Positions 1 through 59,222 of a stretch of 59,222 nt of DNA are shown here, piece after piece. This stretch comes from a virus. How positions within the stretch are numbered: the stretch's first letter is position 1; each line of letters starts with the position of its first letter. The position numbers were made by a program, and so were the translations under genes. The notes beneath the pieces were generated by a model, which did no database searches, was not told the origin of the DNA, and was given only the letters and a program-made list of their open reading frames with translations. The stretch covers positions 1 through 59,222 of the IMG/VR virus record IMGVR_UViG_3300043411_000192. One strand, given 5' to 3'.

Positions 1-344
1 ATCTGGATGGGCTGGGGCACCGTGAACCAGTTGGCAGTTGACGACGGACGCTCCCACGGGCCGGGTGTGGCTGCGTCGAGCAGTCGGCGTGCTTCGGCGA
101 ACAGCTCGTCGCTGGTGCAGTCGCACGGCCCGATGATGTCGCCGTCAAGCGTGCAGACCATCCCCTCGTCGTTGCAGTGAGGGCAGGGCTTGCGCTCGTC
201 GCTGGTGTCGGGGTCGGCACGCAACAACCGGGCAGCGTCACGGAAAGTCGTGACCTCACTTGGTCCCGCAGGGATGGAGTAGCCATCCTCTGCCTCGACA
301 GCCATCCGTTCGAGTGCGTCTGCGATCTTCGTGCGGTCAGTCAT
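1..344 (-). CDS. GC-rich hypothetical protein with Cys-rich motif, C-terminus outside window
   Basis: A reading frame stays open from an ATG at 344 to the window edge, at least 114 codons. Its start overlaps the stop of the preceding leftward gene as ATGA, which implies translational coupling. A cluster CPHCNDEG-MVC followed by GPCDC resembles a small zinc-binding knuckle. No family is recognised. The DNA is far richer in GC than the next gene (341-589), so it looks like a recent acquisition or a swap with a GC-rich relative. It is incomplete, so its function cannot be judged. Confidence 0.6.
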   Translation of the reverse strand, partial: MTDRTKIADALERMAVEAEDGYSIPAGPSEVTTFRDAARLLRADPDTSDERKPCPHCNDEGMVCTLDGDIIGPCDCTSDELFAEARRLLDAATPGPWERPSSTANWFTVPQPIQ

Positions 345-589
345 GATGCTAATCTCTCTAACTGTTCTGTCCATCCTAGATCTTCTAGTTCTTTAGTAAT
401 CTTACCATTCATCACTTCGTCAAGATGCTTTGCAAGAGTATAGAACTGTTCAGAATCTCTTTTCATGTGTGGACTTTTACCATTTTCGTCATTTACATAG
501 CAGTAGCCATTTTGGCATGGGATAATTCTACGGACATCTCCTGTCCACTCATATCCACCTTTTTTAGCTTTACCTTTTTTCTTACCCAT
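341..589 (-). CDS. Hypothetical small protein, Lys-rich N-terminus
   Basis: An 82-residue protein beginning MGKKKGKAKKGG, with a basic N-terminal tail followed by a compact acidic and aromatic domain. A purine-rich Shine-Dalgarno-like stretch lies just upstream on the minus strand. A consensus promoter (TTGACA at 657-652, TATAAT at 634-629) lies 40-70 bp upstream. The gene ends by ATGA overlap with the next leftward gene, so the two form an operon. The family is not recognised. The basic tail would suit nucleic-acid or ribosome contact, but that is only a guess. Confidence 0.7.
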   Translation of the reverse strand: MGKKKGKAKKGGYEWTGDVRRIIPCQNGYCYVNDENGKSPHMKRDSEQFYTLAKHLDEVMNGKITKELEDLGWTEQLERLAS

Positions 590-618
590 GACATTCTCTC
601 TTCGTTTTTAAAAATAAG

Positions 619-637
619 GACGATAACTATTATAGCA
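619..637 (+). promoter_or_regulatory. Recurrent phage promoter motif (GNCGAT-N3-TANNAT-AG), lysis operon
   Basis: GACGATAACTATTATAGCA starts 52 bp before the 671 gene. It shares the GNCGAT block and the TANNAT block, at fixed spacing, with sites at 18423, 25203, 27580, 40807, 43365, 44556 and 58894. No TTGACA-like box lies at the usual -35 distance. It overlaps the opposing consensus promoter at 629-657. Confidence 0.6.
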
Positions 638-657
638 CAGGAATAAAGACATGTCAA
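629..657 (-). promoter_or_regulatory. Consensus sigma70-type leftward promoter
   Basis: Read on the minus strand, TTGACA (657-652) and TATAAT (634-629) are separated by exactly 17 bp, a perfect match to the housekeeping consensus. It would drive the leftward genes starting at 589. The -10 box lies inside the rightward late-type motif at 619-637, so the two promoters probably cannot be occupied together. Confidence 0.85.
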
Positions 658-670
658 GGAGACACTAAGA

Positions 671-889
671 ATGATCACAGACAGACAGGCACTCGACATC
701 ATCTTCCAAGCGATCATCGCTGAAGACGTTGTGAAGTTAAACTTAGAAGAGTTAGATGCAGTTTCCGAACTGTACTGGTATAATGATCCAGACGTTGAGT
801 TTGTAGAAATTGATTACACTCTTGAAGCTGGGCCAAATCTTCATGGTGTAAATACCGAAGAAGAGATGATGGAGACATACACATGTTAA
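671..889 (+). CDS. Hypothetical small acidic protein
   Basis: A 72-residue acidic protein with a good Shine-Dalgarno sequence (AAGGAG) 9 bases before ATG. Its last codons overlap the endolysin start, so the two are likely translationally coupled. No known family, signal peptide or membrane segment is seen. Its place as first gene of the lysis operon suggests late expression. A role in controlling lysis is possible but not supported by any motif. Confidence 0.7.
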   Translation: MITDRQALDIIFQAIIAEDVVKLNLEELDAVSELYWYNDPDVEFVEIDYTLEAGPNLHGVNTEEEMMETYTC

Positions 890-2703
890 GTCAATCGCAA
901 CTCCAATATGCCTGGGGTCCTGCATGTACCGGTTCAAGAGCAACAGTTTCTCTACACGGTAGAGGAAAGGTTACAGTTAGAACTTCTATAGTCGAAGCGA
1001 CTAAGGCTCTTAACTCTTGCTTGGTGAGATGGAACTACCAGACACGTTATGCTGATACTGGTGCGTATGTATGCCTGGCTGGAGAAACCGAAATATTAAC
1101 ACGGCAAGGGCTTAGAAAGATTGAAGACCTTGTTGGACAAGAAATTGAAGTATTAACTCGACGCTCTAAAGATGGCCACGGAAAAGGTGGCCCTGGAACT
1201 TGGGTGAAAACTCGTGTTGAATCATATGGAGATAATCCACTAAGGAAAATAACTCTTTTGTCTTCCGGTATTGAGAAGATTATATATGCAACATCTCACC
1301 ATAGATGGTATACTAAAGGTGATACAACAGATCCTAAAGTTGCTGAATTTGAATGCATTACAGATGACCTTATGCCAGGATTTAAGCTATCTTCGCTAAG
1401 ACCTCAAAGTATTGCTTCAAGAACAAATCCTTCTCCCGTTGGCATTGCTGCTGGTTTAGTTTTTGGTGATGGTACCTTAGATAACCAACAGGCCAGGATA
1501 CAACTTTTTGGTAGTAAAAATATTAAGTTCTTAAAGTATTTTTCTACCGAACAAACTGTAGATTACTACAACGATGATGAAAAATATTCAGAAGAATATT
1601 GTATTGTTAGAGGTCTTCCTAGGAGTTGGAAGACAAAGGGGCCAGATATTGAGGATGGTCCAGCTTATTTATATGGCTGGCTTGCTGGCTATTTTGCCGC
1701 TGATGGCAGAGTAACTAAAGAAGGTGCTGTTGAATTAAACTCATATAAAGAAGAAGATCTACAATTAGCTAGAGACATCGCTCTACGTTGTGGTATCACC
1801 ACTAGACCAATAACTAAGACGGAGAAAACAGTAACTCCACCTGGATCTGGTAAAGAATATGAAGTTACTCAATATAATCTTAATTTCCATAAAAAATATC
1901 TAGATGAATCTTTCTTTTTAGTTGATGAGCATAGAACCAGATTTATAGATTCGACTTCAGATCGTGAACCAAATAGATGGAAGGTTGTCTCTGTCGAAGA
2001 AACGGATCGCCTTGAAGAAGTTTATTGTGTTGATGTTCCCGAGACTGGATGTTTCACCTTGGCGGATGATATTCTAACTGGCAATTGCCGTCAAAAAGTT
2101 ACTGACACTGGTTGGTCTAACCATTCCTATGGAACTGCTATGGATCTTAACTGGCAGTTGAACCCTTATGGCGGTTCTCGCCACAATATCCCAACTGATC
2201 TAGCTGCGGCTATTTGTCGTATTAGAACAAATAATGGCAAGCAAGTTTGGAATTGGGGCGGATTCTGGTCTGGAACCCGTGACTGGATGCATTTCGAAGT
2301 GGTGTGCTCTCCAAGAGACATTGCTACTGGTATTAATTGGTCAACTGTAGCTGGTAACGTAGTTGTACCACCGACTCCTGTAGATCCAGTTGCATTACGC
2401 AAATGGGTTGCTGGTGATCTTTATAACCGTATTCAGACTGTCCCCGTTATGTGGCTGAATAACGCACCACATCCTCTTTATGTTGTAACTCTTCGTGAAG
2501 CTTTGAACCTTGTTCTTAACGAGAAATTACCTGTAGACGGGATTTACGATGCGGATATGGATTGGCAAGTACAGCGTTTCCAGCACAATGTAGAGTCGTT
2601 CTTGGGTGGCAATCCCATTCCTGAAAACCGTGGTACATTTGCTGATGCTACAAAGATGTATCTCGCCAAGGCTCTTGCCAACATCAGAGATGGTAAAGCA
2701 TGA
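883..2703 (+). CDS. Endolysin, M15/VanY-type D,D- or L,D-peptidase, interrupted by an intein
   Basis: Peptidoglycan peptide cleavage is inferred from a Peptidase M15 (VanY-like) signature in the mature part. SNHSYGTAMD (residues 412-421) and DWMHFE (467-472) supply zinc ligands H414, D421 and H470. The C-terminus (about 500-606) looks like a PG_binding_1 helical repeat (DGIYDADMDWQVQRFQ) for wall attachment. Residues 64-401 are an intein inserted just upstream of the first zinc motif, so the enzyme cannot fold until splicing joins residues 1-63 to C402. The spliced product is 268 residues. It has no signal peptide; export would rely on a holin, and one lies at 11472. It overlaps its neighbours on both sides. 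Confidence 0.85.
   Translation: MLSQSQLQYAWGPACTGSRATVSLHGRGKVTVRTSIVEATKALNSCLVRWNYQTRYADTGAYVCLAGETEILTRQGLRKIEDLVGQEIEVLTRRSKDGHGKGGPGTWVKTRVESYGDNPLRKITLLSSGIEKIIYATSHHRWYTKGDTTDPKVAEFECITDDLMPGFKLSSLRPQSIASRTNPSPVGIAAGLVFGDGTLDNQQARIQLFGSKNIKFLKYFSTEQTVDYYNDDEKYSEEYCIVRGLPRSWKTKGPDIEDGPAYLYGWLAGYFAADGRVTKEGAVELNSYKEEDLQLARDIALRCGITTRPITKTEKTVTPPGSGKEYEVTQYNLNFHKKYLDESFFLVDEHRTRFIDSTSDREPNRWKVVSVEETDRLEEVYCVDVPETGCFTLADDILTGNCRQKVTDTGWSNHSYGTAMDLNWQLNPYGGSRHNIPTDLAAAICRIRTNNGKQVWNWGGFWSGTRDWMHFEVVCSPRDIATGINWSTVAGNVVVPPTPVDPVALRKWVAGDLYNRIQTVPVMWLNNAPHPLYVVTLREALNLVLNEKLPVDGIYDADMDWQVQRFQHNVESFLGGNPIPENRGTFADATKMYLAKALANIRDGKA
1072..2085 (+). mobile_element. LAGLIDADG intein in the endolysin
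   Basis: A 338-residue intein. Block A begins at Cys1 (CLAGETEILT). Block B has ATSHHRW. Two LAGLIDADG motifs, GIAAGLVFGDG and WLAGYFAADG, both retain the catalytic Asp. Block F is VYCVDVPETGCF. The C-terminus is ILTGN followed by Cys+1. The penultimate residue is Gly, not the usual His. The homing endonuclease looks intact. The insertion point lies just before the zinc-binding core of the host enzyme. Confidence 0.88.
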
Positions 2704-3095
2704 ACTGGCTAGATAGATTAAATTTAGTTTGTGACACCGCTAGATTCATTATGGATCTAGATGTGATAGATGTTTCTTTTGAATCTGGTCATTCTCTAGA
2801 GTTATACGTTGCCGTTTCTCAGAGAGACAGAGCACAGGGTCTATCTAACCTCAGTTCCTTAGATGTTGACGGTATGATCTTCTATTACCCAACTCCAACA
2901 TATGTTCCTTTTGGGATGAGAAACATGGAAATGGATCTTGATATAGGATGGTTCGATGCTAAAGGTAAAATGATTGGACACGGATCTTACGATAGGAATC
3001 ATAAGCATCCTATTGTCAGCCCACGACCTTTCAGCTATGTCATTGAAACGCCCAAAGGAACTCTCCCAATTTCAGATCTGAGCCTCAATGGCTAA
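2700..3095 (+). CDS. DUF192 family protein
   Basis: A 131-residue protein with the DUF192 signature: a GLSN-DGMIFYY segment, then PFGMRNMEMDLDIGWFDAKG, then FSYVIETPKG near the C-terminus. The family is a small beta-barrel of unknown biochemical role, usually exported in bacteria. Here no signal peptide is visible. The start overlaps the endolysin stop (ATGA), so expression is coupled to lysis. A wall or envelope role is a weak inference from context. Confidence 0.75.
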   Translation: MNWLDRLNLVCDTARFIMDLDVIDVSFESGHSLELYVAVSQRDRAQGLSNLSSLDVDGMIFYYPTPTYVPFGMRNMEMDLDIGWFDAKGKMIGHGSYDRNHKHPIVSPRPFSYVIETPKGTLPISDLSLNG

Positions 3096-3264
3096 GGAAA
3101 AAGACTGGCTATATGAAGAAGACGGCTGTGCAGATTGCGGAGAAATAGAATATACAAATTCTAAAGTAGAAGGATTATGTCAAGAATGTCTTGATATAGA
3201 AACCGGAACAGGAGAAAGTAATGAAGTGGTTCAAGAAGTGGTGGAAGTCTATAATTCACTATAA
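3088..3264 (+). CDS. Small zinc-ribbon protein
   Basis: A 58-residue acidic protein that overlaps the end of the DUF192 gene and the start of the next. Two CxxC pairs (C14/C17 and C31/C34) form a typical zinc ribbon. No free Shine-Dalgarno site is obvious, and coupling to the upstream gene would explain translation. The function is unknown; such ribbons often mediate protein or nucleic-acid contacts in phages. Confidence 0.55.
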   Translation: MAKEKDWLYEEDGCADCGEIEYTNSKVEGLCQECLDIETGTGESNEVVQEVVEVYNSL

Positions 3265-3487
3265 GAAGAAGTCTACCATCCTACAGGAGCGAATAGACTT
3301 TCTGATTAAGAAGATTGCCTACCTAGAAGGTGAATCTGATAGACTCCACAATGAGATAGTGATTTTAAAAGATAAAATTGACTATAAAGAAATAGTTCCG
3401 CAGGTAGAAACCCCAGAACTATTCGTCAATGGAAATAAAGTTGATCTAGTACAAGTTATGAATGTAACTAAAAAACCGGCCCCGTGA
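3221..3487 (+). CDS. Small coiled-coil protein, last gene of lysis operon
   Basis: An 88-residue protein with a basic and aromatic N-terminus (MKWFKKWWKS) and then a heptad-rich helix (about 20-55), compatible with a coiled coil. A Shine-Dalgarno AGGAG lies upstream. The basic Trp-rich start could touch membrane, but no full membrane span is present. Its place after the endolysin makes a lysis accessory (for example spanin-like) conceivable, but no lipobox or anchor supports that. The stop codon lies in the loop of the terminator hairpin. Confidence 0.65.
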   Translation: MKWFKKWWKSIIHYKKKSTILQERIDFLIKKIAYLEGESDRLHNEIVILKDKIDYKEIVPQVETPELFVNGNKVDLVQVMNVTKKPAP

Positions 3488-3497
3488 GGCCGGTTTT
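3472..3497. terminator. Bidirectional intrinsic terminator between convergent genes
   Basis: AAAACCGGCC, a 6-base loop, then GGCCGGTTTT is a perfect 10-bp hairpin whose A and T runs serve both strands. It separates the rightward lysis operon from the leftward gene ending at 3499. Confidence 0.9.
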
Positions 3498-3498
3498 C

Positions 3499-3738
3499 TC
3501 ATTCGTCATCATCGTCGTCATCATCTAACATATAGATGGACTCCGCTATCTTTTCTCCCCTATAATAAATTGTTGGCATTGGCATAGTAGCTCTGAGAGA
3601 TTCTATCGCCATCTCCATTATAGTTGTTGCTAGGACGGGAGGACAATTATCTAAATGTACCTCAGGAGCGAGTTTCGCATTATCGCAAACAATGGTGATT
3701 ACCATTATCCCGGTGCCAAGATCATGAGCATCTTCCAT
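3499..3738 (-). CDS. Hypothetical protein with poly-Asp C-terminus
   Basis: A 79-residue protein with a compact hydrophobic N-terminal part and an extremely acidic tail (seven Asp and a Glu) that could mimic DNA or bind basic partners. There is a strong Shine-Dalgarno AAGGAG 7 bases before ATG. A motif of the recurrent promoter type lies 42 bp upstream (3780-3762), flanked by an inverted repeat. The family is not recognised. Confidence 0.7.
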   Translation of the reverse strand: MEDAHDLGTGIMVITIVCDNAKLAPEVHLDNCPPVLATTIMEMAIESLRATMPMPTIYYRGEKIAESIYMLDDDDDDDE

Positions 3739-3752
3739 AATGCAACTCCTTA

Positions 3753-3784
3753 AATTGTCGGCTATATGTTATATTTCGACAATT
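3753..3784. repeat. Inverted repeat flanking leftward promoter motif
   Basis: AATTGTCG (3753-3760) and CGACAATT (3777-3784) form perfect 8-bp arms around an AT-rich 16-bp centre. The right arm contains the first bases of the leftward promoter motif. It could be an operator or a weak hairpin in the transcript of the upstream leftward gene. Confidence 0.55.
3762..3780 (-). promoter_or_regulatory. Recurrent phage promoter motif, leftward copy
   Basis: Minus strand GTCGAAATATAACATATAG matches the GNCGWW-N3-TANNAT pattern and is closest to the 58894 copy. It begins 42 bp before the start of the leftward gene at 3738. Confidence 0.5.
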
Positions 3785-3787
3785 AAG

Positions 3788-5671
3788 TTATCCGTACATT
3801 TTTTCTAGCATTTCTAATGATATGAACTGTGGACTTTCACAAGATCCATTGTCAACATCATGTAGAACTATTATTCCTCTCCAATATCCTGTACCCTGTG
3901 GACCCATGTATCCTTCTTCGTGTTGATAGAAAGAACCAGCAGCGATTCCGATCTGTTGCTTACCACCGATGTATCTTGTAGCAAACTTTAATCCTTGCTG
4001 GTGTCCCATCACAAAAGATCTACCAATTATGTTTAGGCGGCCATCTAGTTGCCCACCATAAGACTTGGAAGTATTAGGATTATAGAAATAGTGGCAATTA
4101 TGTGAAGCATATCCGTCAGCTATAAATGTTTCAGTTGAAGTTGCTAGTTGTATAACTTCCTGTTCGCCTTCATAAGCAACATCTATAACTTTATCTGTTG
4201 GATAGCTATCACCAGATTGGACCCTTCCTAAACTATCAAATTTAGATTGAAGTTTTTTAATTAATCTATGAGTTCCTATTGATCCCATAAGTTTTAATTT
4301 ATCTCCAATTGATCCTAATATATAAACTTTCCCACAAGATTCCTCTGAATCGTCGGAAGGCCAATGAATATTATATTCATAGCCTAGTTTTTCTAGGATT
4401 AAAAGACTTTTTTCTAATACGATGTTATCGTTTTGGGCAAATCCCAATTGTAGACCTCCTTGTCCTTGATTGGATTTTGAGACATGTCCCTCTCCATCAA
4501 ATATACCAGCTAGGTAACCAGCTTCTTTGGTATCTAATTCATCCCATTCTGGAAATGGTCTACATATTGCAGAACTATTAACTTTAAGATCTTTAGTTGC
4601 TATCCAATCATACTGAGTTGTATAATATTTTCTAGCCAACCAACGATGATCTGCTGTAGATCTAAATATTTTACCACTTTCTAAAGTAATTCTATAAACA
4701 GGGGCTTTAATAGGATCAACAGCTAAAACAATACTTTCTCTATATTTCCTATGGTTATTGCCTAGTTTTTTATATTCATCAAAAGCTAAGAGTTTATCTC
4801 CTATTTTAACTTCACCAAGAGGAATATATTTTAAATCAGCATTAAGGACTCTATGATCTGGAGTTAGGCAATAACTTATACCATCTAAATCAACTGGTTC
4901 CAAAAAGTCATGGCGATGCCAGCCAGGAGTTAGCATATGATCCGTGCTTAATAGTCCCTGTAATTGGATATCAGAGTCAACGGTTTTATTCACACGGTTC
5001 TCATGGTTACCAATGATAAAGTGCTTACCCCAAGGCTTATCAGCTATTCTCGAATCTAGAAGTTCAAACGCTTCATTGCCAGAATCAATATCTGCAATGT
5101 ATCTACGACCCTCCATAGTGCCCTTACCTCTGTCATATGAGGATAAAGAACCCATGTTCCAGTGGTCGCCTAAGTGGATAAGTTTAACATTTTCAGCATG
5201 GATATGATCAGCCATGTACTGAGAAGCCCAGCCTAAGTGCTCTGTGGGCCTCCCAGGCTCTACCTGAGTGTCTGGAATAATGATATGGGTAGCTATACCA
5301 GAATTGTCTTTGCGAAGCTTCTGCGGCTTTCTAGACGCCTTAGGGAGCGATCTGATGTCGTCTTCGTCTTCTAGAATAGAATTAGGAGTGACTGAGATGG
5401 TAAATCCAGTTTTACTGACACTGATTCTATTTACCTTACCCAGAGCTTCCGCCTGCTCTATAGCTTCTTCGATGTCAGTAGACACTCTCTCAACTTTCTT
5501 TTTCTCATTCCAGTTTCTCTGACCATACTTAGCAAGAGCTTTACCGGAAATTGGTGGTAGGTTGTTATCCTCAATATACTGCAAGATACCTTTTTGTCGT
5601 AGCCCTGACTTCCAAAGATCTTCAAGTAGGTCGACATATTCGTAACTTGATATAGTACCTTGCTTGCTCAA
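3788..5671 (-). CDS. Calcineurin-like metallophosphoesterase interrupted by an intein
   Basis: The mature part carries metallophosphoesterase motifs: IIPDTQ (131-136, with DTQ in place of the usual DxH), HLGDHWN (G168-D169), IIGNHENR (221-226) and, after the intein, MGHQQG (555-559). Residues 1-60 form a helical, HTH-like N-terminal domain. Residues 268-525 are an intein. The substrate is unknown; phage relatives act on nucleic acids or nucleotides. The start is TTG with Shine-Dalgarno AAGGAG. A motif with a perfect TATAAT lies 66 bp upstream. The gene is transcribed against the flanking late operons. Confidence 0.8.
   Translation of the reverse strand: MSKQGTISSYEYVDLLEDLWKSGLRQKGILQYIEDNNLPPISGKALAKYGQRNWNEKKKVERVSTDIEEAIEQAEALGKVNRISVSKTGFTISVTPNSILEDEDDIRSLPKASRKPQKLRKDNSGIATHIIIPDTQVEPGRPTEHLGWASQYMADHIHAENVKLIHLGDHWNMGSLSSYDRGKGTMEGRRYIADIDSGNEAFELLDSRIADKPWGKHFIIGNHENRVNKTVDSDIQLQGLLSTDHMLTPGWHRHDFLEPVDLDGISYCLTPDHRVLNADLKYIPLGEVKIGDKLLAFDEYKKLGNNHRKYRESIVLAVDPIKAPVYRITLESGKIFRSTADHRWLARKYYTTQYDWIATKDLKVNSSAICRPFPEWDELDTKEAGYLAGIFDGEGHVSKSNQGQGGLQLGFAQNDNIVLEKSLLILEKLGYEYNIHWPSDDSEESCGKVYILGSIGDKLKLMGSIGTHRLIKKLQSKFDSLGRVQSGDSYPTDKVIDVAYEGEQEVIQLATSTETFIADGYASHNCHYFYNPNTSKSYGGQLDGRLNIIGRSFVMGHQQGLKFATRYIGGKQQIGIAAGSFYQHEEGYMGPQGTGYWRGIIVLHDVDNGSCESPQFISLEMLEKMYG
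4097..4870 (-). mobile_element. Intein in the metallophosphoesterase, single LAGLIDADG motif seen
   Basis: A 258-residue intein starting at Cys1 (CLTPDHRVLN). Block B is STADHRW, and it ends with YASHN then Cys+1. It carries the standard penultimate His and terminal Asn. Only one clear LAGLIDADG motif is visible (YLAGIFDGEG), so the endonuclease may be a one-motif form or partly degraded. It splits the enzyme after the GNHE motif and before the GHQQ motif. Confidence 0.85.
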
Positions 5672-5716
5672 TGTTTACTCCTTAGGTTTGAACGGTTTCC
5701 TCGTTATTACACGACT

Positions 5717-5737
5717 GTCGTTATTATAATCAACGAC
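5717..5737. repeat. Inverted repeat at metallophosphoesterase promoter
   Basis: GTCGTT and AACGAC flank a 9-bp centre containing TATAAT on both strands. The palindrome coincides with the leftward promoter motif, so it may be an operator. Confidence 0.45.
5719..5737 (-). promoter_or_regulatory. Recurrent phage promoter motif with perfect TATAAT
   Basis: Minus strand GTCGTTGATTATAATAACG has the GNCGWW block and, after 3 bp, TATAAT. It lies 66 bp upstream of the metallophosphoesterase start and has no TTGACA-like box at -35. Confidence 0.5.
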
Positions 5738-5786
5738 TGTATTGGTTATACCGACCATTTTAACACACCTTGAGAGATTTGTCAAT

Positions 5787-5815
5787 TTGACAAATGAAAT
5801 GATGTGTGTTATACT
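5787..5815 (+). promoter_or_regulatory. Strong sigma70-type promoter with no obvious gene after it
   Basis: TTGACA (5787-5792) and TATACT (5810-5815) are separated by 17 bp. No credible open frame follows before the next promoter at 6243, so the product is probably a non-coding RNA. Confidence 0.8.
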
Positions 5816-5820
5816 CCGTG

Positions 5821-6240
5821 GAAATTCGAATACAACTTACGAGTTCTGGGTTCGCAGCCTAGATTCTGACGAAGGATTCATCGGGCATCTTCGGATGTAG
5901 GGGTAGCTTCCTCCTTAAGTACCAGAAAGCACACCAGACATAATCAACTGTATGTAAAGGCAGACCTGGGTTACACGTTCGAAGTGTTGATTATGATACG
6001 TTCCGTCCTGACAGCTACGGCTGTATTTGACTAGGCTCCGTTCAGCTTCCATTACACTGGAAGGAATGGTTTTTAGTTGATTCCCTTGCACTTCTTGTCT
6101 CATCCTGAATTGCGGGGGGATTTAACTATTCACCGGTTTGCTAACCATTATCTAAAAGGAATAGGGGAAACAACCTCTCCTGCTTAAACTTCCTGAAAAC
6201 AATTCGGAATAAAATCCTCACTCTCAGCGTTAAAGCACAA
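5821..6240 (+). ncRNA. Candidate structured non-coding RNA of about 420 nt
   Basis: This 420-nt stretch lies between two consensus promoters and lacks a convincing gene on either strand. It holds many self-complementary segments. GCATC-UUCG-GAUGU closes a UUCG tetraloop near 5885. ACAUAAUCAAC (5938-5948) can pair with GUUGAUUAUG from 5987. ACAGC-UACG-GCUGU lies near 6010, CUUCCA-N6-UGGAAG near 6050 and AGGGG-N6-CCUCU near 6165. The segment AATTGCGGG near 6110, with CCTGC near 6180, faintly recalls a group I intron P4 helix, but no exons or P7 are evident. It matches no tmRNA or RNase P signature I know. The 3' end is not defined by a clear terminator. Confidence 0.5.
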
Positions 6241-6242
6241 AC

Positions 6243-6271
6243 TTGACAGACCTGATAATCTATGGTATAAT
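6243..6271 (+). promoter_or_regulatory. Perfect sigma70-type promoter for the phage sigma gene
   Basis: TTGACA (6243-6248), 17 bp, TATAAT (6266-6271), 36 bp before the TTG start of the sigma factor. Being a host-type promoter, it would let the phage sigma be made early. Confidence 0.88.
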
Positions 6272-6306
6272 GATACCTATATCAAGTCGAAAGGAGTAGA
6301 GATACT

Positions 6307-7089
6307 TTGATTCTGAAAAACAAGAGGAAATTCTCTAAGCAAGAGAAGGAAGATCTTTGGGATTCTTATTACGAAAATCCTGATGATACTAAAGTTTTCA
6401 ATGAACTATTAGAAGCATACCTTCCGCTAGTAGAGATTATAGCCTCTAAAACTAAATCCAAACTTCCTGTTCAAATTGAGATAGGAGATCTTGTCAATGA
6501 CGGATTCTTTGGATTAGTTGATGCTATCCAAAAGTATGATGAATCAACAGGAAATAAGTTTGAAACTTATGCCTCTAACCGAATTCGTGGAGAGATTAAC
6601 GATAGGTTACGAGACTATGACTGGGTATCTCGCTATTCTCGTTTAAAGTTTAAACAGGTTTCTCAAACCGAAGCTCTTCTAGAAGAAGAGATGCAAGCTA
6701 GACCATCTTCTCAGGATATCGCTGATAGATTAGGATGGGACTTGGATGAGGTACTGAAGACTCAATCTTCGTATCTATCATCATTCTCAATAAATATTGA
6801 TGAGTATATCTCAGATTCAACCCACGAATCTTTTTCGCTGAAAGAAATGATTCCAGATTCTTCAGCTCCTGATGTTGGGTTCTCTCTAGAGTTATCAGAG
6901 ATTTCATCAGTGCTTGAAAAAAGTTTGTTTTCTCTCTCTGAACAGCAATCAATTATCGTATATCTCTATATTTACGAGGAAATGAAGCTAAATGAAATTG
7001 CTACACTCCTAGATATTAACATCAAACAAGTAAGTAAAATATACGATCAGGCATTAAAGCAAATGGAAAGTATGTTACACGTCATCTGA
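6307..7089 (+). CDS. RNA polymerase sigma factor, FliA/WhiG-like
   Basis: A 260-residue sigma-70 family protein. Region 2 spans about 30-125, with EIGDLVNDGFFGLVDAIQKYD followed by YASNRIRGEINDRLRDYDWVSR. The RIRGxxxDxLRxxDWV string is typical of FliA, WhiG and SigF-type factors. A short region 3 (about 125-170) and a region 4 helix-turn-helix (about 205-258, LNEIATLLDINIKQVSKIYDQAL) follow. The start is TTG with AAAGGAG upstream. Family knowledge says such factors read GCCGATAA-type -10 elements. Motifs of that kind recur upstream of late genes in this window, so it is a good candidate for the late-gene switch. Confidence 0.85.
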   Translation: MILKNKRKFSKQEKEDLWDSYYENPDDTKVFNELLEAYLPLVEIIASKTKSKLPVQIEIGDLVNDGFFGLVDAIQKYDESTGNKFETYASNRIRGEINDRLRDYDWVSRYSRLKFKQVSQTEALLEEEMQARPSSQDIADRLGWDLDEVLKTQSSYLSSFSINIDEYISDSTHESFSLKEMIPDSSAPDVGFSLELSEISSVLEKSLFSLSEQQSIIVYLYIYEEMKLNEIATLLDINIKQVSKIYDQALKQMESMLHVI

Positions 7090-7106
7090 CGTTATCTATT
7101 CTACAC
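7088..7106 (+). promoter_or_regulatory. Weak copy of the recurrent promoter motif before RNR
   Basis: GACGTTATCTATTCTACAC resembles the GNCGWW-N3-TANNAT motif (TATTCT) and begins 48 bp before the RNR large-subunit start, the same distance as stronger copies. The AGGA end is missing. Confidence 0.3.
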
Positions 7107-7135
7107 TACAAAAATATCTAGGCAGGGAGTTCTCG

Positions 7136-9967
7136 TTGAAAATTAAGAAAAAAGGCACAAATCCAGAATACATAAATGAATTCTCTACAGCACTATTGGA
7201 TGGTTTCTACCTACAAGATGGGGAAACTTTTGATGATGCTATTGCTAGAGCGGCTGAGGCTTTCTGTTTCGGTGACTATGAACTCGCTCAGCGTGTTTAT
7301 GAAGCTGCTTGGAATGGCTGGTTCATGTTTGCTAGTCCCATTTTGAGTAATGCACCGAAGGGTTCTTGGTCTATTGATATGACTGATGCCTGGAAAGAAG
7401 ATGGGTTACTAACTAATGGCTTTACTGGTGAACATACCAAAGCTATGCCTATTAGCTGTTTCAGCATGTATATTCCTGACACTATTGATGGTCAGATGGA
7501 TGCTAACAAGGAACTAGCTGCACTTTCTGTAGCCGGTGGTGGTGTAGGTCTGCATAATGGCATTCGTGCCACTTCAGATAAAGCCCCTGGTCCTATTCCT
7601 TATATGAAAACAATGGATGGTCTAATTGGATACTATCAGCAAAGTAAAAACCGTCGTGGAGCGTGTGCATACTACATGGACATCTCGCACCCGGATATCA
7701 TCGAACATATTCGATTCAGAGTACCGTCCGGTGGAGACTCTGCGCGTAAATCTGATAACAGGAAGCAATTCCACTCAGCAGTTAATGTTACAGACGAGTT
7801 TATACAGGCCGTGCTCGCAGACGAAATGTTCAACCTTGTTGACCCGCACAGCAATGAAGTACGAGAGGTAATTCGTGCTCGTGATATCTGGGAAGAGCTA
7901 CTAGAGGTTCGTGCGCTAACAGGTGAGCCGTATATCTTCAAGATTGATACAGCCAACCGTGCACTTCCGCAAACCCAAAAAGACAAAGGTCTAAAGATCA
8001 ATGGTTCTAATATCTGTGTAACTCCAGAAACACCTATCCTTACTGACAAGGGTCATCTACCAATTGGGGCGCTTGATGGATTAACAGTGAATGTATGGAA
8101 TGGTGAAGAATTTACCGAAACAACTGTACATAAAACTGGTGATCTAGAACATGTTATAAGAGTTAATACATCAAAGGGTCACTTTATTGATTGCACGCCT
8201 ATGCATAGCTTTTATGTTGTGCGTTCATATGGCAAGAATGCAGAGCTTGTTAAGGCCCATGAACTTCAGCCAGGTGACAAATTAGAAAAATGTGATATGC
8301 CAGTTATTGAGGGAGAAAGAACTCTATTTAGAGCATATACTAACGGTTTCTATACTGGTGATGGTTGTGAAGTTAAGGGTAGATCGCGTATTTATCTCTA
8401 TGACCAGAAGCAAGCTCTAGCTGAGGATATTGAAGGTGTAGAGTCGTGGACTGTGCAGGAAGATTTTAATCGCATGTATGGATACGCAGAAGGTCTACAG
8501 GAAAAATACTTTATTCCAGATGCTACATATACTATTGCTAGTCGTGTTAAATGGCTTGCTGGCCTTATGGATTCTGATGGAACATTACTCAAAACGGGTA
8601 AGTCTCAATCAGAAACCGTACAGATAGGTAGCGCAAATCTTCCATTTCTTCAAGATGTCCAACTTATGCTCCAGACGCTAGGAGTAGATGCTAATATTTC
8701 TCTAATGCGTGAACGTGGATCTTGGTTGTTGCCAGCCAACGATTGGACTGGAGAACTCAAGGAATTTGATTGTGAAGAAGTTAATCGTCTTCTAATAAGC
8801 TCGTATGATCTTTACAGATTGTCTAAATTAGGTCTAAGCTGTAATCGTTTGCAAATTAGCGGGCGTAAGCCACAGCGTGAAGCTAAGGTTTTCAATGCTA
8901 TTGTTTCAGTTGAAGATTATAGTAGAGTTTCAGATGTTTATTGCTTCACAGAATCAGGTCGCAACAAGGGTATCTTTGGTGGCATATTAACGGGGCAGTG
9001 CATTGAAATTACTCTTCCTACTAGTGAAGACCGTACTTTTGTATGCTGCCTATCCTCTCTTAATCTTGAAAAGTATGATGAGTGGGCAGACACAACACTA
9101 GTTGCTGATCTAGTACGCTACCTAGATAACGTAATTCAGTTCTTCATAGAGAAGGCACCTGACTCCCTAGAGAAGGCGAAAATTTCTGCCGCTAAGGAAC
9201 GTGCTATTGGTATTGGAACAATGGGCTGGCACCACTACCTACAGAGCAAAGGTATTCCCTTCGAGGGTGGCGGCTTTGGATCTGGTATTCAGGAGACTCA
9301 CAAGATCTTCTCACATATCAAGGCACAAGCTGTTGCTGAGTCCGAGAAGCTAGCCATAGAGCGTGGAGAACCGGAAGACATGGTTGGCTCAGGACGTCGT
9401 AATAGTCATCTATTTGCTATCGCTCCTAACTCTAACAACTCAGTTATTCTTGGAACTTCACCTAGTATCGAACCAGTCTCTGGTAATACTTATTCTCAGT
9501 CAACTAGAGCAGGTACATTTACCGTGAAGAACCCTTATCTAGACAAGCTTCTATATTCTATTGCGCTAGGTCTAGATGGAATTTTCGAACCTGATGAATG
9601 GGTAACCGAACAGTGGAGAGATATCATTGCTCACGATGGGTCAGTACAACACCTGGAATATCTTTCAATTGAAGAAAAAGAAGTCTTCAAGACTGCCTTT
9701 GAGATTGATCAGCACTGGCTGATAGAGCAAGCAGATGCTCGTCAGCAGTATGTATGCCAGTCACAGAGTTTGAATCTTTTCTTCCCATCAGGCGTTTCTA
9801 GAACATATTATAATTCAGTACACCTTAAGGCTCTTACTTCAGAATATGTGAAGAGTCTATATTATTCAAGAATGGAGCGAGGCATTAATGCTGACGTGGT
9901 TAAAGAAATTGAAAGAAAAGTTATCGAAGACTGGGCAGGGGATGACTGTGTTGCCTGCTCCGGCTGA
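7136..9967 (+). CDS. Ribonucleotide reductase class I large subunit with intein
   Basis: Reduces ribonucleotides to deoxyribonucleotides for phage DNA synthesis. C108 (ISCFSMY) and C637 or C638 (FVCCLSSLNL) match the active-site redox pair. Extein residues N292, C622 and E624 correspond to N437, C439 and E441 of the E. coli enzyme, with C622 the thiyl-radical cysteine. The C-terminal DDCVACSG holds the shuttle cysteines C938 and C941. No ATP-cone is present at the N-terminus, so allosteric activity control is probably lacking. The intein (residues 294-621) splits the catalytic N-x-C-x-E motif; the spliced protein is 615 residues. The TTG start is preceded by AGGGAG. The small subunit follows at 10139. 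Confidence 0.92.
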   Translation: MKIKKKGTNPEYINEFSTALLDGFYLQDGETFDDAIARAAEAFCFGDYELAQRVYEAAWNGWFMFASPILSNAPKGSWSIDMTDAWKEDGLLTNGFTGEHTKAMPISCFSMYIPDTIDGQMDANKELAALSVAGGGVGLHNGIRATSDKAPGPIPYMKTMDGLIGYYQQSKNRRGACAYYMDISHPDIIEHIRFRVPSGGDSARKSDNRKQFHSAVNVTDEFIQAVLADEMFNLVDPHSNEVREVIRARDIWEELLEVRALTGEPYIFKIDTANRALPQTQKDKGLKINGSNICVTPETPILTDKGHLPIGALDGLTVNVWNGEEFTETTVHKTGDLEHVIRVNTSKGHFIDCTPMHSFYVVRSYGKNAELVKAHELQPGDKLEKCDMPVIEGERTLFRAYTNGFYTGDGCEVKGRSRIYLYDQKQALAEDIEGVESWTVQEDFNRMYGYAEGLQEKYFIPDATYTIASRVKWLAGLMDSDGTLLKTGKSQSETVQIGSANLPFLQDVQLMLQTLGVDANISLMRERGSWLLPANDWTGELKEFDCEEVNRLLISSYDLYRLSKLGLSCNRLQISGRKPQREAKVFNAIVSVEDYSRVSDVYCFTESGRNKGIFGGILTGQCIEITLPTSEDRTFVCCLSSLNLEKYDEWADTTLVADLVRYLDNVIQFFIEKAPDSLEKAKISAAKERAIGIGTMGWHHYLQSKGIPFEGGGFGSGIQETHKIFSHIKAQAVAESEKLAIERGEPEDMVGSGRRNSHLFAIAPNSNNSVILGTSPSIEPVSGNTYSQSTRAGTFTVKNPYLDKLLYSIALGLDGIFEPDEWVTEQWRDIIAHDGSVQHLEYLSIEEKEVFKTAFEIDQHWLIEQADARQQYVCQSQSLNLFFPSGVSRTYYNSVHLKALTSEYVKSLYYSRMERGINADVVKEIERKVIEDWAGDDCVACSG
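8015..8998 (+). mobile_element. LAGLIDADG intein in RNR with atypical C-terminal Gln
   Basis: A 328-residue intein from Cys1 (CVTPETPILTDKG). Block B is CTPMHSF. LAGLIDADG motifs are NGFYTGDG (about residue 403) and LAGLMDSDG (about 475). It ends FGGILTGQ then Cys+1. The terminal residue is Gln (codon CAG) rather than Asn, and the penultimate residue is Gly rather than His. Gln-ending inteins are known but rare and can splice. Cys+1 is the catalytic radical cysteine of the enzyme. Confidence 0.88.
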
Positions 9968-10046
9968 ATTCACTAAAATTTATTCAATCTATGAACGTTC
10001 ACCTATTGGATACGTAATTGATGGGGTATTTTATGAGTCTAACTAA
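9942..10046 (+). CDS. Possible 34-residue protein overlapping RNR end
   Basis: A small frame beginning inside the last RNR codons (ATG after AGGGG) and encoding MTVLPAPAEFTK then ERSPIGYVIDGVFYESN. Together with the next small frame it tiles the gap between the two RNR subunits exactly, in the overlapping style of this genome. No family is recognised, and it could be chance. Confidence 0.35.
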   Translation: MTVLPAPAEFTKIYSIYERSPIGYVIDGVFYESN

Positions 10047-10158
10047 ATGGGAAACTGCACCATTCTATTCATCTGATAAAGTTGAATGGGCCAAAGAGCT
10101 TCTTTCACTGTATGAACCAGAAAGTTTAAGGAGTTATAATGCCATTGACCAAGTATAG
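10033..10158 (+). CDS. Possible 41-residue protein between RNR subunits
   Basis: A small frame overlapping the previous one by 14 nt and the small-subunit start by 20 nt. The product (MSLTKWETAPFYSSDKVEW onward) is helical and acidic, with no recognised motif. Only a weak Shine-Dalgarno is present. Its role may be translational coupling to the downstream RNR subunit. Confidence 0.35.
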   Translation: MSLTKWETAPFYSSDKVEWAKELLSLYEPESLRSYNAIDQV

Positions 10159-11110
10159 TACCGTTTACACCCCCGAGTATTTACATTTCTGTGAGATAGC
10201 AATTAAACATGAGCGGGTGCACTGGACGGAGCAAGATGCTAAGCTAGGCATCGACGTTACCCAGTGGAAGAACGGAAAGATTACTGAGGATGAGAAGAAC
10301 CTCATCTCAAATATTCTCCGTCTCTTCACTCAATCAGATGTAAACGTAGGTCAGGCATACTACGACAAGCTTATTCCAGTCATTAAGAATAATGAAGCTC
10401 GTAATATGTTTGGTTCGTTTGCGGCTCGTGAAGCTATCCATCAGCGTGCTTATGCCCTACTCTCAGATACCCTTGGATTCGGAGAGAAGTTTTACTTCGA
10501 GTTTCTAGAGTATAACCAGATGAAGGAAAAGCATGAGTTCATGATCGAGAATATCGGTAAGACTCAGCATGACTTTGCGGTCTATCTAGCGAAGCAAACA
10601 ATGATGGAAGGAATCAGTCTCTTTGCGAGTTTCGCTATGCTACTGAACTTTGACCGTCTAGGTAAGCTACCTGGAATGTGCGATATCGTACGATGGTCAA
10701 TGGTGGATGAGTCTATTCATATTGAGGGTAACTGCGCTCTGTTCAGAGAATTCTTAGAAGAACATCCTAGCATTGTAAATGATGTGTTCAAAAAAGAAGT
10801 ATATAGAACCGCTAGAAAGCTTGTGAAGTTAGAGGATTCTTTCATAGATAGGGCATTTAAGCTCGGGGGCGTCGATAACTTAGATAAGGAAGACGTTAAG
10901 AAATATGTTAGATATGTCGCAGACTACAGACTCCAACAGTTAGGCTTTAAGAAAAATTGGCACGTTAAAGAGAATCCGTTAGAATGGATTGACTCAATGA
11001 TGGGTAAGACATTTGGTAACTTTTTCGAGAGAGAGGTTGTTGAATATTCTAAAGCAAATCTAGAAGGGGAATTCTCTGACGCATATTTAATGTATCAGGA
11101 GGTTGAATGA
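10139..11110 (+). CDS. Ribonucleotide reductase class I small (radical) subunit
   Basis: A ferritin-like diiron or dimanganese subunit that generates the radical for the large subunit. Ligands are visible at D67 (TQSDVNVG), E98 and H101 (EAIHQRAY), E157 (MMEGISLF), and E191 and H194 (DESIHIEG). Y105, four residues after H101, matches the radical tyrosine (E. coli Y122), so it is a tyrosyl-radical enzyme. The length of 323 is normal. A Shine-Dalgarno (AAGGAG) lies 6-7 bases before ATG. It overlaps the downstream winged-helix gene by ATGA. Confidence 0.9.
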   Translation: MPLTKYSTVYTPEYLHFCEIAIKHERVHWTEQDAKLGIDVTQWKNGKITEDEKNLISNILRLFTQSDVNVGQAYYDKLIPVIKNNEARNMFGSFAAREAIHQRAYALLSDTLGFGEKFYFEFLEYNQMKEKHEFMIENIGKTQHDFAVYLAKQTMMEGISLFASFAMLLNFDRLGKLPGMCDIVRWSMVDESIHIEGNCALFREFLEEHPSIVNDVFKKEVYRTARKLVKLEDSFIDRAFKLGGVDNLDKEDVKKYVRYVADYRLQQLGFKKNWHVKENPLEWIDSMMGKTFGNFFEREVVEYSKANLEGEFSDAYLMYQEVE

Positions 11111-11469
11111 GAAAGAATAAAGAAGTATCTAAATTTCTTGATCTAGGTCCAACCAAAGAAGGTAAAGGACGTAGAGGATATAACCCAGAACAGATCTATC
11201 AATATCTTTACGATAACATTGACAGAACTGGTGTTATAATGTATACTCAGAAAGATATGGCAGAAGCCATTGATATGAGTAGAGAAGCAATTGGTAATTT
11301 TTATAAAGATTTTGAAACTCTAGGGTTTCTTGAAAAGGTTGATAGGTGGAATTTTAAGGTTCTTTACAAGCCCGAAGAAATTGTTTGGGACAGAGAACTT
11401 TATGATAGATTCTTCCAACTCCGAAAGAGACATCAACCGGCTTATACAAATAAAGAAAAAGGAGAATAA
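11107..11469 (+). CDS. Winged helix-turn-helix DNA-binding protein
   Basis: A 120-residue basic protein. Residues 25-80 show a winged-helix pattern: YNPEQIYQYLYDNID, then TQKDMAEAIDMSREAIGNFYKDFETLGFLEK, with the recognition helix about 52-65 and the wing after it. The start overlaps the RNR small-subunit stop. It may be a transcription regulator or replication-initiation accessory; context does not decide. Confidence 0.7.
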   Translation: MRKNKEVSKFLDLGPTKEGKGRRGYNPEQIYQYLYDNIDRTGVIMYTQKDMAEAIDMSREAIGNFYKDFETLGFLEKVDRWNFKVLYKPEEIVWDRELYDRFFQLRKRHQPAYTNKEKGE

Positions 11470-11471
11470 AT

Positions 11472-11792
11472 ATGCAAGACGTACTAAATCAGGTGTCTGT
11501 CTGGTTGCCATTTCTAGCATTTTTCCTACCTTTGGTAATTGGTTTAGTAACTAAATCAACACTATCAGAGAAGGGTAAAACTGTAGTCATGCTTGTACTT
11601 ACAGGTGTTGCTGCGCTATTGAGTCAGGTAGATGCCAACGCTGGCCTTCTAACTGTAGAAATGTTAACTACATGGGTAGGCACTGTCGTTGTTACAATCG
11701 CTTCATACTATGGTGTATGGAAGCCCATCGGTGCGGGCAATGTGGCCCCCAAGGTTGGTGTCGGTCCATCAGACGATACTTATCAAGGCTAG
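11472..11792 (+). CDS. Holin, three membrane segments
   Basis: A 106-residue protein with three hydrophobic stretches, at about 10-27 (WLPFLAFFLPLVIGLV), 37-53 (VVMLVLTGVAALL) and 62-83 (VEMLTTWVGTVVVTIASYYGVW), and a polar Gly/Pro-rich tail. Size and topology fit class I holins of phages of Gram-positive hosts, which permeabilise the membrane to release endolysin. The lysis functions are split: endolysin at 883 and holin here. Shine-Dalgarno AAAGGAG lies just upstream. Confidence 0.75.
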   Translation: MQDVLNQVSVWLPFLAFFLPLVIGLVTKSTLSEKGKTVVMLVLTGVAALLSQVDANAGLLTVEMLTTWVGTVVVTIASYYGVWKPIGAGNVAPKVGVGPSDDTYQG

Positions 11793-11799
11793 GAGTCTT

Positions 11800-11822
11800 G
11801 GGAGGGGTGAGATTCCCCTCCC
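11800..11822 (+). terminator. GC-rich hairpin after the holin
   Basis: GGGAGGGG, a 7-base loop, then CCCCTCCC is a perfect 8-bp hairpin with no T tract. It may attenuate transcription. It also buries the only purine-rich sequence before the 11832 start. Confidence 0.5.
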
Positions 11823-11831
11823 TCTCACCTT

Positions 11832-12131
11832 ATGGAATCTAAAGAGATTTTTATTAATTTAATTGATGAGCTAACAGGGGCACTAGATGAATTAGGGCTT
11901 TACGTTATTGACACCAACCTCAGTATGGTTGGTAAAGATAGTTATGAATCTTATGATCATTTGCGACAGGAAATTATCAATAGGAAAACGATTGGCTATG
12001 TAGATGTAGATTGCTTTATAGGGAATCAGGCTTGGAGAGTCCCAGAAGAACCTGAGCTGTTCCTTGATATGTCAGAAATCAAAGTTACTGATATAGCTCA
12101 ATATCTGCAAGAGAGAATGAAAGAGATGTAA
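11832..12131 (+). CDS. Hypothetical acidic protein
   Basis: A 99-residue acidic alpha/beta protein with no recognised motif. The stop overlaps the next start as TAATG. No free Shine-Dalgarno is seen; the nearest GGAGGGG is in the hairpin at 11800-11822, so translation may depend on melting of that hairpin. Confidence 0.6.
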   Translation: MESKEIFINLIDELTGALDELGLYVIDTNLSMVGKDSYESYDHLRQEIINRKTIGYVDVDCFIGNQAWRVPEEPELFLDMSEIKVTDIAQYLQERMKEM

Positions 12132-12556
12132 TGGCTGGACCCAAGAAGAAAAAGAAGCAAACGCTTACTTCTGTGGGTCGCCGTTTAGATGTACTAGCTC
12201 GACATATATGTAAGGAATTAGCAGAATATACCTGTCAGCGATGTGGAAGAGTCGGAGATAGTTCTAGTATAGAATGGGCGCATATAGAGAAAAGAAGTAA
12301 GAAAGCTATACGTTGGTCCCAGATGAACTGTTTAGCTTTATGTAATTCTAAACTAAATAATTGTCATTATTGGTTTGACAATAACAGAGCAGTTTCGATG
12401 AAGTGGTTAGAGGAAAACTTTCCAGAGAAACATGCATGGTTAATAGAAGAGGAAATGGGAATACCTAGAGCGCAGATGCTGTCTACGGACACACTTGATG
12501 ATAGGTTAGTCTTAGAGGAATCTCTCAAAGAGATTAAAAGGAGATTAAGTGATTGA
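12131..12556 (+). CDS. NinG/HNH-like zinc nuclease
   Basis: A 141-residue protein with a basic N-terminal run (MAGPKKKKK). CQRCG (about 35-39) is followed by EWAHIEKRS, RWSQMNCLALCNSKLNNCHYWF and VSMKWLEE. The spacing of CxxC, His and C-x(n)-C matches lambda NinG-type HNH-like proteins, which act in recombination and Holliday-junction processing. The catalytic His is in WAHIEKRS. It may act in recombination or packaging. It overlaps its neighbours on both sides. Confidence 0.65.
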   Translation: MAGPKKKKKQTLTSVGRRLDVLARHICKELAEYTCQRCGRVGDSSSIEWAHIEKRSKKAIRWSQMNCLALCNSKLNNCHYWFDNNRAVSMKWLEENFPEKHAWLIEEEMGIPRAQMLSTDTLDDRLVLEESLKEIKRRLSD

Positions 12557-13250
12557 TATTATTATTGGATGTCCAACAAGAAATAGAACTTGGATACTTC
12601 CAACATGGAAAAAATATGTAGAGGAAGCAGTACCTGATGATTGGTATTGCTCTTATGTTTTTGTTGTTGGAGAAGATGACGAAGAGACTATTGAGATGCT
12701 ATCATCTTGGGATTCTACTAAGATTATCAAAGTTACTGAACCGGAAATCCCAGAGGAAAGATCCTGGGGAAATAAAGAGCGATTCCGTCATATGGCTTTC
12801 TTGCGGAATACAATGTTGGACTACGTAAGGAAACAATCTCCTGATCTATTCCTGTCTCTTGATTCGGATATATTAATTAATCCAAAAACTATTTGCAATT
12901 TGTATGAAACTGTGGTACAATGTAATGCAGATGCAGTTGGTGGGTTAACATACTTTGATCAAATGGATCAACGGACTACAAATGTTGCGAGTTGGAACGA
13001 TAAAAGATCAAAGATGGGCTTCAAGAGAATTGTTTCTGATGGAGTATTCCCTGTAGATATCATAATGGGTATCAAGATGATGACTGACTCAGCCTATAAT
13101 GTGGACTATGAATACCACAATAACGGCGAAGATCTAGGTTGGGCAATAGCGGCTAGTGAATTAAATATTTACTACGATGGTCGGTCTGCCAGTAAACATG
13201 TTATGTATAAGAATTGGTTAGACCGAAAAGATATTAGAGTTGGATACTGA
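12549..13250 (+). CDS. Glycosyltransferase-like protein (Anp1/GT-A type)
   Basis: A 233-residue protein with a GT-A fold pattern: N-terminal IIIGCPTRNR, a LFLSLDSDILINP segment with the DxD metal-binding motif, and a C-terminal NNGEDLGWAIAA acidic motif typical of inverting transferases. It opens the coupled glycan cassette and overlaps the upstream gene by 8 nt. The sugar donor and acceptor are unknown. Confidence 0.75.
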   Translation: MIDIIIGCPTRNRTWILPTWKKYVEEAVPDDWYCSYVFVVGEDDEETIEMLSSWDSTKIIKVTEPEIPEERSWGNKERFRHMAFLRNTMLDYVRKQSPDLFLSLDSDILINPKTICNLYETVVQCNADAVGGLTYFDQMDQRTTNVASWNDKRSKMGFKRIVSDGVFPVDIIMGIKMMTDSAYNVDYEYHNNGEDLGWAIAASELNIYYDGRSASKHVMYKNWLDRKDIRVGY

Positions 13251-13251
13251 A

Positions 13252-13374
13252 ATGCTTACCTGTAATTTATGTGGTATTAGATATCCTAGAACTAGACAAT
13301 TTTTTTATTATCGTGATAGTGATAAAATAAAGGTAAGAAATCCATGTATTAAATGTTTTAAGAGATTGGAATAA
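13252..13374 (+). CDS. Small zinc-ribbon protein
   Basis: A 40-residue basic protein with two CxxC pairs (C4/C7 and C32/C35) around a Tyr/Arg-rich middle, so a probable zinc ribbon. It sits between two glycosyltransferase genes with only a few bases on each side. No family is assigned and its function is unknown. Confidence 0.5.
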   Translation: MLTCNLCGIRYPRTRQFFYYRDSDKIKVRNPCIKCFKRLE

Positions 13375-13378
13375 AGAG

Positions 13379-14158
13379 TTGGGTACTAGCAGTATAGATT
13401 TAGTAATGGTGAACTATAAGACTTATGATCTGATGGATAATTTCATTAAATCATATGAGAAGTTTACACCTCAAAGCAATCCAAGATTAATTATCATAGA
13501 TAATGAGACTAACTCAGAGAAGTTATATAAAGTAGATACCTCTTCTGCAACGGTCTTCCCGTTTAAGGAGAATCTTGGTTATGCAAAGGCATGTAACTTC
13601 GGAGCAAGTCTTAGTGATTCAGACTACATAGCATTTCTTAATTCAGACACGGAATTTATTAATGATGACTGTGTTGACAAATGCGTAGAGTACATGGATA
13701 ATAATCCCGACGTGGCTATTGTTGGTCCGATGCAATACGCATCAGATGGCAAGATAACCCACGGCGGTATTTTAGGTTCTAACGAGAAACCACAACACAG
13801 AGGCTGGGGTAATAAGAACAAAGAAAACTACAGAGATATCCAAGAAGCTGTTACTGTTTCAGGTTCCGCATACTTTACAAGAAGAAAGGTATGGGAAGAG
13901 ATGATGCAGTGTAGTATCTACAAAGAGATGTTCCCAGATTCTGTAGGTGCGTGGCCTCCATTTAAGCACTTCTTTGAAGAGACTCTATATAGCTACCATG
14001 TGACTGCTCACGATTATAAGTGTGTGTACCTGGGGACGGCTGAGATGATCCACGAGTGGCATAAATCTAGCCCAATAGGATCACAGGACGATAACTTCAA
14101 AAACGGACAGAAGAGTTTTAGAGAGTTTTGCGAAAGGCACGGAATCTTACATGACTAG
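13379..14158 (+). CDS. GT2 family glycosyltransferase, WbbL-like
   Basis: A 259-residue protein with hallmarks of GT2 rhamnosyl- or similar transferases: MVNYKTYD at the N-terminus, ENLGYAKACNFG, the metal-binding FLNSDTEF and VSGSAYFTRRKVWEE, then FFEETLYS with the catalytic acid. The start is assigned to TTG at 13379; ATG at 13406 is an alternative but would remove the first strand. It overlaps the next gene by 8 nt. Confidence 0.78.
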   Translation: MGTSSIDLVMVNYKTYDLMDNFIKSYEKFTPQSNPRLIIIDNETNSEKLYKVDTSSATVFPFKENLGYAKACNFGASLSDSDYIAFLNSDTEFINDDCVDKCVEYMDNNPDVAIVGPMQYASDGKITHGGILGSNEKPQHRGWGNKNKENYRDIQEAVTVSGSAYFTRRKVWEEMMQCSIYKEMFPDSVGAWPPFKHFFEETLYSYHVTAHDYKCVYLGTAEMIHEWHKSSPIGSQDDNFKNGQKSFREFCERHGILHD

Positions 14159-14888
14159 ACTAATAGGTTCTATGGTAATCAAGAATGAGAAGGACCGCTA
14201 TTTAGAAGATTGTATTAATCACGCCTTTACATTCTTGAATGAAATCTTCGTCTATGATGACAGATCAACTGACGGCTCAGCAGAACTCGCTATGGATTTA
14301 GGGTGCCGTGTTGTTCGTCGCCCAGATAGTAGACCTTCATTCCTGAATCACGAGGGGAAGTTCCGTTACGCTGCATGGAGAGCTTTTGAGCAGGTTATGA
14401 AACCTAATTTAGCTGATTGGATTCTCTCCTTCGATGCAGATGAATTTCCAGTAGCATCACAAGATGTCAGAAAAACACTAGAGGCGGCTATTGGTCGTGC
14501 AGAGTCAAATGGGTCTGTCGGTATTAGCCTTCCCTTCCCTGAGATATTTAAGGTAGACGAACAGGGATTCTGGGCACGCACTGATGGACTGTGGAATACG
14601 ATTAGAGGCCCACGTCTTTTCAAGTATGATCTTAATGGTCAGTGGAGCGATAAACCTATGGGTTGTGGTTCTGAGCCTGATTATGTTGCTAAAGGGAAGA
14701 TCAGTGACCAGAATTATGGAATTAATGTTCTTCATTTGGGATATGCTAAAGACGAAGACAAGCAGAATAAATACAAAAGATACTCTTCTCTAGTACAACA
14801 TGGACATAATAACTCTCATATAGAATCAATTATCAAAGAGCCTAAGTTAGAATTATGGCAGGGCATAACGCCGAAGGTTACATTATGA
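14151..14888 (+). CDS. GT2 family glycosyltransferase
   Basis: A 245-residue protein. MVIKNEKDRYLEDCI is followed by VYDDRSTDGSAELA, the typical nucleotide-sugar pocket, and ILSFDADEF with the DxD motif. It ends in a C-terminal region with LHLGYAKDEDKQNKYKRY. It resembles the group of small GT2 enzymes common in phage and surface-glycan loci. The stop overlaps the next start as ATGA. Confidence 0.78.
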   Translation: MTRLIGSMVIKNEKDRYLEDCINHAFTFLNEIFVYDDRSTDGSAELAMDLGCRVVRRPDSRPSFLNHEGKFRYAAWRAFEQVMKPNLADWILSFDADEFPVASQDVRKTLEAAIGRAESNGSVGISLPFPEIFKVDEQGFWARTDGLWNTIRGPRLFKYDLNGQWSDKPMGCGSEPDYVAKGKISDQNYGINVLHLGYAKDEDKQNKYKRYSSLVQHGHNNSHIESIIKEPKLELWQGITPKVTL

Positions 14889-15712
14889 AGCACTTAATAA
14901 TTGGCGCTGGTGGCATCGTAGGTCAGGAGATGAAAGCTTCAGTGCCTAATGGAGTAGAGGCAGTCTTTACCAGAACACAAGATCTTAATATCACTTCTGA
15001 ATCTGTTATTACTGAATATCTAGATTATGTAAAGCCTGATGCTATTCTTAATCTGTCAGGTCAGAACAATGTTGATATCGTAGAGAAAGATCCTGATAAG
15101 TATATATTTATCAACCAAGAGGCTCCAGCTATTATAAGTAGATGGTGTGATGATAATAATGTTTACATGATACAGGCAAGTACGCAGGGAGTATTCTCTG
15201 GGGAGAATCCTCGTTACTCTTATAATGACATTCCTAATCCGATTACTGAATATGGTAAACAAAAAAGAAATGCAGAGATAGCAGTTTCTAATTTAGAGAA
15301 TGCATTGATTGCTAGATTAACTTTTGTTTACGGTATTAGACCAGATATTACATTTGGTAGAGCAAATCCATTAGAGCAGATGATGGCTGAGGAAAACCAG
15401 TTACAAGTGAATGATCGTTTCTTCTCGCCATTATGGTCTAGAGATGCAGCTAGTATCTTGTGGGATTTTCTGCTAGGGCGGCCGAACGGAATAGTTCATC
15501 TTGGTCAACCAATCAGAGTTTCTAGATATGATCTTGCATGTCATTGTGCCTGGGACACTGCTAGAGTTTTACATATCAAGAGCGTTTCTCACGAATTCTT
15601 TAAGGGGATAGCTCAAAGGCCACATGATACAACATGGGATCGTGGAAGTTTATACAAGACATCAATCGAAGAAGCAATACTGACATCATATTTAGAATGG
15701 AGCAAGAAATGA
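14885..15712 (+). CDS. RmlD-like NAD(P)-dependent sugar reductase
   Basis: A 275-residue Rossmann protein. The start is set at 14885, in ATGA overlap with the previous stop, which places the dinucleotide motif IIGAGGIVGQE at the N-terminus. The short-chain dehydrogenase catalytic pair is in TEYGKQKRNAE (YxxxK). The family makes dTDP-L-rhamnose from the 4-keto sugar. With glycosyltransferases and methyltransferases on both sides, it probably supplies a deoxysugar or similar donor. The other Rml enzymes are not in the window, so the host or a distant phage gene must provide the precursor. Confidence 0.72.
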   Translation: MKHLIIGAGGIVGQEMKASVPNGVEAVFTRTQDLNITSESVITEYLDYVKPDAILNLSGQNNVDIVEKDPDKYIFINQEAPAIISRWCDDNNVYMIQASTQGVFSGENPRYSYNDIPNPITEYGKQKRNAEIAVSNLENALIARLTFVYGIRPDITFGRANPLEQMMAEENQLQVNDRFFSPLWSRDAASILWDFLLGRPNGIVHLGQPIRVSRYDLACHCAWDTARVLHIKSVSHEFFKGIAQRPHDTTWDRGSLYKTSIEEAILTSYLEWSKK

Positions 15713-16431
15713 GCAGAACTACAGAACAACGAGCAGAGGAAATATCTTCATTCCTCGGAGAGCCTTATGCGGAGGTTCTAGATAGAATCCAAAAAGGTTT
15801 CCATCATAATCACGCACTGGTAGCTAAAGATTTTAATGATGCTCAGACAAACGTAAATGATCCAGATTCACTTCTACATTGGTATCGAACAACAGATTCA
15901 TATATCTTTGAGTTAACAGCATATCACCTAGAAGAAGGTTTCAACTATTCTGGAATGTGTGAAGGTATAGTAAATCACTGCATCGCTAATAATTGGGATG
16001 ATGTCATTTCTCTTGGTGATGGTATAGGCGATCTTGTTTTTGATCTTAAAGCCGCAGGGCTAAATCCAACTTACCACGACCTTGAAGGTGGGAAAAATGC
16101 TGGGTATGTAGCATATGTAGATCCAGAAGTTCCTATGATCCTCAGTGGAGACTGGGTACCAGAATTTGAAGAGTCTTCTTATGACGCCGTTGTAGCTCTT
16201 GACTTCTTTGAGCACTTAGTCAATGTAGAGGAATGGGCCTATGCAGTCTATAGCATGCTTCGCCCCGGTGGCGGCTTCTTGGCTCAGAATGCTTTTGCTA
16301 TAGGTGATGAAGAACATGGCAACAGTATCCCTATGCATCTTGCTATCAATAACAAGTATGCTGACGAGTGGTCTTCTCTAATGTTGGAGATTGGATTCAA
16401 GTCCGATCCTAGTGGATGGTGGATTAAATGA
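15709..16431 (+). CDS. Class I SAM-dependent methyltransferase
   Basis: A 240-residue protein. The start at 15709 is chosen because it overlaps the previous stop as ATGA; an earlier ATG at 15634 would lie inside the RmlD-like gene. Motif I is ISLGDGIGDLVFDLKAAG, an acidic strand end is seen at YHDLEGG, and a motif IV-like YDAVVALDFFEHL and MLRPGGGFL follow. It is likely a glycan or sugar methyltransferase by context. Confidence 0.75.
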   Translation: MSRTTEQRAEEISSFLGEPYAEVLDRIQKGFHHNHALVAKDFNDAQTNVNDPDSLLHWYRTTDSYIFELTAYHLEEGFNYSGMCEGIVNHCIANNWDDVISLGDGIGDLVFDLKAAGLNPTYHDLEGGKNAGYVAYVDPEVPMILSGDWVPEFEESSYDAVVALDFFEHLVNVEEWAYAVYSMLRPGGGFLAQNAFAIGDEEHGNSIPMHLAINNKYADEWSSLMLEIGFKSDPSGWWIK

Positions 16432-17306
16432 GTTTAGATATAGGGATAGCAAGTTATGAGAACCCAGGAGAATTAGCTGCTACCTTAGATGCTTTAAGAA
16501 AGAGAACTAGTGGCGAGTGGAGATGTCTAGTCGTAGACAGTAACTCACAAGATCCTGCGGTTCGACAAATACTAGATAAGCACGCCGAAGAAGATTCTAG
16601 AATCATTCCTAAATATCTTGACTACAATGCTGGGTACTCTGGTGCTATGAATATCTTTTTTGACTGGGCGGAATCTGAATATATTGCATACTGTGATAAC
16701 GATGCTAAGGTTCTTACTGAGAGATGGAATACTAAGCTCGCCGCTAAACTAGATGAGCACCCAGAGATTTCAATGATATTTCCAGTTGGTCACGGTACTG
16801 GCTCAGCTTACCCGATTAAGAGAGATGGCTGGACAGAGGTTCTATGGGGCGTTGGGTGTTTCTGGATGCTCCGCCGCTCTGACCAGGAGAAGGTCGGTTA
16901 TTTCGATAACTCACTTGGGCATCAAGACGAAGTTGATTTCCAAACACGTCTTCGTATGGCTGGTGGACGTATGGCTGTAGAGAGTGATGTTAAGATACAT
17001 CATAATGCTACAGCGTCTAGAAGTCCAGAAGCTCAGGAACGAATCAATAACGGAATCATCAATTGGGTTAATAAGTGGTGTAAGATATTCACTGGTGAAC
17101 TAGTTAATTATCATTCTGAGAATGTTATTCGATATGAAGATTGGCCACCTAACGCTTTATATCTAGAAGAATTTTATAAGCAATTCATTCCAGATATTAA
17201 TGACAATCCAGAACAGGTCATTATTGAGGGTAGAGAGTACGATTTGAATAGGGTTCCTCGTGCAGCTTATGGCGGCGGAACAATGTATAGAGGGAGAATA
17301 ATTTGA
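16428..17306 (+). CDS. GT2 family glycosyltransferase
   Basis: A 292-residue protein. It shows GIASYENPGELAATLDAL, CLVVDSNSQD, DYNAGYSGAMNIFFDWAES, the metal site YCDNDAKV and LGHQDEVDFQTRLR, the acidic catalytic segment. The first codons overlap the methyltransferase stop and the last overlap the next start (TTGA). It is part of the coupled cassette. Confidence 0.78.
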   Translation: MSLDIGIASYENPGELAATLDALRKRTSGEWRCLVVDSNSQDPAVRQILDKHAEEDSRIIPKYLDYNAGYSGAMNIFFDWAESEYIAYCDNDAKVLTERWNTKLAAKLDEHPEISMIFPVGHGTGSAYPIKRDGWTEVLWGVGCFWMLRRSDQEKVGYFDNSLGHQDEVDFQTRLRMAGGRMAVESDVKIHHNATASRSPEAQERINNGIINWVNKWCKIFTGELVNYHSENVIRYEDWPPNALYLEEFYKQFIPDINDNPEQVIIEGREYDLNRVPRAAYGGGTMYRGRII

Positions 17307-17833
17307 TCACGCCTAAGGTAGATCCAAATGGAGTTAATGTCATTATAGGAACTCGACATTGGCTCGGCCCAGAGTGGCTACATGTCGATGCCGATAGAAG
17401 CCCACTCGTTGATGAGCATGGAAAACAACATGCTGTTGATGTGGTATGTGACGCTAGAAAACTAGACCTTCCAGATAGACATGCTGACTTCGTATTTAAT
17501 TCAGAGTGCCTAGAACACTTCCCTTGGAAAGACACATTTAATGTTCTAGCTGAATGGTGTAGGATTGTCAAGGTTGGTGGTGTCATTCGTGTAGAGGTTC
17601 CTGACTTCATCCTAGCTTGCCAGCAGGTTCTTGGGACTGACACTTTAGAGTGTGACTTAGCGATGAGACAGATTTTCTATGGTGGTCAGATTAATGAATA
17701 TGATTTTCATTACACAGGTATTACTCATAGAATGCTTCAGGCATGGCTAGAGGAATTAGACTTTGAGGTTATTAACCTTGAACGTGGTAATGAGTGTGGA
17801 TGGTTACGAGTAGACGGGAAACGCCTTAAGTGA
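17303..17833 (+). CDS. Class I SAM-dependent methyltransferase
   Basis: A 176-residue protein with a TTG start overlapping the previous stop. It shows WLHVDADRSP, VVCDARKLDLPDRHADFVFNS, ECLEHFPW and VKVGGVIRVEVPDF, the pattern of methyltransferases found in polysaccharide loci. The canonical N-terminal glycine loop is shortened, so SAM binding is inferred from the later motifs. Confidence 0.7.
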   Translation: MITPKVDPNGVNVIIGTRHWLGPEWLHVDADRSPLVDEHGKQHAVDVVCDARKLDLPDRHADFVFNSECLEHFPWKDTFNVLAEWCRIVKVGGVIRVEVPDFILACQQVLGTDTLECDLAMRQIFYGGQINEYDFHYTGITHRMLQAWLEELDFEVINLERGNECGWLRVDGKRLK

Positions 17834-18411
17834 AATGGTCTATACTAATTCCTTCAATGCCAGATAGGAGAGAGCAACGACGTAGAGTTCTCATGCTTCT
17901 TGAGCCACAATTAGAGAAGTATGATGATATAGAGTTGCTTATCTTGGAAGACAACTGCAAAAGAAAGTATGGTCCGAAGCTACAGGCGATGGTGGATATT
18001 GCTCAGGGAGACTATATCTCATTTATTGATGACGATGATTTGGTATCTGAAAGGTATGTGGAATTAATCTATCCTCATCTCAATGGCACGGTTGACTGCG
18101 TTGGCTTTACTGGTCACATTTCCATTAACGACGGACCTATCATGCCTGTCTTTTATTCGATAAAAAATAAGACGCCAGAGAATAGATTTGATGGGTGCTA
18201 CAGATATGTCCAACATGTCAATCCTATCAAAAGATCTATAATACAACAGGTTCCATATGATGGGCATTTTGGTGCAGACACTGAGTGGTCAGATCAGGTA
18301 AGTGAGCTAAATCTCCTAAATGTAGAGGCTTATGTCCCAGAAGTTATGTATATGTATTTAGCTTCAACCACTGAAAATAGAGAGGTTTGGAACGATGGTC
18401 TTGGAGATTAA
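17830..18411 (+). CDS. GT2 family glycosyltransferase, short
   Basis: A 193-residue protein with a GTG start overlapping the previous stop (GTGA). It shows WSILIPSMPDRREQRRRV, LLILEDNCKRKYG and ISFIDDDDLVSERYV, where the DDDD stretch contains the DxD metal site. The C-terminus has GADTEWSDQVSE. Last gene of the glycan cassette; a promoter motif for the packaging operon follows at 18423. Confidence 0.75.
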   Translation: MKWSILIPSMPDRREQRRRVLMLLEPQLEKYDDIELLILEDNCKRKYGPKLQAMVDIAQGDYISFIDDDDLVSERYVELIYPHLNGTVDCVGFTGHISINDGPIMPVFYSIKNKTPENRFDGCYRYVQHVNPIKRSIIQQVPYDGHFGADTEWSDQVSELNLLNVEAYVPEVMYMYLASTTENREVWNDGLGD

Positions 18412-18422
18412 ATTCGTTTTCT

Positions 18423-18441
18423 GCCGATAAACAATATATAC
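18423..18441 (+). promoter_or_regulatory. Recurrent phage promoter motif before the packaging operon
   Basis: GCCGATAAACAATATATAC contains an exact GCCGATAA, the -10 consensus of FliA/WhiG sigma factors. It begins 38 bp before the first packaging gene at 18461. Confidence 0.6.
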
Positions 18442-18460
18442 GTTTAAGAAAGGAAAACAG

Positions 18461-19126
18461 TTGCCACCCAAAGTACCTAATTTCACAGGTGTAGATATAG
18501 AAGATGATTTAGAGTTTGAAGATCATGAAGTAGTAATGATTTCAACTCCATCTGGCGCAGAGATGGCCCTTCTTTCAGATGAAGAAGCTGACTTTTATAA
18601 TAAGATTGCTAACCAATATCAGGAGCATAATAAGTTTAAAAACATTTCAGATTTACTAGAGTTAGATAGAGTTCTTAATTTAGAAGTTCTCTGCTTTAGG
18701 CAATCCCGTTGGGTTCTCCAAGAGAGAGATTACGATGGTAATCCCATTGGTAAAGACCTTCAGAAGAATATCAAAGAGTTATCTAGAGAGATTAGAGATA
18801 TTAAATCTGGTCTTGGTATAGATAAGAAGACCCGTGATGCTGGCCAAGGTGATACCTTCGCTGACCGCTGGTCTAATATTCTTACTCGTGCCAAAGAGTT
18901 TACTTACATGCGTAATGAACAGGTCATCAAGGCTATCGACCTTTGGAAAGAGTTGCAGGCTAAAATCACTCTTTACAAGAACTGCACTGATACTGAAAGA
19001 ACAGAATTTGAATGCCATATTGGTGATATCATTAATTGGTTAGATGAGAAGTTTGAAGAGTTCGATGAGATTGATGCTGCATTCCAGAGATCGCAGCAAT
19101 ACTGGATTAGAGAGATTGCTGAATGA
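18461..19126 (+). CDS. Hypothetical helical protein upstream of terminase
   Basis: A 221-residue acidic, largely helical protein with a TTG start and AAAGGAAAA upstream. Charged helices at about 95-125 and 150-215 could form a coiled coil. It is first in the packaging operon and overlaps the next gene (ATGA). Its position would fit a terminase accessory or small subunit, but no DNA-binding motif is visible. Confidence 0.65.
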   Translation: MPPKVPNFTGVDIEDDLEFEDHEVVMISTPSGAEMALLSDEEADFYNKIANQYQEHNKFKNISDLLELDRVLNLEVLCFRQSRWVLQERDYDGNPIGKDLQKNIKELSREIRDIKSGLGIDKKTRDAGQGDTFADRWSNILTRAKEFTYMRNEQVIKAIDLWKELQAKITLYKNCTDTERTEFECHIGDIINWLDEKFEEFDEIDAAFQRSQQYWIREIAE

Positions 19127-19641
19127 CAAAGAAAGATAAGATACAGGCCAAGATTGATAAAGCTAAGGAAGCGAATCCTCATTTGCAGAATATAAACTGG
19201 GGAGAGATTCTTCAAAGAGAGCCTGATGTTTTAAACAACATTCTCGGTGATGTTGCTAGATCAGACACTAAACGAAGATCTAAAATAGATAGAAAAACTG
19301 GCACTCAAAAGCTACAGGCAATGTCTGGCACTGATCATTCAGAGAGAGAATTCAGATATGCATTCGCTTCGATATGTGGAAAAGAATCTTTTAGGAAGAC
19401 GGCGACCAAGTTAAATATCTCTGCTGCACATGTATATAATCTTAAAGAGGGCAAGGCTCAGCCTACGCTTGAACTCATGGAGAAGATAGCTGAAGTCTAT
19501 AATAGAAGACCTTCTTACTTCTTGGAATATAGAGTGGGAATGGTTTTGATGTCTATAGAGTCTTACCTTACAAGAAATCCAGAGACTGCTACTGTATGGT
19601 ATTCTAAAGTTCAATCCAATTCGGGGATTATTATCAAATGA
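19123..19641 (+). CDS. HTH DNA-binding protein, candidate small terminase
   Basis: A 172-residue basic protein. Residues about 88-135 contain an XRE-like helix-turn-helix: SFRKTATKLNISAAHVYNLKEG then PTLELMEKIAEVYNRRPSYF. It sits directly upstream of, and overlaps, the large terminase gene, so it is the best candidate for the DNA-recognition subunit of packaging. A regulator is the alternative. Confidence 0.6.
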   Translation: MTKKDKIQAKIDKAKEANPHLQNINWGEILQREPDVLNNILGDVARSDTKRRSKIDRKTGTQKLQAMSGTDHSEREFRYAFASICGKESFRKTATKLNISAAHVYNLKEGKAQPTLELMEKIAEVYNRRPSYFLEYRVGMVLMSIESYLTRNPETATVWYSKVQSNSGIIIK

Positions 19642-22352
19642 TTTATTCAGACTTATCCGAAGAAGAACTATGTCTATTCGTGCTGTTCACAGATGAGACT
19701 GGACTAGATCAAGCAGAGTTCTGTATGGTCGATGAGCGTAACAAGCAGACAGGTCTTTTCAGAGCTTGGCCTGTTCAGCAGTTCTGGTGGAGAAAGAAAT
19801 CAAAGAAGATTATTAGTCAAGGTAGTCGTTCTATTGGTAAGAGCCTCTCAGCTAAACTGAGAGCTTTTGCTTTCCCATTTGTGCATCCCGGTGGAGAGTT
19901 GGTTATCACCGCTCCTGAGGGTCTGCATTTGGATGCTTTGACTGACAATATCGAATCGTTGTACCTCAGAAATAGAATTGCTGAATCCATGCTTGCTAAG
20001 GATCAGCGAGGTAGAATTAAGCATAGACCTTTCCATATCAACTTCGCAAACGGTGGCCGTATTATGGCTCGTCTGCCTAAGTTTGACGGTTCGGGAGTGA
20101 GAGGGACGCATCCAGACTGGCTAATTCAAGATGAGTCTTGTTTTCCGGGTAATACTTTAGTTCTTACTTATCAAGGTTATAAGAAAATTAAAGATGTTGA
20201 AGTTGGTGATTTTGTCTTAACTCATAAAGGTAACTGGAAGAAAGTTCTTAATGTCATAGATAATGGTCTACGAGAAGTAATAGAGTTAAAAGGTCAAGGA
20301 CATTATGGGTTAAAAGTGACTTCTAATCATAGATTCTGGGCGCAGGAAGTTTTGGATTATAATGATAGAAAAAATAAGTGGGGTATTAAAAAGAAATCTG
20401 ATTTTAAGTGGATTCGTGCCGAACACATGGTTGACAATTTATGGTCCACTCCTACTGTAATTCCATATTTTGATATTCCAAAAAGTATTCAAGCTTCTAA
20501 TATCTCAACGAGCTATGAAATAGACATACTTTCAGATGATTTTCTTTGGTGTCTTGGTTTGTATATTGCCGAGGGATCGACCTCTAGTTCTTATGGGTCG
20601 GGCGGTAAGCTTAATAAGACCACATGGTCTGTTCATTCCAAAGAAGTTGAATTTGTAACTTCTAAGCTAACAGCTGCTGGTATCCACTGGTTTGTTCAAC
20701 CTGTTCAATCTAGCGAGAATTGTAAAAATATTGTTGTCACACATATTGATTTAGCAAGATTTATGAAAGAAAATTGTGGAACTAGTTGTTATGAAAAAGT
20801 AATTCCTCTTTGGGTTCATGCCCTAACCCCACATCAACGTCAAATGGTATATGATGGTTTAATTTATGGCGATGGCTGTGACATTAAGGATGATAGATAT
20901 AAAGAAGGTAATCAAGCTTTATCTACAACATCTAAGAAGTTGGCTTTCGATTTTCAGTTATTAGCTAGATCAATTGGAAGAACAGCATCATTAACATATT
21001 ATTCTGGTAATAAGGTTGGAATAATAAGAGGTAGAGAATTTATATCTAGTCCTTCGTATGATATAAGATCAAGATTACAAGGTCAAGGGATTAAAATAGA
21101 TGATAAAGTTCTTCATAAGGTTAAGTCTTCTAGAGATGCTGGCATTGAACGTGTTTATGATTTAACCGTTGAAGATGATCATTCATTTATAGCAGAGGGA
21201 ATTATAGTTCATAATTCATTCTATCCTGAGCCAGCTTGGAAAGAGTTGATTGAAACTCTAATCATTAATGACGATCCTGAGCACGATAACTCTAGATGGT
21301 TCTCCCACGGAGTAACCGTAGGTCCCGGTAATACTTTTGATGATAAGATTAGCGGTAAGGATAGTACATGGGAAGTGGTTCCTCTCCCTGCTATGTATAG
21401 ACCTAATTGGAGCGATAAGGAACGGCAGGATAAAATTATTGAATATGGTGGTGAGGATTCTCCTGACTATCGTAGAAATGTTAAGGGTCTATCGGCTAAC
21501 GCTGGTACACCTCTTCTTGTAATGCATAGGCTTATGGAAGCAGTTGATTCTGATGAAATGTCTGCTTACAACCTAGAAGAATATTCTATCTGTAATATCA
21601 ACGATGCTCAGGTCCGAGAAGTTGGAAGTATATTGGACTTGTTCGATCCGCCAATCTCCCATACTAAGTATGGCAAGGTATGGATTGGAATGGATTATGG
21701 TCTAACCACATCTAACTCCTGTTTAGTAATATTTGCAGAGACTAAAGAGAAGGGTGACGACCACGGACGATTAAGATTACTGTCAAAGATAACATTAACT
21801 CGTATCCCGACTGAGGATCAGGTTGCTCTTATTAAACATATCATGGAGATATATAGACCTACAGCTTTCGTATTTGATGCTCACGGTATCGGACAGCCAG
21901 CCTACGACTGGTTACAGAAAGAAGTAAGAGAAGACGAAAATGTTGCCTGGATGCTTGACAGAATCAAGGGATACTCATTCTCTAAGAAGATGATAGTCCA
22001 GTTCGATCCTAACATAGAAATCTCTGAAGACGATCCAGATGGCTGGAAGGCTGCGGCTATAGAGCGCCTAGGATCTGAGGCTTCTATTGATTCACTCAGA
22101 TTAATGGTTGATAGTCACAGACTGAGACTGCCATATGACAAGGATCTTATCGGAGAACTACAGGCTGTCCAAAGAAAAGAGCCAGTTCGTTTCGATGAGT
22201 ATGGTAAACCAAAGAGAAAACAGGGTCAGCACACGCTCGACGCTATTAGATTTGCCCTTCTTGGATACAATCAGCATGTAATCGAGGAGATTGTGAAATC
22301 TTATGAGGATAGTTGGTCACCTCCTGAGATGATCATAATGGATTACATTTAG
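19638..22352 (+). CDS. Terminase large subunit (TerL) with intein
   Basis: The packaging motor and nuclease. Walker A is QGSRSIGKS (61-69). Walker B is DWLIQDES (160-167), with D165 and E166. The C-terminal RNase H-like nuclease keeps D686 (WIGMDYG), D747 (VFDAHG) and D868 (TLDAIRF). An intein occupies residues 168-526, directly after Walker B, so ATPase and nuclease are separated until splicing. The mature protein is 545 residues, normal for TerL. It overlaps the HTH gene upstream. Confidence 0.92.
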   Translation: MIYSDLSEEELCLFVLFTDETGLDQAEFCMVDERNKQTGLFRAWPVQQFWWRKKSKKIISQGSRSIGKSLSAKLRAFAFPFVHPGGELVITAPEGLHLDALTDNIESLYLRNRIAESMLAKDQRGRIKHRPFHINFANGGRIMARLPKFDGSGVRGTHPDWLIQDESCFPGNTLVLTYQGYKKIKDVEVGDFVLTHKGNWKKVLNVIDNGLREVIELKGQGHYGLKVTSNHRFWAQEVLDYNDRKNKWGIKKKSDFKWIRAEHMVDNLWSTPTVIPYFDIPKSIQASNISTSYEIDILSDDFLWCLGLYIAEGSTSSSYGSGGKLNKTTWSVHSKEVEFVTSKLTAAGIHWFVQPVQSSENCKNIVVTHIDLARFMKENCGTSCYEKVIPLWVHALTPHQRQMVYDGLIYGDGCDIKDDRYKEGNQALSTTSKKLAFDFQLLARSIGRTASLTYYSGNKVGIIRGREFISSPSYDIRSRLQGQGIKIDDKVLHKVKSSRDAGIERVYDLTVEDDHSFIAEGIIVHNSFYPEPAWKELIETLIINDDPEHDNSRWFSHGVTVGPGNTFDDKISGKDSTWEVVPLPAMYRPNWSDKERQDKIIEYGGEDSPDYRRNVKGLSANAGTPLLVMHRLMEAVDSDEMSAYNLEEYSICNINDAQVREVGSILDLFDPPISHTKYGKVWIGMDYGLTTSNSCLVIFAETKEKGDDHGRLRLLSKITLTRIPTEDQVALIKHIMEIYRPTAFVFDAHGIGQPAYDWLQKEVREDENVAWMLDRIKGYSFSKKMIVQFDPNIEISEDDPDGWKAAAIERLGSEASIDSLRLMVDSHRLRLPYDKDLIGELQAVQRKEPVRFDEYGKPKRKQGQHTLDAIRFALLGYNQHVIEEIVKSYEDSWSPPEMIIMDYI
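20139..21215 (+). mobile_element. LAGLIDADG intein in TerL (Cys1, Ser+1)
   Basis: A 359-residue intein from CFPGNTLVLTYQG to GIIVHN followed by Ser+1. Block B is VTSNHRFW. LAGLIDADG-type motifs are CLGLYIAEG and YDGLIYGDG, both with an acidic residue. Penultimate His and terminal Asn are standard. The insertion is immediately after the Walker B acidic residues, a conserved and thus safe homing site. Confidence 0.9.
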
Positions 22353-22358
22353 TTTAAA

Positions 22359-22377
22359 GACGTTAATAATAAGTAGA
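22359..22377 (+). promoter_or_regulatory. Weak copy of the recurrent promoter motif
   Basis: GACGTTAATAATAAGTAGA keeps the GACGWT block but lacks a clear TANNAT at the usual position. It lies 30 bp before the 22389 gene. Confidence 0.25.
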
Positions 22378-22388
22378 GAGGCACTTAA

Positions 22389-22679
22389 TTGGAAGTAAAA
22401 GAAGTTATCGAAACATGGCGACCAGAAATCCTTGGTTATCTGATTGACATGAGAGACTTTCACCAAGAAGAAGACTGTAGATTGATACTCCGTAATCTTT
22501 CTGCATACTCAGCGAGAGCAAGTTATATGAGAAATTTTGCATCTCGTTCCAATAATGAGAAGATCAATAGATTCAGAATTGATGAACTTGATCCATTCTT
22601 AGTAGAAGTTGAGAGACAGTTTAAGATCTACAGTAGACTAATATCAGCGAACCAGTTCGAATTTGATTTAACAAAGTGA
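22389..22679 (+). CDS. Hypothetical protein between TerL and portal
   Basis: A 96-residue helical protein with a TTG start preceded by a GAGAGG-type site. No known motif is seen. The position between terminase and portal suggests a head-assembly or packaging accessory. It ends 8 bases before the portal gene. Confidence 0.6.
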   Translation: MEVKEVIETWRPEILGYLIDMRDFHQEEDCRLILRNLSAYSARASYMRNFASRSNNEKINRFRIDELDPFLVEVERQFKIYSRLISANQFEFDLTK

Positions 22680-22687
22680 GGGAATGA

Positions 22688-24382
22688 ATGGAAGCTTCAG
22701 AACTTGGTATCGACTTAGAGATACTAGATGAATTAGAAGAGGGCGGAACTATTCTGCTCGACAACCAGTCTGGGCTTCCTGACGATGCTGTCCAAGAGGC
22801 GATTGAGAGACAGTATCCTGAACTTATCTCTAGAGCGGACATTTCTAAGCTAGACGAATGGATCGGTCGATCAACTGGACGCCAACGTGCTGGTGGTATC
22901 TTCAGCCAGAATAAGTATGTTGCCCCAGAGAAGATCTTCGATCAGTTCAGGGCGGCAGCTAAAGCTGCGAGAGATGATGATATTTTCTCCAATGCCGTAG
23001 AGACAACAGAACAACTTGCTTTCAAGGCAGTTACTATTGAGTCCAAGTCCAATGAAGAAGATGAGTCTAGTATCTGGGATCAGATCAAAGACAATATGAA
23101 GCTAGAGCAGAAGATGAGAGAAATTTGGCGTGAGCTTTTTGTTCTCTCTCAGTGCTACGTTGCTACTATCTGGGAGCGTAAAGACTTTAAGGTTAAGGGT
23201 ACAACAGATACGGGTAAGAAGAAAAAGAAAGTCTATAAGAGCCTGTTGGTCCCCAAGGGGCTTACCATCCTCGACCCATGCAAGGTTATCCCTGTTGGTA
23301 ACTTCATGTTTGGCCAGGAAAGACTTATCTACATTGCTGATCCCTTTGAATCTAAAGAACTTCAGACTACTTTAGCTGGACCAAATAGTTCTGATCTTGT
23401 AGTGAGTCAGCTTATCGAAGACCAGTATATCCCAGACATCCAAGAGGAAATGGAGCTTGGCAGAATCACTGGACAGTATGGTTTAAGAGATAGACTCTTC
23501 CTACTCAAAGAAGACAATGTTTGGCGTATTACATCAACACGTCCAGACTACCAGCGATTTGCTGACGTTCGTGCAATGTCAGTATTCCCTTGGTTGGATA
23601 TGAAGCATAACCTTCAGGAGATGGATCGTACAGATATCCTTGGTAACCTGAACGCTATCATCCTTGTTAAGAAGGGTACAGATGACAAGCCAGCTAAGCC
23701 TGGAGAAATCGCCCAGGCTGGTGCTCAGGTTCAACAGTCATCTCGTATTCCTATTATTGTATCAGACCACCGTTTAGAGATTGAGATTATCACTCGTAAG
23801 ACAGATAAGACTCTAGCTGCTGAAAGGTACAACGCTATCGACTCTAGAGTCACAGCGAGACTTTTCCAGATTCTACAGACTGGTAACTATGCCGCTGGTA
23901 CAGCTACAGATACTTCAGGTGGTCTATTCAAGATCATCGCTTCTACTATGGAAGCCCGTCGTGACAATATTGCTGATTCTATTATGGCTCATGTAATGAA
24001 TAAGACCTTTGAAAGAAATGATCAACTAATAGGTGAGCCAGTTCTTAAGATGCGTAGAATCGCTCTTGACTTCGATCCTCACTTTGCTCAATACATGCTT
24101 GATCTGTTTGCTCTTAACCAAATCTCTCAATCTACTGTTCTTGCAGAGGTTGACGTTGATATAGCTGATGAGGTTATCAAGAAACGTAGAGAGAAGGAAC
24201 TTTACTCTGATGTCTTCAGTCCTCCGATTGCTCCCGGTACTGCCGTGCCCGGAGAGGGTAATAACTCCACAGGTAGCCCTGGATCAGATGGTCGTGTTGG
24301 TGGAGGTAACTCAAATGGTGGCGGAAGTAACCAGCAATCATTTAACTCTACACCGAAAACTGGCAAAGGTGACGACAAATAA
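22688..24382 (+). CDS. Portal protein
   Basis: A 564-residue protein placed after TerL and before protease, scaffold and capsid, the classical portal position, with normal portal length. It has a long alpha/beta core (KGLTILDPCKVIPVGNF, SVFPWLDMKHNLQEMDRTDI, a beta-hairpin crown region at about 370-410) and a disordered Gly/Ser/Asn-rich C-terminus (about 515-564). I assign it by context and overall pattern rather than by a single motif. Confidence 0.72.
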   Translation: MEASELGIDLEILDELEEGGTILLDNQSGLPDDAVQEAIERQYPELISRADISKLDEWIGRSTGRQRAGGIFSQNKYVAPEKIFDQFRAAAKAARDDDIFSNAVETTEQLAFKAVTIESKSNEEDESSIWDQIKDNMKLEQKMREIWRELFVLSQCYVATIWERKDFKVKGTTDTGKKKKKVYKSLLVPKGLTILDPCKVIPVGNFMFGQERLIYIADPFESKELQTTLAGPNSSDLVVSQLIEDQYIPDIQEEMELGRITGQYGLRDRLFLLKEDNVWRITSTRPDYQRFADVRAMSVFPWLDMKHNLQEMDRTDILGNLNAIILVKKGTDDKPAKPGEIAQAGAQVQQSSRIPIIVSDHRLEIEIITRKTDKTLAAERYNAIDSRVTARLFQILQTGNYAAGTATDTSGGLFKIIASTMEARRDNIADSIMAHVMNKTFERNDQLIGEPVLKMRRIALDFDPHFAQYMLDLFALNQISQSTVLAEVDVDIADEVIKKRREKELYSDVFSPPIAPGTAVPGEGNNSTGSPGSDGRVGGGNSNGGGSNQQSFNSTPKTGKGDDK

Positions 24383-24409
24383 CAGAGGGACAAAATGAAA
24401 GGTGATTAA

Positions 24410-25177
24410 ATGACAACACTAATTGAGGGTAAGAATTCATTCTTTCTAAATAGTCCTGCTATTATTATTGATGAAGGTAAGGACGTAGCCTCTAACTGGG
24501 CGTCTGAGCACATCGTTGCCAATACTGCTATTAAGTGGATTCTCGCTAAATATGTAGAGGCCGACAATGCTAACAGCAATGGTCAGTATTGGACTCTAGA
24601 TGATTTAAGACTATCCAAGCCTACCATCCAGCACTCACCTATGAATATAGACCACCACTCTTCAGAGATTGTTGGCACATGGACTGCGGCTGAATTGCTA
24701 TACCCTACAGAGGGTGCGAATATCATCAACCCATACATTGAGACTCTTGGAGCCTTCTGGAAACATTATTTCCCAGAGAAGATGTCTGTGGTAGAGGAAG
24801 CATTCAATACAGGTCAGCTATATGTTTCTATGGAATGTGTTGGTGACTCTGTTACTTGTGTAGGAACTGATGACGCTTGTGGTCAAAGCTTCGCTTACAA
24901 GGGTCCATTCGATGATAGCTACTGTGATCACATTAAAGAACGTGCAGCTCACCGCCAGATCAACAATCCTCACTTCCTTGGTGGAGCCTTAATCGTGCCA
25001 CCTAATAAGCCGGGTTGGAAGTCTGCTTCGGTGAACGAATTGTCATCTCTAGATACAGATAAACTTGTTGAATCTATTGCTAATGACAACCCAGAAGGTT
25101 CCGAGGAACAGTGGATTACCACTATGAATTCCCTAATCTTCAGAGCTACGTTAGATCGCTTTAGTAAAATCTCCTGA
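24410..25177 (+). CDS. Putative capsid maturation (prohead) protease
   Basis: A 255-residue protein with the pattern of phage prohead serine proteases: PMNIDHHSSEIVG (about 77-89) provides the His, and GQLYVSMECVGDS (about 136-148) the Ser. A Cys/His-rich stretch follows (CVGTDDACGQSF, YCDHIKERAAHR) that could bind zinc, as in several head maturation proteases. It is followed by the scaffold gene, the usual order. Catalytic assignment is inference from motif and position. Confidence 0.65.
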   Translation: MTTLIEGKNSFFLNSPAIIIDEGKDVASNWASEHIVANTAIKWILAKYVEADNANSNGQYWTLDDLRLSKPTIQHSPMNIDHHSSEIVGTWTAAELLYPTEGANIINPYIETLGAFWKHYFPEKMSVVEEAFNTGQLYVSMECVGDSVTCVGTDDACGQSFAYKGPFDDSYCDHIKERAAHRQINNPHFLGGALIVPPNKPGWKSASVNELSSLDTDKLVESIANDNPEGSEEQWITTMNSLIFRATLDRFSKIS

Positions 25178-25202
25178 AAAAAGGTTTATGAAAAATAAAC
25201 AT

Positions 25203-25221
25203 GCCGATATTTTTCATAGAC
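25203..25221 (+). promoter_or_regulatory. Recurrent phage promoter motif before scaffold
   Basis: GCCGATATTTTTCATAGAC begins 36 bp before ATG 25239. Its location supports 25239, rather than an in-frame ATG at 25188, as the scaffold start. Confidence 0.5.
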
Positions 25222-25238
25222 AAGGAAAGGGCTTAATT

Positions 25239-25985
25239 ATGGATGAACTTCGTAAACAACATGACGATCTTCTTGCTAACAAGCCAGAAGAAATGTCTGA
25301 TGGAGAGTTCGCTGCATTGATCGAAGATCATGCAAAGACCTGCCCATTCTGTAATGATAAATTAATTGCTGAAGATAATAACGATACTGACCCAGAAGGG
25401 GGTGACATGGATAAAACATTTACTCAAGAAGAATTAGATGCCGCTGTACTCGCAGCTGTTGCCCCAATTCAAGCCGAACTACAGTCTTTCAAAGACTCTG
25501 CGGTCGAGGGTGAAGTAGAGGCCCGTGTTGCTGAGGCGAAAGCCGAAAGCGATGCAGAAAAGGCTGACCTACAGGCTAAACTAGATGAAGCCGTAAACGC
25601 AAAGGGTGCTGCTGAGACAGAGCTAGCGAATGTACTTGCATTTCTAGCAACTGAATCAGAGGCCGCAGAACTAGCTGAGTGGTTCACTGCTATCAAAGCT
25701 GAGCGTAAAGCACAGATTGAAGAAGTAGCTAATTTCCCAGCAGATTATCTAGAAGCAAATCTAGATCGCTGGTGCGAGAAAGACGATGCAGAGTTTGCAG
25801 CTATGATTGCAGACTGGAAGATCGCTTCCGCTCCAAAGGCCGTAGAGCCAGCAGGTGAAGAAGCTGCTCGTGAAACTGCTATGAAAAACATCCGTCCCGT
25901 CGAATCAGGTTCAACTGTGCTAAAGGGAGATCTAGCAAATCTCTTTGGTGCTGCTGACGCTGGTATCGACATCCGTAAAGTCTGA
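25239..25985 (+). CDS. Scaffolding protein
   Basis: A 248-residue acidic protein. The start at ATG 25239 has a strong Shine-Dalgarno (AAGGAAAGG); an alternative in-frame ATG at 25188 lies before the promoter motif. A CPFC pair is near residue 35. An Ala/Glu/Lys-rich coiled coil (about 75-150) and a C-terminal charged segment are typical of capsid scaffolds. It lies between protease and capsid genes, so it probably guides assembly and is then digested. Confidence 0.7.
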   Translation: MDELRKQHDDLLANKPEEMSDGEFAALIEDHAKTCPFCNDKLIAEDNNDTDPEGGDMDKTFTQEELDAAVLAAVAPIQAELQSFKDSAVEGEVEARVAEAKAESDAEKADLQAKLDEAVNAKGAAETELANVLAFLATESEAAELAEWFTAIKAERKAQIEEVANFPADYLEANLDRWCEKDDAEFAAMIADWKIASAPKAVEPAGEEAARETAMKNIRPVESGSTVLKGDLANLFGAADAGIDIRKV

Positions 25986-25997
25986 AAGGGGAAATAA

Positions 25998-26570
25998 ATG
26001 TTCCGTAACGCACAATTTCGTGTATCTCCCCGTCATGGCGAAAGAGGCAGCCGCTACGTTCTAGACACAGCGTCAGATCCATTACCACAGTTCGTACCTG
26101 TTGTAGTGACTGGTGCAAATGATGGTCTAGGTCGAGCTGTTGTTGAACTAGCTACTGATTCTGGAGGAAACCTTGACAAGCCACTACCCGGCCAAGGTGG
26201 AATTCTAATCTATGAGCAGTTCCGCTACGATGGTAACGATACTGCAATTACCACATACTCTGATATGGATACTGTTCCTGCTGGTAAAGCTGTTCAGGTA
26301 ATCACTGGTGCAAATCATGTAAAGATTGCTTACCGCAACACCTCAGAAACAACATTCTATACTCGTGAAGATTACCCAACTGCTCGTGTAATGGTTGCCG
26401 GTGTAAGCCTTGCAACTCCTACTGTAGCTGTTGGTAACATGCTAACTCCCGGTACCGGTGACGATACTGATGGTTATTGGAAGGAAACTTCCGATGCAGC
26501 CGAGGCATGGCTAATCGTAACATCCGTCGATGCTTCAACAGACACTGTTGAAGTTGTTCTAAACTTCTGA
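25998..26570 (+). CDS. Putative head decoration protein
   Basis: A 190-residue, beta-rich protein with few charged helices, directly between scaffold and major capsid genes. There is a strong Shine-Dalgarno (AAAGGGG). The position and beta-rich nature fit a capsid decoration or stabilising protein. No family motif is recognised, so the call rests on context. Leu codons are mostly CTA, as in the highly expressed capsid gene. Confidence 0.55.
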   Translation: MFRNAQFRVSPRHGERGSRYVLDTASDPLPQFVPVVVTGANDGLGRAVVELATDSGGNLDKPLPGQGGILIYEQFRYDGNDTAITTYSDMDTVPAGKAVQVITGANHVKIAYRNTSETTFYTREDYPTARVMVAGVSLATPTVAVGNMLTPGTGDDTDGYWKETSDAAEAWLIVTSVDASTDTVEVVLNF

Positions 26571-26584
26571 TAGGGGGGTCTAAA

Positions 26585-27520
26585 ATGAGTACACTATTTA
26601 CAAAAGCAGATCCTCTAGCCGAAGAGCTTGCAGGTATCAAGGCACGCATCAATGCGGAAGCCGCAGATAACTACCAAAATAAAGAATGGCGCATGGAAGT
26701 TGCCCAGGAAATTACCGAAGGTATCTACCAAGGTTACAATACCAATAACTTCATTGACCTAATGACTGAGACACTACAGCTTCCACTAGATGGCCGCTTT
26801 GTGATCGAAGAAGTTCGTGGTCTAGACGCATTTTGGCATGGCCGTGGTGGTTACATCGAAGAGTCTGACCTATGGAAAGATTCATTCGAAATCGGCGCCG
26901 ACACAATCGGTTTCCACCTAGTACAGTCGGAAGATCGCCTTCGTACAGGTTTCGCTGAAACCGCTGAGACTCTAGTTCGTCTAGGTCGCCAGCGTCTAAC
27001 TGCTGAACTTAACAAGCGTGTTCTTTCAACTTATCAGGCTGCTGTGCAGTCAGGTGATGACTCATACGTTGGTGTTTCTGGTCTATCTCTAGCCAACCTT
27101 AACTCCGCACTATCTGGCGTCCGTGACGCTTCAGAGAGTGACGAGGTTGTAATCGTAGGTCGTCATACAATGACAGACAAGATCGTTGATGCCCTAACAG
27201 GTAACAACACTTACGCTCTGTTCACTCCTGAGACTAACGAGCAACTACTTCGCACAGGTGTTCAGGGTTCATACCGTAGAGCACGTATCATCACTCTACC
27301 TAACGTAGTTGATGCTTACAGCACTAGCCAATTCCCAGCCAACGAGCTATGGATCATCGGTCGTGACGCAGGTAAAGCTGCTTACTTCGGTGAGTCACAG
27401 TTCAAGGAATTCATCGAAGATGATAACTGGAACTGGCACTACATCTACCGTCAGGACTTCGCTTCTACCCTTATCTACAAGGACAGAGTACGTCGAATCG
27501 TAGATTCAACAGTAACTTGA
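26585..27520 (+). CDS. Major capsid protein
   Basis: A 311-residue protein with HK97-fold style layout: a helical N-arm (about 10-50), a middle with FVIEEVRGLDAFWHGRGGYIEES, a long spine-helix region (about 135-160, TLVRLGRQRLTAELNKRVLSTYQAAV) and a C-terminal beta part. It lies after the scaffold and is followed at once by a strong terminator, as is common for capsid genes. It has strongly biased codons with CTA dominating Leu, consistent with very high expression. Confidence 0.82.
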   Translation: MSTLFTKADPLAEELAGIKARINAEAADNYQNKEWRMEVAQEITEGIYQGYNTNNFIDLMTETLQLPLDGRFVIEEVRGLDAFWHGRGGYIEESDLWKDSFEIGADTIGFHLVQSEDRLRTGFAETAETLVRLGRQRLTAELNKRVLSTYQAAVQSGDDSYVGVSGLSLANLNSALSGVRDASESDEVVIVGRHTMTDKIVDALTGNNTYALFTPETNEQLLRTGVQGSYRRARIITLPNVVDAYSTSQFPANELWIIGRDAGKAAYFGESQFKEFIEDDNWNWHYIYRQDFASTLIYKDRVRRIVDSTVT

Positions 27521-27546
27521 TCTAGGTAAAAATTGATTCCTACTAG

Positions 27547-27571
27547 ACCGGCCCTTCGGGGCCGGTTTTTT
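27547..27571 (+). terminator. Strong intrinsic terminator after the capsid gene
   Basis: ACCGGCCC, the tetraloop TTCG, then GGGCCGGT, followed by a run of six T. A textbook rho-independent terminator that caps the head operon. Confidence 0.95.
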
Positions 27572-27579
27572 AGTTATAG

Positions 27580-27598
27580 GACGATGTATAGTATAGGA
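27580..27598 (+). promoter_or_regulatory. Recurrent phage promoter motif after the capsid terminator
   Basis: GACGATGTATAGTATAGGA, a full match to the motif, starts 8 bp after the terminator and 48 bp before the 27628 start. The order terminator then promoter marks a new transcription unit. Confidence 0.65.
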
Positions 27599-27627
27599 AT
27601 CACTAAACGTTTTAAAAGGAGAAAGTA

Positions 27628-28161
27628 ATGGCTAAAAGAGAAGAACTAGAAGTTTGGGAAAACCGCAATCGTAGCGAGATTTGGGTTGAGGTCGAGGATG
27701 TTTCTGGCCGCCCAGTCTCCCGTCGTGTCGGTCCTGGCCAGCGTATTGAGCTGTCCAGTTATGATCGGCAACTTAATCAGGAAGCTGCCCGAAACGGCGC
27801 TGGACCTGATTATGACTGGTTCACTAATGGTGCGCTGTCTAATGTTCGCCTACTAGACACAGCAGACGACTACGAAGAGATTAAGAGTAACGTCAATACT
27901 AAATCGGAAACAGAGATTCGTGACCTTCTTAAGCTCAATGCGAATGAACTAAAGAAAGAACTTGCTGAGATTACCAGCCCGCTAGTTGTAGCTAGACTGA
28001 AGAATTTTCTTGAGTCTGACGACGCCGACAAGGCTGAGTCGATTACGGTAGCTAAGGTCAAGGCTGTAAATGCTCGCTATGACGAACTACATCCACAGGT
28101 GACCGGCAAGGTTTTCGACACATACGAAGAAGCGATCGCCAAGCCCCAGAAGCTGCGATAA
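27628..28161 (+). CDS. Hypothetical head protein
   Basis: A 177-residue protein with Shine-Dalgarno AAAAGGAG. The N-terminal half (about 1-75) looks beta-rich (IWVEVEDVSGRPVSRRVGPGQRIELSSYDRQ), and the C-terminal half is helical with an acidic linker. It lies between capsid and neck genes and has its own promoter motif and terminator, so it may be made separately in large amounts. A decoration or head-completion role is possible. Confidence 0.6.
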   Translation: MAKREELEVWENRNRSEIWVEVEDVSGRPVSRRVGPGQRIELSSYDRQLNQEAARNGAGPDYDWFTNGALSNVRLLDTADDYEEIKSNVNTKSETEIRDLLKLNANELKKELAEITSPLVVARLKNFLESDDADKAESITVAKVKAVNARYDELHPQVTGKVFDTYEEAIAKPQKLR

Positions 28162-28172
28162 TTTCGATTACG

Positions 28173-28204
28173 AAGGCCGCCTAGGGTTCGCTCTAAGCGG
28201 CCTT
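28173..28204 (+). terminator. Hairpin terminator
   Basis: AAGGCCGC (28173-28180) pairs with GCGGCCTT (28197-28204). The downstream sequence TACTATTTATT is only moderately T-rich, so this could be a partial terminator. Confidence 0.65.
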
Positions 28205-28237
28205 ACTATTTATTAGCCCTAGTGTAAGGAGATTACG

Positions 28238-28747
28238 TTGGCATCTGTAGATTTAGAAGATCTGGTACCAGACCTTATTATTGAAGTTAATCAGCCCGGT
28301 ACTGACCAGTATGCTACCGTAAGTTCTCCCGAATGGGTATCTGAACTAAGAAACGCTTTCTGGAATGCTCACTTAGATGGGCTTATGAACGGCTGGACCG
28401 AATCAGATGGTATCATCAGCAAGTTGAATGATCCAACTGCTGACGCCATGACTCGTGACCAGCAACAGCTTATTATTCTGTACGCCTACATGAAGATTGT
28501 TAAGAATCAGATTCTCAATACTGATACGGTCTTCAGAGCTAAAGCTGGTCCGGTTGAATATGAAACTCAGAAGTCGGCACAGGTTTACAGAGCCATCCTT
28601 GAAGATCTAAATGTACGCATCTCTCGTGTTCTTGATCGTCTAGCTGATGAGGGTTCTGCAACAGATATCATCTACATTGATACTTACGCCGCACGACAAT
28701 CCGCTATCGCTTATGGCTTTATCGACTGGGTTGGGAGTGAGTGGTAA
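28238..28747 (+). CDS. Putative head-to-tail adaptor
   Basis: A 169-residue helical protein with a TTG start after AAGGAG. Long helices (about 30-60, 70-95, 105-130) fit the small helical adaptor proteins that bind under the portal. It is the first of three overlapping or close genes of neck-protein size. Assignment is by context and helix content. Confidence 0.55.
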   Translation: MASVDLEDLVPDLIIEVNQPGTDQYATVSSPEWVSELRNAFWNAHLDGLMNGWTESDGIISKLNDPTADAMTRDQQQLIILYAYMKIVKNQILNTDTVFRAKAGPVEYETQKSAQVYRAILEDLNVRISRVLDRLADEGSATDIIYIDTYAARQSAIAYGFIDWVGSEW

Positions 28748-29205
28748 TGGCTCAGCCGACTGACCCTACGTTTGGATCTAGCTTTAATCCAGACACCTTT
28801 AGGGATAAGATCAAATCAGCTATGCAAATGGGTAGCCCCAACGCAACCCAGGAGAAGGTCACCTTTAGGTGGGTTAGTCAGAAAACTTATAGTGTGAAGA
28901 CAGATCCAACTGGTCGTCCTTATGACCTAGCTTCTGCTGCTGTAAGTATCAATGAGCAAGATGATGTCCAAGTGGATTGTGCTGTTGAGTTTATTTATAG
29001 AAACCCAACAGGTAGTCCTATTGGCGAATTTGATACCCCAAGAGTTGTTATTACATTATTAGATACAGATTATGCACAGATAGAAGGAGCAACTAAAGTA
29101 TTACTTGGAGGTAATACTTACGATGTTCAGTTTGTGGAACCACCAGTAGGGCTATTTAGTGTGACTGTATATACGGTTCATGCAATTGCCGTAGACGAAT
29201 CCTAG
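28747..29205 (+). CDS. Putative head-tail connector / stopper
   Basis: A 152-residue protein. ATG 28747 is chosen for the TAATG overlap with the previous stop; a GTG two codons earlier is possible. The beta-rich body (VTFRWVSQKTYSV, VVITLLDTDYAQIEGATKVLLGG) fits stopper or tail-attachment proteins. No specific motif was found. Confidence 0.55.
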   Translation: MAQPTDPTFGSSFNPDTFRDKIKSAMQMGSPNATQEKVTFRWVSQKTYSVKTDPTGRPYDLASAAVSINEQDDVQVDCAVEFIYRNPTGSPIGEFDTPRVVITLLDTDYAQIEGATKVLLGGNTYDVQFVEPPVGLFSVTVYTVHAIAVDES

Positions 29206-29213
29206 GAGTTATT

Positions 29214-29735
29214 ATGAGTCAAGTTGTTGGTGGTCTAAGACGAAGACTAATCAAAGATAATTTCTATTGGATGGTGCATAGTTCCTTAAGTGAATTAGGC
29301 TGGTTTAATGGTGGACTGTCTACCTCAGATGTCACATTGCTTTCAGATCAGGTAGACCCAAGAACAGAGATTAAACCAAACAAGGTGTCTATCTCAGCGG
29401 AAGAACTATCTTCGGATGAGATAGAAATGGGTTCTAATCTTGAACAATATAACTGGGACGTTTACTTAGATATTTTCGCAGAAGATGAATCTGTTGGGGT
29501 TCATCTAACTGGCGATATATATGATATACTGAGAGGTAAAATGGAGAGCATCGGTCGTACCGGTCCCTCATTTAAAGTTTATGACTTGAGAATTGAAGAT
29601 GAACCTTATTTATTTACTTGTCAGTTAGAAAACATTGAAGAAAGTCGAGTTAGAGAATGGGATGCACCTTTCAATAAATATTGGTGGGTTATTGCCGTTA
29701 CTATAGTTGATACTTATTATGGAGAAGGTGGTTAA
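29214..29735 (+). CDS. Putative tail terminator / neck protein
   Basis: A 173-residue alpha/beta protein with Shine-Dalgarno (AGGAG) 7 bases upstream. Size and order after the connector suggest the tail terminator or a tail-completion protein. It is followed not by the tail tube but by the fibre island, which is unusual. Confidence 0.5.
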   Translation: MSQVVGGLRRRLIKDNFYWMVHSSLSELGWFNGGLSTSDVTLLSDQVDPRTEIKPNKVSISAEELSSDEIEMGSNLEQYNWDVYLDIFAEDESVGVHLTGDIYDILRGKMESIGRTGPSFKVYDLRIEDEPYLFTCQLENIEESRVREWDAPFNKYWWVIAVTIVDTYYGEGG

Positions 29736-29737
29736 TT

Positions 29738-30094
29738 ATGGCTACAATTTTTAACAACGTTGATAGAGTTGCAGGCGATCCACTCTCTTCTGTGCTCGTT
29801 ACTATAGTTCTTTTATGGGATACTTCTGAAAGCCCTATGGCTAAGATAGAAGATGAAGATACTATTGTTCGTGGAACATATGGTACTTCTACCGATCTTG
29901 ATGGACATTGGGAAGTCGATCTAGTTCCCAACGATGAAATTACTCCTGTTGATTCTGTTTATAAAATCACAGAACGTTTATCAACAAATAATGATTCTAT
30001 AACTTATTATATTTCTGTACCAGATAGCGCTACTCCAACATCATGGATTGGTGATATTATCTTGTCACAGGAAGAACTTCCATCATGGATTTAG
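29738..30094 (+). CDS. Hypothetical beta-rich structural protein
   Basis: A 118-residue acidic, beta-rich protein that begins two bases after the previous stop. The pattern LLWDTSESPM, GTYGTSTDLDGHWEVDLVPND resembles small carboxypeptidase-regulatory or fibre N-terminal beta-sandwich domains, though not firmly. It is the first gene of the fibre island and may anchor fibres at the neck. Confidence 0.5.
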   Translation: MATIFNNVDRVAGDPLSSVLVTIVLLWDTSESPMAKIEDEDTIVRGTYGTSTDLDGHWEVDLVPNDEITPVDSVYKITERLSTNNDSITYYISVPDSATPTSWIGDIILSQEELPSWI

Positions 30095-30140
30095 CACTAT
30101 CATATTTAAAAAATACTAATATAACCGGAATGGATTTGAT

Positions 30141-30524
30141 ATGAAACCTGTTAAACAGAACCTTGAAATTTGGCAAGGTAAAACATATGAAGAACCTTTT
30201 ACTTTTGGTCGTGCTGTTAAAAATGAAGCAGGTGAATTGGTAGATATTATTGCAACTAATCTTTCTGGCTACACAGGCAGAATGCAACTTCGTACATCAA
30301 TTGATTCTGAAGATGTTGTTATTGAATTAACAACAGAAAATGACCGCATTATCATTGACGCAGACAATGGTATTGTCACTCTATATATCAGCGATGAAGA
30401 TACGGCCCTTTTGCCTGTTGGTTCATACAAATACGACCTAGAGCTTATCACTGCTTCTGGTCGTGTTTATGGTCCTCTGTACGGTACTGTAAAAGTCAAG
30501 GCCGAGGTGACACGCGATGCCTAG
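30141..30524 (+). CDS. BppU-like fibre/baseplate N-terminal domain protein
   Basis: A 127-residue protein. [19 protein letters not shown] near the N-terminus, a central [12 protein letters not shown] segment and the C-terminal [26 protein letters not shown] follow the pattern of BppU-type beta-sandwich domains. These sit at the base of receptor-binding appendages in phages of Gram-positive bacteria. It ends in overlap with the collagen-like fibre gene, which it may attach. Confidence 0.6.
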
Positions 30525-32226
30525 TTATATCCAAGATGAAGATAATGATATCATTCTTCTTGGTGAAGAGGTTGTTGAAACACAAGTTCTTTCTGACGAT
30601 AGTGGCGATAGCTTTGTTATCCAAGTTGGCATACAGGGTCCTGAAGGTTCTCAGGGGGTTACGGGTCCTACTGGACCACAGGGAATTCCTGGTCCTACCG
30701 GAGCTACTGGTCCAACTGCTGCAACTGGACCTACTGGTCCTCAGGGAACGACTGGACCTATTGGTGAGCAGGGATTTACAGGTTCTACGGGTCCTGTAGC
30801 TTCTACGGGTCCTACCGGCCCGCAGGGTAACACTGGTAGCACCGGACCTACTGGTGAGACTGGTCCTATTGGTTTGACCGGCAGCACAGGGCCACAAGGT
30901 ATTACTGGTGCTACTGGCGTACAAGGTTTAGTAGGTGGCACAGGCTCTACTGGCCCTGTTGCTGCTACTGGGCCTACGGGACCGCAGGGCTTAACTGGAG
31001 CTACTGGCGCAACTGGTTTAACTGGCGTTCAGGGTTTCACCGGCCCTCAAGGTGAAACTGGGCCGGTTGGCCTAACTGGATCTACTGGCCCAGAAGGACC
31101 AACAGGCGCTACAGGTCCAGCGGGTAGTGATGCAACCGTACAAGGCGCTACTGGCCCAACCGGTCCAGTGGGTGCTAGCGGAACTATTGGTATTGATGGC
31201 TTTACCGGTGCCACTGGTCCAGCAGGCGTAGATGGCGCTACTGGCGCTACAGGGCCTGCTGGTACGGATGGGGAAATGAAGTCCGTTAAAGCTGCTACAA
31301 CTGCGAATATTACTCTGTCGGGCACGCAGACAATTGATGGTGTGGCGCTGTCGGTAGACGATCTTGTGCTTGTAAAGAATCAAGTGACTACGGCAGATAA
31401 TGGTGTTTATGCTGTTAAGTCTGGGGCTTGGGTAGAAGAATCATGGTCTACAGCTAATGTTGTTGTTGCAGTTGATCAGGGCGCAGTTAATGGTGGAAAT
31501 CTTTACACTAACCTCGTGAGCACAACTCCATTGGAGCGCAACTTCTCTGGTGATCAAATTACTACTGGCACTATTCCTGCTGGAGTTATTCCCGATCTTG
31601 ATGCTGCTAAGATTACTACTGGCGAACTAAATCCTCTTGTTTTACCAAGAAAGCTCATGTACGCTAACACGGGTGGTGTGTTCGCTGCGAACACCGCATG
31701 GGGTAGACATTCACCACTAACTTGTCTAGTTCTCCAGAGCGCTGCTATGAATGCCTCGCAAGCTACTTATGCTGTGTGGTATCCATTTTTTATCCCCCGC
31801 CAAACTGCTGTGACCTTGAGTTTAAGCTGTGCAACGTTGCAGGCAAGTAGTTTTATTCGGGTTGCCATGTTCTCTGCCGATGAGGGCACCTTGCTGCCGG
31901 TAGCCAGAACTGAAGACGTTGGTACGGTTTCTGGTGCATCTACTGGCACAAAACAAATTACCACTGCTGGTACCTATCAAGGTCTTGTCTATGTTGCTCT
32001 GTGGTTGAGTAATCATGCGACTGTTCGTTGGATAAGGCTGGCAGCAGATAGTTCTGCTATGAATCCATTTGGTAGTGCGGGCACAAACGCCAGAATCCCC
32101 TATGGCTGGATTGCGACGGGCTTGGACTATTCAGCTTCATGGCCTGCCGGTTCACCACCAGCTCTTACGCTAGCTAATCATGCGGATCACCTTAATGGTC
32201 CGGCTGTATGGATGGAGTGGGCATGA
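30517..32226 (+). CDS. Collagen-like fibre protein
   Basis: A 569-residue protein. Residues about 45-250 are Gly-X-Y repeats rich in GPT, GAT and GPQ, with Thr or Pro in Y, predicted to form a trimeric collagen-like shaft. A beta-rich domain (about 255-375) and a C-terminal jelly-roll-like domain (about 390-569) follow. Part of the last domain resembles the 38681 protein and the end of the 36346 protein. It overlaps the 32223 gene (ATGA). Probably a head, neck or tail fibre. Confidence 0.8.
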
Positions 32227-32612
32227 GAACTGATGAGAAATACTTCCTTGGTGGATATGATCCCGAGCATCCTAATGACAACGTTCAGTACCGTCTTATT
32301 GATAATGGCGACGGTACTGGTACGTACTATGAATATGATGTTGACGGTACTCTTCTTGTTCAAGAAGAAGTCACAGATCTAGAGATTCCCGACCCACCAG
32401 CAATAGATATTACGGCCATGCTCTCTCAGTTAAGTCCCGAAGAGTTCCAAAGAGTTCTCTTGCTCGGCATAGCCATTACTCACCCAGAGTCAGTTTATGC
32501 CTTGGAGTATTCAGTAGTAGCAGAAGATCCACTTGTTGGTATTCAGGTCGTAAGAGATGCCGCTTTAACCGCACTAAACATTACAGAAGAGGAGGTGCAG
32601 GAGAATGGCTAA
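32223..32612 (+). CDS. Small fibre-associated protein, paralogue of 39187 gene
   Basis: A 129-residue protein starting at ATG 32223, overlapping the fibre stop. Its first about 55 residues ([11 protein letters not shown], then [16 protein letters not shown]) align closely with the protein at 39187 (GGYNPDLPNGN, then LDGTGTRTTYDADGN). Both end in an acidic helical segment. The conserved pairing with an upstream fibre C-terminal domain suggests a chaperone or fibre-capping partner; that is inference. Confidence 0.65.
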
Positions 32613-33024
32613 CCAAGATATATTCCTCCCAGTAACAGGACAGGGCGCACACGCTGCTCAGCACCTTGTGGGGGGCGCTGACCCGCTTTCTATGGCGATC
32701 CTGTTCCCAGCACCCGTAACTCTTTCTGACGGCGCTACGATCAGCACAGATGCCTCTCTGGGTATTCACTTCAGGGTAACCCTAGGTGGTAACAGAACTC
32801 TAGCTAATCCTACTGGTGCAACAGATGGTCAACGTATCACTTGGGAGATTATCCAAGATGGTACTGGTTCACGTACTCTCAGCTATGACACCAAGTTTAC
32901 GTTTGGTACAGATGTAACTTCTCCTGTTCTTTCAACTACTGCCGGTAAAAGAGATTTCATTGGTGCTGTCTATAATTCAACTGCTGACAAGTTTTATGTT
33001 GTGGCATTTGCGCGTGGTTATTAG
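32605..33024 (+). CDS. Fibre-associated beta-domain protein
   Basis: A 139-residue protein. A common phage fibre pattern is seen: GADPLSM near the start, then a beta-helix or sandwich domain with NRTLANPTGATDGQRITWEIIQD and a C-terminal DFIGAVYNSTADKFYVVAFARG. Such units occur as modules in many tail fibres. It overlaps the previous gene and has a GAGGTG-GGAG Shine-Dalgarno region. Confidence 0.65.
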   Translation: MANQDIFLPVTGQGAHAAQHLVGGADPLSMAILFPAPVTLSDGATISTDASLGIHFRVTLGGNRTLANPTGATDGQRITWEIIQDGTGSRTLSYDTKFTFGTDVTSPVLSTTAGKRDFIGAVYNSTADKFYVVAFARGY

Positions 33025-33032
33025 GAGTAATT

Positions 33033-36000
33033 GTGGCAACTAGATATTGGGTTGGATCGGGAACGTGGAACGCAGCGAGTACCGCTAATTGGTCCGCTAC
33101 TTCGACTACTGGGCCAACTGGAGCTTCTGTTCCGACTGCGGCTGACGACGTTGTATTTGATGCTTCTTCTGGTAATTGTGATTTAGCTCCCGGTGGTAGA
33201 CTCTGCCGCAGCTTGGACGCAAGCACCTACACGGGGGCGATGGTCTTTTCTTCTGGTGGTACGGCAACGCTGTCTGTGGGTGACAGCGTGCCCGGTCCCG
33301 GCAATGTTGCCTTTCGGTTGTCGGCGGCAATGACGTTCACCACGGGCGGCGTGTCGTTTCCTTCCACGATCACGTTTGCGTCCACGTCGACTACGGCGCA
33401 GACGATCACCACGAACGGTAAGACACTCCCCAACGTCACGTTCAACGGTGCCGGGGGGAAGTGGCAGCTTCAGGACGCCCTGACAAGCTCGGGCATGATC
33501 ACGACCACGGCGGGCGGTTTCTTCGGCAACGGGCAGACCATCACCGCAGCATCGTTCAACGGCGGGACGACAGGTGTTCGCACGGTCGACATCACGAACT
33601 GCTCGATCACCCTCACAGTGGGCGGCGGCACACCGTGGAACATGGGCTTCACCCCTTCCAACCTGACGTTCGTGAGCACCGGGTCGACCATCACGTTCAC
33701 CGGGTCGCTGGGTCTGGAGTTCCGTGGCGGTGCCCTGACGTACAACAACTTCGTCAACACGATGACCACCGGCACCACCCCGATCCAGATGTCGGCGGTT
33801 AATACGTTCAACAACCTGACGTTCACCGGGGCGGCGGGTACGGCCTGTCAGGTCATGCTTGCTGCGAACCAGATTGTCGCCGGCACCCTCACGATCACCG
33901 GCAACTCGGCGACGAACCGGGTCCTCTGCTACTCCGAGACGCTCGGTACACCTCGGGTCATCACTGCTGCCGCCACTGCTCTCACCGATGTTGATTTTAT
34001 GGATATCGCTATAGTTGGTCCTACTGGATCTACTATTACATCAGATAGCTTTAACAGAAGTAATGGCGCACTACATGGATCTACGTCTGATGCCGCTGCC
34101 GGTGGGAGTGGCTTAACTTGGTCTACTGGAAGTAATTTCAATATTGCTTCTAACGCATCTACGGCTAATAGTAGTAGTTCCTATATCACCATACCTGTTG
34201 CTACTTCTAATATGGAAGTTTCAGCGACCGTGCCAACATTGGTCACGAGTGGACATGCTGGTGTGGCGGCTAGAATATCTAGCATAACTAATTTCGTATT
34301 TTATGGTGTATCTAATGCCTCAACCCAATCCGTGCTAATGTATCAGATTGGATCAACGTCTAGTTCTGTTTCCTGTGGTCTAGTCGCTGCCGGGTCTACA
34401 ATCTCTTTAAGAGTAATAGATCAAATAGCTGTTGCTTTAGTTAATGGAACAGTCGTGGGAACGCTTGCTATTCCCCCGGCTTCTTCGTTCACTTCACCAA
34501 ATAATGCTGGTCTTCAGCAGATGAGTACGGGCACTATTGATGACTTTGCAGTGAAGAATCTCGCTTCAGTAACTGGCACCCGGCTCGGTGACTGCCTCGG
34601 CAACTCGGGCATCACCTTCACCACAGCTTCTGGTACAGCTAGAGATGGTGGTGGCGCTGGAGTAAAGAGATATGCTGTAGCTGCTGGTAACTGGTCCTCG
34701 ACAGCAACGTGGTCGGAGTCGGACGGCGGCGCGCCGGGAGCGTCGGTTCCTCTCCCGCAGGACGACGTGTACATCAAGCGTTCCTTCTCCAGTGAAACTA
34801 TTACAATAGACATGCCGAGGCTGTGTCGTCTGTTGGATTTCACTGGCTCTACTGGCACACTTCATACCTCACAGCTTGTAACGACTGCAACGATCTTTGG
34901 ATCGTTGGTACTAGCAAATATTCCCGGTAATCTACTAGCTTCTAATATAAGACTTCTCGGAAAGTCGAATACGATTACAACCAATAGTAGAACTTTTATA
35001 AATGCTAATGCAGCCCTTGTTATTGATGGTTCATATACGATGACCGACCAACTCTTCGTTGGTGGAGATTTAAGTTCCATATATGGCAGTCTTAATACGG
35101 GAAGTTATGCTATATCCTGCGGTAGATTTATGTTCTCGTATAGTGGCACTTTAAACCTTGGCTCTAGTAGTATCACTATTACACAAACGGGAGCCGCTAC
35201 TCCAGCGTGGACTGTCAGTTCGCTAGTAAATCTTAGTGCGGCTTCATCAACGATCACATTTGCTTTGGATGCGCCCATTGGTGGCGCCACCTCAAGTGCC
35301 GCAGCTACCCATACATTTGCTGGCGGAGATAAGAGTTACGGCACTCTCACCTACACGGTCGCTGACTCGCCCGGTGCTCTAACAATCACTGGCTCTAACA
35401 CTTTCGGCACAGTCAACATTGGTTCTGGTAGATCACTGAAACTTACTTCTGGTACTACACAGAAGATAGGTACATTAAATCTTAATGGTGTACCTAGAGG
35501 TGGAGTCAGGTTGCCGGGAGTTGGTGGCACATATTTGTCCACACCGGATTCGGCAGCAGTATCAGTTACTGGTGACATCGACATCAGGTGCAGGGTGGCG
35601 TTGACCGACTACACCGCTGCGTCGGAAGGTGCTCTCGTCACCAAGTTCGGCGCAGCAGGCCAACGGTCCTTCCGCTTCTACTTCGATTCGGTGGGACGGT
35701 TGAACTTCAACATGAGCACCGACGGGACCGCCAACACGGGGTTGCAGTGGCAGGCAGGGCCGACGTTCGTTGACGGGACGACCTACTGGGTGAGGACCAC
35801 AAGAACCGCCGCAGGGACGCTCAGGTTCTTCTACGCCGCCGATCAGCCGACGATGCCAACGTCATGGACCGAGGCTGGGTTGTCACAGACCCTTTCTGCT
35901 GGGCAGAACATTTTCGACTCCACCTCGCCGGTCGAGATCGGGTCGATGACTCTCGGCACGGCCTACCTCGCCAATGGCGTGTTCTACCGGGCGCAGATCC

Positions 36001-36344
36001 GCAACAACGTGTTGGACGACGGCTCTGGCATCGTGTTCGACACCGACTTCTCCCCAGCACGATTCTGGCCGTTCTTCCTCGACTCGGCCAACGGCGCAGC
36101 GGTTACTCCGTCGACCACGCTGGCGAACGTCGGGGACGGCAGGGTCGTCATCGAATCCTCCACCGCAGGCACAGGGGCCACTCTTGAAGTTGGTTCTGTT
36201 ACCGGCATGAATTATGTTGACCTGAAGGATGTTGTTATGAATGGTGCCGATACATATATTGAGGCTACTTCCGTAATAAGAAGTAACGTCAAGGGTGTGC
36301 GTCGAGGCCCACAAACCGGCATGTCGATGATGATGGGAGTTTAG
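33033..36344 (+). CDS. Large mosaic adhesin-like fibre protein
   Basis: An 1103-residue protein with a GTG start after TTAGGAG. Two copies of a module ([10 protein letters not shown] near residue 5 and [11 protein letters not shown] near 545, each followed by GASVP and a DD-V strand) begin beta-rich repeats of autotransporter or beta-helix style. Residues about 825-1065 form a LamG/concanavalin-like lectin domain ([27 protein letters not shown]). The DNA alternates sharply between AT-rich and GC-rich blocks (GC-rich at about 33190-33985, 34690-34790, 35578-36180) without breaking the frame. Likely a receptor or glycan binder assembled by recombination. Confidence 0.75.
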
Positions 36345-36345
36345 G

Positions 36346-37656
36346 ATGACAACGTATATAGTGACACAAGGAATTCAAGGTCCAGAGGGTGCTCAGGGGC
36401 CTGCTGGCGCTACTGGTCCTGATTCCACTGTTCCCGGTCCTACCGGCGCTCAGGGGGCTACTGGTGCGGGCGCTACGGGTCCTCAGGGTCCAACTGGACC
36501 AGAGGGGGCAACTGGCCCACAGGGCGCTTCCGGTGTTGGTGCTCAAGGATTCACCGGCCCGCAGGGAGCTACGGGTGCATCTGGAGAAAATGGTTTAGCC
36601 GGTTCTACTGGCGCTACGGGTCCACAGGGGGCGACTGGTGTGACCGATCACGGGCTGTTGACCGGGCTGTCCGACGACGACCACACCCAGTACGCGAAGA
36701 AGGCATCGAACCTGTCAGACCTCGCCTCGGCCGCGACGGCACGAACCAACCTTGGTTTGGGCACGGCGGCGGTGGCTGCGACCGGGGACTTCGACGCCGC
36801 AGGCACGGCGGCAGGACTGGTTGATGACCTGTCGGGTGTGTCGAACCAGGCGACCGCCCGCGCGAACCTCGGACTCGGTACCGCGGCGACGGCGGCGACT
36901 GGCGACTTTGCTGCTGCGTCGCACACGCACACCGGTACTCAGGTCACGGTCGATGCGTCGGGGTTCAACGGCAACCTCACCACATCGGACGACACGTTGC
37001 AGGAGGTCGCGCAGAAACTCGACGACCTCGCGGTTGGTGGGTCGGAGACGTTGGCTGCGTCGATCATCGACGCCAAAGGCGACCTCATCGTCGGCACAGC
37101 GAACGACACTGCGGGACGCCTGCCTGTGTCCGCGACGAACGGCGCTGTCCTCGTTTCGGATTCCGCTGCGAGCACCGGGTTGAACTGGGCGGTCGACCCG
37201 TTCATCGTCACGCTGCCTGGCGCGAGCCCGACGCTCCTCGCTGCGATCGCCAACTACGCCTTCGCGATGCGGGTGTTCGGTGCCGGGACCATCTCGAAGG
37301 TCGCCCTGCAGATCGGCACGTCGTCGGGCAACATCTGCGTCGGCGTCTACTCGAACACTGGTGTCGGTTACAACGCCACCCCGAACGCCCGCCTCGCCAC
37401 GTCCGGTTCGGTGGCGTGCCCGTCCACCGGCTACCAAGAAGTCGCTCTTGGGTCGTCGGTTGAGGTGCGAACCGGTGACTGGCTTGTCGTCGCGTTCGAC
37501 AACGCCAGCGCCACGTTCTACGGCGTCGCAGCACCAGGGTCAGGGTTGGCGAACAACGGCCTGGTCCGCACCGCGAACTCGTCGTTCCCGCTGCCCACCA
37601 CGTTCACCGCGCTCAGCAGCCATGATCGCTCGGTGCGCCTGTGGGGAATTCCGTGA
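36346..37656 (+). CDS. Collagen-like fibre protein with GC-rich distal part
   Basis: A 436-residue protein. Residues 8-98 are collagen-like Gly-X-Y repeats encoded by AT-rich phage-type DNA. At about 36640 ([10 protein letters not shown]) the DNA turns GC-rich for the rest. The distal part has [17 protein letters not shown], common in phage fibres, two repeats of [12 protein letters not shown] type and a C-terminal jelly-roll-like domain (about 285-436). The GTGA at the end overlaps the esterase start. Confidence 0.78.
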
Positions 37657-38672
37657 TCGGACGGGGCCGCCCCGTCCCACCCGCCGACACCGCGGACCTG
37701 TTCGTGTCGCCGTCGGGCACTGGTGACGGATCGACCGAAGCAACCCCCGACAGCCTCTACGACGCGATTACCACGGCGACCACCGGGCAGACGATCGCGA
37801 TGCTGCCCGGTGCGTATGCGGGCGCCGGGTCGTTCGACAAGCAGGTGACGATCCGGCCGCGCACCGGCAACATCGGGTACAGCGTCACGCAGACCACCGG
37901 GCTGTGCTACCCGGCGCGCGGGTCGCTCGGCTCGATCGTGCTCGACGGCGTGAAGATCACGTCGATGGTCGGCACCGCAGGCGGCACCGAATACTGGACG
38001 CTCGCCACCCCATCCGAATACACCTCTGGCTCGAAGATGGGTGTCATCTACTGCCACGGCGCGACCGGCGACGAAACCCAGCCGTGGGCGTCGTGGCCGT
38101 TCGCTCTCGGCAACATCATCCGCTCCGTCATCCAGACAGGGTTTCCGGTGCTGTCGATCCACGGCGGCGGCGACACCTGGGGCAACGCCACGTTCAAGGC
38201 CCGCATGGACGAAGCGGTCGCAGCGTTCCCCGGCCTCGGCGCCAAGGACGCTCCCGTCGCCGTGATGGGCGGGTCGATGGGCGCCCTGTCGCTCAACTGG
38301 GTGAAGGACCACCTGGCCGACACCGCCTGTTTCGTCGGCATCACCCCCGTCACCGACGTGTCCGACATCCACACGAACAACCGTTCGAGTCTCGCCGGGT
38401 CGATCAATACCGCCTACTCCACATGGTCCGAAGCGACCTACGGGGCGACCTACAACCCCAAGACCTACGCAGCCGGGTCGCTCACCGGCCTCGACTACAA
38501 GGCGTGGTACGGGGCATCGGACAGCATCGTCATCACCACCACCGTGACCGACATCGTGACCGCGATCGGTGGCACCGCCTCCGCAGTCTCGGTCACCGGG
38601 GACCACACGTCCGCTCTCGGCAACATCCCCGCCGCCGATGTCGTCGCGTTCCTCGTCGCGAACCAGTCGTAG
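37653..38672 (+). CDS. Fibre-linked alpha/beta hydrolase (esterase-like)
   Basis: A 339-residue protein with a start at GTG 37653 overlapping the previous stop; GTG 37641 is an alternative. The N-terminus (about 12-85) resembles the first turns of a pectate-lyase-like beta-helix ([12 protein letters not shown]). The rest is an alpha/beta hydrolase: YCHGATGD for the oxyanion region, nucleophile elbow VMGGSMGAL, then YGASDSIV (candidate Asp) and TGDHTSAL (candidate His). A cell-surface deacylase or depolymerase is inferred. It is encoded wholly in GC-rich DNA. Confidence 0.7.
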
Positions 38673-38680
38673 GAGCTCTC

Positions 38681-39190
38681 ATGCCGCCGTTCCTCACCTC
38701 CACCGTCATCCCCGGCGAGATGCTCGCCGGTACCCGCCTCCTGTCAGCGAACACGCTGTACTACATCCCGTTCCCATGCATGAGAACCACAACGTTCGAC
38801 CGCATCCAGTCCTATTGCGGGGCGTCTGGGCACAGCATCCGAATGGGCATCTACGAATCCGGCAGCGACGGGTTGCCGGGCGCGTTGCTGTTGGACGCCG
38901 GGGCTGCGACCGCGCCCGTCGCCTCCACGGCCCTCACCATCACCATTTCGCAGGCGTTGGTCGGCGGCACCCTGTACTGGCTCGGGCTGGTCTCGGACAG
39001 CGCGGCGACGGTCGTGAAGTGTTCGCCGATCGGTTCGCAGGCGTTCGGTCTAGCAAGCGCGATGGGCACCGGCGGCAACCAGGCAGTCATCTCGCAGTCC
39101 CACACGTACGGCGCGTTGCCGTCGAACGCGTCGGGGCTGTCGTACACAAACTCGGGGGATCTGCCAGCGATCGGAGTGAGGGCATCATGA
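38681..39190 (+). CDS. Fibre C-terminal-domain protein (jelly-roll-like)
   Basis: A 169-residue protein with ATG 38681 after AGGAG. LSANTLYYIPFPCMRTTTFD, then SIRMGIYESGSDGLPGALLLDAG and GGTLYWLGLVSD, match a beta-sandwich domain also seen at the ends of the 30517 and 36346 fibres. It overlaps the next gene as ATGA. Probably a detached fibre-tip domain acting in trans or a receptor-binding head. GC-rich DNA. Confidence 0.6.
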   Translation: MPPFLTSTVIPGEMLAGTRLLSANTLYYIPFPCMRTTTFDRIQSYCGASGHSIRMGIYESGSDGLPGALLLDAGAATAPVASTALTITISQALVGGTLYWLGLVSDSAATVVKCSPIGSQAFGLASAMGTGGNQAVISQSHTYGALPSNASGLSYTNSGDLPAIGVRAS

Positions 39191-39468
39191 GAACGGTCAT
39201 CACCTACGGCGTCGGCGGCTACAACCCTGATTTGCCGAACGGCAACATCGTCGAACAGACGGTCGACAACCTCGACGGCACCGGCACGAGGACCACCTAC
39301 GACGCCGACGGCAACGTCACCAGCGTCGAACAACTCACCGGGCTACCGATCCCCGTGCCACCCGAGCCGACCGCGGAGGAACGACTCGCGACCCTGCTCG
39401 CGGCGTTGACCGACGCGCAGTCGCTCGAAGAGATCCGTGATGCCGCTGCTGCGGCAGGGGGCAACTGA
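39187..39468 (+). CDS. Small fibre-associated protein, GC-rich paralogue of 32223 gene
   Basis: A 93-residue protein. Its N-terminal half aligns with the 32223 product (both MRT, GGY-N/D-P, DGTGT, YDADGN or YDVDGT, then an LP-IP or LEIP turn). The C-terminal helix (LATLLAALTDAQSLEEIRDAA) is shorter and Ala-rich. It follows the jelly-roll domain gene as its paralogue does, so the two-gene unit is duplicated. Confidence 0.65.
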   Translation: MRTVITYGVGGYNPDLPNGNIVEQTVDNLDGTGTRTTYDADGNVTSVEQLTGLPIPVPPEPTAEERLATLLAALTDAQSLEEIRDAAAAAGGN

Positions 39469-39578
39469 TGGCAACCAAGCGTGAACGGCTCGACAGCCTG
39501 ACGGCGAAGATTCGGGGCAATATCGACGTGGACATTCAACATCGAACCTTGGAGCAGTCTTGTTGTGAGGAACTATAA
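39468..39578 (+). CDS. Short frame across a GC junction, possible truncated remnant
   Basis: A 36-residue frame starting in overlap with the previous stop (TGATG). Its first about 22 codons are GC-rich (MATKRERLDSLTAKIRG) and its last about 12 AT-rich, so it runs across the right border of the GC-rich island and stops soon after. It looks like the head of a gene cut by recombination. A functional peptide cannot be excluded. Confidence 0.4.
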   Translation: MATKRERLDSLTAKIRGNIDVDIQHRTLEQSCCEEL

Positions 39579-39750
39579 GATCAACAACTTTACTGCTGGC
39601 TGGTCTAGGGGTCAGGTTGTGTTCTCTGGTGGACCCGATTTCAACTGTCAAGTGTTTGATGTTGATTTTACTAATCTTGTTGTAACTGATCCTAGGGGTG
39701 AGACTAACGACTTTAGCATTGCAGCTTGTGCTGATATTATGATAAAATAA
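39565..39750 (+). CDS. Hypothetical small protein at island border, maybe a fragment
   Basis: A 61-residue beta-like product with a GTG start and only a GGAG 12 bases upstream. No family is recognised. It lies just to the right of the GC junction and could be the tail of a gene disrupted there, or a small genuine gene. Confidence 0.4.
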   Translation: MRNYKINNFTAGWSRGQVVFSGGPDFNCQVFDVDFTNLVVTDPRGETNDFSIAACADIMIK

Positions 39751-39771
39751 ACTATAAAAAGGAAAAAGGAT

Positions 39772-40011
39772 ATGTTTGGAAGAGATAAGGAATTTTTAGG
39801 TAAACGTAGAGATAGAGCAATAGCAATTATTCTCTCATATAAAGAGAGAGAATGTGACGACTATTTACCTGACTACGTTTCTAGAGAATTAAGGAAAGTT
39901 GTTTTAGATCAAATAAATGATATTTGTGATTTAGCTATGGATCTAATGAATGACGATATAGATTTTAACGAGGAGTTTCTAAATAAATTGGATGAGATTC
40001 TAGAACGATAG
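39772..40011 (+). CDS. Hypothetical small helical acidic protein
   Basis: A 79-residue helical, acidic protein with a good Shine-Dalgarno (AAAAAGGA) before ATG. No motif is recognised. It begins the AT-rich block after the fibre island and directly precedes the neck protein gene. Confidence 0.6.
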   Translation: MFGRDKEFLGKRRDRAIAIILSYKERECDDYLPDYVSRELRKVVLDQINDICDLAMDLMNDDIDFNEEFLNKLDEILER

Positions 40012-40020
40012 AGGTGAATT

Positions 40021-40803
40021 ATGGCTCGCAAAGGTAACACGACCGTTACTCTAGATATTAGATATATTCTTGAAGACGTTGCTAAGCAAGCGAATAAAGA
40101 ATTAGCTAAGGAGCTACGTCTATGGGCCAGAACAGCTAAAAGAAATGTTACTCGCGCCTCTGGGCTGAAGCAGTTAAATCAAAAGGTTGCTGACAAAGCT
40201 AGAGAGAGAGTTATTAATTCTTACGAGTCTAGTTCTATTGGTGAGAGAAAATCATATAGATACAATGACCGTGGAAAGTTCCGTCGTTATGCTAATGGTA
40301 GAATGGAAAAGGCTCTAAGAGATCCTAAAACAATTACTGCTGATGAGCATGGAATTAAGTTTATTGATGCTAGCAGAATGGACTACTGGGCTAAGCAGTG
40401 GTACAGACTGAACTTCGGTACGAAGGGTGGTAACACTAAGAGAGCACCATCTGCTCAGTCGATGAACTTCTTTGGTGTCCAGACTGGTGTGAGAGTAAGT
40501 TTAGACCAGTACCCAGCATCTAAGGACTTTAGAATTCCTAAAGGTTTTTTCTCTATGACCTTCGCTCCGAAGACAGCAGGAACAAAACTTAGAAAGCCTC
40601 GTGGTGCAAATGATGCCTTCTATGCTGCCCGTAAAGATAAAAGACAACGAGCGATTCCAAGCAAGACTACACCATTCTTTTCTGGGAAAGCCAGCGCAAG
40701 TATTAGTGGTCAGCGATTCCTAGATTCCGGTGCTTCTTATATAAACGCTTATTATGGTAGACAGTTTGCGGCGCTTGCACGATCTTGGCTTGAAATAAAA
40801 TGA
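40021..40803 (+). CDS. Putative neck / tail-completion protein (HK97 gp10-like)
   Basis: A 260-residue basic protein. The helical N-terminus (ILEDVAKQANKELAKELRLWARTAKRNV) followed by a beta domain resembles HK97 gp10-type proteins, longer than the usual about 120-150 residues because of an insertion (about 110-215, FNFGTKGGN-like and KGFFSMTFAPK). Located between small hypotheticals and the tail tube, where such proteins normally lie. Moderate certainty. Confidence 0.55.
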   Translation: MARKGNTTVTLDIRYILEDVAKQANKELAKELRLWARTAKRNVTRASGLKQLNQKVADKARERVINSYESSSIGERKSYRYNDRGKFRRYANGRMEKALRDPKTITADEHGIKFIDASRMDYWAKQWYRLNFGTKGGNTKRAPSAQSMNFFGVQTGVRVSLDQYPASKDFRIPKGFFSMTFAPKTAGTKLRKPRGANDAFYAARKDKRQRAIPSKTTPFFSGKASASISGQRFLDSGASYINAYYGRQFAALARSWLEIK

Positions 40804-40806
40804 TAG

Positions 40807-40825
40807 GACGATAACTACTATAGGA
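40807..40825 (+). promoter_or_regulatory. Recurrent phage promoter motif before endonuclease and tail tube
   Basis: GACGATAACTACTATAGGA, a full match, starts 64 bp before the TTG of the GIY-YIG gene. A small hairpin (GCAGA, then TCTGC) follows. It probably drives the tail-tube transcript originally. Confidence 0.6.
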
Positions 40826-40870
40826 AGCAGAGCAAAGGTTCTGCGATTCATATATTAGTCGGAGGAAGTC

Positions 40871-41701
40871 TTGTTATATGTTTATGGTCTACTAGATCCT
40901 GAGACAAAAATAATAAGGTATGTAGGCCAGACTAATAAACTTCAGAAAAGATTGAACGATCATATCTCTGAAGCTAAGTACAGTTCAAAATTTAACAGAA
41001 AGAATAATTGGATTAGGTTTTTATTAAAGAATAACTTAAAACCTGAAATGATAGTTCTGGAAGAATTTAAAGATAGATATTCTTGTAATAAAGGTGAAGT
41101 ATTTCATATTTCTCAATTACTAGATTGTGGCTTCGATTTAACAAATGCGACTTCTGGCGGTGATAGTTTTTATACTAGGTCGGCAGAGTCAATCCAAAGA
41201 GCTTCTAATTCTAAACTGGGTAAGAAACTCTCTGAAGAGACAAAGCATAAAATGAAAGAGTCTGCTAAAAGAAGAATTAACCCTGATGAAATAGAAAGAT
41301 TAAGATCTATATCAAATGGAACTCCACCAAACTTTAAAGGTGAAGAAGTCTTAAATTCAAAACTCAAGGAAAAAGATGTCATCTGCATAAGAAGACAATT
41401 AAATTCTGGTTTTAGATTAACAGATATCTGTAAAGAATTTCCAAATATATCTGTTTCCACAATTCATAATGCAGCAATAGGTAAAACTTGGGCGCATGTG
41501 AATGAACCATTTTTTAAGCCACGGAAAGCGGTTAAATTAACTAAAGAAAATGTTATAGAAATTAGGTCGTTGTTAAACGAAAATATTTCTCAAACTGAAA
41601 TTGCCATTAGGTATAGTATAGATCCTTCAACCGTTTCTAATATCAAAACTGGCAAAAGACGTAAAAACGTAAAATCTACTGTTACTAAAACAGTCTCATA
41701 A
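40871..41701 (+). CDS. Free-standing GIY-YIG homing endonuclease
   Basis: A 276-residue protein. The N-terminal GIY-YIG core is VYGLL followed by RYVGQT (residues 4-21), then an Arg/His helix (LQKRLNDHISEA) and a Glu (KGEVFHI) that fits the metal site. A NUMOD-like helix (GKKLSEETKHKMKESAKRR, about 117-135) and two HTH-like DNA-binding units (about 170-205, 225-265) follow. The TTG start has GGAGGAAG. Its stop overlaps the Shine-Dalgarno of the tail-tube gene. Such genes spread by cutting intronless or endonuclease-free alleles of neighbours. Confidence 0.85.
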   Translation: MLYVYGLLDPETKIIRYVGQTNKLQKRLNDHISEAKYSSKFNRKNNWIRFLLKNNLKPEMIVLEEFKDRYSCNKGEVFHISQLLDCGFDLTNATSGGDSFYTRSAESIQRASNSKLGKKLSEETKHKMKESAKRRINPDEIERLRSISNGTPPNFKGEEVLNSKLKEKDVICIRRQLNSGFRLTDICKEFPNISVSTIHNAAIGKTWAHVNEPFFKPRKAVKLTKENVIEIRSLLNENISQTEIAIRYSIDPSTVSNIKTGKRRKNVKSTVTKTVS

Positions 41702-41713
41702 GGAGGTAGAACA

Positions 41714-42967
41714 ATCGCTCTAAGTGGTGGTCAAATTATTACACAAGCAGGTAAGTATGTTCTAGACCGTATCCAGACCGGTGGTCCTGGCGATCTAAAC
41801 ATCCCTGAAGAAAAAATCTACGAACTAGGTAACTACGAAAGTATCGCTACCATTCGTGACATTCCAGAAATTTCATTCGACCTAGAGTCATTCGATATGA
41901 CAACAGAGTTTGAAGCGATCCTCGTAAATGAAGATCCCTCAACATTCTCTTCAACTGTCGGCTCTAACGAGATTGATTTCCGTGACGCTGTTCCAATCGA
42001 CATCGTTTCACCTTGGAAGTCTCGCCGTGGTCAGTTCGACATCGTTAAGGGTGTAGTTATCCCTTATCTAACTCTAGAGTCAGCAACATACCGTTTCGGT
42101 GTTGGTGAGTCGAGCACACAGTCATTCACAATGCGTGGTGACTCAATCTTCTATACTCCTGGTCAGCCTTACATTCAGGAAGAGACAAACGTCGGTGTGG
42201 GTCCATACACCCTAGATCGTACAGCTTCTCTATACGACCAGAACGGTGATAGCATTTACGCTCTAAGCGTTTGTTTAGTAGACTCAACATCTAAGGCATA
42301 CAAGAGACTATTCTTCGATGACTCTGGTGACACTGGCTACCTAAACACTGCTACAACTCTAACTCTAGCTGACGATGATTCAGCTACTTACGATACTGTT
42401 CGTATCACATATGGTTCTCTAACTACAACCAACTACACTCAGACAGGTAACAACCCTGAAGGACAGAAGATTCACGCTACAACTTCTGTTAAACCTGCTG
42501 CGGTTCGTGGTAAAGACATCGACGTATACATCGGTTCAACTGATGCTACTCCAGTCTTCACTCGTCTAAACTCCGTACAGAGCTTTGAGACAACTTGGAC
42601 AGCCAACCTAGAGAACGATGAGGAACTAGGTAACGAGCGTTATGTTTCAACAGAATATGACGTACCTGAGGTAAACGGTTCAATTGGTGTTAAGCCATTC
42701 GATCCAGCCGATCTTTTCACTAAGATTTCTCAGATCACAGGCGTAAGCGCTTCTGAGGTTATCGGCCCCAACATCACAACCCCAGTACCTCTAGAAATTC
42801 GTGTATCTCACCCAGATACAGGTGCTCGTCTAAAGACTCTATACATCCCAGATGCTCGCTTCAGCGTTCCAGGCTACTCAGGTCAGGCTAACACTAAGCT
42901 AGAGACTTCAATGAACTTCACCTCAGACGGTGGTAACCTTTACATCTACAACGGAAGTCGAGTATAA
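41714..42967 (+). CDS. Major tail tube protein, likely with an ATC start
   Basis: A 417-residue protein if begun at ATC 41714. The frame is open from TAA 41699, and no ATG, GTG or TTG occurs before ATG 41897. A perfect AGGAGGT sits 6 bases before ATC, and the 61 extra residues (ALSGGQIITQAGKYVLDRIQ, then GGPGDLNIPEEKIY) look like a real tube N-terminus. The beta-rich body repeats tube-like segments (SFETTWTANLENDEELG; KPFDPADLFTKI). It is followed by a strong terminator and has highly biased codons, so it is abundant. It could alternatively start at 41897. Confidence 0.75.
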   Translation: MALSGGQIITQAGKYVLDRIQTGGPGDLNIPEEKIYELGNYESIATIRDIPEISFDLESFDMTTEFEAILVNEDPSTFSSTVGSNEIDFRDAVPIDIVSPWKSRRGQFDIVKGVVIPYLTLESATYRFGVGESSTQSFTMRGDSIFYTPGQPYIQEETNVGVGPYTLDRTASLYDQNGDSIYALSVCLVDSTSKAYKRLFFDDSGDTGYLNTATTLTLADDDSATYDTVRITYGSLTTTNYTQTGNNPEGQKIHATTSVKPAAVRGKDIDVYIGSTDATPVFTRLNSVQSFETTWTANLENDEELGNERYVSTEYDVPEVNGSIGVKPFDPADLFTKISQITGVSASEVIGPNITTPVPLEIRVSHPDTGARLKTLYIPDARFSVPGYSGQANTKLETSMNFTSDGGNLYIYNGSRV

Positions 42968-43014
42968 TTAATAGGTTCAAGAGTCTGATAGATTCTAAAT
43001 CTAAATCTTACTGA

Positions 43015-43051
43015 GAGGGAAGAAGACCTAAAAGTCTTCTTCCCTCTTTTT
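43015..43051 (+). terminator. Strong intrinsic terminator after tail tube
   Basis: GAGGGAAGAAGAC, a 6-base loop, then GTCTTCTTCCCTC is a perfect 13-bp stem followed by TTTTT. Confidence 0.95.
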
Positions 43052-43072
43052 GTTTCATTAAGGAGATTTTAA

Positions 43073-43339
43073 ATGGGTGCTCATTCCTGGGGTTGCAGAA
43101 ACCTATATAGAACTAAGAAAACAAATTATAATAAACCTTATCTAGTGTATCGAAAAGATTATTGTGAAAATCTTGAATGCACAGCAACTATAGTTGACAA
43201 ATGTCAACTTGATGTTCATCATATAGATGGTGATCATTTAAACAATGATATAGAAAATTTACAAACTTTATGTTCTAATTGTCATCGGCTGGTGACTAAA
43301 CTAAATATGGAATATGTTAATAAGATTTATCACCCCTAG
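43073..43339 (+). CDS. Free-standing HNH endonuclease
   Basis: An 88-residue protein with a complete HNH motif: LDVHHIDGDHLNNDIENLQ and LCSNCHRLV, with zinc pairs CENLEC and CSNC. Shine-Dalgarno AAGGAG lies upstream. It sits as an isolated unit between two terminators, where it disrupts nothing, as homing HNH genes often do. Confidence 0.88.
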   Translation: MGAHSWGCRNLYRTKKTNYNKPYLVYRKDYCENLECTATIVDKCQLDVHHIDGDHLNNDIENLQTLCSNCHRLVTKLNMEYVNKIYHP

Positions 43340-43355
43340 TCATGGGGGTCTTTTT
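43332..43355 (+). terminator. Terminator after the HNH gene
   Basis: ACCCC and GGGGT form a short stem around a 7-8-base loop that contains the HNH stop codon, followed by CTTTTTC. Confidence 0.75.
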
Positions 43356-43364
43356 CTTGTTTAT

Positions 43365-43383
43365 GCCGATCTATAGAATAGGA
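43365..43383 (+). promoter_or_regulatory. Recurrent phage promoter motif before chaperones
   Basis: GCCGATCTATAGAATAGGA, a full match, lies 55 bp before ATG 43420 and directly after the terminator. Confidence 0.65.
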
Positions 43384-43419
43384 CACAGGTTAACATCAAG
43401 GATACAAGGAGAAATATTA

Positions 43420-44211
43420 ATGTCTAATATTGACGTTCGTAAAGAGAAGATTATTGCACCTAAAGAGCGTAGACTCTCAGAGCTGTATGTTACAGGTCGT
43501 GAGGTTGTATTTGACGACGGTGAGGGTGAGCCTCTAGAGCTATGGCTACAGAAGCTAACACCTGCTGAAACGCAGGAAGCTGTGAACCGTTCTCGTCCAG
43601 CTAAGTCGAGAATCACTTCCATTAAGAGACTACCTGACGATGCTTCAGAGCGTATGCTTTACTTCGATCAGATGGATGAATATGGCATCTATACAACAGA
43701 TGAAATGATCGCATTTCTTATCCAGCCTAAACTCAACCAGTATGCTCTATCAGCAGAAGCTCGTGTAGCTGATGAAAAAGAATGGTCTGAGGATGATTAC
43801 CTAACTGGTCTTCAGAATGCTTGGAACGAAGGTCTTAAAGATACATATGCAGCAGACCCAGAAGACGCTGATGCTGCTCGTGTGTTTGGTGAACTCCGTA
43901 AGTATACGGATCAGGTACAGGCTGAGATTGACGCTGAAGAGAGAGAGCTTACATACGAGCTTCAGGATCTTGAAGAAGATGAATTGCGTAAACGAATCGT
44001 AAACAAGCTTATTGAGGATCATGGTGACAATGCGCTCATCGAAGAGTTCCGTCGTCAACAGCTATTTTTCGCAACTCGTCTTGGTTCAGACCATTCCAAG
44101 AGATACTTCCAGTCTCGTGAAGAAGTAGATTCATGCCAAGGTCCTGTATATAACAAACTCGTCCTAACATACATTGAGCTTTCAGTAGATTCATTTGAGG
44201 GAAAAGACTAG
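43420..44211 (+). CDS. Tail assembly chaperone (G-type)
   Basis: A 263-residue acidic protein starting at ATG 43420 (AAGGAG upstream); an upstream in-frame start at 43342 would overlap the promoter motif and is rejected. It lies directly before the tape measure, the standard place for tail assembly chaperones. The end contains a GGGAAAA slip site, so part of the ribosomes continue in the -1 frame to make a longer G-T-like product ending at 44555. Confidence 0.8.
   Translation: MSNIDVRKEKIIAPKERRLSELYVTGREVVFDDGEGEPLELWLQKLTPAETQEAVNRSRPAKSRITSIKRLPDDASERMLYFDQMDEYGIYTTDEMIAFLIQPKLNQYALSAEARVADEKEWSEDDYLTGLQNAWNEGLKDTYAADPEDADAARVFGELRKYTDQVQAEIDAEERELTYELQDLEEDELRKRIVNKLIEDHGDNALIEEFRRQQLFFATRLGSDHSKRYFQSREEVDSCQGPVYNKLVLTYIELSVDSFEGKD
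44199..44205 (+). promoter_or_regulatory. -1 programmed frameshift site GGGAAAA
   Basis: G GGA AAA in the chaperone frame fits the X XXY YYZ rule, two codons before the zero-frame stop. After slipping, the -1 frame is open and leads directly into the 44229 frame. A hairpin (CCTCA, TTTTT, TGAGG) lies 14 nt downstream and may stimulate slipping. Confidence 0.82.
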
Positions 44212-44555
44212 CGGGCACACCTCATTTTTTGAGGATGGCGTCCACCACTAAGTCAACAGGATCTGGTCACCTGATGTGGCCGGAAGGAATGAATGTTGAA
44301 ACTATTCATAATGACTTGTTTGTTGTTATTGAACATGCTTTGCGTGTCCTGTCTTGGCAGGAGAATCTAACATCGGATGAATGCCCTCCTTCTTGGATGT
44401 GGCATCTTGACTGGGAAATCGAAACTTGGTTCAAGAAGATCCAGTCCGAAAGAGACTCCAAATACGGAGGAAATAAGAACAAAACCATTGATGAGGACGA
44501 TGGAGGAATGTGGGAAGAGAACGTTTACTTTGAACGTATGAAGGAATCCTTATAA
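44205..44555 (+). CDS. Frameshift extension of the tail assembly chaperone (T-type)
   Basis: Read after the -1 slip at 44199-44205, this adds about 116 residues to the chaperone. The extension is Trp-rich (PPSWMWHLDWEIETWF) and acidic, typical of the tape-measure-binding T domain. Within it a TTG at 44229 could in theory start a separate product, but it lacks a Shine-Dalgarno site. Production as a fusion is well established for this gene pair in siphoviruses. Confidence 0.78.
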   Translation, partial: RLAGTPHFLRMASTTKSTGSGHLMWPEGMNVETIHNDLFVVIEHALRVLSWQENLTSDECPPSWMWHLDWEIETWFKKIQSERDSKYGGNKNKTIDEDDGGMWEENVYFERMKESL

Positions 44556-44574
44556 GACGATATCTTAAATAGGA
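44556..44574 (+). promoter_or_regulatory. Recurrent phage promoter motif before tape measure
   Basis: GACGATATCTTAAATAGGA matches the GACGAT and ATAGGA ends (core TTAAAT), starting one base after the T-frame stop and 51 bp before ATG 44607. Confidence 0.55.
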
Positions 44575-44606
44575 AAAGCTTTAAGGAAAAGGGGTGTTAC
44601 TAAAAT

Positions 44607-47600
44607 ATGGCTAATAATAAAGTTATGATTGATCTATTAGTAAACCCCAAGACCGCTAAGGCTGGGTTGAATGAGCTTGAATCATACCTCAATAAGCTTC
44701 AACGTAGTGCCGGTGGAAGTAGCACCGCTAAAGTAGCCCAGCTACCTCGTGAAGCGAAATCTCGCCTACTTGACACAAAACAGGTTGTCAATGGTAAAGA
44801 TACTGCCGAGCTAAAGAAGCAAGAGCAACTGCTTATGCGTATGGCTCGTGAGCGTGGTAAGCTTCTAGGTCTTGCACAGGCTGAGCTTACTGTTGCAGCT
44901 AAGGCTGCTGGAAAACAAGCTTCTTCTATTGAAGTTGGAAAACTAAAGAAAGTATCTTCTGCGGCCTTTGCTACTAGCTTAGGTCTAGATGCGTTGCCTG
45001 TTGCTATTCAGAAGGAATTTGACAAGGTAGCTCAACAGACACGTCTTGCTGTAAATAAGGCTGTTGGTAAACTCTCTGGCGTAGCTGCTCAGAAAGAATT
45101 TAGAACACAGTCAAACCAAATACTAAATGAAGTTGGCGTAACCAAGCCAACTCGTGTTCGTTCGGCTGCTCGTGTTGCGGCAGAGACTCCACGCAGAGTA
45201 GCTGGAACTCCTACCCCTCAGCAAGAGCGCCCTAAAAAGGTTCGCTCTGCTAAGCCTCTAGACACGTCTACAAGCGATTCTAGAACCCAGAAGGCAGCGG
45301 ACTCCAACGCCAAAGATGCAGAGCGTTCAGCGGCCTCTCAGAAGGCTTCACGTCAACGTTCAGATAAGGCTCTCGCTGCCAAAGCTGCATCCGATGAGAG
45401 GGCAGCTAAACTCTCTTCCCAGAGAGAAAAGTCAGGCGAGAGGGCTGCCAAAAAAGCAGAAGCAGGCTTGGGTACAACCTCTAAGGTTGAGTCACCAAAA
45501 TGGCGTGGGAATTTTCCAAAGGAACAAGTTGCAGCGGCTCAAAAGAATGCAGAAAAGCTTTTAGCTACCAGAATTCCGGTTGATGCTCTTGATGATGTTT
45601 TAAAGAATGGTCTTAAGACTCAGTTTGAAGACATCAGAACTCAGGGTGGTAACAGTAAAGGTGCAAGAGATAGAACCGAATCTTTCTGGGGTGTTCCAAA
45701 AGATGCTCGACCAGATCAAAGACCAAAGTATGGTTTCCTTGCAGACAAGAAGGGTCTTTCAAAAACTTCTGGTTATGGACAGGTTCTTTTAAATCTTGAA
45801 CTTGATCCTGGTCAAGTCTCCGTTACTCTTGGAGACTCTGGTTCAGATGTTCCTTCGGATGTAGTATCTCTTAAGGACTTTAAAGAAAAAGAATATGATG
45901 ACCTAGCAAGATATTCCAACCCAAGAGATGACTATATTGAAACGCAGATGCGTGGAAATATTGGCAGAGAACAAATTAAGTCTGTTGAGTTTCTGCCTGA
46001 GGCAATGGCAACTAAGGCTGATTTAAATAAACTTCTTGATGTAGCTGATGTTGCCAATCGTGCCGGTCTTCCACTTAAGGTTACACAACAGCCAGGAGAT
46101 ATTCTAGAGCCAGCCCAAAACACTCAACAAAGATTGAGTGGGGTTGTTGAGGCATTAAAGGCTAAAGGTCTAGATATTGAGCTAACTCCTCTTAATGAAG
46201 CCGTTGAAAGATTCGGAACTAAGCTTAAGTCAGTTACCGATCTTCCTTCAAAGGCTTTAGCTCCTATTTATGCAGAAGACGCAGCAAAGATTCCTTCACA
46301 AGTTGAAGGTTTTCAAAAGGACATTGATCAAGATACTAGATTCTCCAAGGCTAAAGAAGCTGAAGAGGTTAAACAGGTAGCTGCTGAAAAAAGAGTCACA
46401 AAAGCTACGGAAAAAGAAGCACAGATTCTTGCAGCTAAAACATCTGCTGCTGCACAAGCTCCTGCACAAACTGCTGCACCACAACAGTCTCTTATCCCAG
46501 AACAACGTCCAGTTAAAGATATCAATGCTGAGACTATGGCAAAGCTCAAAGCTTTGCAAGACGAGTATCTACAGACTTGGAAAAAGAAAGTAATACTTGA
46601 AAGAGCTGGCCAGGAAAGTCGCAACAAAGTTTACCAAATTGAAAAGCAAATAGAGGTAACAAAAGATCAAGAGCGTATTACAGCATTGAAGGCTCTTCGT
46701 TCTAGAGAGCAGTCTATTCAAAAGAGCATTACCGCTGAGTCCCGAAAAGTTGGCGATGCAATCGATTCAATAAGAGAAGAAGCCTTTACTCTCCCTGACA
46801 TTGATCAGTCAGAAAAGTTTATGTCAAATTACCCGGCCAGAGAAATTTTCCAGAGTCAGGCTGGGACGCTTGAAAGAAAAGCAAGAGAACAATTAGAACA
46901 AGAGGCTGGCTTAACTAAGGGAGTTAAGACTAATTTTGATGCTGAAATAGAAGCAGAACTTAAGAAGCAACTAGGTGACGAAAAAACTCTAACTAATCTG
47001 ACTGAAACTGAAGTTAGTATCCGTCGTAGATCAGTAGGTTCTGAACTTGCTACAACTAAAGCAAGCAGAAGACGAGCAGAAGCTCTTAAGGTTGATGAGG
47101 TTATTCCTCCAACTCCACGTAGAGCTGATATTGTTCCAACCGCTCCACCACCAGTTATTGAAGCTCAAAGCGTAACTAAAGCTGAGAAGCGTAGAATCGT
47201 TCAGGGTCGTGGACAGGAAAGAGCAGACTACTTCGCTAGAGGAAGTCGTGGCGTTGATCCTATCGTTGTTGATGGTGAAGAACGTAAGGCTCTAGAGGCT
47301 AAAACCAGAGAGCGTGTAGCTTCAGAAACTCAGGCCGATGTAGCCACTCGTGGTGCTGCAAGCCTACAACAACTAGAGGCACTAGAAGCTGCCGAAGCCG
47401 CTAAGCAACTCGCTGCTGAGCGTCAAATCACTGCTGTCGTAGAACAAGAAGCTATCGACAGAAAAACATTCTACAGCCGTGGTGGCAGAACCCGTGCTGA
47501 AACAAACGCTGCTGAACGTGAACGCCGTGCTGGTGTTCGTGCTGACCAGGGTGACTACGTTAAGGATCTAGAAGATCAGTATGGTCCTCAGGTAGTCAAA

Positions 47601-50600
47601 GAAGCTAAGGTTCGCCGTAAGGCTGAGTTCCCAGATTTTAGACAGGGACTCCAACAACAACTAGATGACGTAACAGAAGATTTCATCAAGACATATTCTG
47701 GTGGTCTTCGTGGTGATGTCGAAAAGGTTAATCCAAGAACGAACAAGAAGTATAAAGTTCGTGAAGATCCACTAGGAGAGGTTAGAAGAACCGTACAGGA
47801 TGGTCTTGCTCATACTCTAGGTGCTGAATATGATTTCATTAAAAGTGACCTTATAGAAGCTTACGCTCCCGCTCCTGGCCGTAAGGGCGTTAAGTCTGAT
47901 CGTCTAAGATTATTTGAAAAGTATTCTAAAGAATTCTCTATTGGTCTTGAATCATTTGGTGATCCTCTTCTAGATAGCCTTAATCCAGAAGATATGATGC
48001 AGCAACTGCAACAGATCGAAACTCTTCGTCAACAGGTGCGGGCACCCAATAAAGCCCAGCCCGATCTTGGAACATATGCAGCACGTATTGAGCAGGAAAA
48101 AGCTGACATTGCAGACCAGCAACAAAAGGCACGTCTTGCTGAAGCAGAGAAGCGTCAGCGTGCATATGAAAATGATGACCGTCAAGCTCGTCGTAGTGAC
48201 GACACAGAGCGTAGAGCTATTAGAGATATCCCAGATGCACCTGTCCGCAAGGGTGGAGCATTTGACGATGCTGAATCCAGATCACTTCTTGCTGCTGCTA
48301 ATAGCCAGATGGCAGAAGAGTGGACCGAGCAGGTAGCCTACGAAAGAGTCACTACTGCTGCTGTTAAATCTGTTGCTGATACGCAGCAGACAAGAGCCGT
48401 TCTCAATAAGAAGATCACTGCTGCACAAGCTAAAGCTCTGGACATCATCAATACAACTCCCGGTATTACTTCAGACGAACTGAGAAACCGTGGAGTTAGA
48501 TCATCGACTCTTACTTCGCTACAGGAGAAAGGTCTAGTTTCTAGATCCGGTGAACAATATAACACAACCAACATTGCTGACGATGAAGACGGATTAGTAA
48601 GTGCGCTACAGCGTAAGATCCGAGCACTGAATGCTCAGGCTACTGTTCTCGAAAATAAGCTTACTCCATTCACTGTTGCGGAGAATGAGCTTATTAAGGC
48701 TCTTCACAATAAAGCTAATGCTCTTAATAACCAGACTGCTGCTTCTAAGAAGTCTAATCCTTTCGATGCCCCAGAGCCTTCTAAGAAGTCTAAGAGAGGT
48801 TCATCTGGTGATGAAGATTCTGAGCCACGCAAGCAACCAGACGGAATACCATTCCCTAATGTAAATGAAGACTTCGATCCTGAAGATGGATGGAATGCTA
48901 CTCAGGCTGCGATGCAGAAGGTTAACGCTGCATGGATGCAACAGGCTACTCTTCTAGAGCTTTACAACACTGAAATCCAGCCACTTATGGCACAGCAGTT
49001 TGCTGCATATCAGGCTGTTACGCTAGCTCTTACTAAACAACTAGCTGGCGCTACGATGATGGACATCGCCAATGACCCCAATGGTCTTGGTGCGATGTAT
49101 GCTCAGGGATTAACTGATACAAGAATCGCTGATACTGAGCTAAGAGGATTAAGTGCAGAACAAATTGCTGGCGACCCGGCTACAGCTAAGAGACTGATTG
49201 AGGCTGAGGGTAAGCTTGCTGGTCTAACCAACGAGGAAGCCACACGAAGAGCCGAGCATATTCTTAAGTCTCCACAGCTTCTTAAGTCAGAGATAGAACT
49301 GATTCTTGTTAACCAGAAGGTTGCTGCTGCCCGTGCTGCCCTTCTGAATAGTCCACAGTTCAGAGACAACTATATTGGTTCAAAGGTAGCCGAGAGAGCA
49401 CCTAAGTTTGTTCTTGATACAGACGTACAGGCTGCACTAGGTGACCGTGAAGATGTCAAAGATGCTAGAGCACGCCGTCGTGTTCAAAACAATACTGCTC
49501 GTGCAGAAACTACACGCCGTGTTCAGAATGATCCCGCTCTTGCTAGTGAGGATCTAGCTGCTGCTGTATCTCTACATCTTTCAAGAGTTCAGTCTTCATC
49601 TGCTAAGTGGCTACAGATTGCAAGCTACTCTTCTGTAATTGCTACTGATGCGGCAGAGGAAAAGGCTGCTAGAGATAAACTAACTAAAGCTATCAACGAT
49701 GAATACTTCATGCGTAAAGCTTCTAATGAAGGTTTAACTCCAAATGCAGCAACGGGTCGAGGTCTAGCAGACGTAGAGAAGCTAGAAGAAAAAGCAGGCA
49801 CAAGAAGTGCCATTGCTGATGATGATACCCTAGAGGCTCGTTACGTTCGCTCTCAGGTAGATTTAATTGAAGCTAACAACAAGCTTGCTGCGAAGGTTGA
49901 AGCTCTAGCTGCTAGCACTCCTTCAATTCTACAGTCAAGACTTGAAAAAGTTACCGCTCAAAGAACTTCTAAGATTGATCTTGAAGAGGCTTATCTTGCA
50001 ACCCCAGAAGGTCAAGATGAAGTCCGTCGTCGTGCTGCTCTAAACCAGCAACGTAGACAGCTTACTGGCACAACAAGAGAAACACCTTACCAGAAGGCAA
50101 AGGCTAACCCCGGAGAATTCTTCGGTGGCGGTGCGCTATCATCTCTACGTTACGGTCTGCCATCAATGCTTCTTTACGGAGCCGGTTCTGGTCTAATGAA
50201 CACAATCAGGGAAGCTGAGGAACTACAGGTTGCTCTAGCTAAACTTGAAAGTCAGTTCAATGCTGTATTCCAGGGACAGGATTTCGCTCCTGTTCGTCAA
50301 CAGATTCTTGACGTAGCCCAGGATACTGGTCTTGCTGCCGATGAGATTGCCAACCTACAAATTCAGATTACTGGTGCGTTCTCCGGTAAGGATACCAAGG
50401 GTAAGCAGATCTCAATTGGTGGAGACTCTGGACAGGTTCTAGTTGAAAAGCAAGTTGCTTCTGCCGCTAAGCTAGCACAGACTGTAGGTCTACCTCTTGC
50501 AGAAATCACTGACGGTTTAACTGCTGCCTCTCTAGCTTTCGATACTAGCTTTGAGAAGATCGGTGACGTTGCCCTAGCGATTGAGCAAGAGTCTGGTGTG

Positions 50601-53600
50601 CTTGCTAAGGAAACAATTTCCTTCATCGGTGACATCGCCCCTGTAGCCCAGGAGGCTGGTTACTCTCTAGAAGAATTCGCTTCTATCGCTGCGGTTGCCC
50701 AGCAAAGATCGGGTCGTTCTGGTGCTGCCCTAGCTGAGTCATTCGGTCGTGTGATCCCAGCTATTACAGAACAGAAAGATAAGCTATTAGAATTAGCTTC
50801 CATCGCTCCATCTCTAGGAGGCGATGAGTTTGTTGACGCTATCCGTAGCTCTGATCCAAAGGCTATCCTTGATGCTATTGGTAGATCATATGCTGGATTG
50901 AATAAAGAGGCCCAGCAAACAATCGTCACTCTACTAGGTGGTCGTCGTGAGGCTCAGGCTCTTATCCCTGCTCTAGCTAACCAGGGTCTAACAGACAGAC
51001 TAGAAGACGTTGCGAAGAACAGTGCCGGAACTCTAGATGAGCGTTTCCAGAAGATTAAGACAACAATCACTAACACTCTACAGCGTATCACCGAGCTTGT
51101 TCGTCAAGTTGGTGTTGAGCTTCTAGAGGCTGGTTTCGCTGATGCGTTCTTGAATGCTCTTAAGGGAGCCAAGCTGTTCCTTAACATCCTTACTCCTGTT
51201 GCGAAGATCATCTCAACAATCAATGACGCATTTGGCGGGCTTCCTGTTCAGATCCTACTAGGTGTTGCTGCTCTTAAGGTAATGCAGGCTCTTCTTACAA
51301 AGACTGCTGCCGATGGAACAACTTCACTTATCGGTGGTAGAGTTACAAACTCTATCTTTGGTCCACAAGGATTACTACAGAACGCTACTGCCGGCTACAG
51401 CGGTGGATTCAAGAATAACTTCCGTCAAGGAGTATTACAGTCTAGAGGAATCTCCCCAACTTCTGCCGCAGGGCAGAGCTTAAGAACATCTTCTCTTCTT
51501 GGTTCTGCTGGTCTTGGTGGTGGGATCAAGGCCACTGGCCGTGGCGCTCTTTCTGTCCTTGGAGGTGGCTCAGTTGCCCTGGGTGCTGGCTTCGTAGGCA
51601 TTACTGCACTAGCCGCTCTATACGGTAAGGTAAATTCTGAGATTGATAAGTCTGAAGCGCAACTACAAGAACTTCGTGACGAAATTGAGCAGGGTAATGA
51701 AAACATTGATCTGGAAGATGTAGATCTACGCAGTGATAGAATTGCAGATCTTACAGCAAGAGCGGAATCTGAAAGTAAAAGAGTTGAAGAATGGTATGAG
51801 GGCTGGAATGGATTCCTGATCCAGCTTGGCGTTGTGCAAAGTAAGGCTGAGATTCTAGCAACTGAAGCACAGGTGCTGGAGAACTTCGATACTAAGACTA
51901 ATGAATTTTTCCAGTATGCAGATACCACAACACTAAAGGCCACTAGTGAATTAGTAAGACCAAAACTTGGAAGACCAACTGGAAACTTCAGAGATGCAAT
52001 AACTGGATCTGGTGGTATCTTTGGAAGTGAAGGAACTAAAAAGTTCGTTTACGATAAAGAGGGAGAGATACGTCGGGACACGAGTGAAACTGGGGCTGAA
52101 GCTAACCAGATTAAGCTTAAAGAAGATGAACAGCGTTTTATTGAAGAATCAGCTCGTTTAGCTGGAGTTAAAGTTCCAGAACTTGATCCAAGAATTGTAT
52201 CTCTATTACTCGACCCCGGTAATAACCCAGGTGAATTAATCAAAGAAGCTGCTGAGGGGAATGGTAAATATGCAGAGTATGGAGAGAAATTCGTTGAGCA
52301 GGCAGGTGTAGTAAGAAAAGCATTTGCTGACGCTGGGTATAGCGATAAGGAAATTGCTAACTTTATTGAGTCAGCTAAAGGAACTGACCTTAGCCCAATT
52401 GAGGCTAATGCTCTTAATCTTGAACAGATTAAGGCAGCATTTGACGTGGGCGTTATCTCCTTCGATGAGTATGCAAGAAGACTACGAGAGAAACTAGATC
52501 AGCGTAGACAGATTCTAGCTTCTGGGGATCAGACCGAGGCTTCAGAACTTGAAATGCTTCAGGTGGCTCAGCAAGAAGCTGAACTAAACAAGCAACTCTC
52601 TGAATCTGTTCTTGCTGGTCAGGAACGACTACAGGCTATTGACGATGCATATGGAACTGGACAGAACAATACTGATGCCAGAACCCTTATGGTCAACCTT
52701 GATAACCTTAACAACCCTAACTTCCAAGATAAAGATCTAAGATTACAAGCTGCTCTTAATGTTATTGAAGCGCAGAAGAGAATTGATATTGACCTTGCTT
52801 TGGCGACTGGGAGTATTGATGAGGTGCTTAAGGTCCTTAACGAGGGAAGCAAAGTTAATGCTACTGCTAGATCCGTAATAGCCTTTAACCAACTAGAGCA
52901 AAGTCAAACATTCAAGGATGCTAGGGGCGAGCTAATAAAGGCATTCCGATACCTATTTGATTTAGATGTCACCAGCGCCGATATTGACAAGTTCTATCAA
53001 ACAATCTTCACAGATGTTTTCGATGATGGTGCTCTAAATGCTGAGAACTCTGCGAACCTTCAGACCCGCCTAGATGATGTTATTGGTCAGATTAATGCTA
53101 AGGGATTTGATCCAGATTCTGACGCTGGTGAAGCTGCTCTTACAGCATTCGATTCTTTCATTCAGCTTCTTAACTTCTCAGGAGTCAGTAGAGAGAAACT
53201 TCTAGAGGCTCTAAAGAGAAATAGCCAGTATGCTAACATGACACCAGAACAGCTAAATGCTGAACTGGATGCAATACTAAGCGCACAAATTCTGCCAGAC
53301 CCAGCGGCAGTAGCTAAGGCAAATAGAGATACTGCACTAGGTGATATCAATGATGCCTTCACTCCAAGTAGAACTAGTGCTGAAAGTAATTCTGTAGCTC
53401 AGGCTCTTTATGCTAAGCAGCAAGCTGATGCTGAACTAGCTTACTTAAAGGACCCCAAGAATGGTGCCACTCAAAAAGAAATCAATGACGCTATCCAGAA
53501 GCAACAAGAAGCAGAGAATGAATTAGCTGCCGCTTTCGCAAGTGCAGCTAGCTCTATGTTTGATCTTGCAGCTACTGAACAAAGAATCGCTGGTGATATA

Positions 53601-54914
53601 GTTGGGTCTATTAATAGTGAGATTGCGGCGATAGATGTTCAAATAGAAGCTGCTGCGGCTGCCCAGGATTGGGTTGCTGTAAATAATCTTAATGCACAGA
53701 AAGCGCAGAAATACGAGGAACTGAGAAAGCAGTATGTTTCAGAGGCTAATGCTGTCTCTCAGCTTAACGCTGGACTTGCCACTATCAATGGTGACCTAGT
53801 AGGGGCTGCTCTATATGCTCTACAAGAGGCAGACAATAATGTTAATGCTGCCCGCTCTCCCGAAGAGAAGGCTTCTGCCCTACTTGCTCAGGCTCAGGCA
53901 CGAGACAACCTAAGAAAGCAACAGCTAGAAGATCAACTTGCTCCTTACAGCGTGTTCGCTGCATACCTAGAAGGAGAGGGAGATAGTCTTAACGCTGCAA
54001 TCACTCGTCAGAAGGAAGCTCAGATTCGTCTGGACAATGCCAAGGGACCACAGGAGCGTGCGGCTGCTGAGGTTGCGAAGCTTGCTGCTGACCAGCAGGT
54101 ACGTCAGGAGAGAGCAACAATTAGAGATGCTTCTTACGCTCTGTTCTCTTCAGAAATCGCAGGTAACGATCCTGTTGCTCAGGCAAAGGTTGCTGAAGCT
54201 CTAGCTAGACAGCAATTGAAAGATGCTCGTGGTGTTGTTGAAAAGGCTAACGCACAGGTCAACCTAAATAACGCTCAAAAGGCATTGAACGATGCCATGA
54301 ACGAAGCTAGATACTCAGTCTACAACCTACGCCAAGCTGAACTACAAGCTATGGATGATGACGTAGGCGCTGCTCAACTTGCTGCTGAACTAGCAAGAAT
54401 CCAGCTTAACGATGCCATCAAGGCTGGTGCAGGAACCGCTGCAATCAACCAGCTAAGAGGTCAGGTTATCACAGCCGACAAGGCTGCTCGTGATATGGTA
54501 ATCAACGAGAAGCTAGATGAATACAAGTGGCTACTTGACATGGGACAGATCACTCAGTCTCAATACATCAAGTATCTAGAGTCACTACAGTCAACTCTAG
54601 CTCCTGGCTCTAAGCAATTCAAGGATCTAGCTCTTACCATTAAGCAACTTAAAGATGGTATCTCTAGTGATCTTCAGGCCAATCTACCTACATCATTGAG
54701 ACTTCCGACGTTATATGAAGTAAGAAGATTCGATCAGACTGGTGCTTCTTCTGGCGGTGCAACTGCTGGAATAGGTTATCAGGACAATCGACAGGTAAGT
54801 ATTCAGATCGAAGTGAACAACGCAGATCAAGATACTCAGGGTATCGTGCTTCAGACTATCGAGGAAGCTCTTGGTACTGGACGAAACGGATACGGATCGA
54901 GAAGATATGGCTAG
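44607..54914 (+). CDS. Giant tail tape measure protein
   Basis: A 3435-residue protein that sets tail length and passes into the host on ejection. At about 1.5 angstrom per residue it predicts a tail near 0.5 micrometre. Residues about 1860-2180 match the TP901 tape-measure core (EELQVALAKLESQF, LVEKQVASAAKLAQTVG, RSGRSGAALAESFGRV). Hydrophobic segments lie at about 2210-2230 and 2315-2340. The N-terminal third is charged helix interrupted by a folded insert at about 297-462 resembling DUF3626, and about 1273-1322 looks like a winged helix. Residues about 2910-3300 hold several related helical repeats of about 60-70 residues. Codon use in about 45500-47150 is more AT-rich than elsewhere in the gene. 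Confidence 0.9.
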   Translation: MANNKVMIDLLVNPKTAKAGLNELESYLNKLQRSAGGSSTAKVAQLPREAKSRLLDTKQVVNGKDTAELKKQEQLLMRMARERGKLLGLAQAELTVAAKAAGKQASSIEVGKLKKVSSAAFATSLGLDALPVAIQKEFDKVAQQTRLAVNKAVGKLSGVAAQKEFRTQSNQILNEVGVTKPTRVRSAARVAAETPRRVAGTPTPQQERPKKVRSAKPLDTSTSDSRTQKAADSNAKDAERSAASQKASRQRSDKALAAKAASDERAAKLSSQREKSGERAAKKAEAGLGTTSKVESPKWRGNFPKEQVAAAQKNAEKLLATRIPVDALDDVLKNGLKTQFEDIRTQGGNSKGARDRTESFWGVPKDARPDQRPKYGFLADKKGLSKTSGYGQVLLNLELDPGQVSVTLGDSGSDVPSDVVSLKDFKEKEYDDLARYSNPRDDYIETQMRGNIGREQIKSVEFLPEAMATKADLNKLLDVADVANRAGLPLKVTQQPGDILEPAQNTQQRLSGVVEALKAKGLDIELTPLNEAVERFGTKLKSVTDLPSKALAPIYAEDAAKIPSQVEGFQKDIDQDTRFSKAKEAEEVKQVAAEKRVTKATEKEAQILAAKTSAAAQAPAQTAAPQQSLIPEQRPVKDINAETMAKLKALQDEYLQTWKKKVILERAGQESRNKVYQIEKQIEVTKDQERITALKALRSREQSIQKSITAESRKVGDAIDSIREEAFTLPDIDQSEKFMSNYPAREIFQSQAGTLERKAREQLEQEAGLTKGVKTNFDAEIEAELKKQLGDEKTLTNLTETEVSIRRRSVGSELATTKASRRRAEALKVDEVIPPTPRRADIVPTAPPPVIEAQSVTKAEKRRIVQGRGQERADYFARGSRGVDPIVVDGEERKALEAKTRERVASETQADVATRGAASLQQLEALEAAEAAKQLAAERQITAVVEQEAIDRKTFYSRGGRTRAETNAAERERRAGVRADQGDYVKDLEDQYGPQVVKEAKVRRKAEFPDFRQGLQQQLDDVTEDFIKTYSGGLRGDVEKVNPRTNKKYKVREDPLGEVRRTVQDGLAHTLGAEYDFIKSDLIEAYAPAPGRKGVKSDRLRLFEKYSKEFSIGLESFGDPLLDSLNPEDMMQQLQQIETLRQQVRAPNKAQPDLGTYAARIEQEKADIADQQQKARLAEAEKRQRAYENDDRQARRSDDTERRAIRDIPDAPVRKGGAFDDAESRSLLAAANSQMAEEWTEQVAYERVTTAAVKSVADTQQTRAVLNKKITAAQAKALDIINTTPGITSDELRNRGVRSSTLTSLQEKGLVSRSGEQYNTTNIADDEDGLVSALQRKIRALNAQATVLENKLTPFTVAENELIKALHNKANALNNQTAASKKSNPFDAPEPSKKSKRGSSGDEDSEPRKQPDGIPFPNVNEDFDPEDGWNATQAAMQKVNAAWMQQATLLELYNTEIQPLMAQQFAAYQAVTLALTKQLAGATMMDIANDPNGLGAMYAQGLTDTRIADTELRGLSAEQIAGDPATAKRLIEAEGKLAGLTNEEATRRAEHILKSPQLLKSEIELILVNQKVAAARAALLNSPQFRDNYIGSKVAERAPKFVLDTDVQAALGDREDVKDARARRRVQNNTARAETTRRVQNDPALASEDLAAAVSLHLSRVQSSSAKWLQIASYSSVIATDAAEEKAARDKLTKAINDEYFMRKASNEGLTPNAATGRGLADVEKLEEKAGTRSAIADDDTLEARYVRSQVDLIEANNKLAAKVEALAASTPSILQSRLEKVTAQRTSKIDLEEAYLATPEGQDEVRRRAALNQQRRQLTGTTRETPYQKAKANPGEFFGGGALSSLRYGLPSMLLYGAGSGLMNTIREAEELQVALAKLESQFNAVFQGQDFAPVRQQILDVAQDTGLAADEIANLQIQITGAFSGKDTKGKQISIGGDSGQVLVEKQVASAAKLAQTVGLPLAEITDGLTAASLAFDTSFEKIGDVALAIEQESGVLAKETISFIGDIAPVAQEAGYSLEEFASIAAVAQQRSGRSGAALAESFGRVIPAITEQKDKLLELASIAPSLGGDEFVDAIRSSDPKAILDAIGRSYAGLNKEAQQTIVTLLGGRREAQALIPALANQGLTDRLEDVAKNSAGTLDERFQKIKTTITNTLQRITELVRQVGVELLEAGFADAFLNALKGAKLFLNILTPVAKIISTINDAFGGLPVQILLGVAALKVMQALLTKTAADGTTSLIGGRVTNSIFGPQGLLQNATAGYSGGFKNNFRQGVLQSRGISPTSAAGQSLRTSSLLGSAGLGGGIKATGRGALSVLGGGSVALGAGFVGITALAALYGKVNSEIDKSEAQLQELRDEIEQGNENIDLEDVDLRSDRIADLTARAESESKRVEEWYEGWNGFLIQLGVVQSKAEILATEAQVLENFDTKTNEFFQYADTTTLKATSELVRPKLGRPTGNFRDAITGSGGIFGSEGTKKFVYDKEGEIRRDTSETGAEANQIKLKEDEQRFIEESARLAGVKVPELDPRIVSLLLDPGNNPGELIKEAAEGNGKYAEYGEKFVEQAGVVRKAFADAGYSDKEIANFIESAKGTDLSPIEANALNLEQIKAAFDVGVISFDEYARRLREKLDQRRQILASGDQTEASELEMLQVAQQEAELNKQLSESVLAGQERLQAIDDAYGTGQNNTDARTLMVNLDNLNNPNFQDKDLRLQAALNVIEAQKRIDIDLALATGSIDEVLKVLNEGSKVNATARSVIAFNQLEQSQTFKDARGELIKAFRYLFDLDVTSADIDKFYQTIFTDVFDDGALNAENSANLQTRLDDVIGQINAKGFDPDSDAGEAALTAFDSFIQLLNFSGVSREKLLEALKRNSQYANMTPEQLNAELDAILSAQILPDPAAVAKANRDTALGDINDAFTPSRTSAESNSVAQALYAKQQADAELAYLKDPKNGATQKEINDAIQKQQEAENELAAAFASAASSMFDLAATEQRIAGDIVGSINSEIAAIDVQIEAAAAAQDWVAVNNLNAQKAQKYEELRKQYVSEANAVSQLNAGLATINGDLVGAALYALQEADNNVNAARSPEEKASALLAQAQARDNLRKQQLEDQLAPYSVFAAYLEGEGDSLNAAITRQKEAQIRLDNAKGPQERAAAEVAKLAADQQVRQERATIRDASYALFSSEIAGNDPVAQAKVAEALARQQLKDARGVVEKANAQVNLNNAQKALNDAMNEARYSVYNLRQAELQAMDDDVGAAQLAAELARIQLNDAIKAGAGTAAINQLRGQVITADKAARDMVINEKLDEYKWLLDMGQITQSQYIKYLESLQSTLAPGSKQFKDLALTIKQLKDGISSDLQANLPTSLRLPTLYEVRRFDQTGASSGGATAGIGYQDNRQVSIQIEVNNADQDTQGIVLQTIEEALGTGRNGYGSRRYG

Positions 54915-55320
54915 GTCAGCATGGAGATTTATTGACCCAATCACGACTGAAGAATATGCATGGCCGGTTAATCCTCGTGAGGATTCCGGCTCGCATACTA
55001 TCACTCGTTCTACTAACTATGCTTCTGTTGCTGCACAGCGTAGAACTTCTGCAAATGTTGACACTATAGATACGGTCATTCATCAAAAGAATATGGAACA
55101 ACAGACCTTTAGTTATACTGGTTATGTATATAATCAACAGCAGTATGATGCTTTAGAATCTTGGGCATCAAAGGATTATGCCGTTGAATTATATGACGAC
55201 CTTGGTAGAGGGTTCCTTATCTACACAACAGATATAAGTTTTTCAAGGGTTCGTTCTAATCAGAATCCGTATAAGCATGATTATACTTTTACTGGAATCA
55301 TTTTGGAAAGAATAGTATAG
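54907..55320 (+). CDS. Distal tail protein-like, paralogue of 58425 gene
   Basis: A 137-residue protein, ATG 54907 overlapping the tape-measure stop. Its pattern (WRFIDPITTEEYAWPVNP, then FSYTGYVYNQQQYDALESW, YDDLGRGFLIY, then KHDYTFTGIILE) aligns with the 58425 product. Position after the tape measure and the beta-sandwich pattern suggest a Dit-like hub or minor tail protein. Confidence 0.65.
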   Translation: MARSAWRFIDPITTEEYAWPVNPREDSGSHTITRSTNYASVAAQRRTSANVDTIDTVIHQKNMEQQTFSYTGYVYNQQQYDALESWASKDYAVELYDDLGRGFLIYTTDISFSRVRSNQNPYKHDYTFTGIILERIV

Positions 55321-55329
55321 GAGTTTATT

Positions 55330-57315
55330 ATGAGTTGGCCCCCATTTGGATATCCATTTACAGACGGCGTTAAAGACGTAGAAGCTGCTGACGTTAATGA
55401 TATTGTTTCTCAGCTTGTTGCCCACTTGGCTGATGTTACTAGCGTTCATGGCATTACCGATACTGGTAATCTTGTTACTTTTTCTGGCGGTGGAGATTTA
55501 GAAGAACTAGCTGAAGACATTGTTGCTGCTATGTTCTCTTCAGGAACGCACACAGGGCTGTCTGTTAGCTACAATGATACTACTGGGGCACTGAGCTTAA
55601 CTGTTACAGGAACGGGCGCCACTGGGCCACAGGGGCCACCTGGGGCTACTGGTCCACAAGGCTTCACTGGTTCTCCCGGCGCTAGTGTTCAAGGTGCTAC
55701 TGGTGCTGGTGTAACAGGCGCAACAGGACCTATTGGTAATACTGGTGTACACGGATTTACTGGACCTACTGGTGAAACCGGTCCTCAGGGTTCAACTGGT
55801 GCTACTGGCGCTCCCGGTAGTCCCGGTGGTGCTTCTGGTCCAACCGGCCCAACTGGTGTCCAAGGGGCTACTGGCGCTCAAGGTACGACAGGTACAGCAG
55901 GTACAGATGGCGCTACAGGTGCTACTGGACCGATTACCGATCTAACTCCTTCGGACGCTTGGTCTGGCTCAAGCGTATCGTACAGTGTTGGCGATGTTGT
56001 TATGTATATTTCGGTTTCGCCACCATTTACTATTAGCACTTGGTATTGCTACAACGCTCACACTTCTAGTGGTACTAACTTCCCAACTATAAGTGGTGAC
56101 GGTGCTGCTTATTGGACAGCTTTATCTACACATGCCCCCGGCGCTACAGGTTCCACGGGACCAGTAGGTGCTTCGGGTTCACCCGGCGGCGCAACAGGAC
56201 CAACTGGTCCCGTCGGTTCTACAGGTTCTCCTGGTGGCGCTACCGGGGCTACAGGACCCGGTGGCGGAGCTGCTGGCTTTGTTTATAACTCGGCTCTTAC
56301 TCCAAGTGACAATGTATTCGATGACTGGTCCACTTTAATGACTGCAATCTCAACTATCGAGAACCCAGTTGAAATCTTTATTCAGCAATCTGAGGTTATT
56401 CCATCAGGCACTTGGGATCTTACTAATGTAACTATCACTGGTATGTTTGATTTCACAGGCACTCCAGCAACAACGGCTTTGCTCTGCGAGGATGGCGCAG
56501 TTATAACAGGCAACCACATCACTCTTCGTAATATGACTTTGCAAACAGAGTCAACAGACTACGTTTATGTTGTTAGTGGCTACGCTTACTGGTACCTAGA
56601 TGGGGCAACAATCCAGTCTTCTGGTGATCCTTTCTTCCATGTTCCGCTAGCAGATATTCTAGTAGTAAATGTAGATAGACTATATAGCGATACCGCAGGT
56701 TTTAAGTCTGAGGGATCATTCAACCAACCTGTTCTTGAAATTAATGGAACAGCAGGATTTAACTTGGGTGATAAGACTATCATTGACACCGATACTGTGA
56801 TTGGTGATGGCTTCTTAGCAATAATTTGTTCAGAAACAGGCACAGCTTCGTTGGGGGAGCAAAATACTTACACCGGAACCTTTGACTTTGATGCACATGA
56901 ATCAAACCCAGGTATGTCTCAGTTCATTACTAAAGATATGTTGAGAGTTACATATCCACTAACAACTAACAACATTGAAACCGCAGCAGGTACAGATGCT
57001 GTGCTTACGGTTACGGGTTCTCAAGCCGCAGGTAAGATCACTATTCTGGCTGGTACGGCTTCTCTTTCTGCTGGACTACAGGCTTCGATCACTCAGGCTA
57101 ACTGGTTCCAATGGGGGCCACAGATGGTAGATACATTTACAGATGTGGATATTGCTGTAACGTTAACTCCTGCCAACGCAGCGGCAGCAGACTTCACAGG
57201 TGTATACGTCACAACAACTGCTGGGTGGATGGAGATTAGAACTACAGCAGCATTCACAGCGGAAGAAACATATGAATGGTATTACCAAGTAATTGATAGT
57301 AGCGGCTGGGTGTAA
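55330..57315 (+). CDS. Collagen-like tail fibre protein
   Basis: A 661-residue protein. Residues 1-95 form an N-terminal attachment domain with [13 protein letters not shown]. Gly-X-Y repeats (about 97-200 and about 275-315) are split by a small beta domain (about 205-270). From about 318 there is a beta-helix-like region with [17 protein letters not shown], then a C-terminal beta domain. It is encoded throughout in AT-rich phage-type DNA, unlike the fibre at 36346. Probable receptor-binding or side fibre at the tail end. Confidence 0.75.
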
Positions 57316-57318
57316 GCC

Positions 57319-58425
57319 ATGCCGTTAACATCTAGTCAAGTTGGAGATATCAATAAGGCATACATTCTTGATGATTTTATTACATCAAATGGTTCCATCA
57401 CGCCAAACAACATGTATAATAGATTTCCAGACTACTTTAGACGAGATGCTGCATTCTATATAGACAACACAACGTATGACCCTAGATACAATAACTATAA
57501 TATTGGAAATCTATATGTTGACAGTGGTAATCTCGGTTGGGTGACAAACACTACAAATCCTAATGATTATCAAACAGTTACATTTGGAAGTACCGCACTG
57601 CTCGGAGCTAACTATCTTCAGGTGAATGAAGCGCAGCGAGGCGAGCTTTCTACGTCTTATGGTGGAAATATCATTTGGAAAATGTTAGATTTAACTGTTG
57701 ATCTTTCCTATGCAACTGGATTCACTAAAATTATACCACTTATGGCTAATACCAGAGAGAGCATTCAAGCCACAGACAGAGATAATCCCGGATGGAGAGC
57801 ACAGATAGAGGGTGGTGGTGCTTTGATAGAAGTTATGCCGGGTAGCGGTTTAGAGTGGACTGGATTAAGTGCTCAGTTTACGGCGGGCCTTATCATTAAC
57901 AATTCGAATCCACTTATAGAAGAATTTCTGAGTACCATGTTTGGTTACGTGCCTAAAAATTTAATAAGTATAAGTTGTACGGGACAAGAAGCAACAGGTG
58001 TTGGTGATTTACCAGAAAATGCTGTTGGAGGCGTAACCTATTGGGCTAATAGTAGAATTATTCCTATAGATTCTGAAGTTGTAAGTATATATGTTGAAGC
58101 TACCACTCACAAAGCTAGCGGTGTTCAGTATGAAATTCTAGTCAATGGTTCTCCAGCAAATAGTGTTCAGGTACCATGGGATCTTGTGTTAGAAAATGTT
58201 GGTGAACTACCTCCCGATGCGAAGATCAGAAAATCCATAGCCACACCCAATAGACTATCTATTAGAAATCGTAGATTTGAATATAATTGGTATGATAATG
58301 ATATTTCTTATACCCTGTTAAGTCCAGCCTATGCAGAAACTATCTATCATAAAGCTGGGATCGGTATAGGTTCAGATGCTGGATATTACAATGGAAATAC
58401 AGGTTGGAAAGTAGGAGCAATATAA
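57319..58425 (+). CDS. Hypothetical tail protein
   Basis: A 368-residue beta-rich protein, ATG 57319 three bases after the previous stop. No family motif is recognised; Asn/Tyr-rich loops (YDPRYNNYNIGNLYVDSG) are typical of phage structural proteins. It lies between the collagen-like fibre and the second Dit-like gene and probably forms part of the tail tip. Confidence 0.6.
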   Translation: MPLTSSQVGDINKAYILDDFITSNGSITPNNMYNRFPDYFRRDAAFYIDNTTYDPRYNNYNIGNLYVDSGNLGWVTNTTNPNDYQTVTFGSTALLGANYLQVNEAQRGELSTSYGGNIIWKMLDLTVDLSYATGFTKIIPLMANTRESIQATDRDNPGWRAQIEGGGALIEVMPGSGLEWTGLSAQFTAGLIINNSNPLIEEFLSTMFGYVPKNLISISCTGQEATGVGDLPENAVGGVTYWANSRIIPIDSEVVSIYVEATTHKASGVQYEILVNGSPANSVQVPWDLVLENVGELPPDAKIRKSIATPNRLSIRNRRFEYNWYDNDISYTLLSPAYAETIYHKAGIGIGSDAGYYNGNTGWKVGAI

Positions 58426-58880
58426 TGGCTAAATACGGAACATTCAAATATGGTGACGGAACTCTTTACGGTGATGGAGAGGCTATTTTTCCTATTCCCG
58501 GTTTGACTAGGGTGCCTTGGATATTAAAGGATCTTGCAGGGAACGACGAATATGAATTCGCTGTTAATCCCCTAGATGCTGATGTGCCTGTGGCTAAGAA
58601 GTCTGTCTCTACAAATTATACGTCAGCAGGGTTAGCCATCAACTGGGAAGGTCGAGAGCAACCTCAAACCATGTCCTTCTCCGGTACCATTCTTACCGAA
58701 GAGCATTATGAGATTATGATTGAGTGGGTTAATAAATCTACTCAGGTTAATATTTCTGACGACCTTGATAGAAAATATTGGGTACTGTTGACTTCTTTTT
58801 CTCCTAAAAGAGTTTATGTTCCAGAGTATCCTTGGAGGCACGAATATACCGCCGAGGCAACAATTCTATCTTGGAACTAG
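58425..58880 (+). CDS. Distal tail protein-like, second paralogue
   Basis: A 151-residue protein starting in TAATG overlap. FSGTILTEEHYEIMIEWVN, then ISDDLDRKYWVLLTSFSPKR and WRHEYTAEATIL align along most of their length with the 54907 protein. The N-terminus carries a YGTFKYGDGTLYGDG segment absent from the paralogue. Probable Dit-like or minor tail protein. Confidence 0.65.
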   Translation: MAKYGTFKYGDGTLYGDGEAIFPIPGLTRVPWILKDLAGNDEYEFAVNPLDADVPVAKKSVSTNYTSAGLAINWEGREQPQTMSFSGTILTEEHYEIMIEWVNKSTQVNISDDLDRKYWVLLTSFSPKRVYVPEYPWRHEYTAEATILSWN

Positions 58881-58893
58881 CATCTCATAACTA

Positions 58894-58912
58894 GTCGTAA
58901 TATAGAATAGGA
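58894..58912 (+). promoter_or_regulatory. Recurrent phage promoter motif before last gene
   Basis: GTCGTAATATAGAATAGGA shares TATAGAATAGGA with the 43365 copy and starts 40 bp before ATG 58934. Confidence 0.6.
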
Positions 58913-58933
58913 TGCAAAGGAAATAGGAGAAAA

Positions 58934-59222
58934 ATGAGATTTACCCCAAGTATTTTTGATGGTGCAAAATCTAGAAACTTTATTGGTAATAATGCCAATC
59001 ATGGACGTGTGACTGTAGATCCTTACTGGCAGCTAAAAACAACGCCCCCAGTTTACGGTTCTTCTTATCGTGGACCCTTCCGTTATTACACTGACGGCGC
59101 TCCTATTGAATATGAAGTTCCTTCTATTAAGACTATCTCTTGGAATAGATCGAACACGCAGGATCTAGCTTCTTGTAATATCTCCATGTATAATACTTGG
59201 CACAATCTGAATGAAGAAGAAC
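58934..59222 (+). CDS. Minor tail protein, C-terminus outside window
   Basis: ATG 58934 follows AAATAGGAG. The first 96 residues are visible: RFTPSIFDGAKSRNFIG, then FRYYTDGAPIEYEVPSIKTISW and ASCNISMYNTWHNLNEEE. The pattern of a beta-rich start with an isoleucine-rich strand and a short NISMYN motif fits minor tail or tail-hub proteins that follow Dit, but no firm family is assigned. It runs off the window. Confidence 0.6.
   Translation, partial: MRFTPSIFDGAKSRNFIGNNANHGRVTVDPYWQLKTTPPVYGSSYRGPFRYYTDGAPIEYEVPSIKTISWNRSNTQDLASCNISMYNTWHNLNEEE

Follow-up and report, generated by a model that had tools for sequence, protein, structure and literature searches.

A candidate pseudoknotted non-coding RNA upstream of the sigma factor gene of an uncultivated phage

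ROOL and GOLLD are highly structured non-coding RNAs of phages and prophages, with long-range pairing and unknown function; a ROOL example measures about 659 nt and GOLLD over 800 nt, and both often lie near tRNA islands (PMC12286853). The put RNAs of HK022 are about 70 nt long and form two stem-loops (PMC9378689). The bacterial OLE RNA is long and structured, with unpaired stretches that are highly conserved (PMC9723947); it measures about 600 nt and forms a ribonucleoprotein with Oap proteins.

We analysed a window of 59,222 bases, the entire record of an IMG/VR virus, a phage known solely from metagenomic sequence. Around the candidate RNA the gene order is endolysin (plus strand), metallophosphoesterase (minus strand), a 635-base gap, a sigma-70-family factor (plus strand) and the large and then the small subunit of ribonucleotide reductase; for more than 50 kb downstream of the RNA the main genes all lie on the plus strand. 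The neighbouring genes are as follows.

883–2703, plus strand: endolysin with an intein (LAGLIDADG domain of intein type)
3788–5671, minus strand: metallophosphoesterase interrupted by a LAGLIDADG intein (domain and comparison with relatives)
6307–7089, plus strand: phage sigma-70 family factor of 260 aa with regions 2, 3 and 4
7136–9967: ribonucleotide reductase large subunit with an intein (LAGLIDADG domain of intein type)

The close relatives found among IMG/VR contigs are L002, an uncultivated phage, and L003, whose sigma factors are 66% and 63% identical to that of the window; the three phages are syntenic across many genes. LAGLIDADG domains of intein type occur in three genes of the window (endolysin, phosphoesterase and reductase large subunit), and the insert is absent from the phosphoesterase relatives in both L002 and L003. 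Elsewhere, window 36001–40000 is a GC-rich island (0.59–0.65 vs about 0.42) with open frames in several registers, including a collagen-like ORF at 36346–37656 (Pfam PF01391). The GC content of window 1–340 looks far above that of the adjoining sequence; this part may be a gene acquired from elsewhere or a join made during assembly.

An earlier note, made from the window sequence, had described a TTGACA-17-TATACT promoter followed by about 420 nt without a convincing gene and then by a second consensus promoter. Both promoters match the consensus closely, and the first stands back to back with a leftward one.

5757–5785, minus strand: leftward promoter for the metallophosphoesterase gene, TTGACA-17-TAAAAT, 11/12 consensus positions, with TG
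5777–5795, no strand: palindrome ATTTGTCAATTTGACAAAT with the back-to-back −35 boxes of the two divergent promoters
5787–5815, plus strand: promoter 1, for the RNA, TTGACA-17-TATACT, 11/12, with TG before the −10 box
6243–6271, plus strand: promoter 2, for the sigma factor gene, TTGACA-17-TATAAT, 12/12, with TG
5717–5737 (L003 5203–5223; L002 about 5447–5467): GTCGTTA-N7-TAACGAC, an inverted repeat that precedes the phosphoesterase gene

A scan of the window outside 33901–39299 found just four sites with at least 11/12 matches and TG, at 657(−), 5785(−), 5787(+) and 6243(+). The divergent layout recurs in L002, where the −35 boxes lie at 5504(−) and 5507(+): the counterpart of promoter 1 (5507–5535) matches at 11/12 positions, that of the leftward promoter at 12/12, and the counterpart of promoter 2 (5940–5968) again lies behind the RNA. 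The inverted repeat is kept in all three phages, is the sole match in the window with fewer than three mismatches, and is likely an operator or a leader hairpin.

The interval between the two plus-strand promoters contains no ORF longer than 62 aa. Its alignment with L002 has gaps of 1, 2, 4 and 23 bases, which disrupt every frame, so that no ORF is common to the two sequences. The coding-type substitution that had been named in advance as a sign against an RNA is not seen, and we rejected a protein-coding interval, which would consist of short ORFs none of which is kept in L002.

The homologue of the RNA lies in the same gap upstream of the sigma gene of L002 (5542–5901), and the alignment covers window 5825–6165. 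Blocks found by blastn are 81–92% identical; parts of the RNA core are 60–87% identical to L002, as against about 20–37% for the spacer behind the RNA. The stretch 5897–5941 is 87% identical, and 6170–6242 is not conserved. The position of promoter 1 would place the start of the RNA near 5822, and the point where conservation stops would place its 3' end near 6165. The earlier suggestion of a structured RNA thus stands with its length revised from 420 to about 345 nt. L002 holds the sole homologue found: scans of IMG/VR with proteins and with conserved RNA patterns gave no third family member. Other IMG/VR pattern matches were due to chance, as checked by covariance model and, for one many-locus set, by BLAST; so were all four matches of a pattern scan of genome contigs. 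BLAST searches of phages and plasmids with the RNA as query gave no useful match.

The proposed structure comprises the following elements.

5822–6165, plus strand: structured non-coding RNA, from homologue L002 and covariation, both ends predicted
5825–5831 with 5977–5983, plus strand: P1, pseudoknot helix of 7 bp, 4 compensatory changes
5845–5863, plus strand: P2, hairpin UCUGGG/CCUAGA, from sequence comparison; CAGAG/CUCUG in L002, in a shifted register
5885–5898, plus strand: P3, hairpin GCAUC-UUCG-GAUGU with a UUCG loop, 2 compensatory changes
5899–5915, plus strand: P4, hairpin whose UAGCUUC loop is conserved, with one G-C to C-G compensatory change
5916–5933, plus strand: conserved unpaired joining stretch UUAAGUACCAGAAAGCAC, within the 87% identity of 5897–5941
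5934–5969, plus strand: possible second pseudoknot, CCAG (5934–5937) with CUGG (5966–5969), invariant
5939–5948 with 5986–5995, plus strand: P5, long-range helix of 10 bp, 5 compensatory changes
6007–6035, plus strand: P6 (CCU/AGG) with an inner hairpin at 6011–6024, 2 compensatory changes
6074–6128, plus strand: 3' rod hairpin; L002 has a long hairpin at the matching place, 5813–5872
6126–6164, plus strand: P8, CUAUUC (6126–6131) with GAAUAG (6159–6164), 1 compensatory change

A search for helices shared by the window and L002 at aligned positions ranks P5 first and P1 second. P5 corresponds to the long-range ACAUAAUCAAC/GUUGAUUAUG pairing noticed from the window alone, now with 10 pairs, and the UUCG tetraloop hairpin noticed in the same way is retained as P3. 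P1 had been missed: the 5' end of the RNA pairs into the loop of P5, which also carries the conserved GGCAGACCUGG. P1 and P5 cross to form an H-type pseudoknot, with a gap of only two nucleotides between the helices. Support for P2 is weaker because of its register shift, and the CCAG/CUGG pseudoknot is neither supported nor refuted, since its pairs are invariant in both sequences. The 3' strand of the rod hairpin is conserved in L002 as GGGGGAUUUAAYUAUUCACCG, and P8 competes with the base of the rod.

Each of the 45 proposed pairs forms in the window and in L002, and 15 of them are changed on both sides (alignment A7), so that the compensatory changes that the earlier note had looked to homologues for are present in the one homologue found. 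Two sequences limit the support from covariation to a single divergence, and as they also served to build the structure that is tested on them, we made controls with shuffles and coding windows. Sliding the partners by 1–3 columns reduces the compensatory pairs to 0–2. The best helix score was reached in none of 1000 shuffles of columns within conservation classes; it is 25 in the RNA and at most 14 in 43 coding windows taken from the genomes of the window phage and L002. Helices of at least 7 bp with at least 4 compensatory pairs number two in the RNA and none in the 43 coding windows. The homologue therefore shows compensatory changes and no coding signal, as a structured non-coding RNA should, and on this sequence evidence the predicted structure is well supported.

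Minimum-energy folding gave z = −1.93 for 5822–6242 and −0.82 for 5822–6168, not above chance, and the minimum-energy fold lacks P5, as is expected for a pseudoknotted RNA. Energy alone could not have confirmed the suspected structured RNA; the comparison with the homologue does so at the sequence level. These unremarkable energies (z −0.8 to −1.9) are what chance inverted repeats in a spacer without functional RNA would give, but covariation far exceeds that of shuffles and coding controls, and the conservation comes as blocks within an otherwise unalignable spacer, which makes chance extremely improbable.

Helices with at least 2 compensatory pairs number 6 on the plus strand and 1 on the minus strand, and this fall on the reverse strand identifies the plus strand as the RNA. 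We consider it highly unlikely that the locus is instead a DNA element (a replication origin, an operator array or a cruciform) or an RNA primer of replication, transcribed incidentally. In each of the three phages cumulative GC skew does turn near the divergent phosphoesterase/sigma region (window 4001–6000), which may mark divergent transcription or an origin; divergent transcription alone, however, explains the skew, and the pairing signal is strand-specific with conserved G-U pairs, which fits an RNA and not a DNA palindrome.

The earlier note had recognised no known phage RNA and proposed a search of Rfam. That search, run at E up to 10 over window 5600–6400 and L002 5400–6000, found no family at its gathering score in the window and none credible. 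The ROOL model gave no match in these intervals, and the GOLLD, 6S RNA and RNase P RNA models were likewise unmatched by the window RNA and its L002 copy. There is no tmRNA or tRNA-like domain in the window by ARAGORN and no Rfam match to one. With no credible match, the RNA falls outside ROOL, GOLLD, group I introns, tmRNA, RNase P RNA and 6S RNA as represented by their Rfam models. Neither the window nor the first 80,000 bases of the L002 contig yielded a tRNA gene; the L003 phage has a cluster of eight (L238 18591–19941).

A ribozyme would fit in style the size, the pseudoknotted core and the intein-rich neighbourhood, and so would the relic of an element that spliced or cleaved itself, for example a group I intron lacking exons. 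The sole intron match scores 24 bits against a gathering threshold of 90 and is not credible, and neither sequence gave a credible match to group I, group II or self-cleaving families at E up to 10. The P4-like segment AATTGCGGG, which had been taken as a faint group I lead, falls in a 6-nt gap of the alignment, being absent from L002, and the RNA is intergenic, outside any exon, and has its own promoter. We therefore regard a ribozyme or its relic as very unlikely.

No intrinsic terminator was found between the RNA and the sigma gene; good ones occur elsewhere in the window, at 27545 and 43013. A discrete 3' end is thus unexplained, and the lack of a terminator led us to consider that the end may be made by processing or by Rho, or that the RNA may head a longer transcript. 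The same lack makes a cis-acting leader the main rival explanation. Such an RNA would head a long transcript running through promoter 2 into the sigma, reductase and late genes, acting on it either as a regulatory leader or, for example, by processive antitermination, for which it would load RNA polymerase in the manner of the HK022 put RNA. The RNA points the same way as the sigma and reductase genes and, like putL, closely follows a strong promoter at a point of divergent control (PMC9378689). However, the put RNAs, at about 70 nt and two stem-loops, differ from the pseudoknotted 345 nt of the window RNA (PMC9378689), and the consensus promoter behind the RNA in both phages would bypass the leader: with a strong promoter of its own in the window and in L002, the sigma gene can dispense with the RNA as a leader. 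The missing terminator and the co-directional genes over 50 kb lead us to keep a cis leader as an unlikely but serious candidate.

The third phage bears on the same question. By blastn, L003 keeps the sequence of the RNA promoter, inverted and in a back-to-back arrangement with the promoter of the sigma gene. The sigma gene of L003 stands immediately after its own promoter and no copy of the RNA intervenes, which also counts against a leader. A covariance model detected no homology to the RNA in L003, so that the RNA is not universal among relatives. The inverted promoter points leftward into 476 nt (5440–5915, minus strand), similar in length to the RNA, which fold better than shuffles (z = −2.9) and may encode an unrelated RNA in its stead. 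Within them, a match to twister-P1 at 5629–5685 (minus strand) stays below threshold (21.6 bits against a gathering score of 67.2).

The homologue, the conserved structure, the strand and the promoter pattern are supported, and we conclude from the sequences that this is probably a new functional phage RNA. We give just over an even chance to a discrete, early, trans-acting structured RNA of a new family, transcribed with host sigma70; action in trans is preferred because the sigma gene has a separate promoter in both phages and L003 has no RNA at that place. Host sigma70 RNA polymerase would transcribe the plus strand from the divergent control region that separates the phosphoesterase gene from the sigma-factor gene, probably early in infection, to give an RNA of about 345 nt. 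Its fold would centre on the H-type pseudoknot in which the 5' end (P1) pairs into the P5 loop; as the two helices abut, they could stack. Between P1 and P5 would lie the small hairpins P2–P4 and the conserved single-stranded joint, followed by the P6 domain and the 3' rod. The folded RNA would most likely act in trans, through the joint UUAAGUACCAGAAAGCAC and the loop GGCAGACCUGG, by binding to or self-assembling into a complex, with a host or phage target during takeover. More tentatively, at somewhat less than an even chance, it may represent a new class of medium-sized phage RNAs with a 5'-end-to-loop pseudoknot core, encoded in the main control region of the phage next to its own sigma factor gene and serving in trans, either in the takeover of the host or as part of a phage ribonucleoprotein.

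To our knowledge, only a few phage RNAs reach such complexity, and what ROOL and GOLLD do is an open question. With about half the size of these RNAs, a covariation-supported fold and a strong promoter, the window RNA should be easy to synthesise in vitro, probe and image. Its place beside a phage sigma factor offers a concrete hypothesis, control of the takeover of transcription. The case also suggests that the reading of one genome together with one distant relative can expose an RNA that energy-based folding misses.

ROOL and GOLLD are characterised by RNA-only multimeric cages. The window RNA resembles them in being non-coding, phage-encoded and structured with long-range pairing; unlike them, it measures about 345 nt, has no Rfam match and comes from a window without tRNA genes. 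It shares with group I introns a pseudoknotted core, but its pairing order differs, only 2 nt separate the 3' strands of P1 and P5 with no P8-like hairpin of the P3/P7/P8 group I core between them, and it is not within an exon. Like the HK022 put RNA, it would be made by host RNA polymerase from a directly preceding early promoter; it differs in its length of about 345 nt, its pseudoknotted core and the second promoter behind it. With OLE RNA it has in common that it is long and structured, with conserved unpaired stretches, whereas it comes from a phage, is about 345 nt long and matches no Rfam family.
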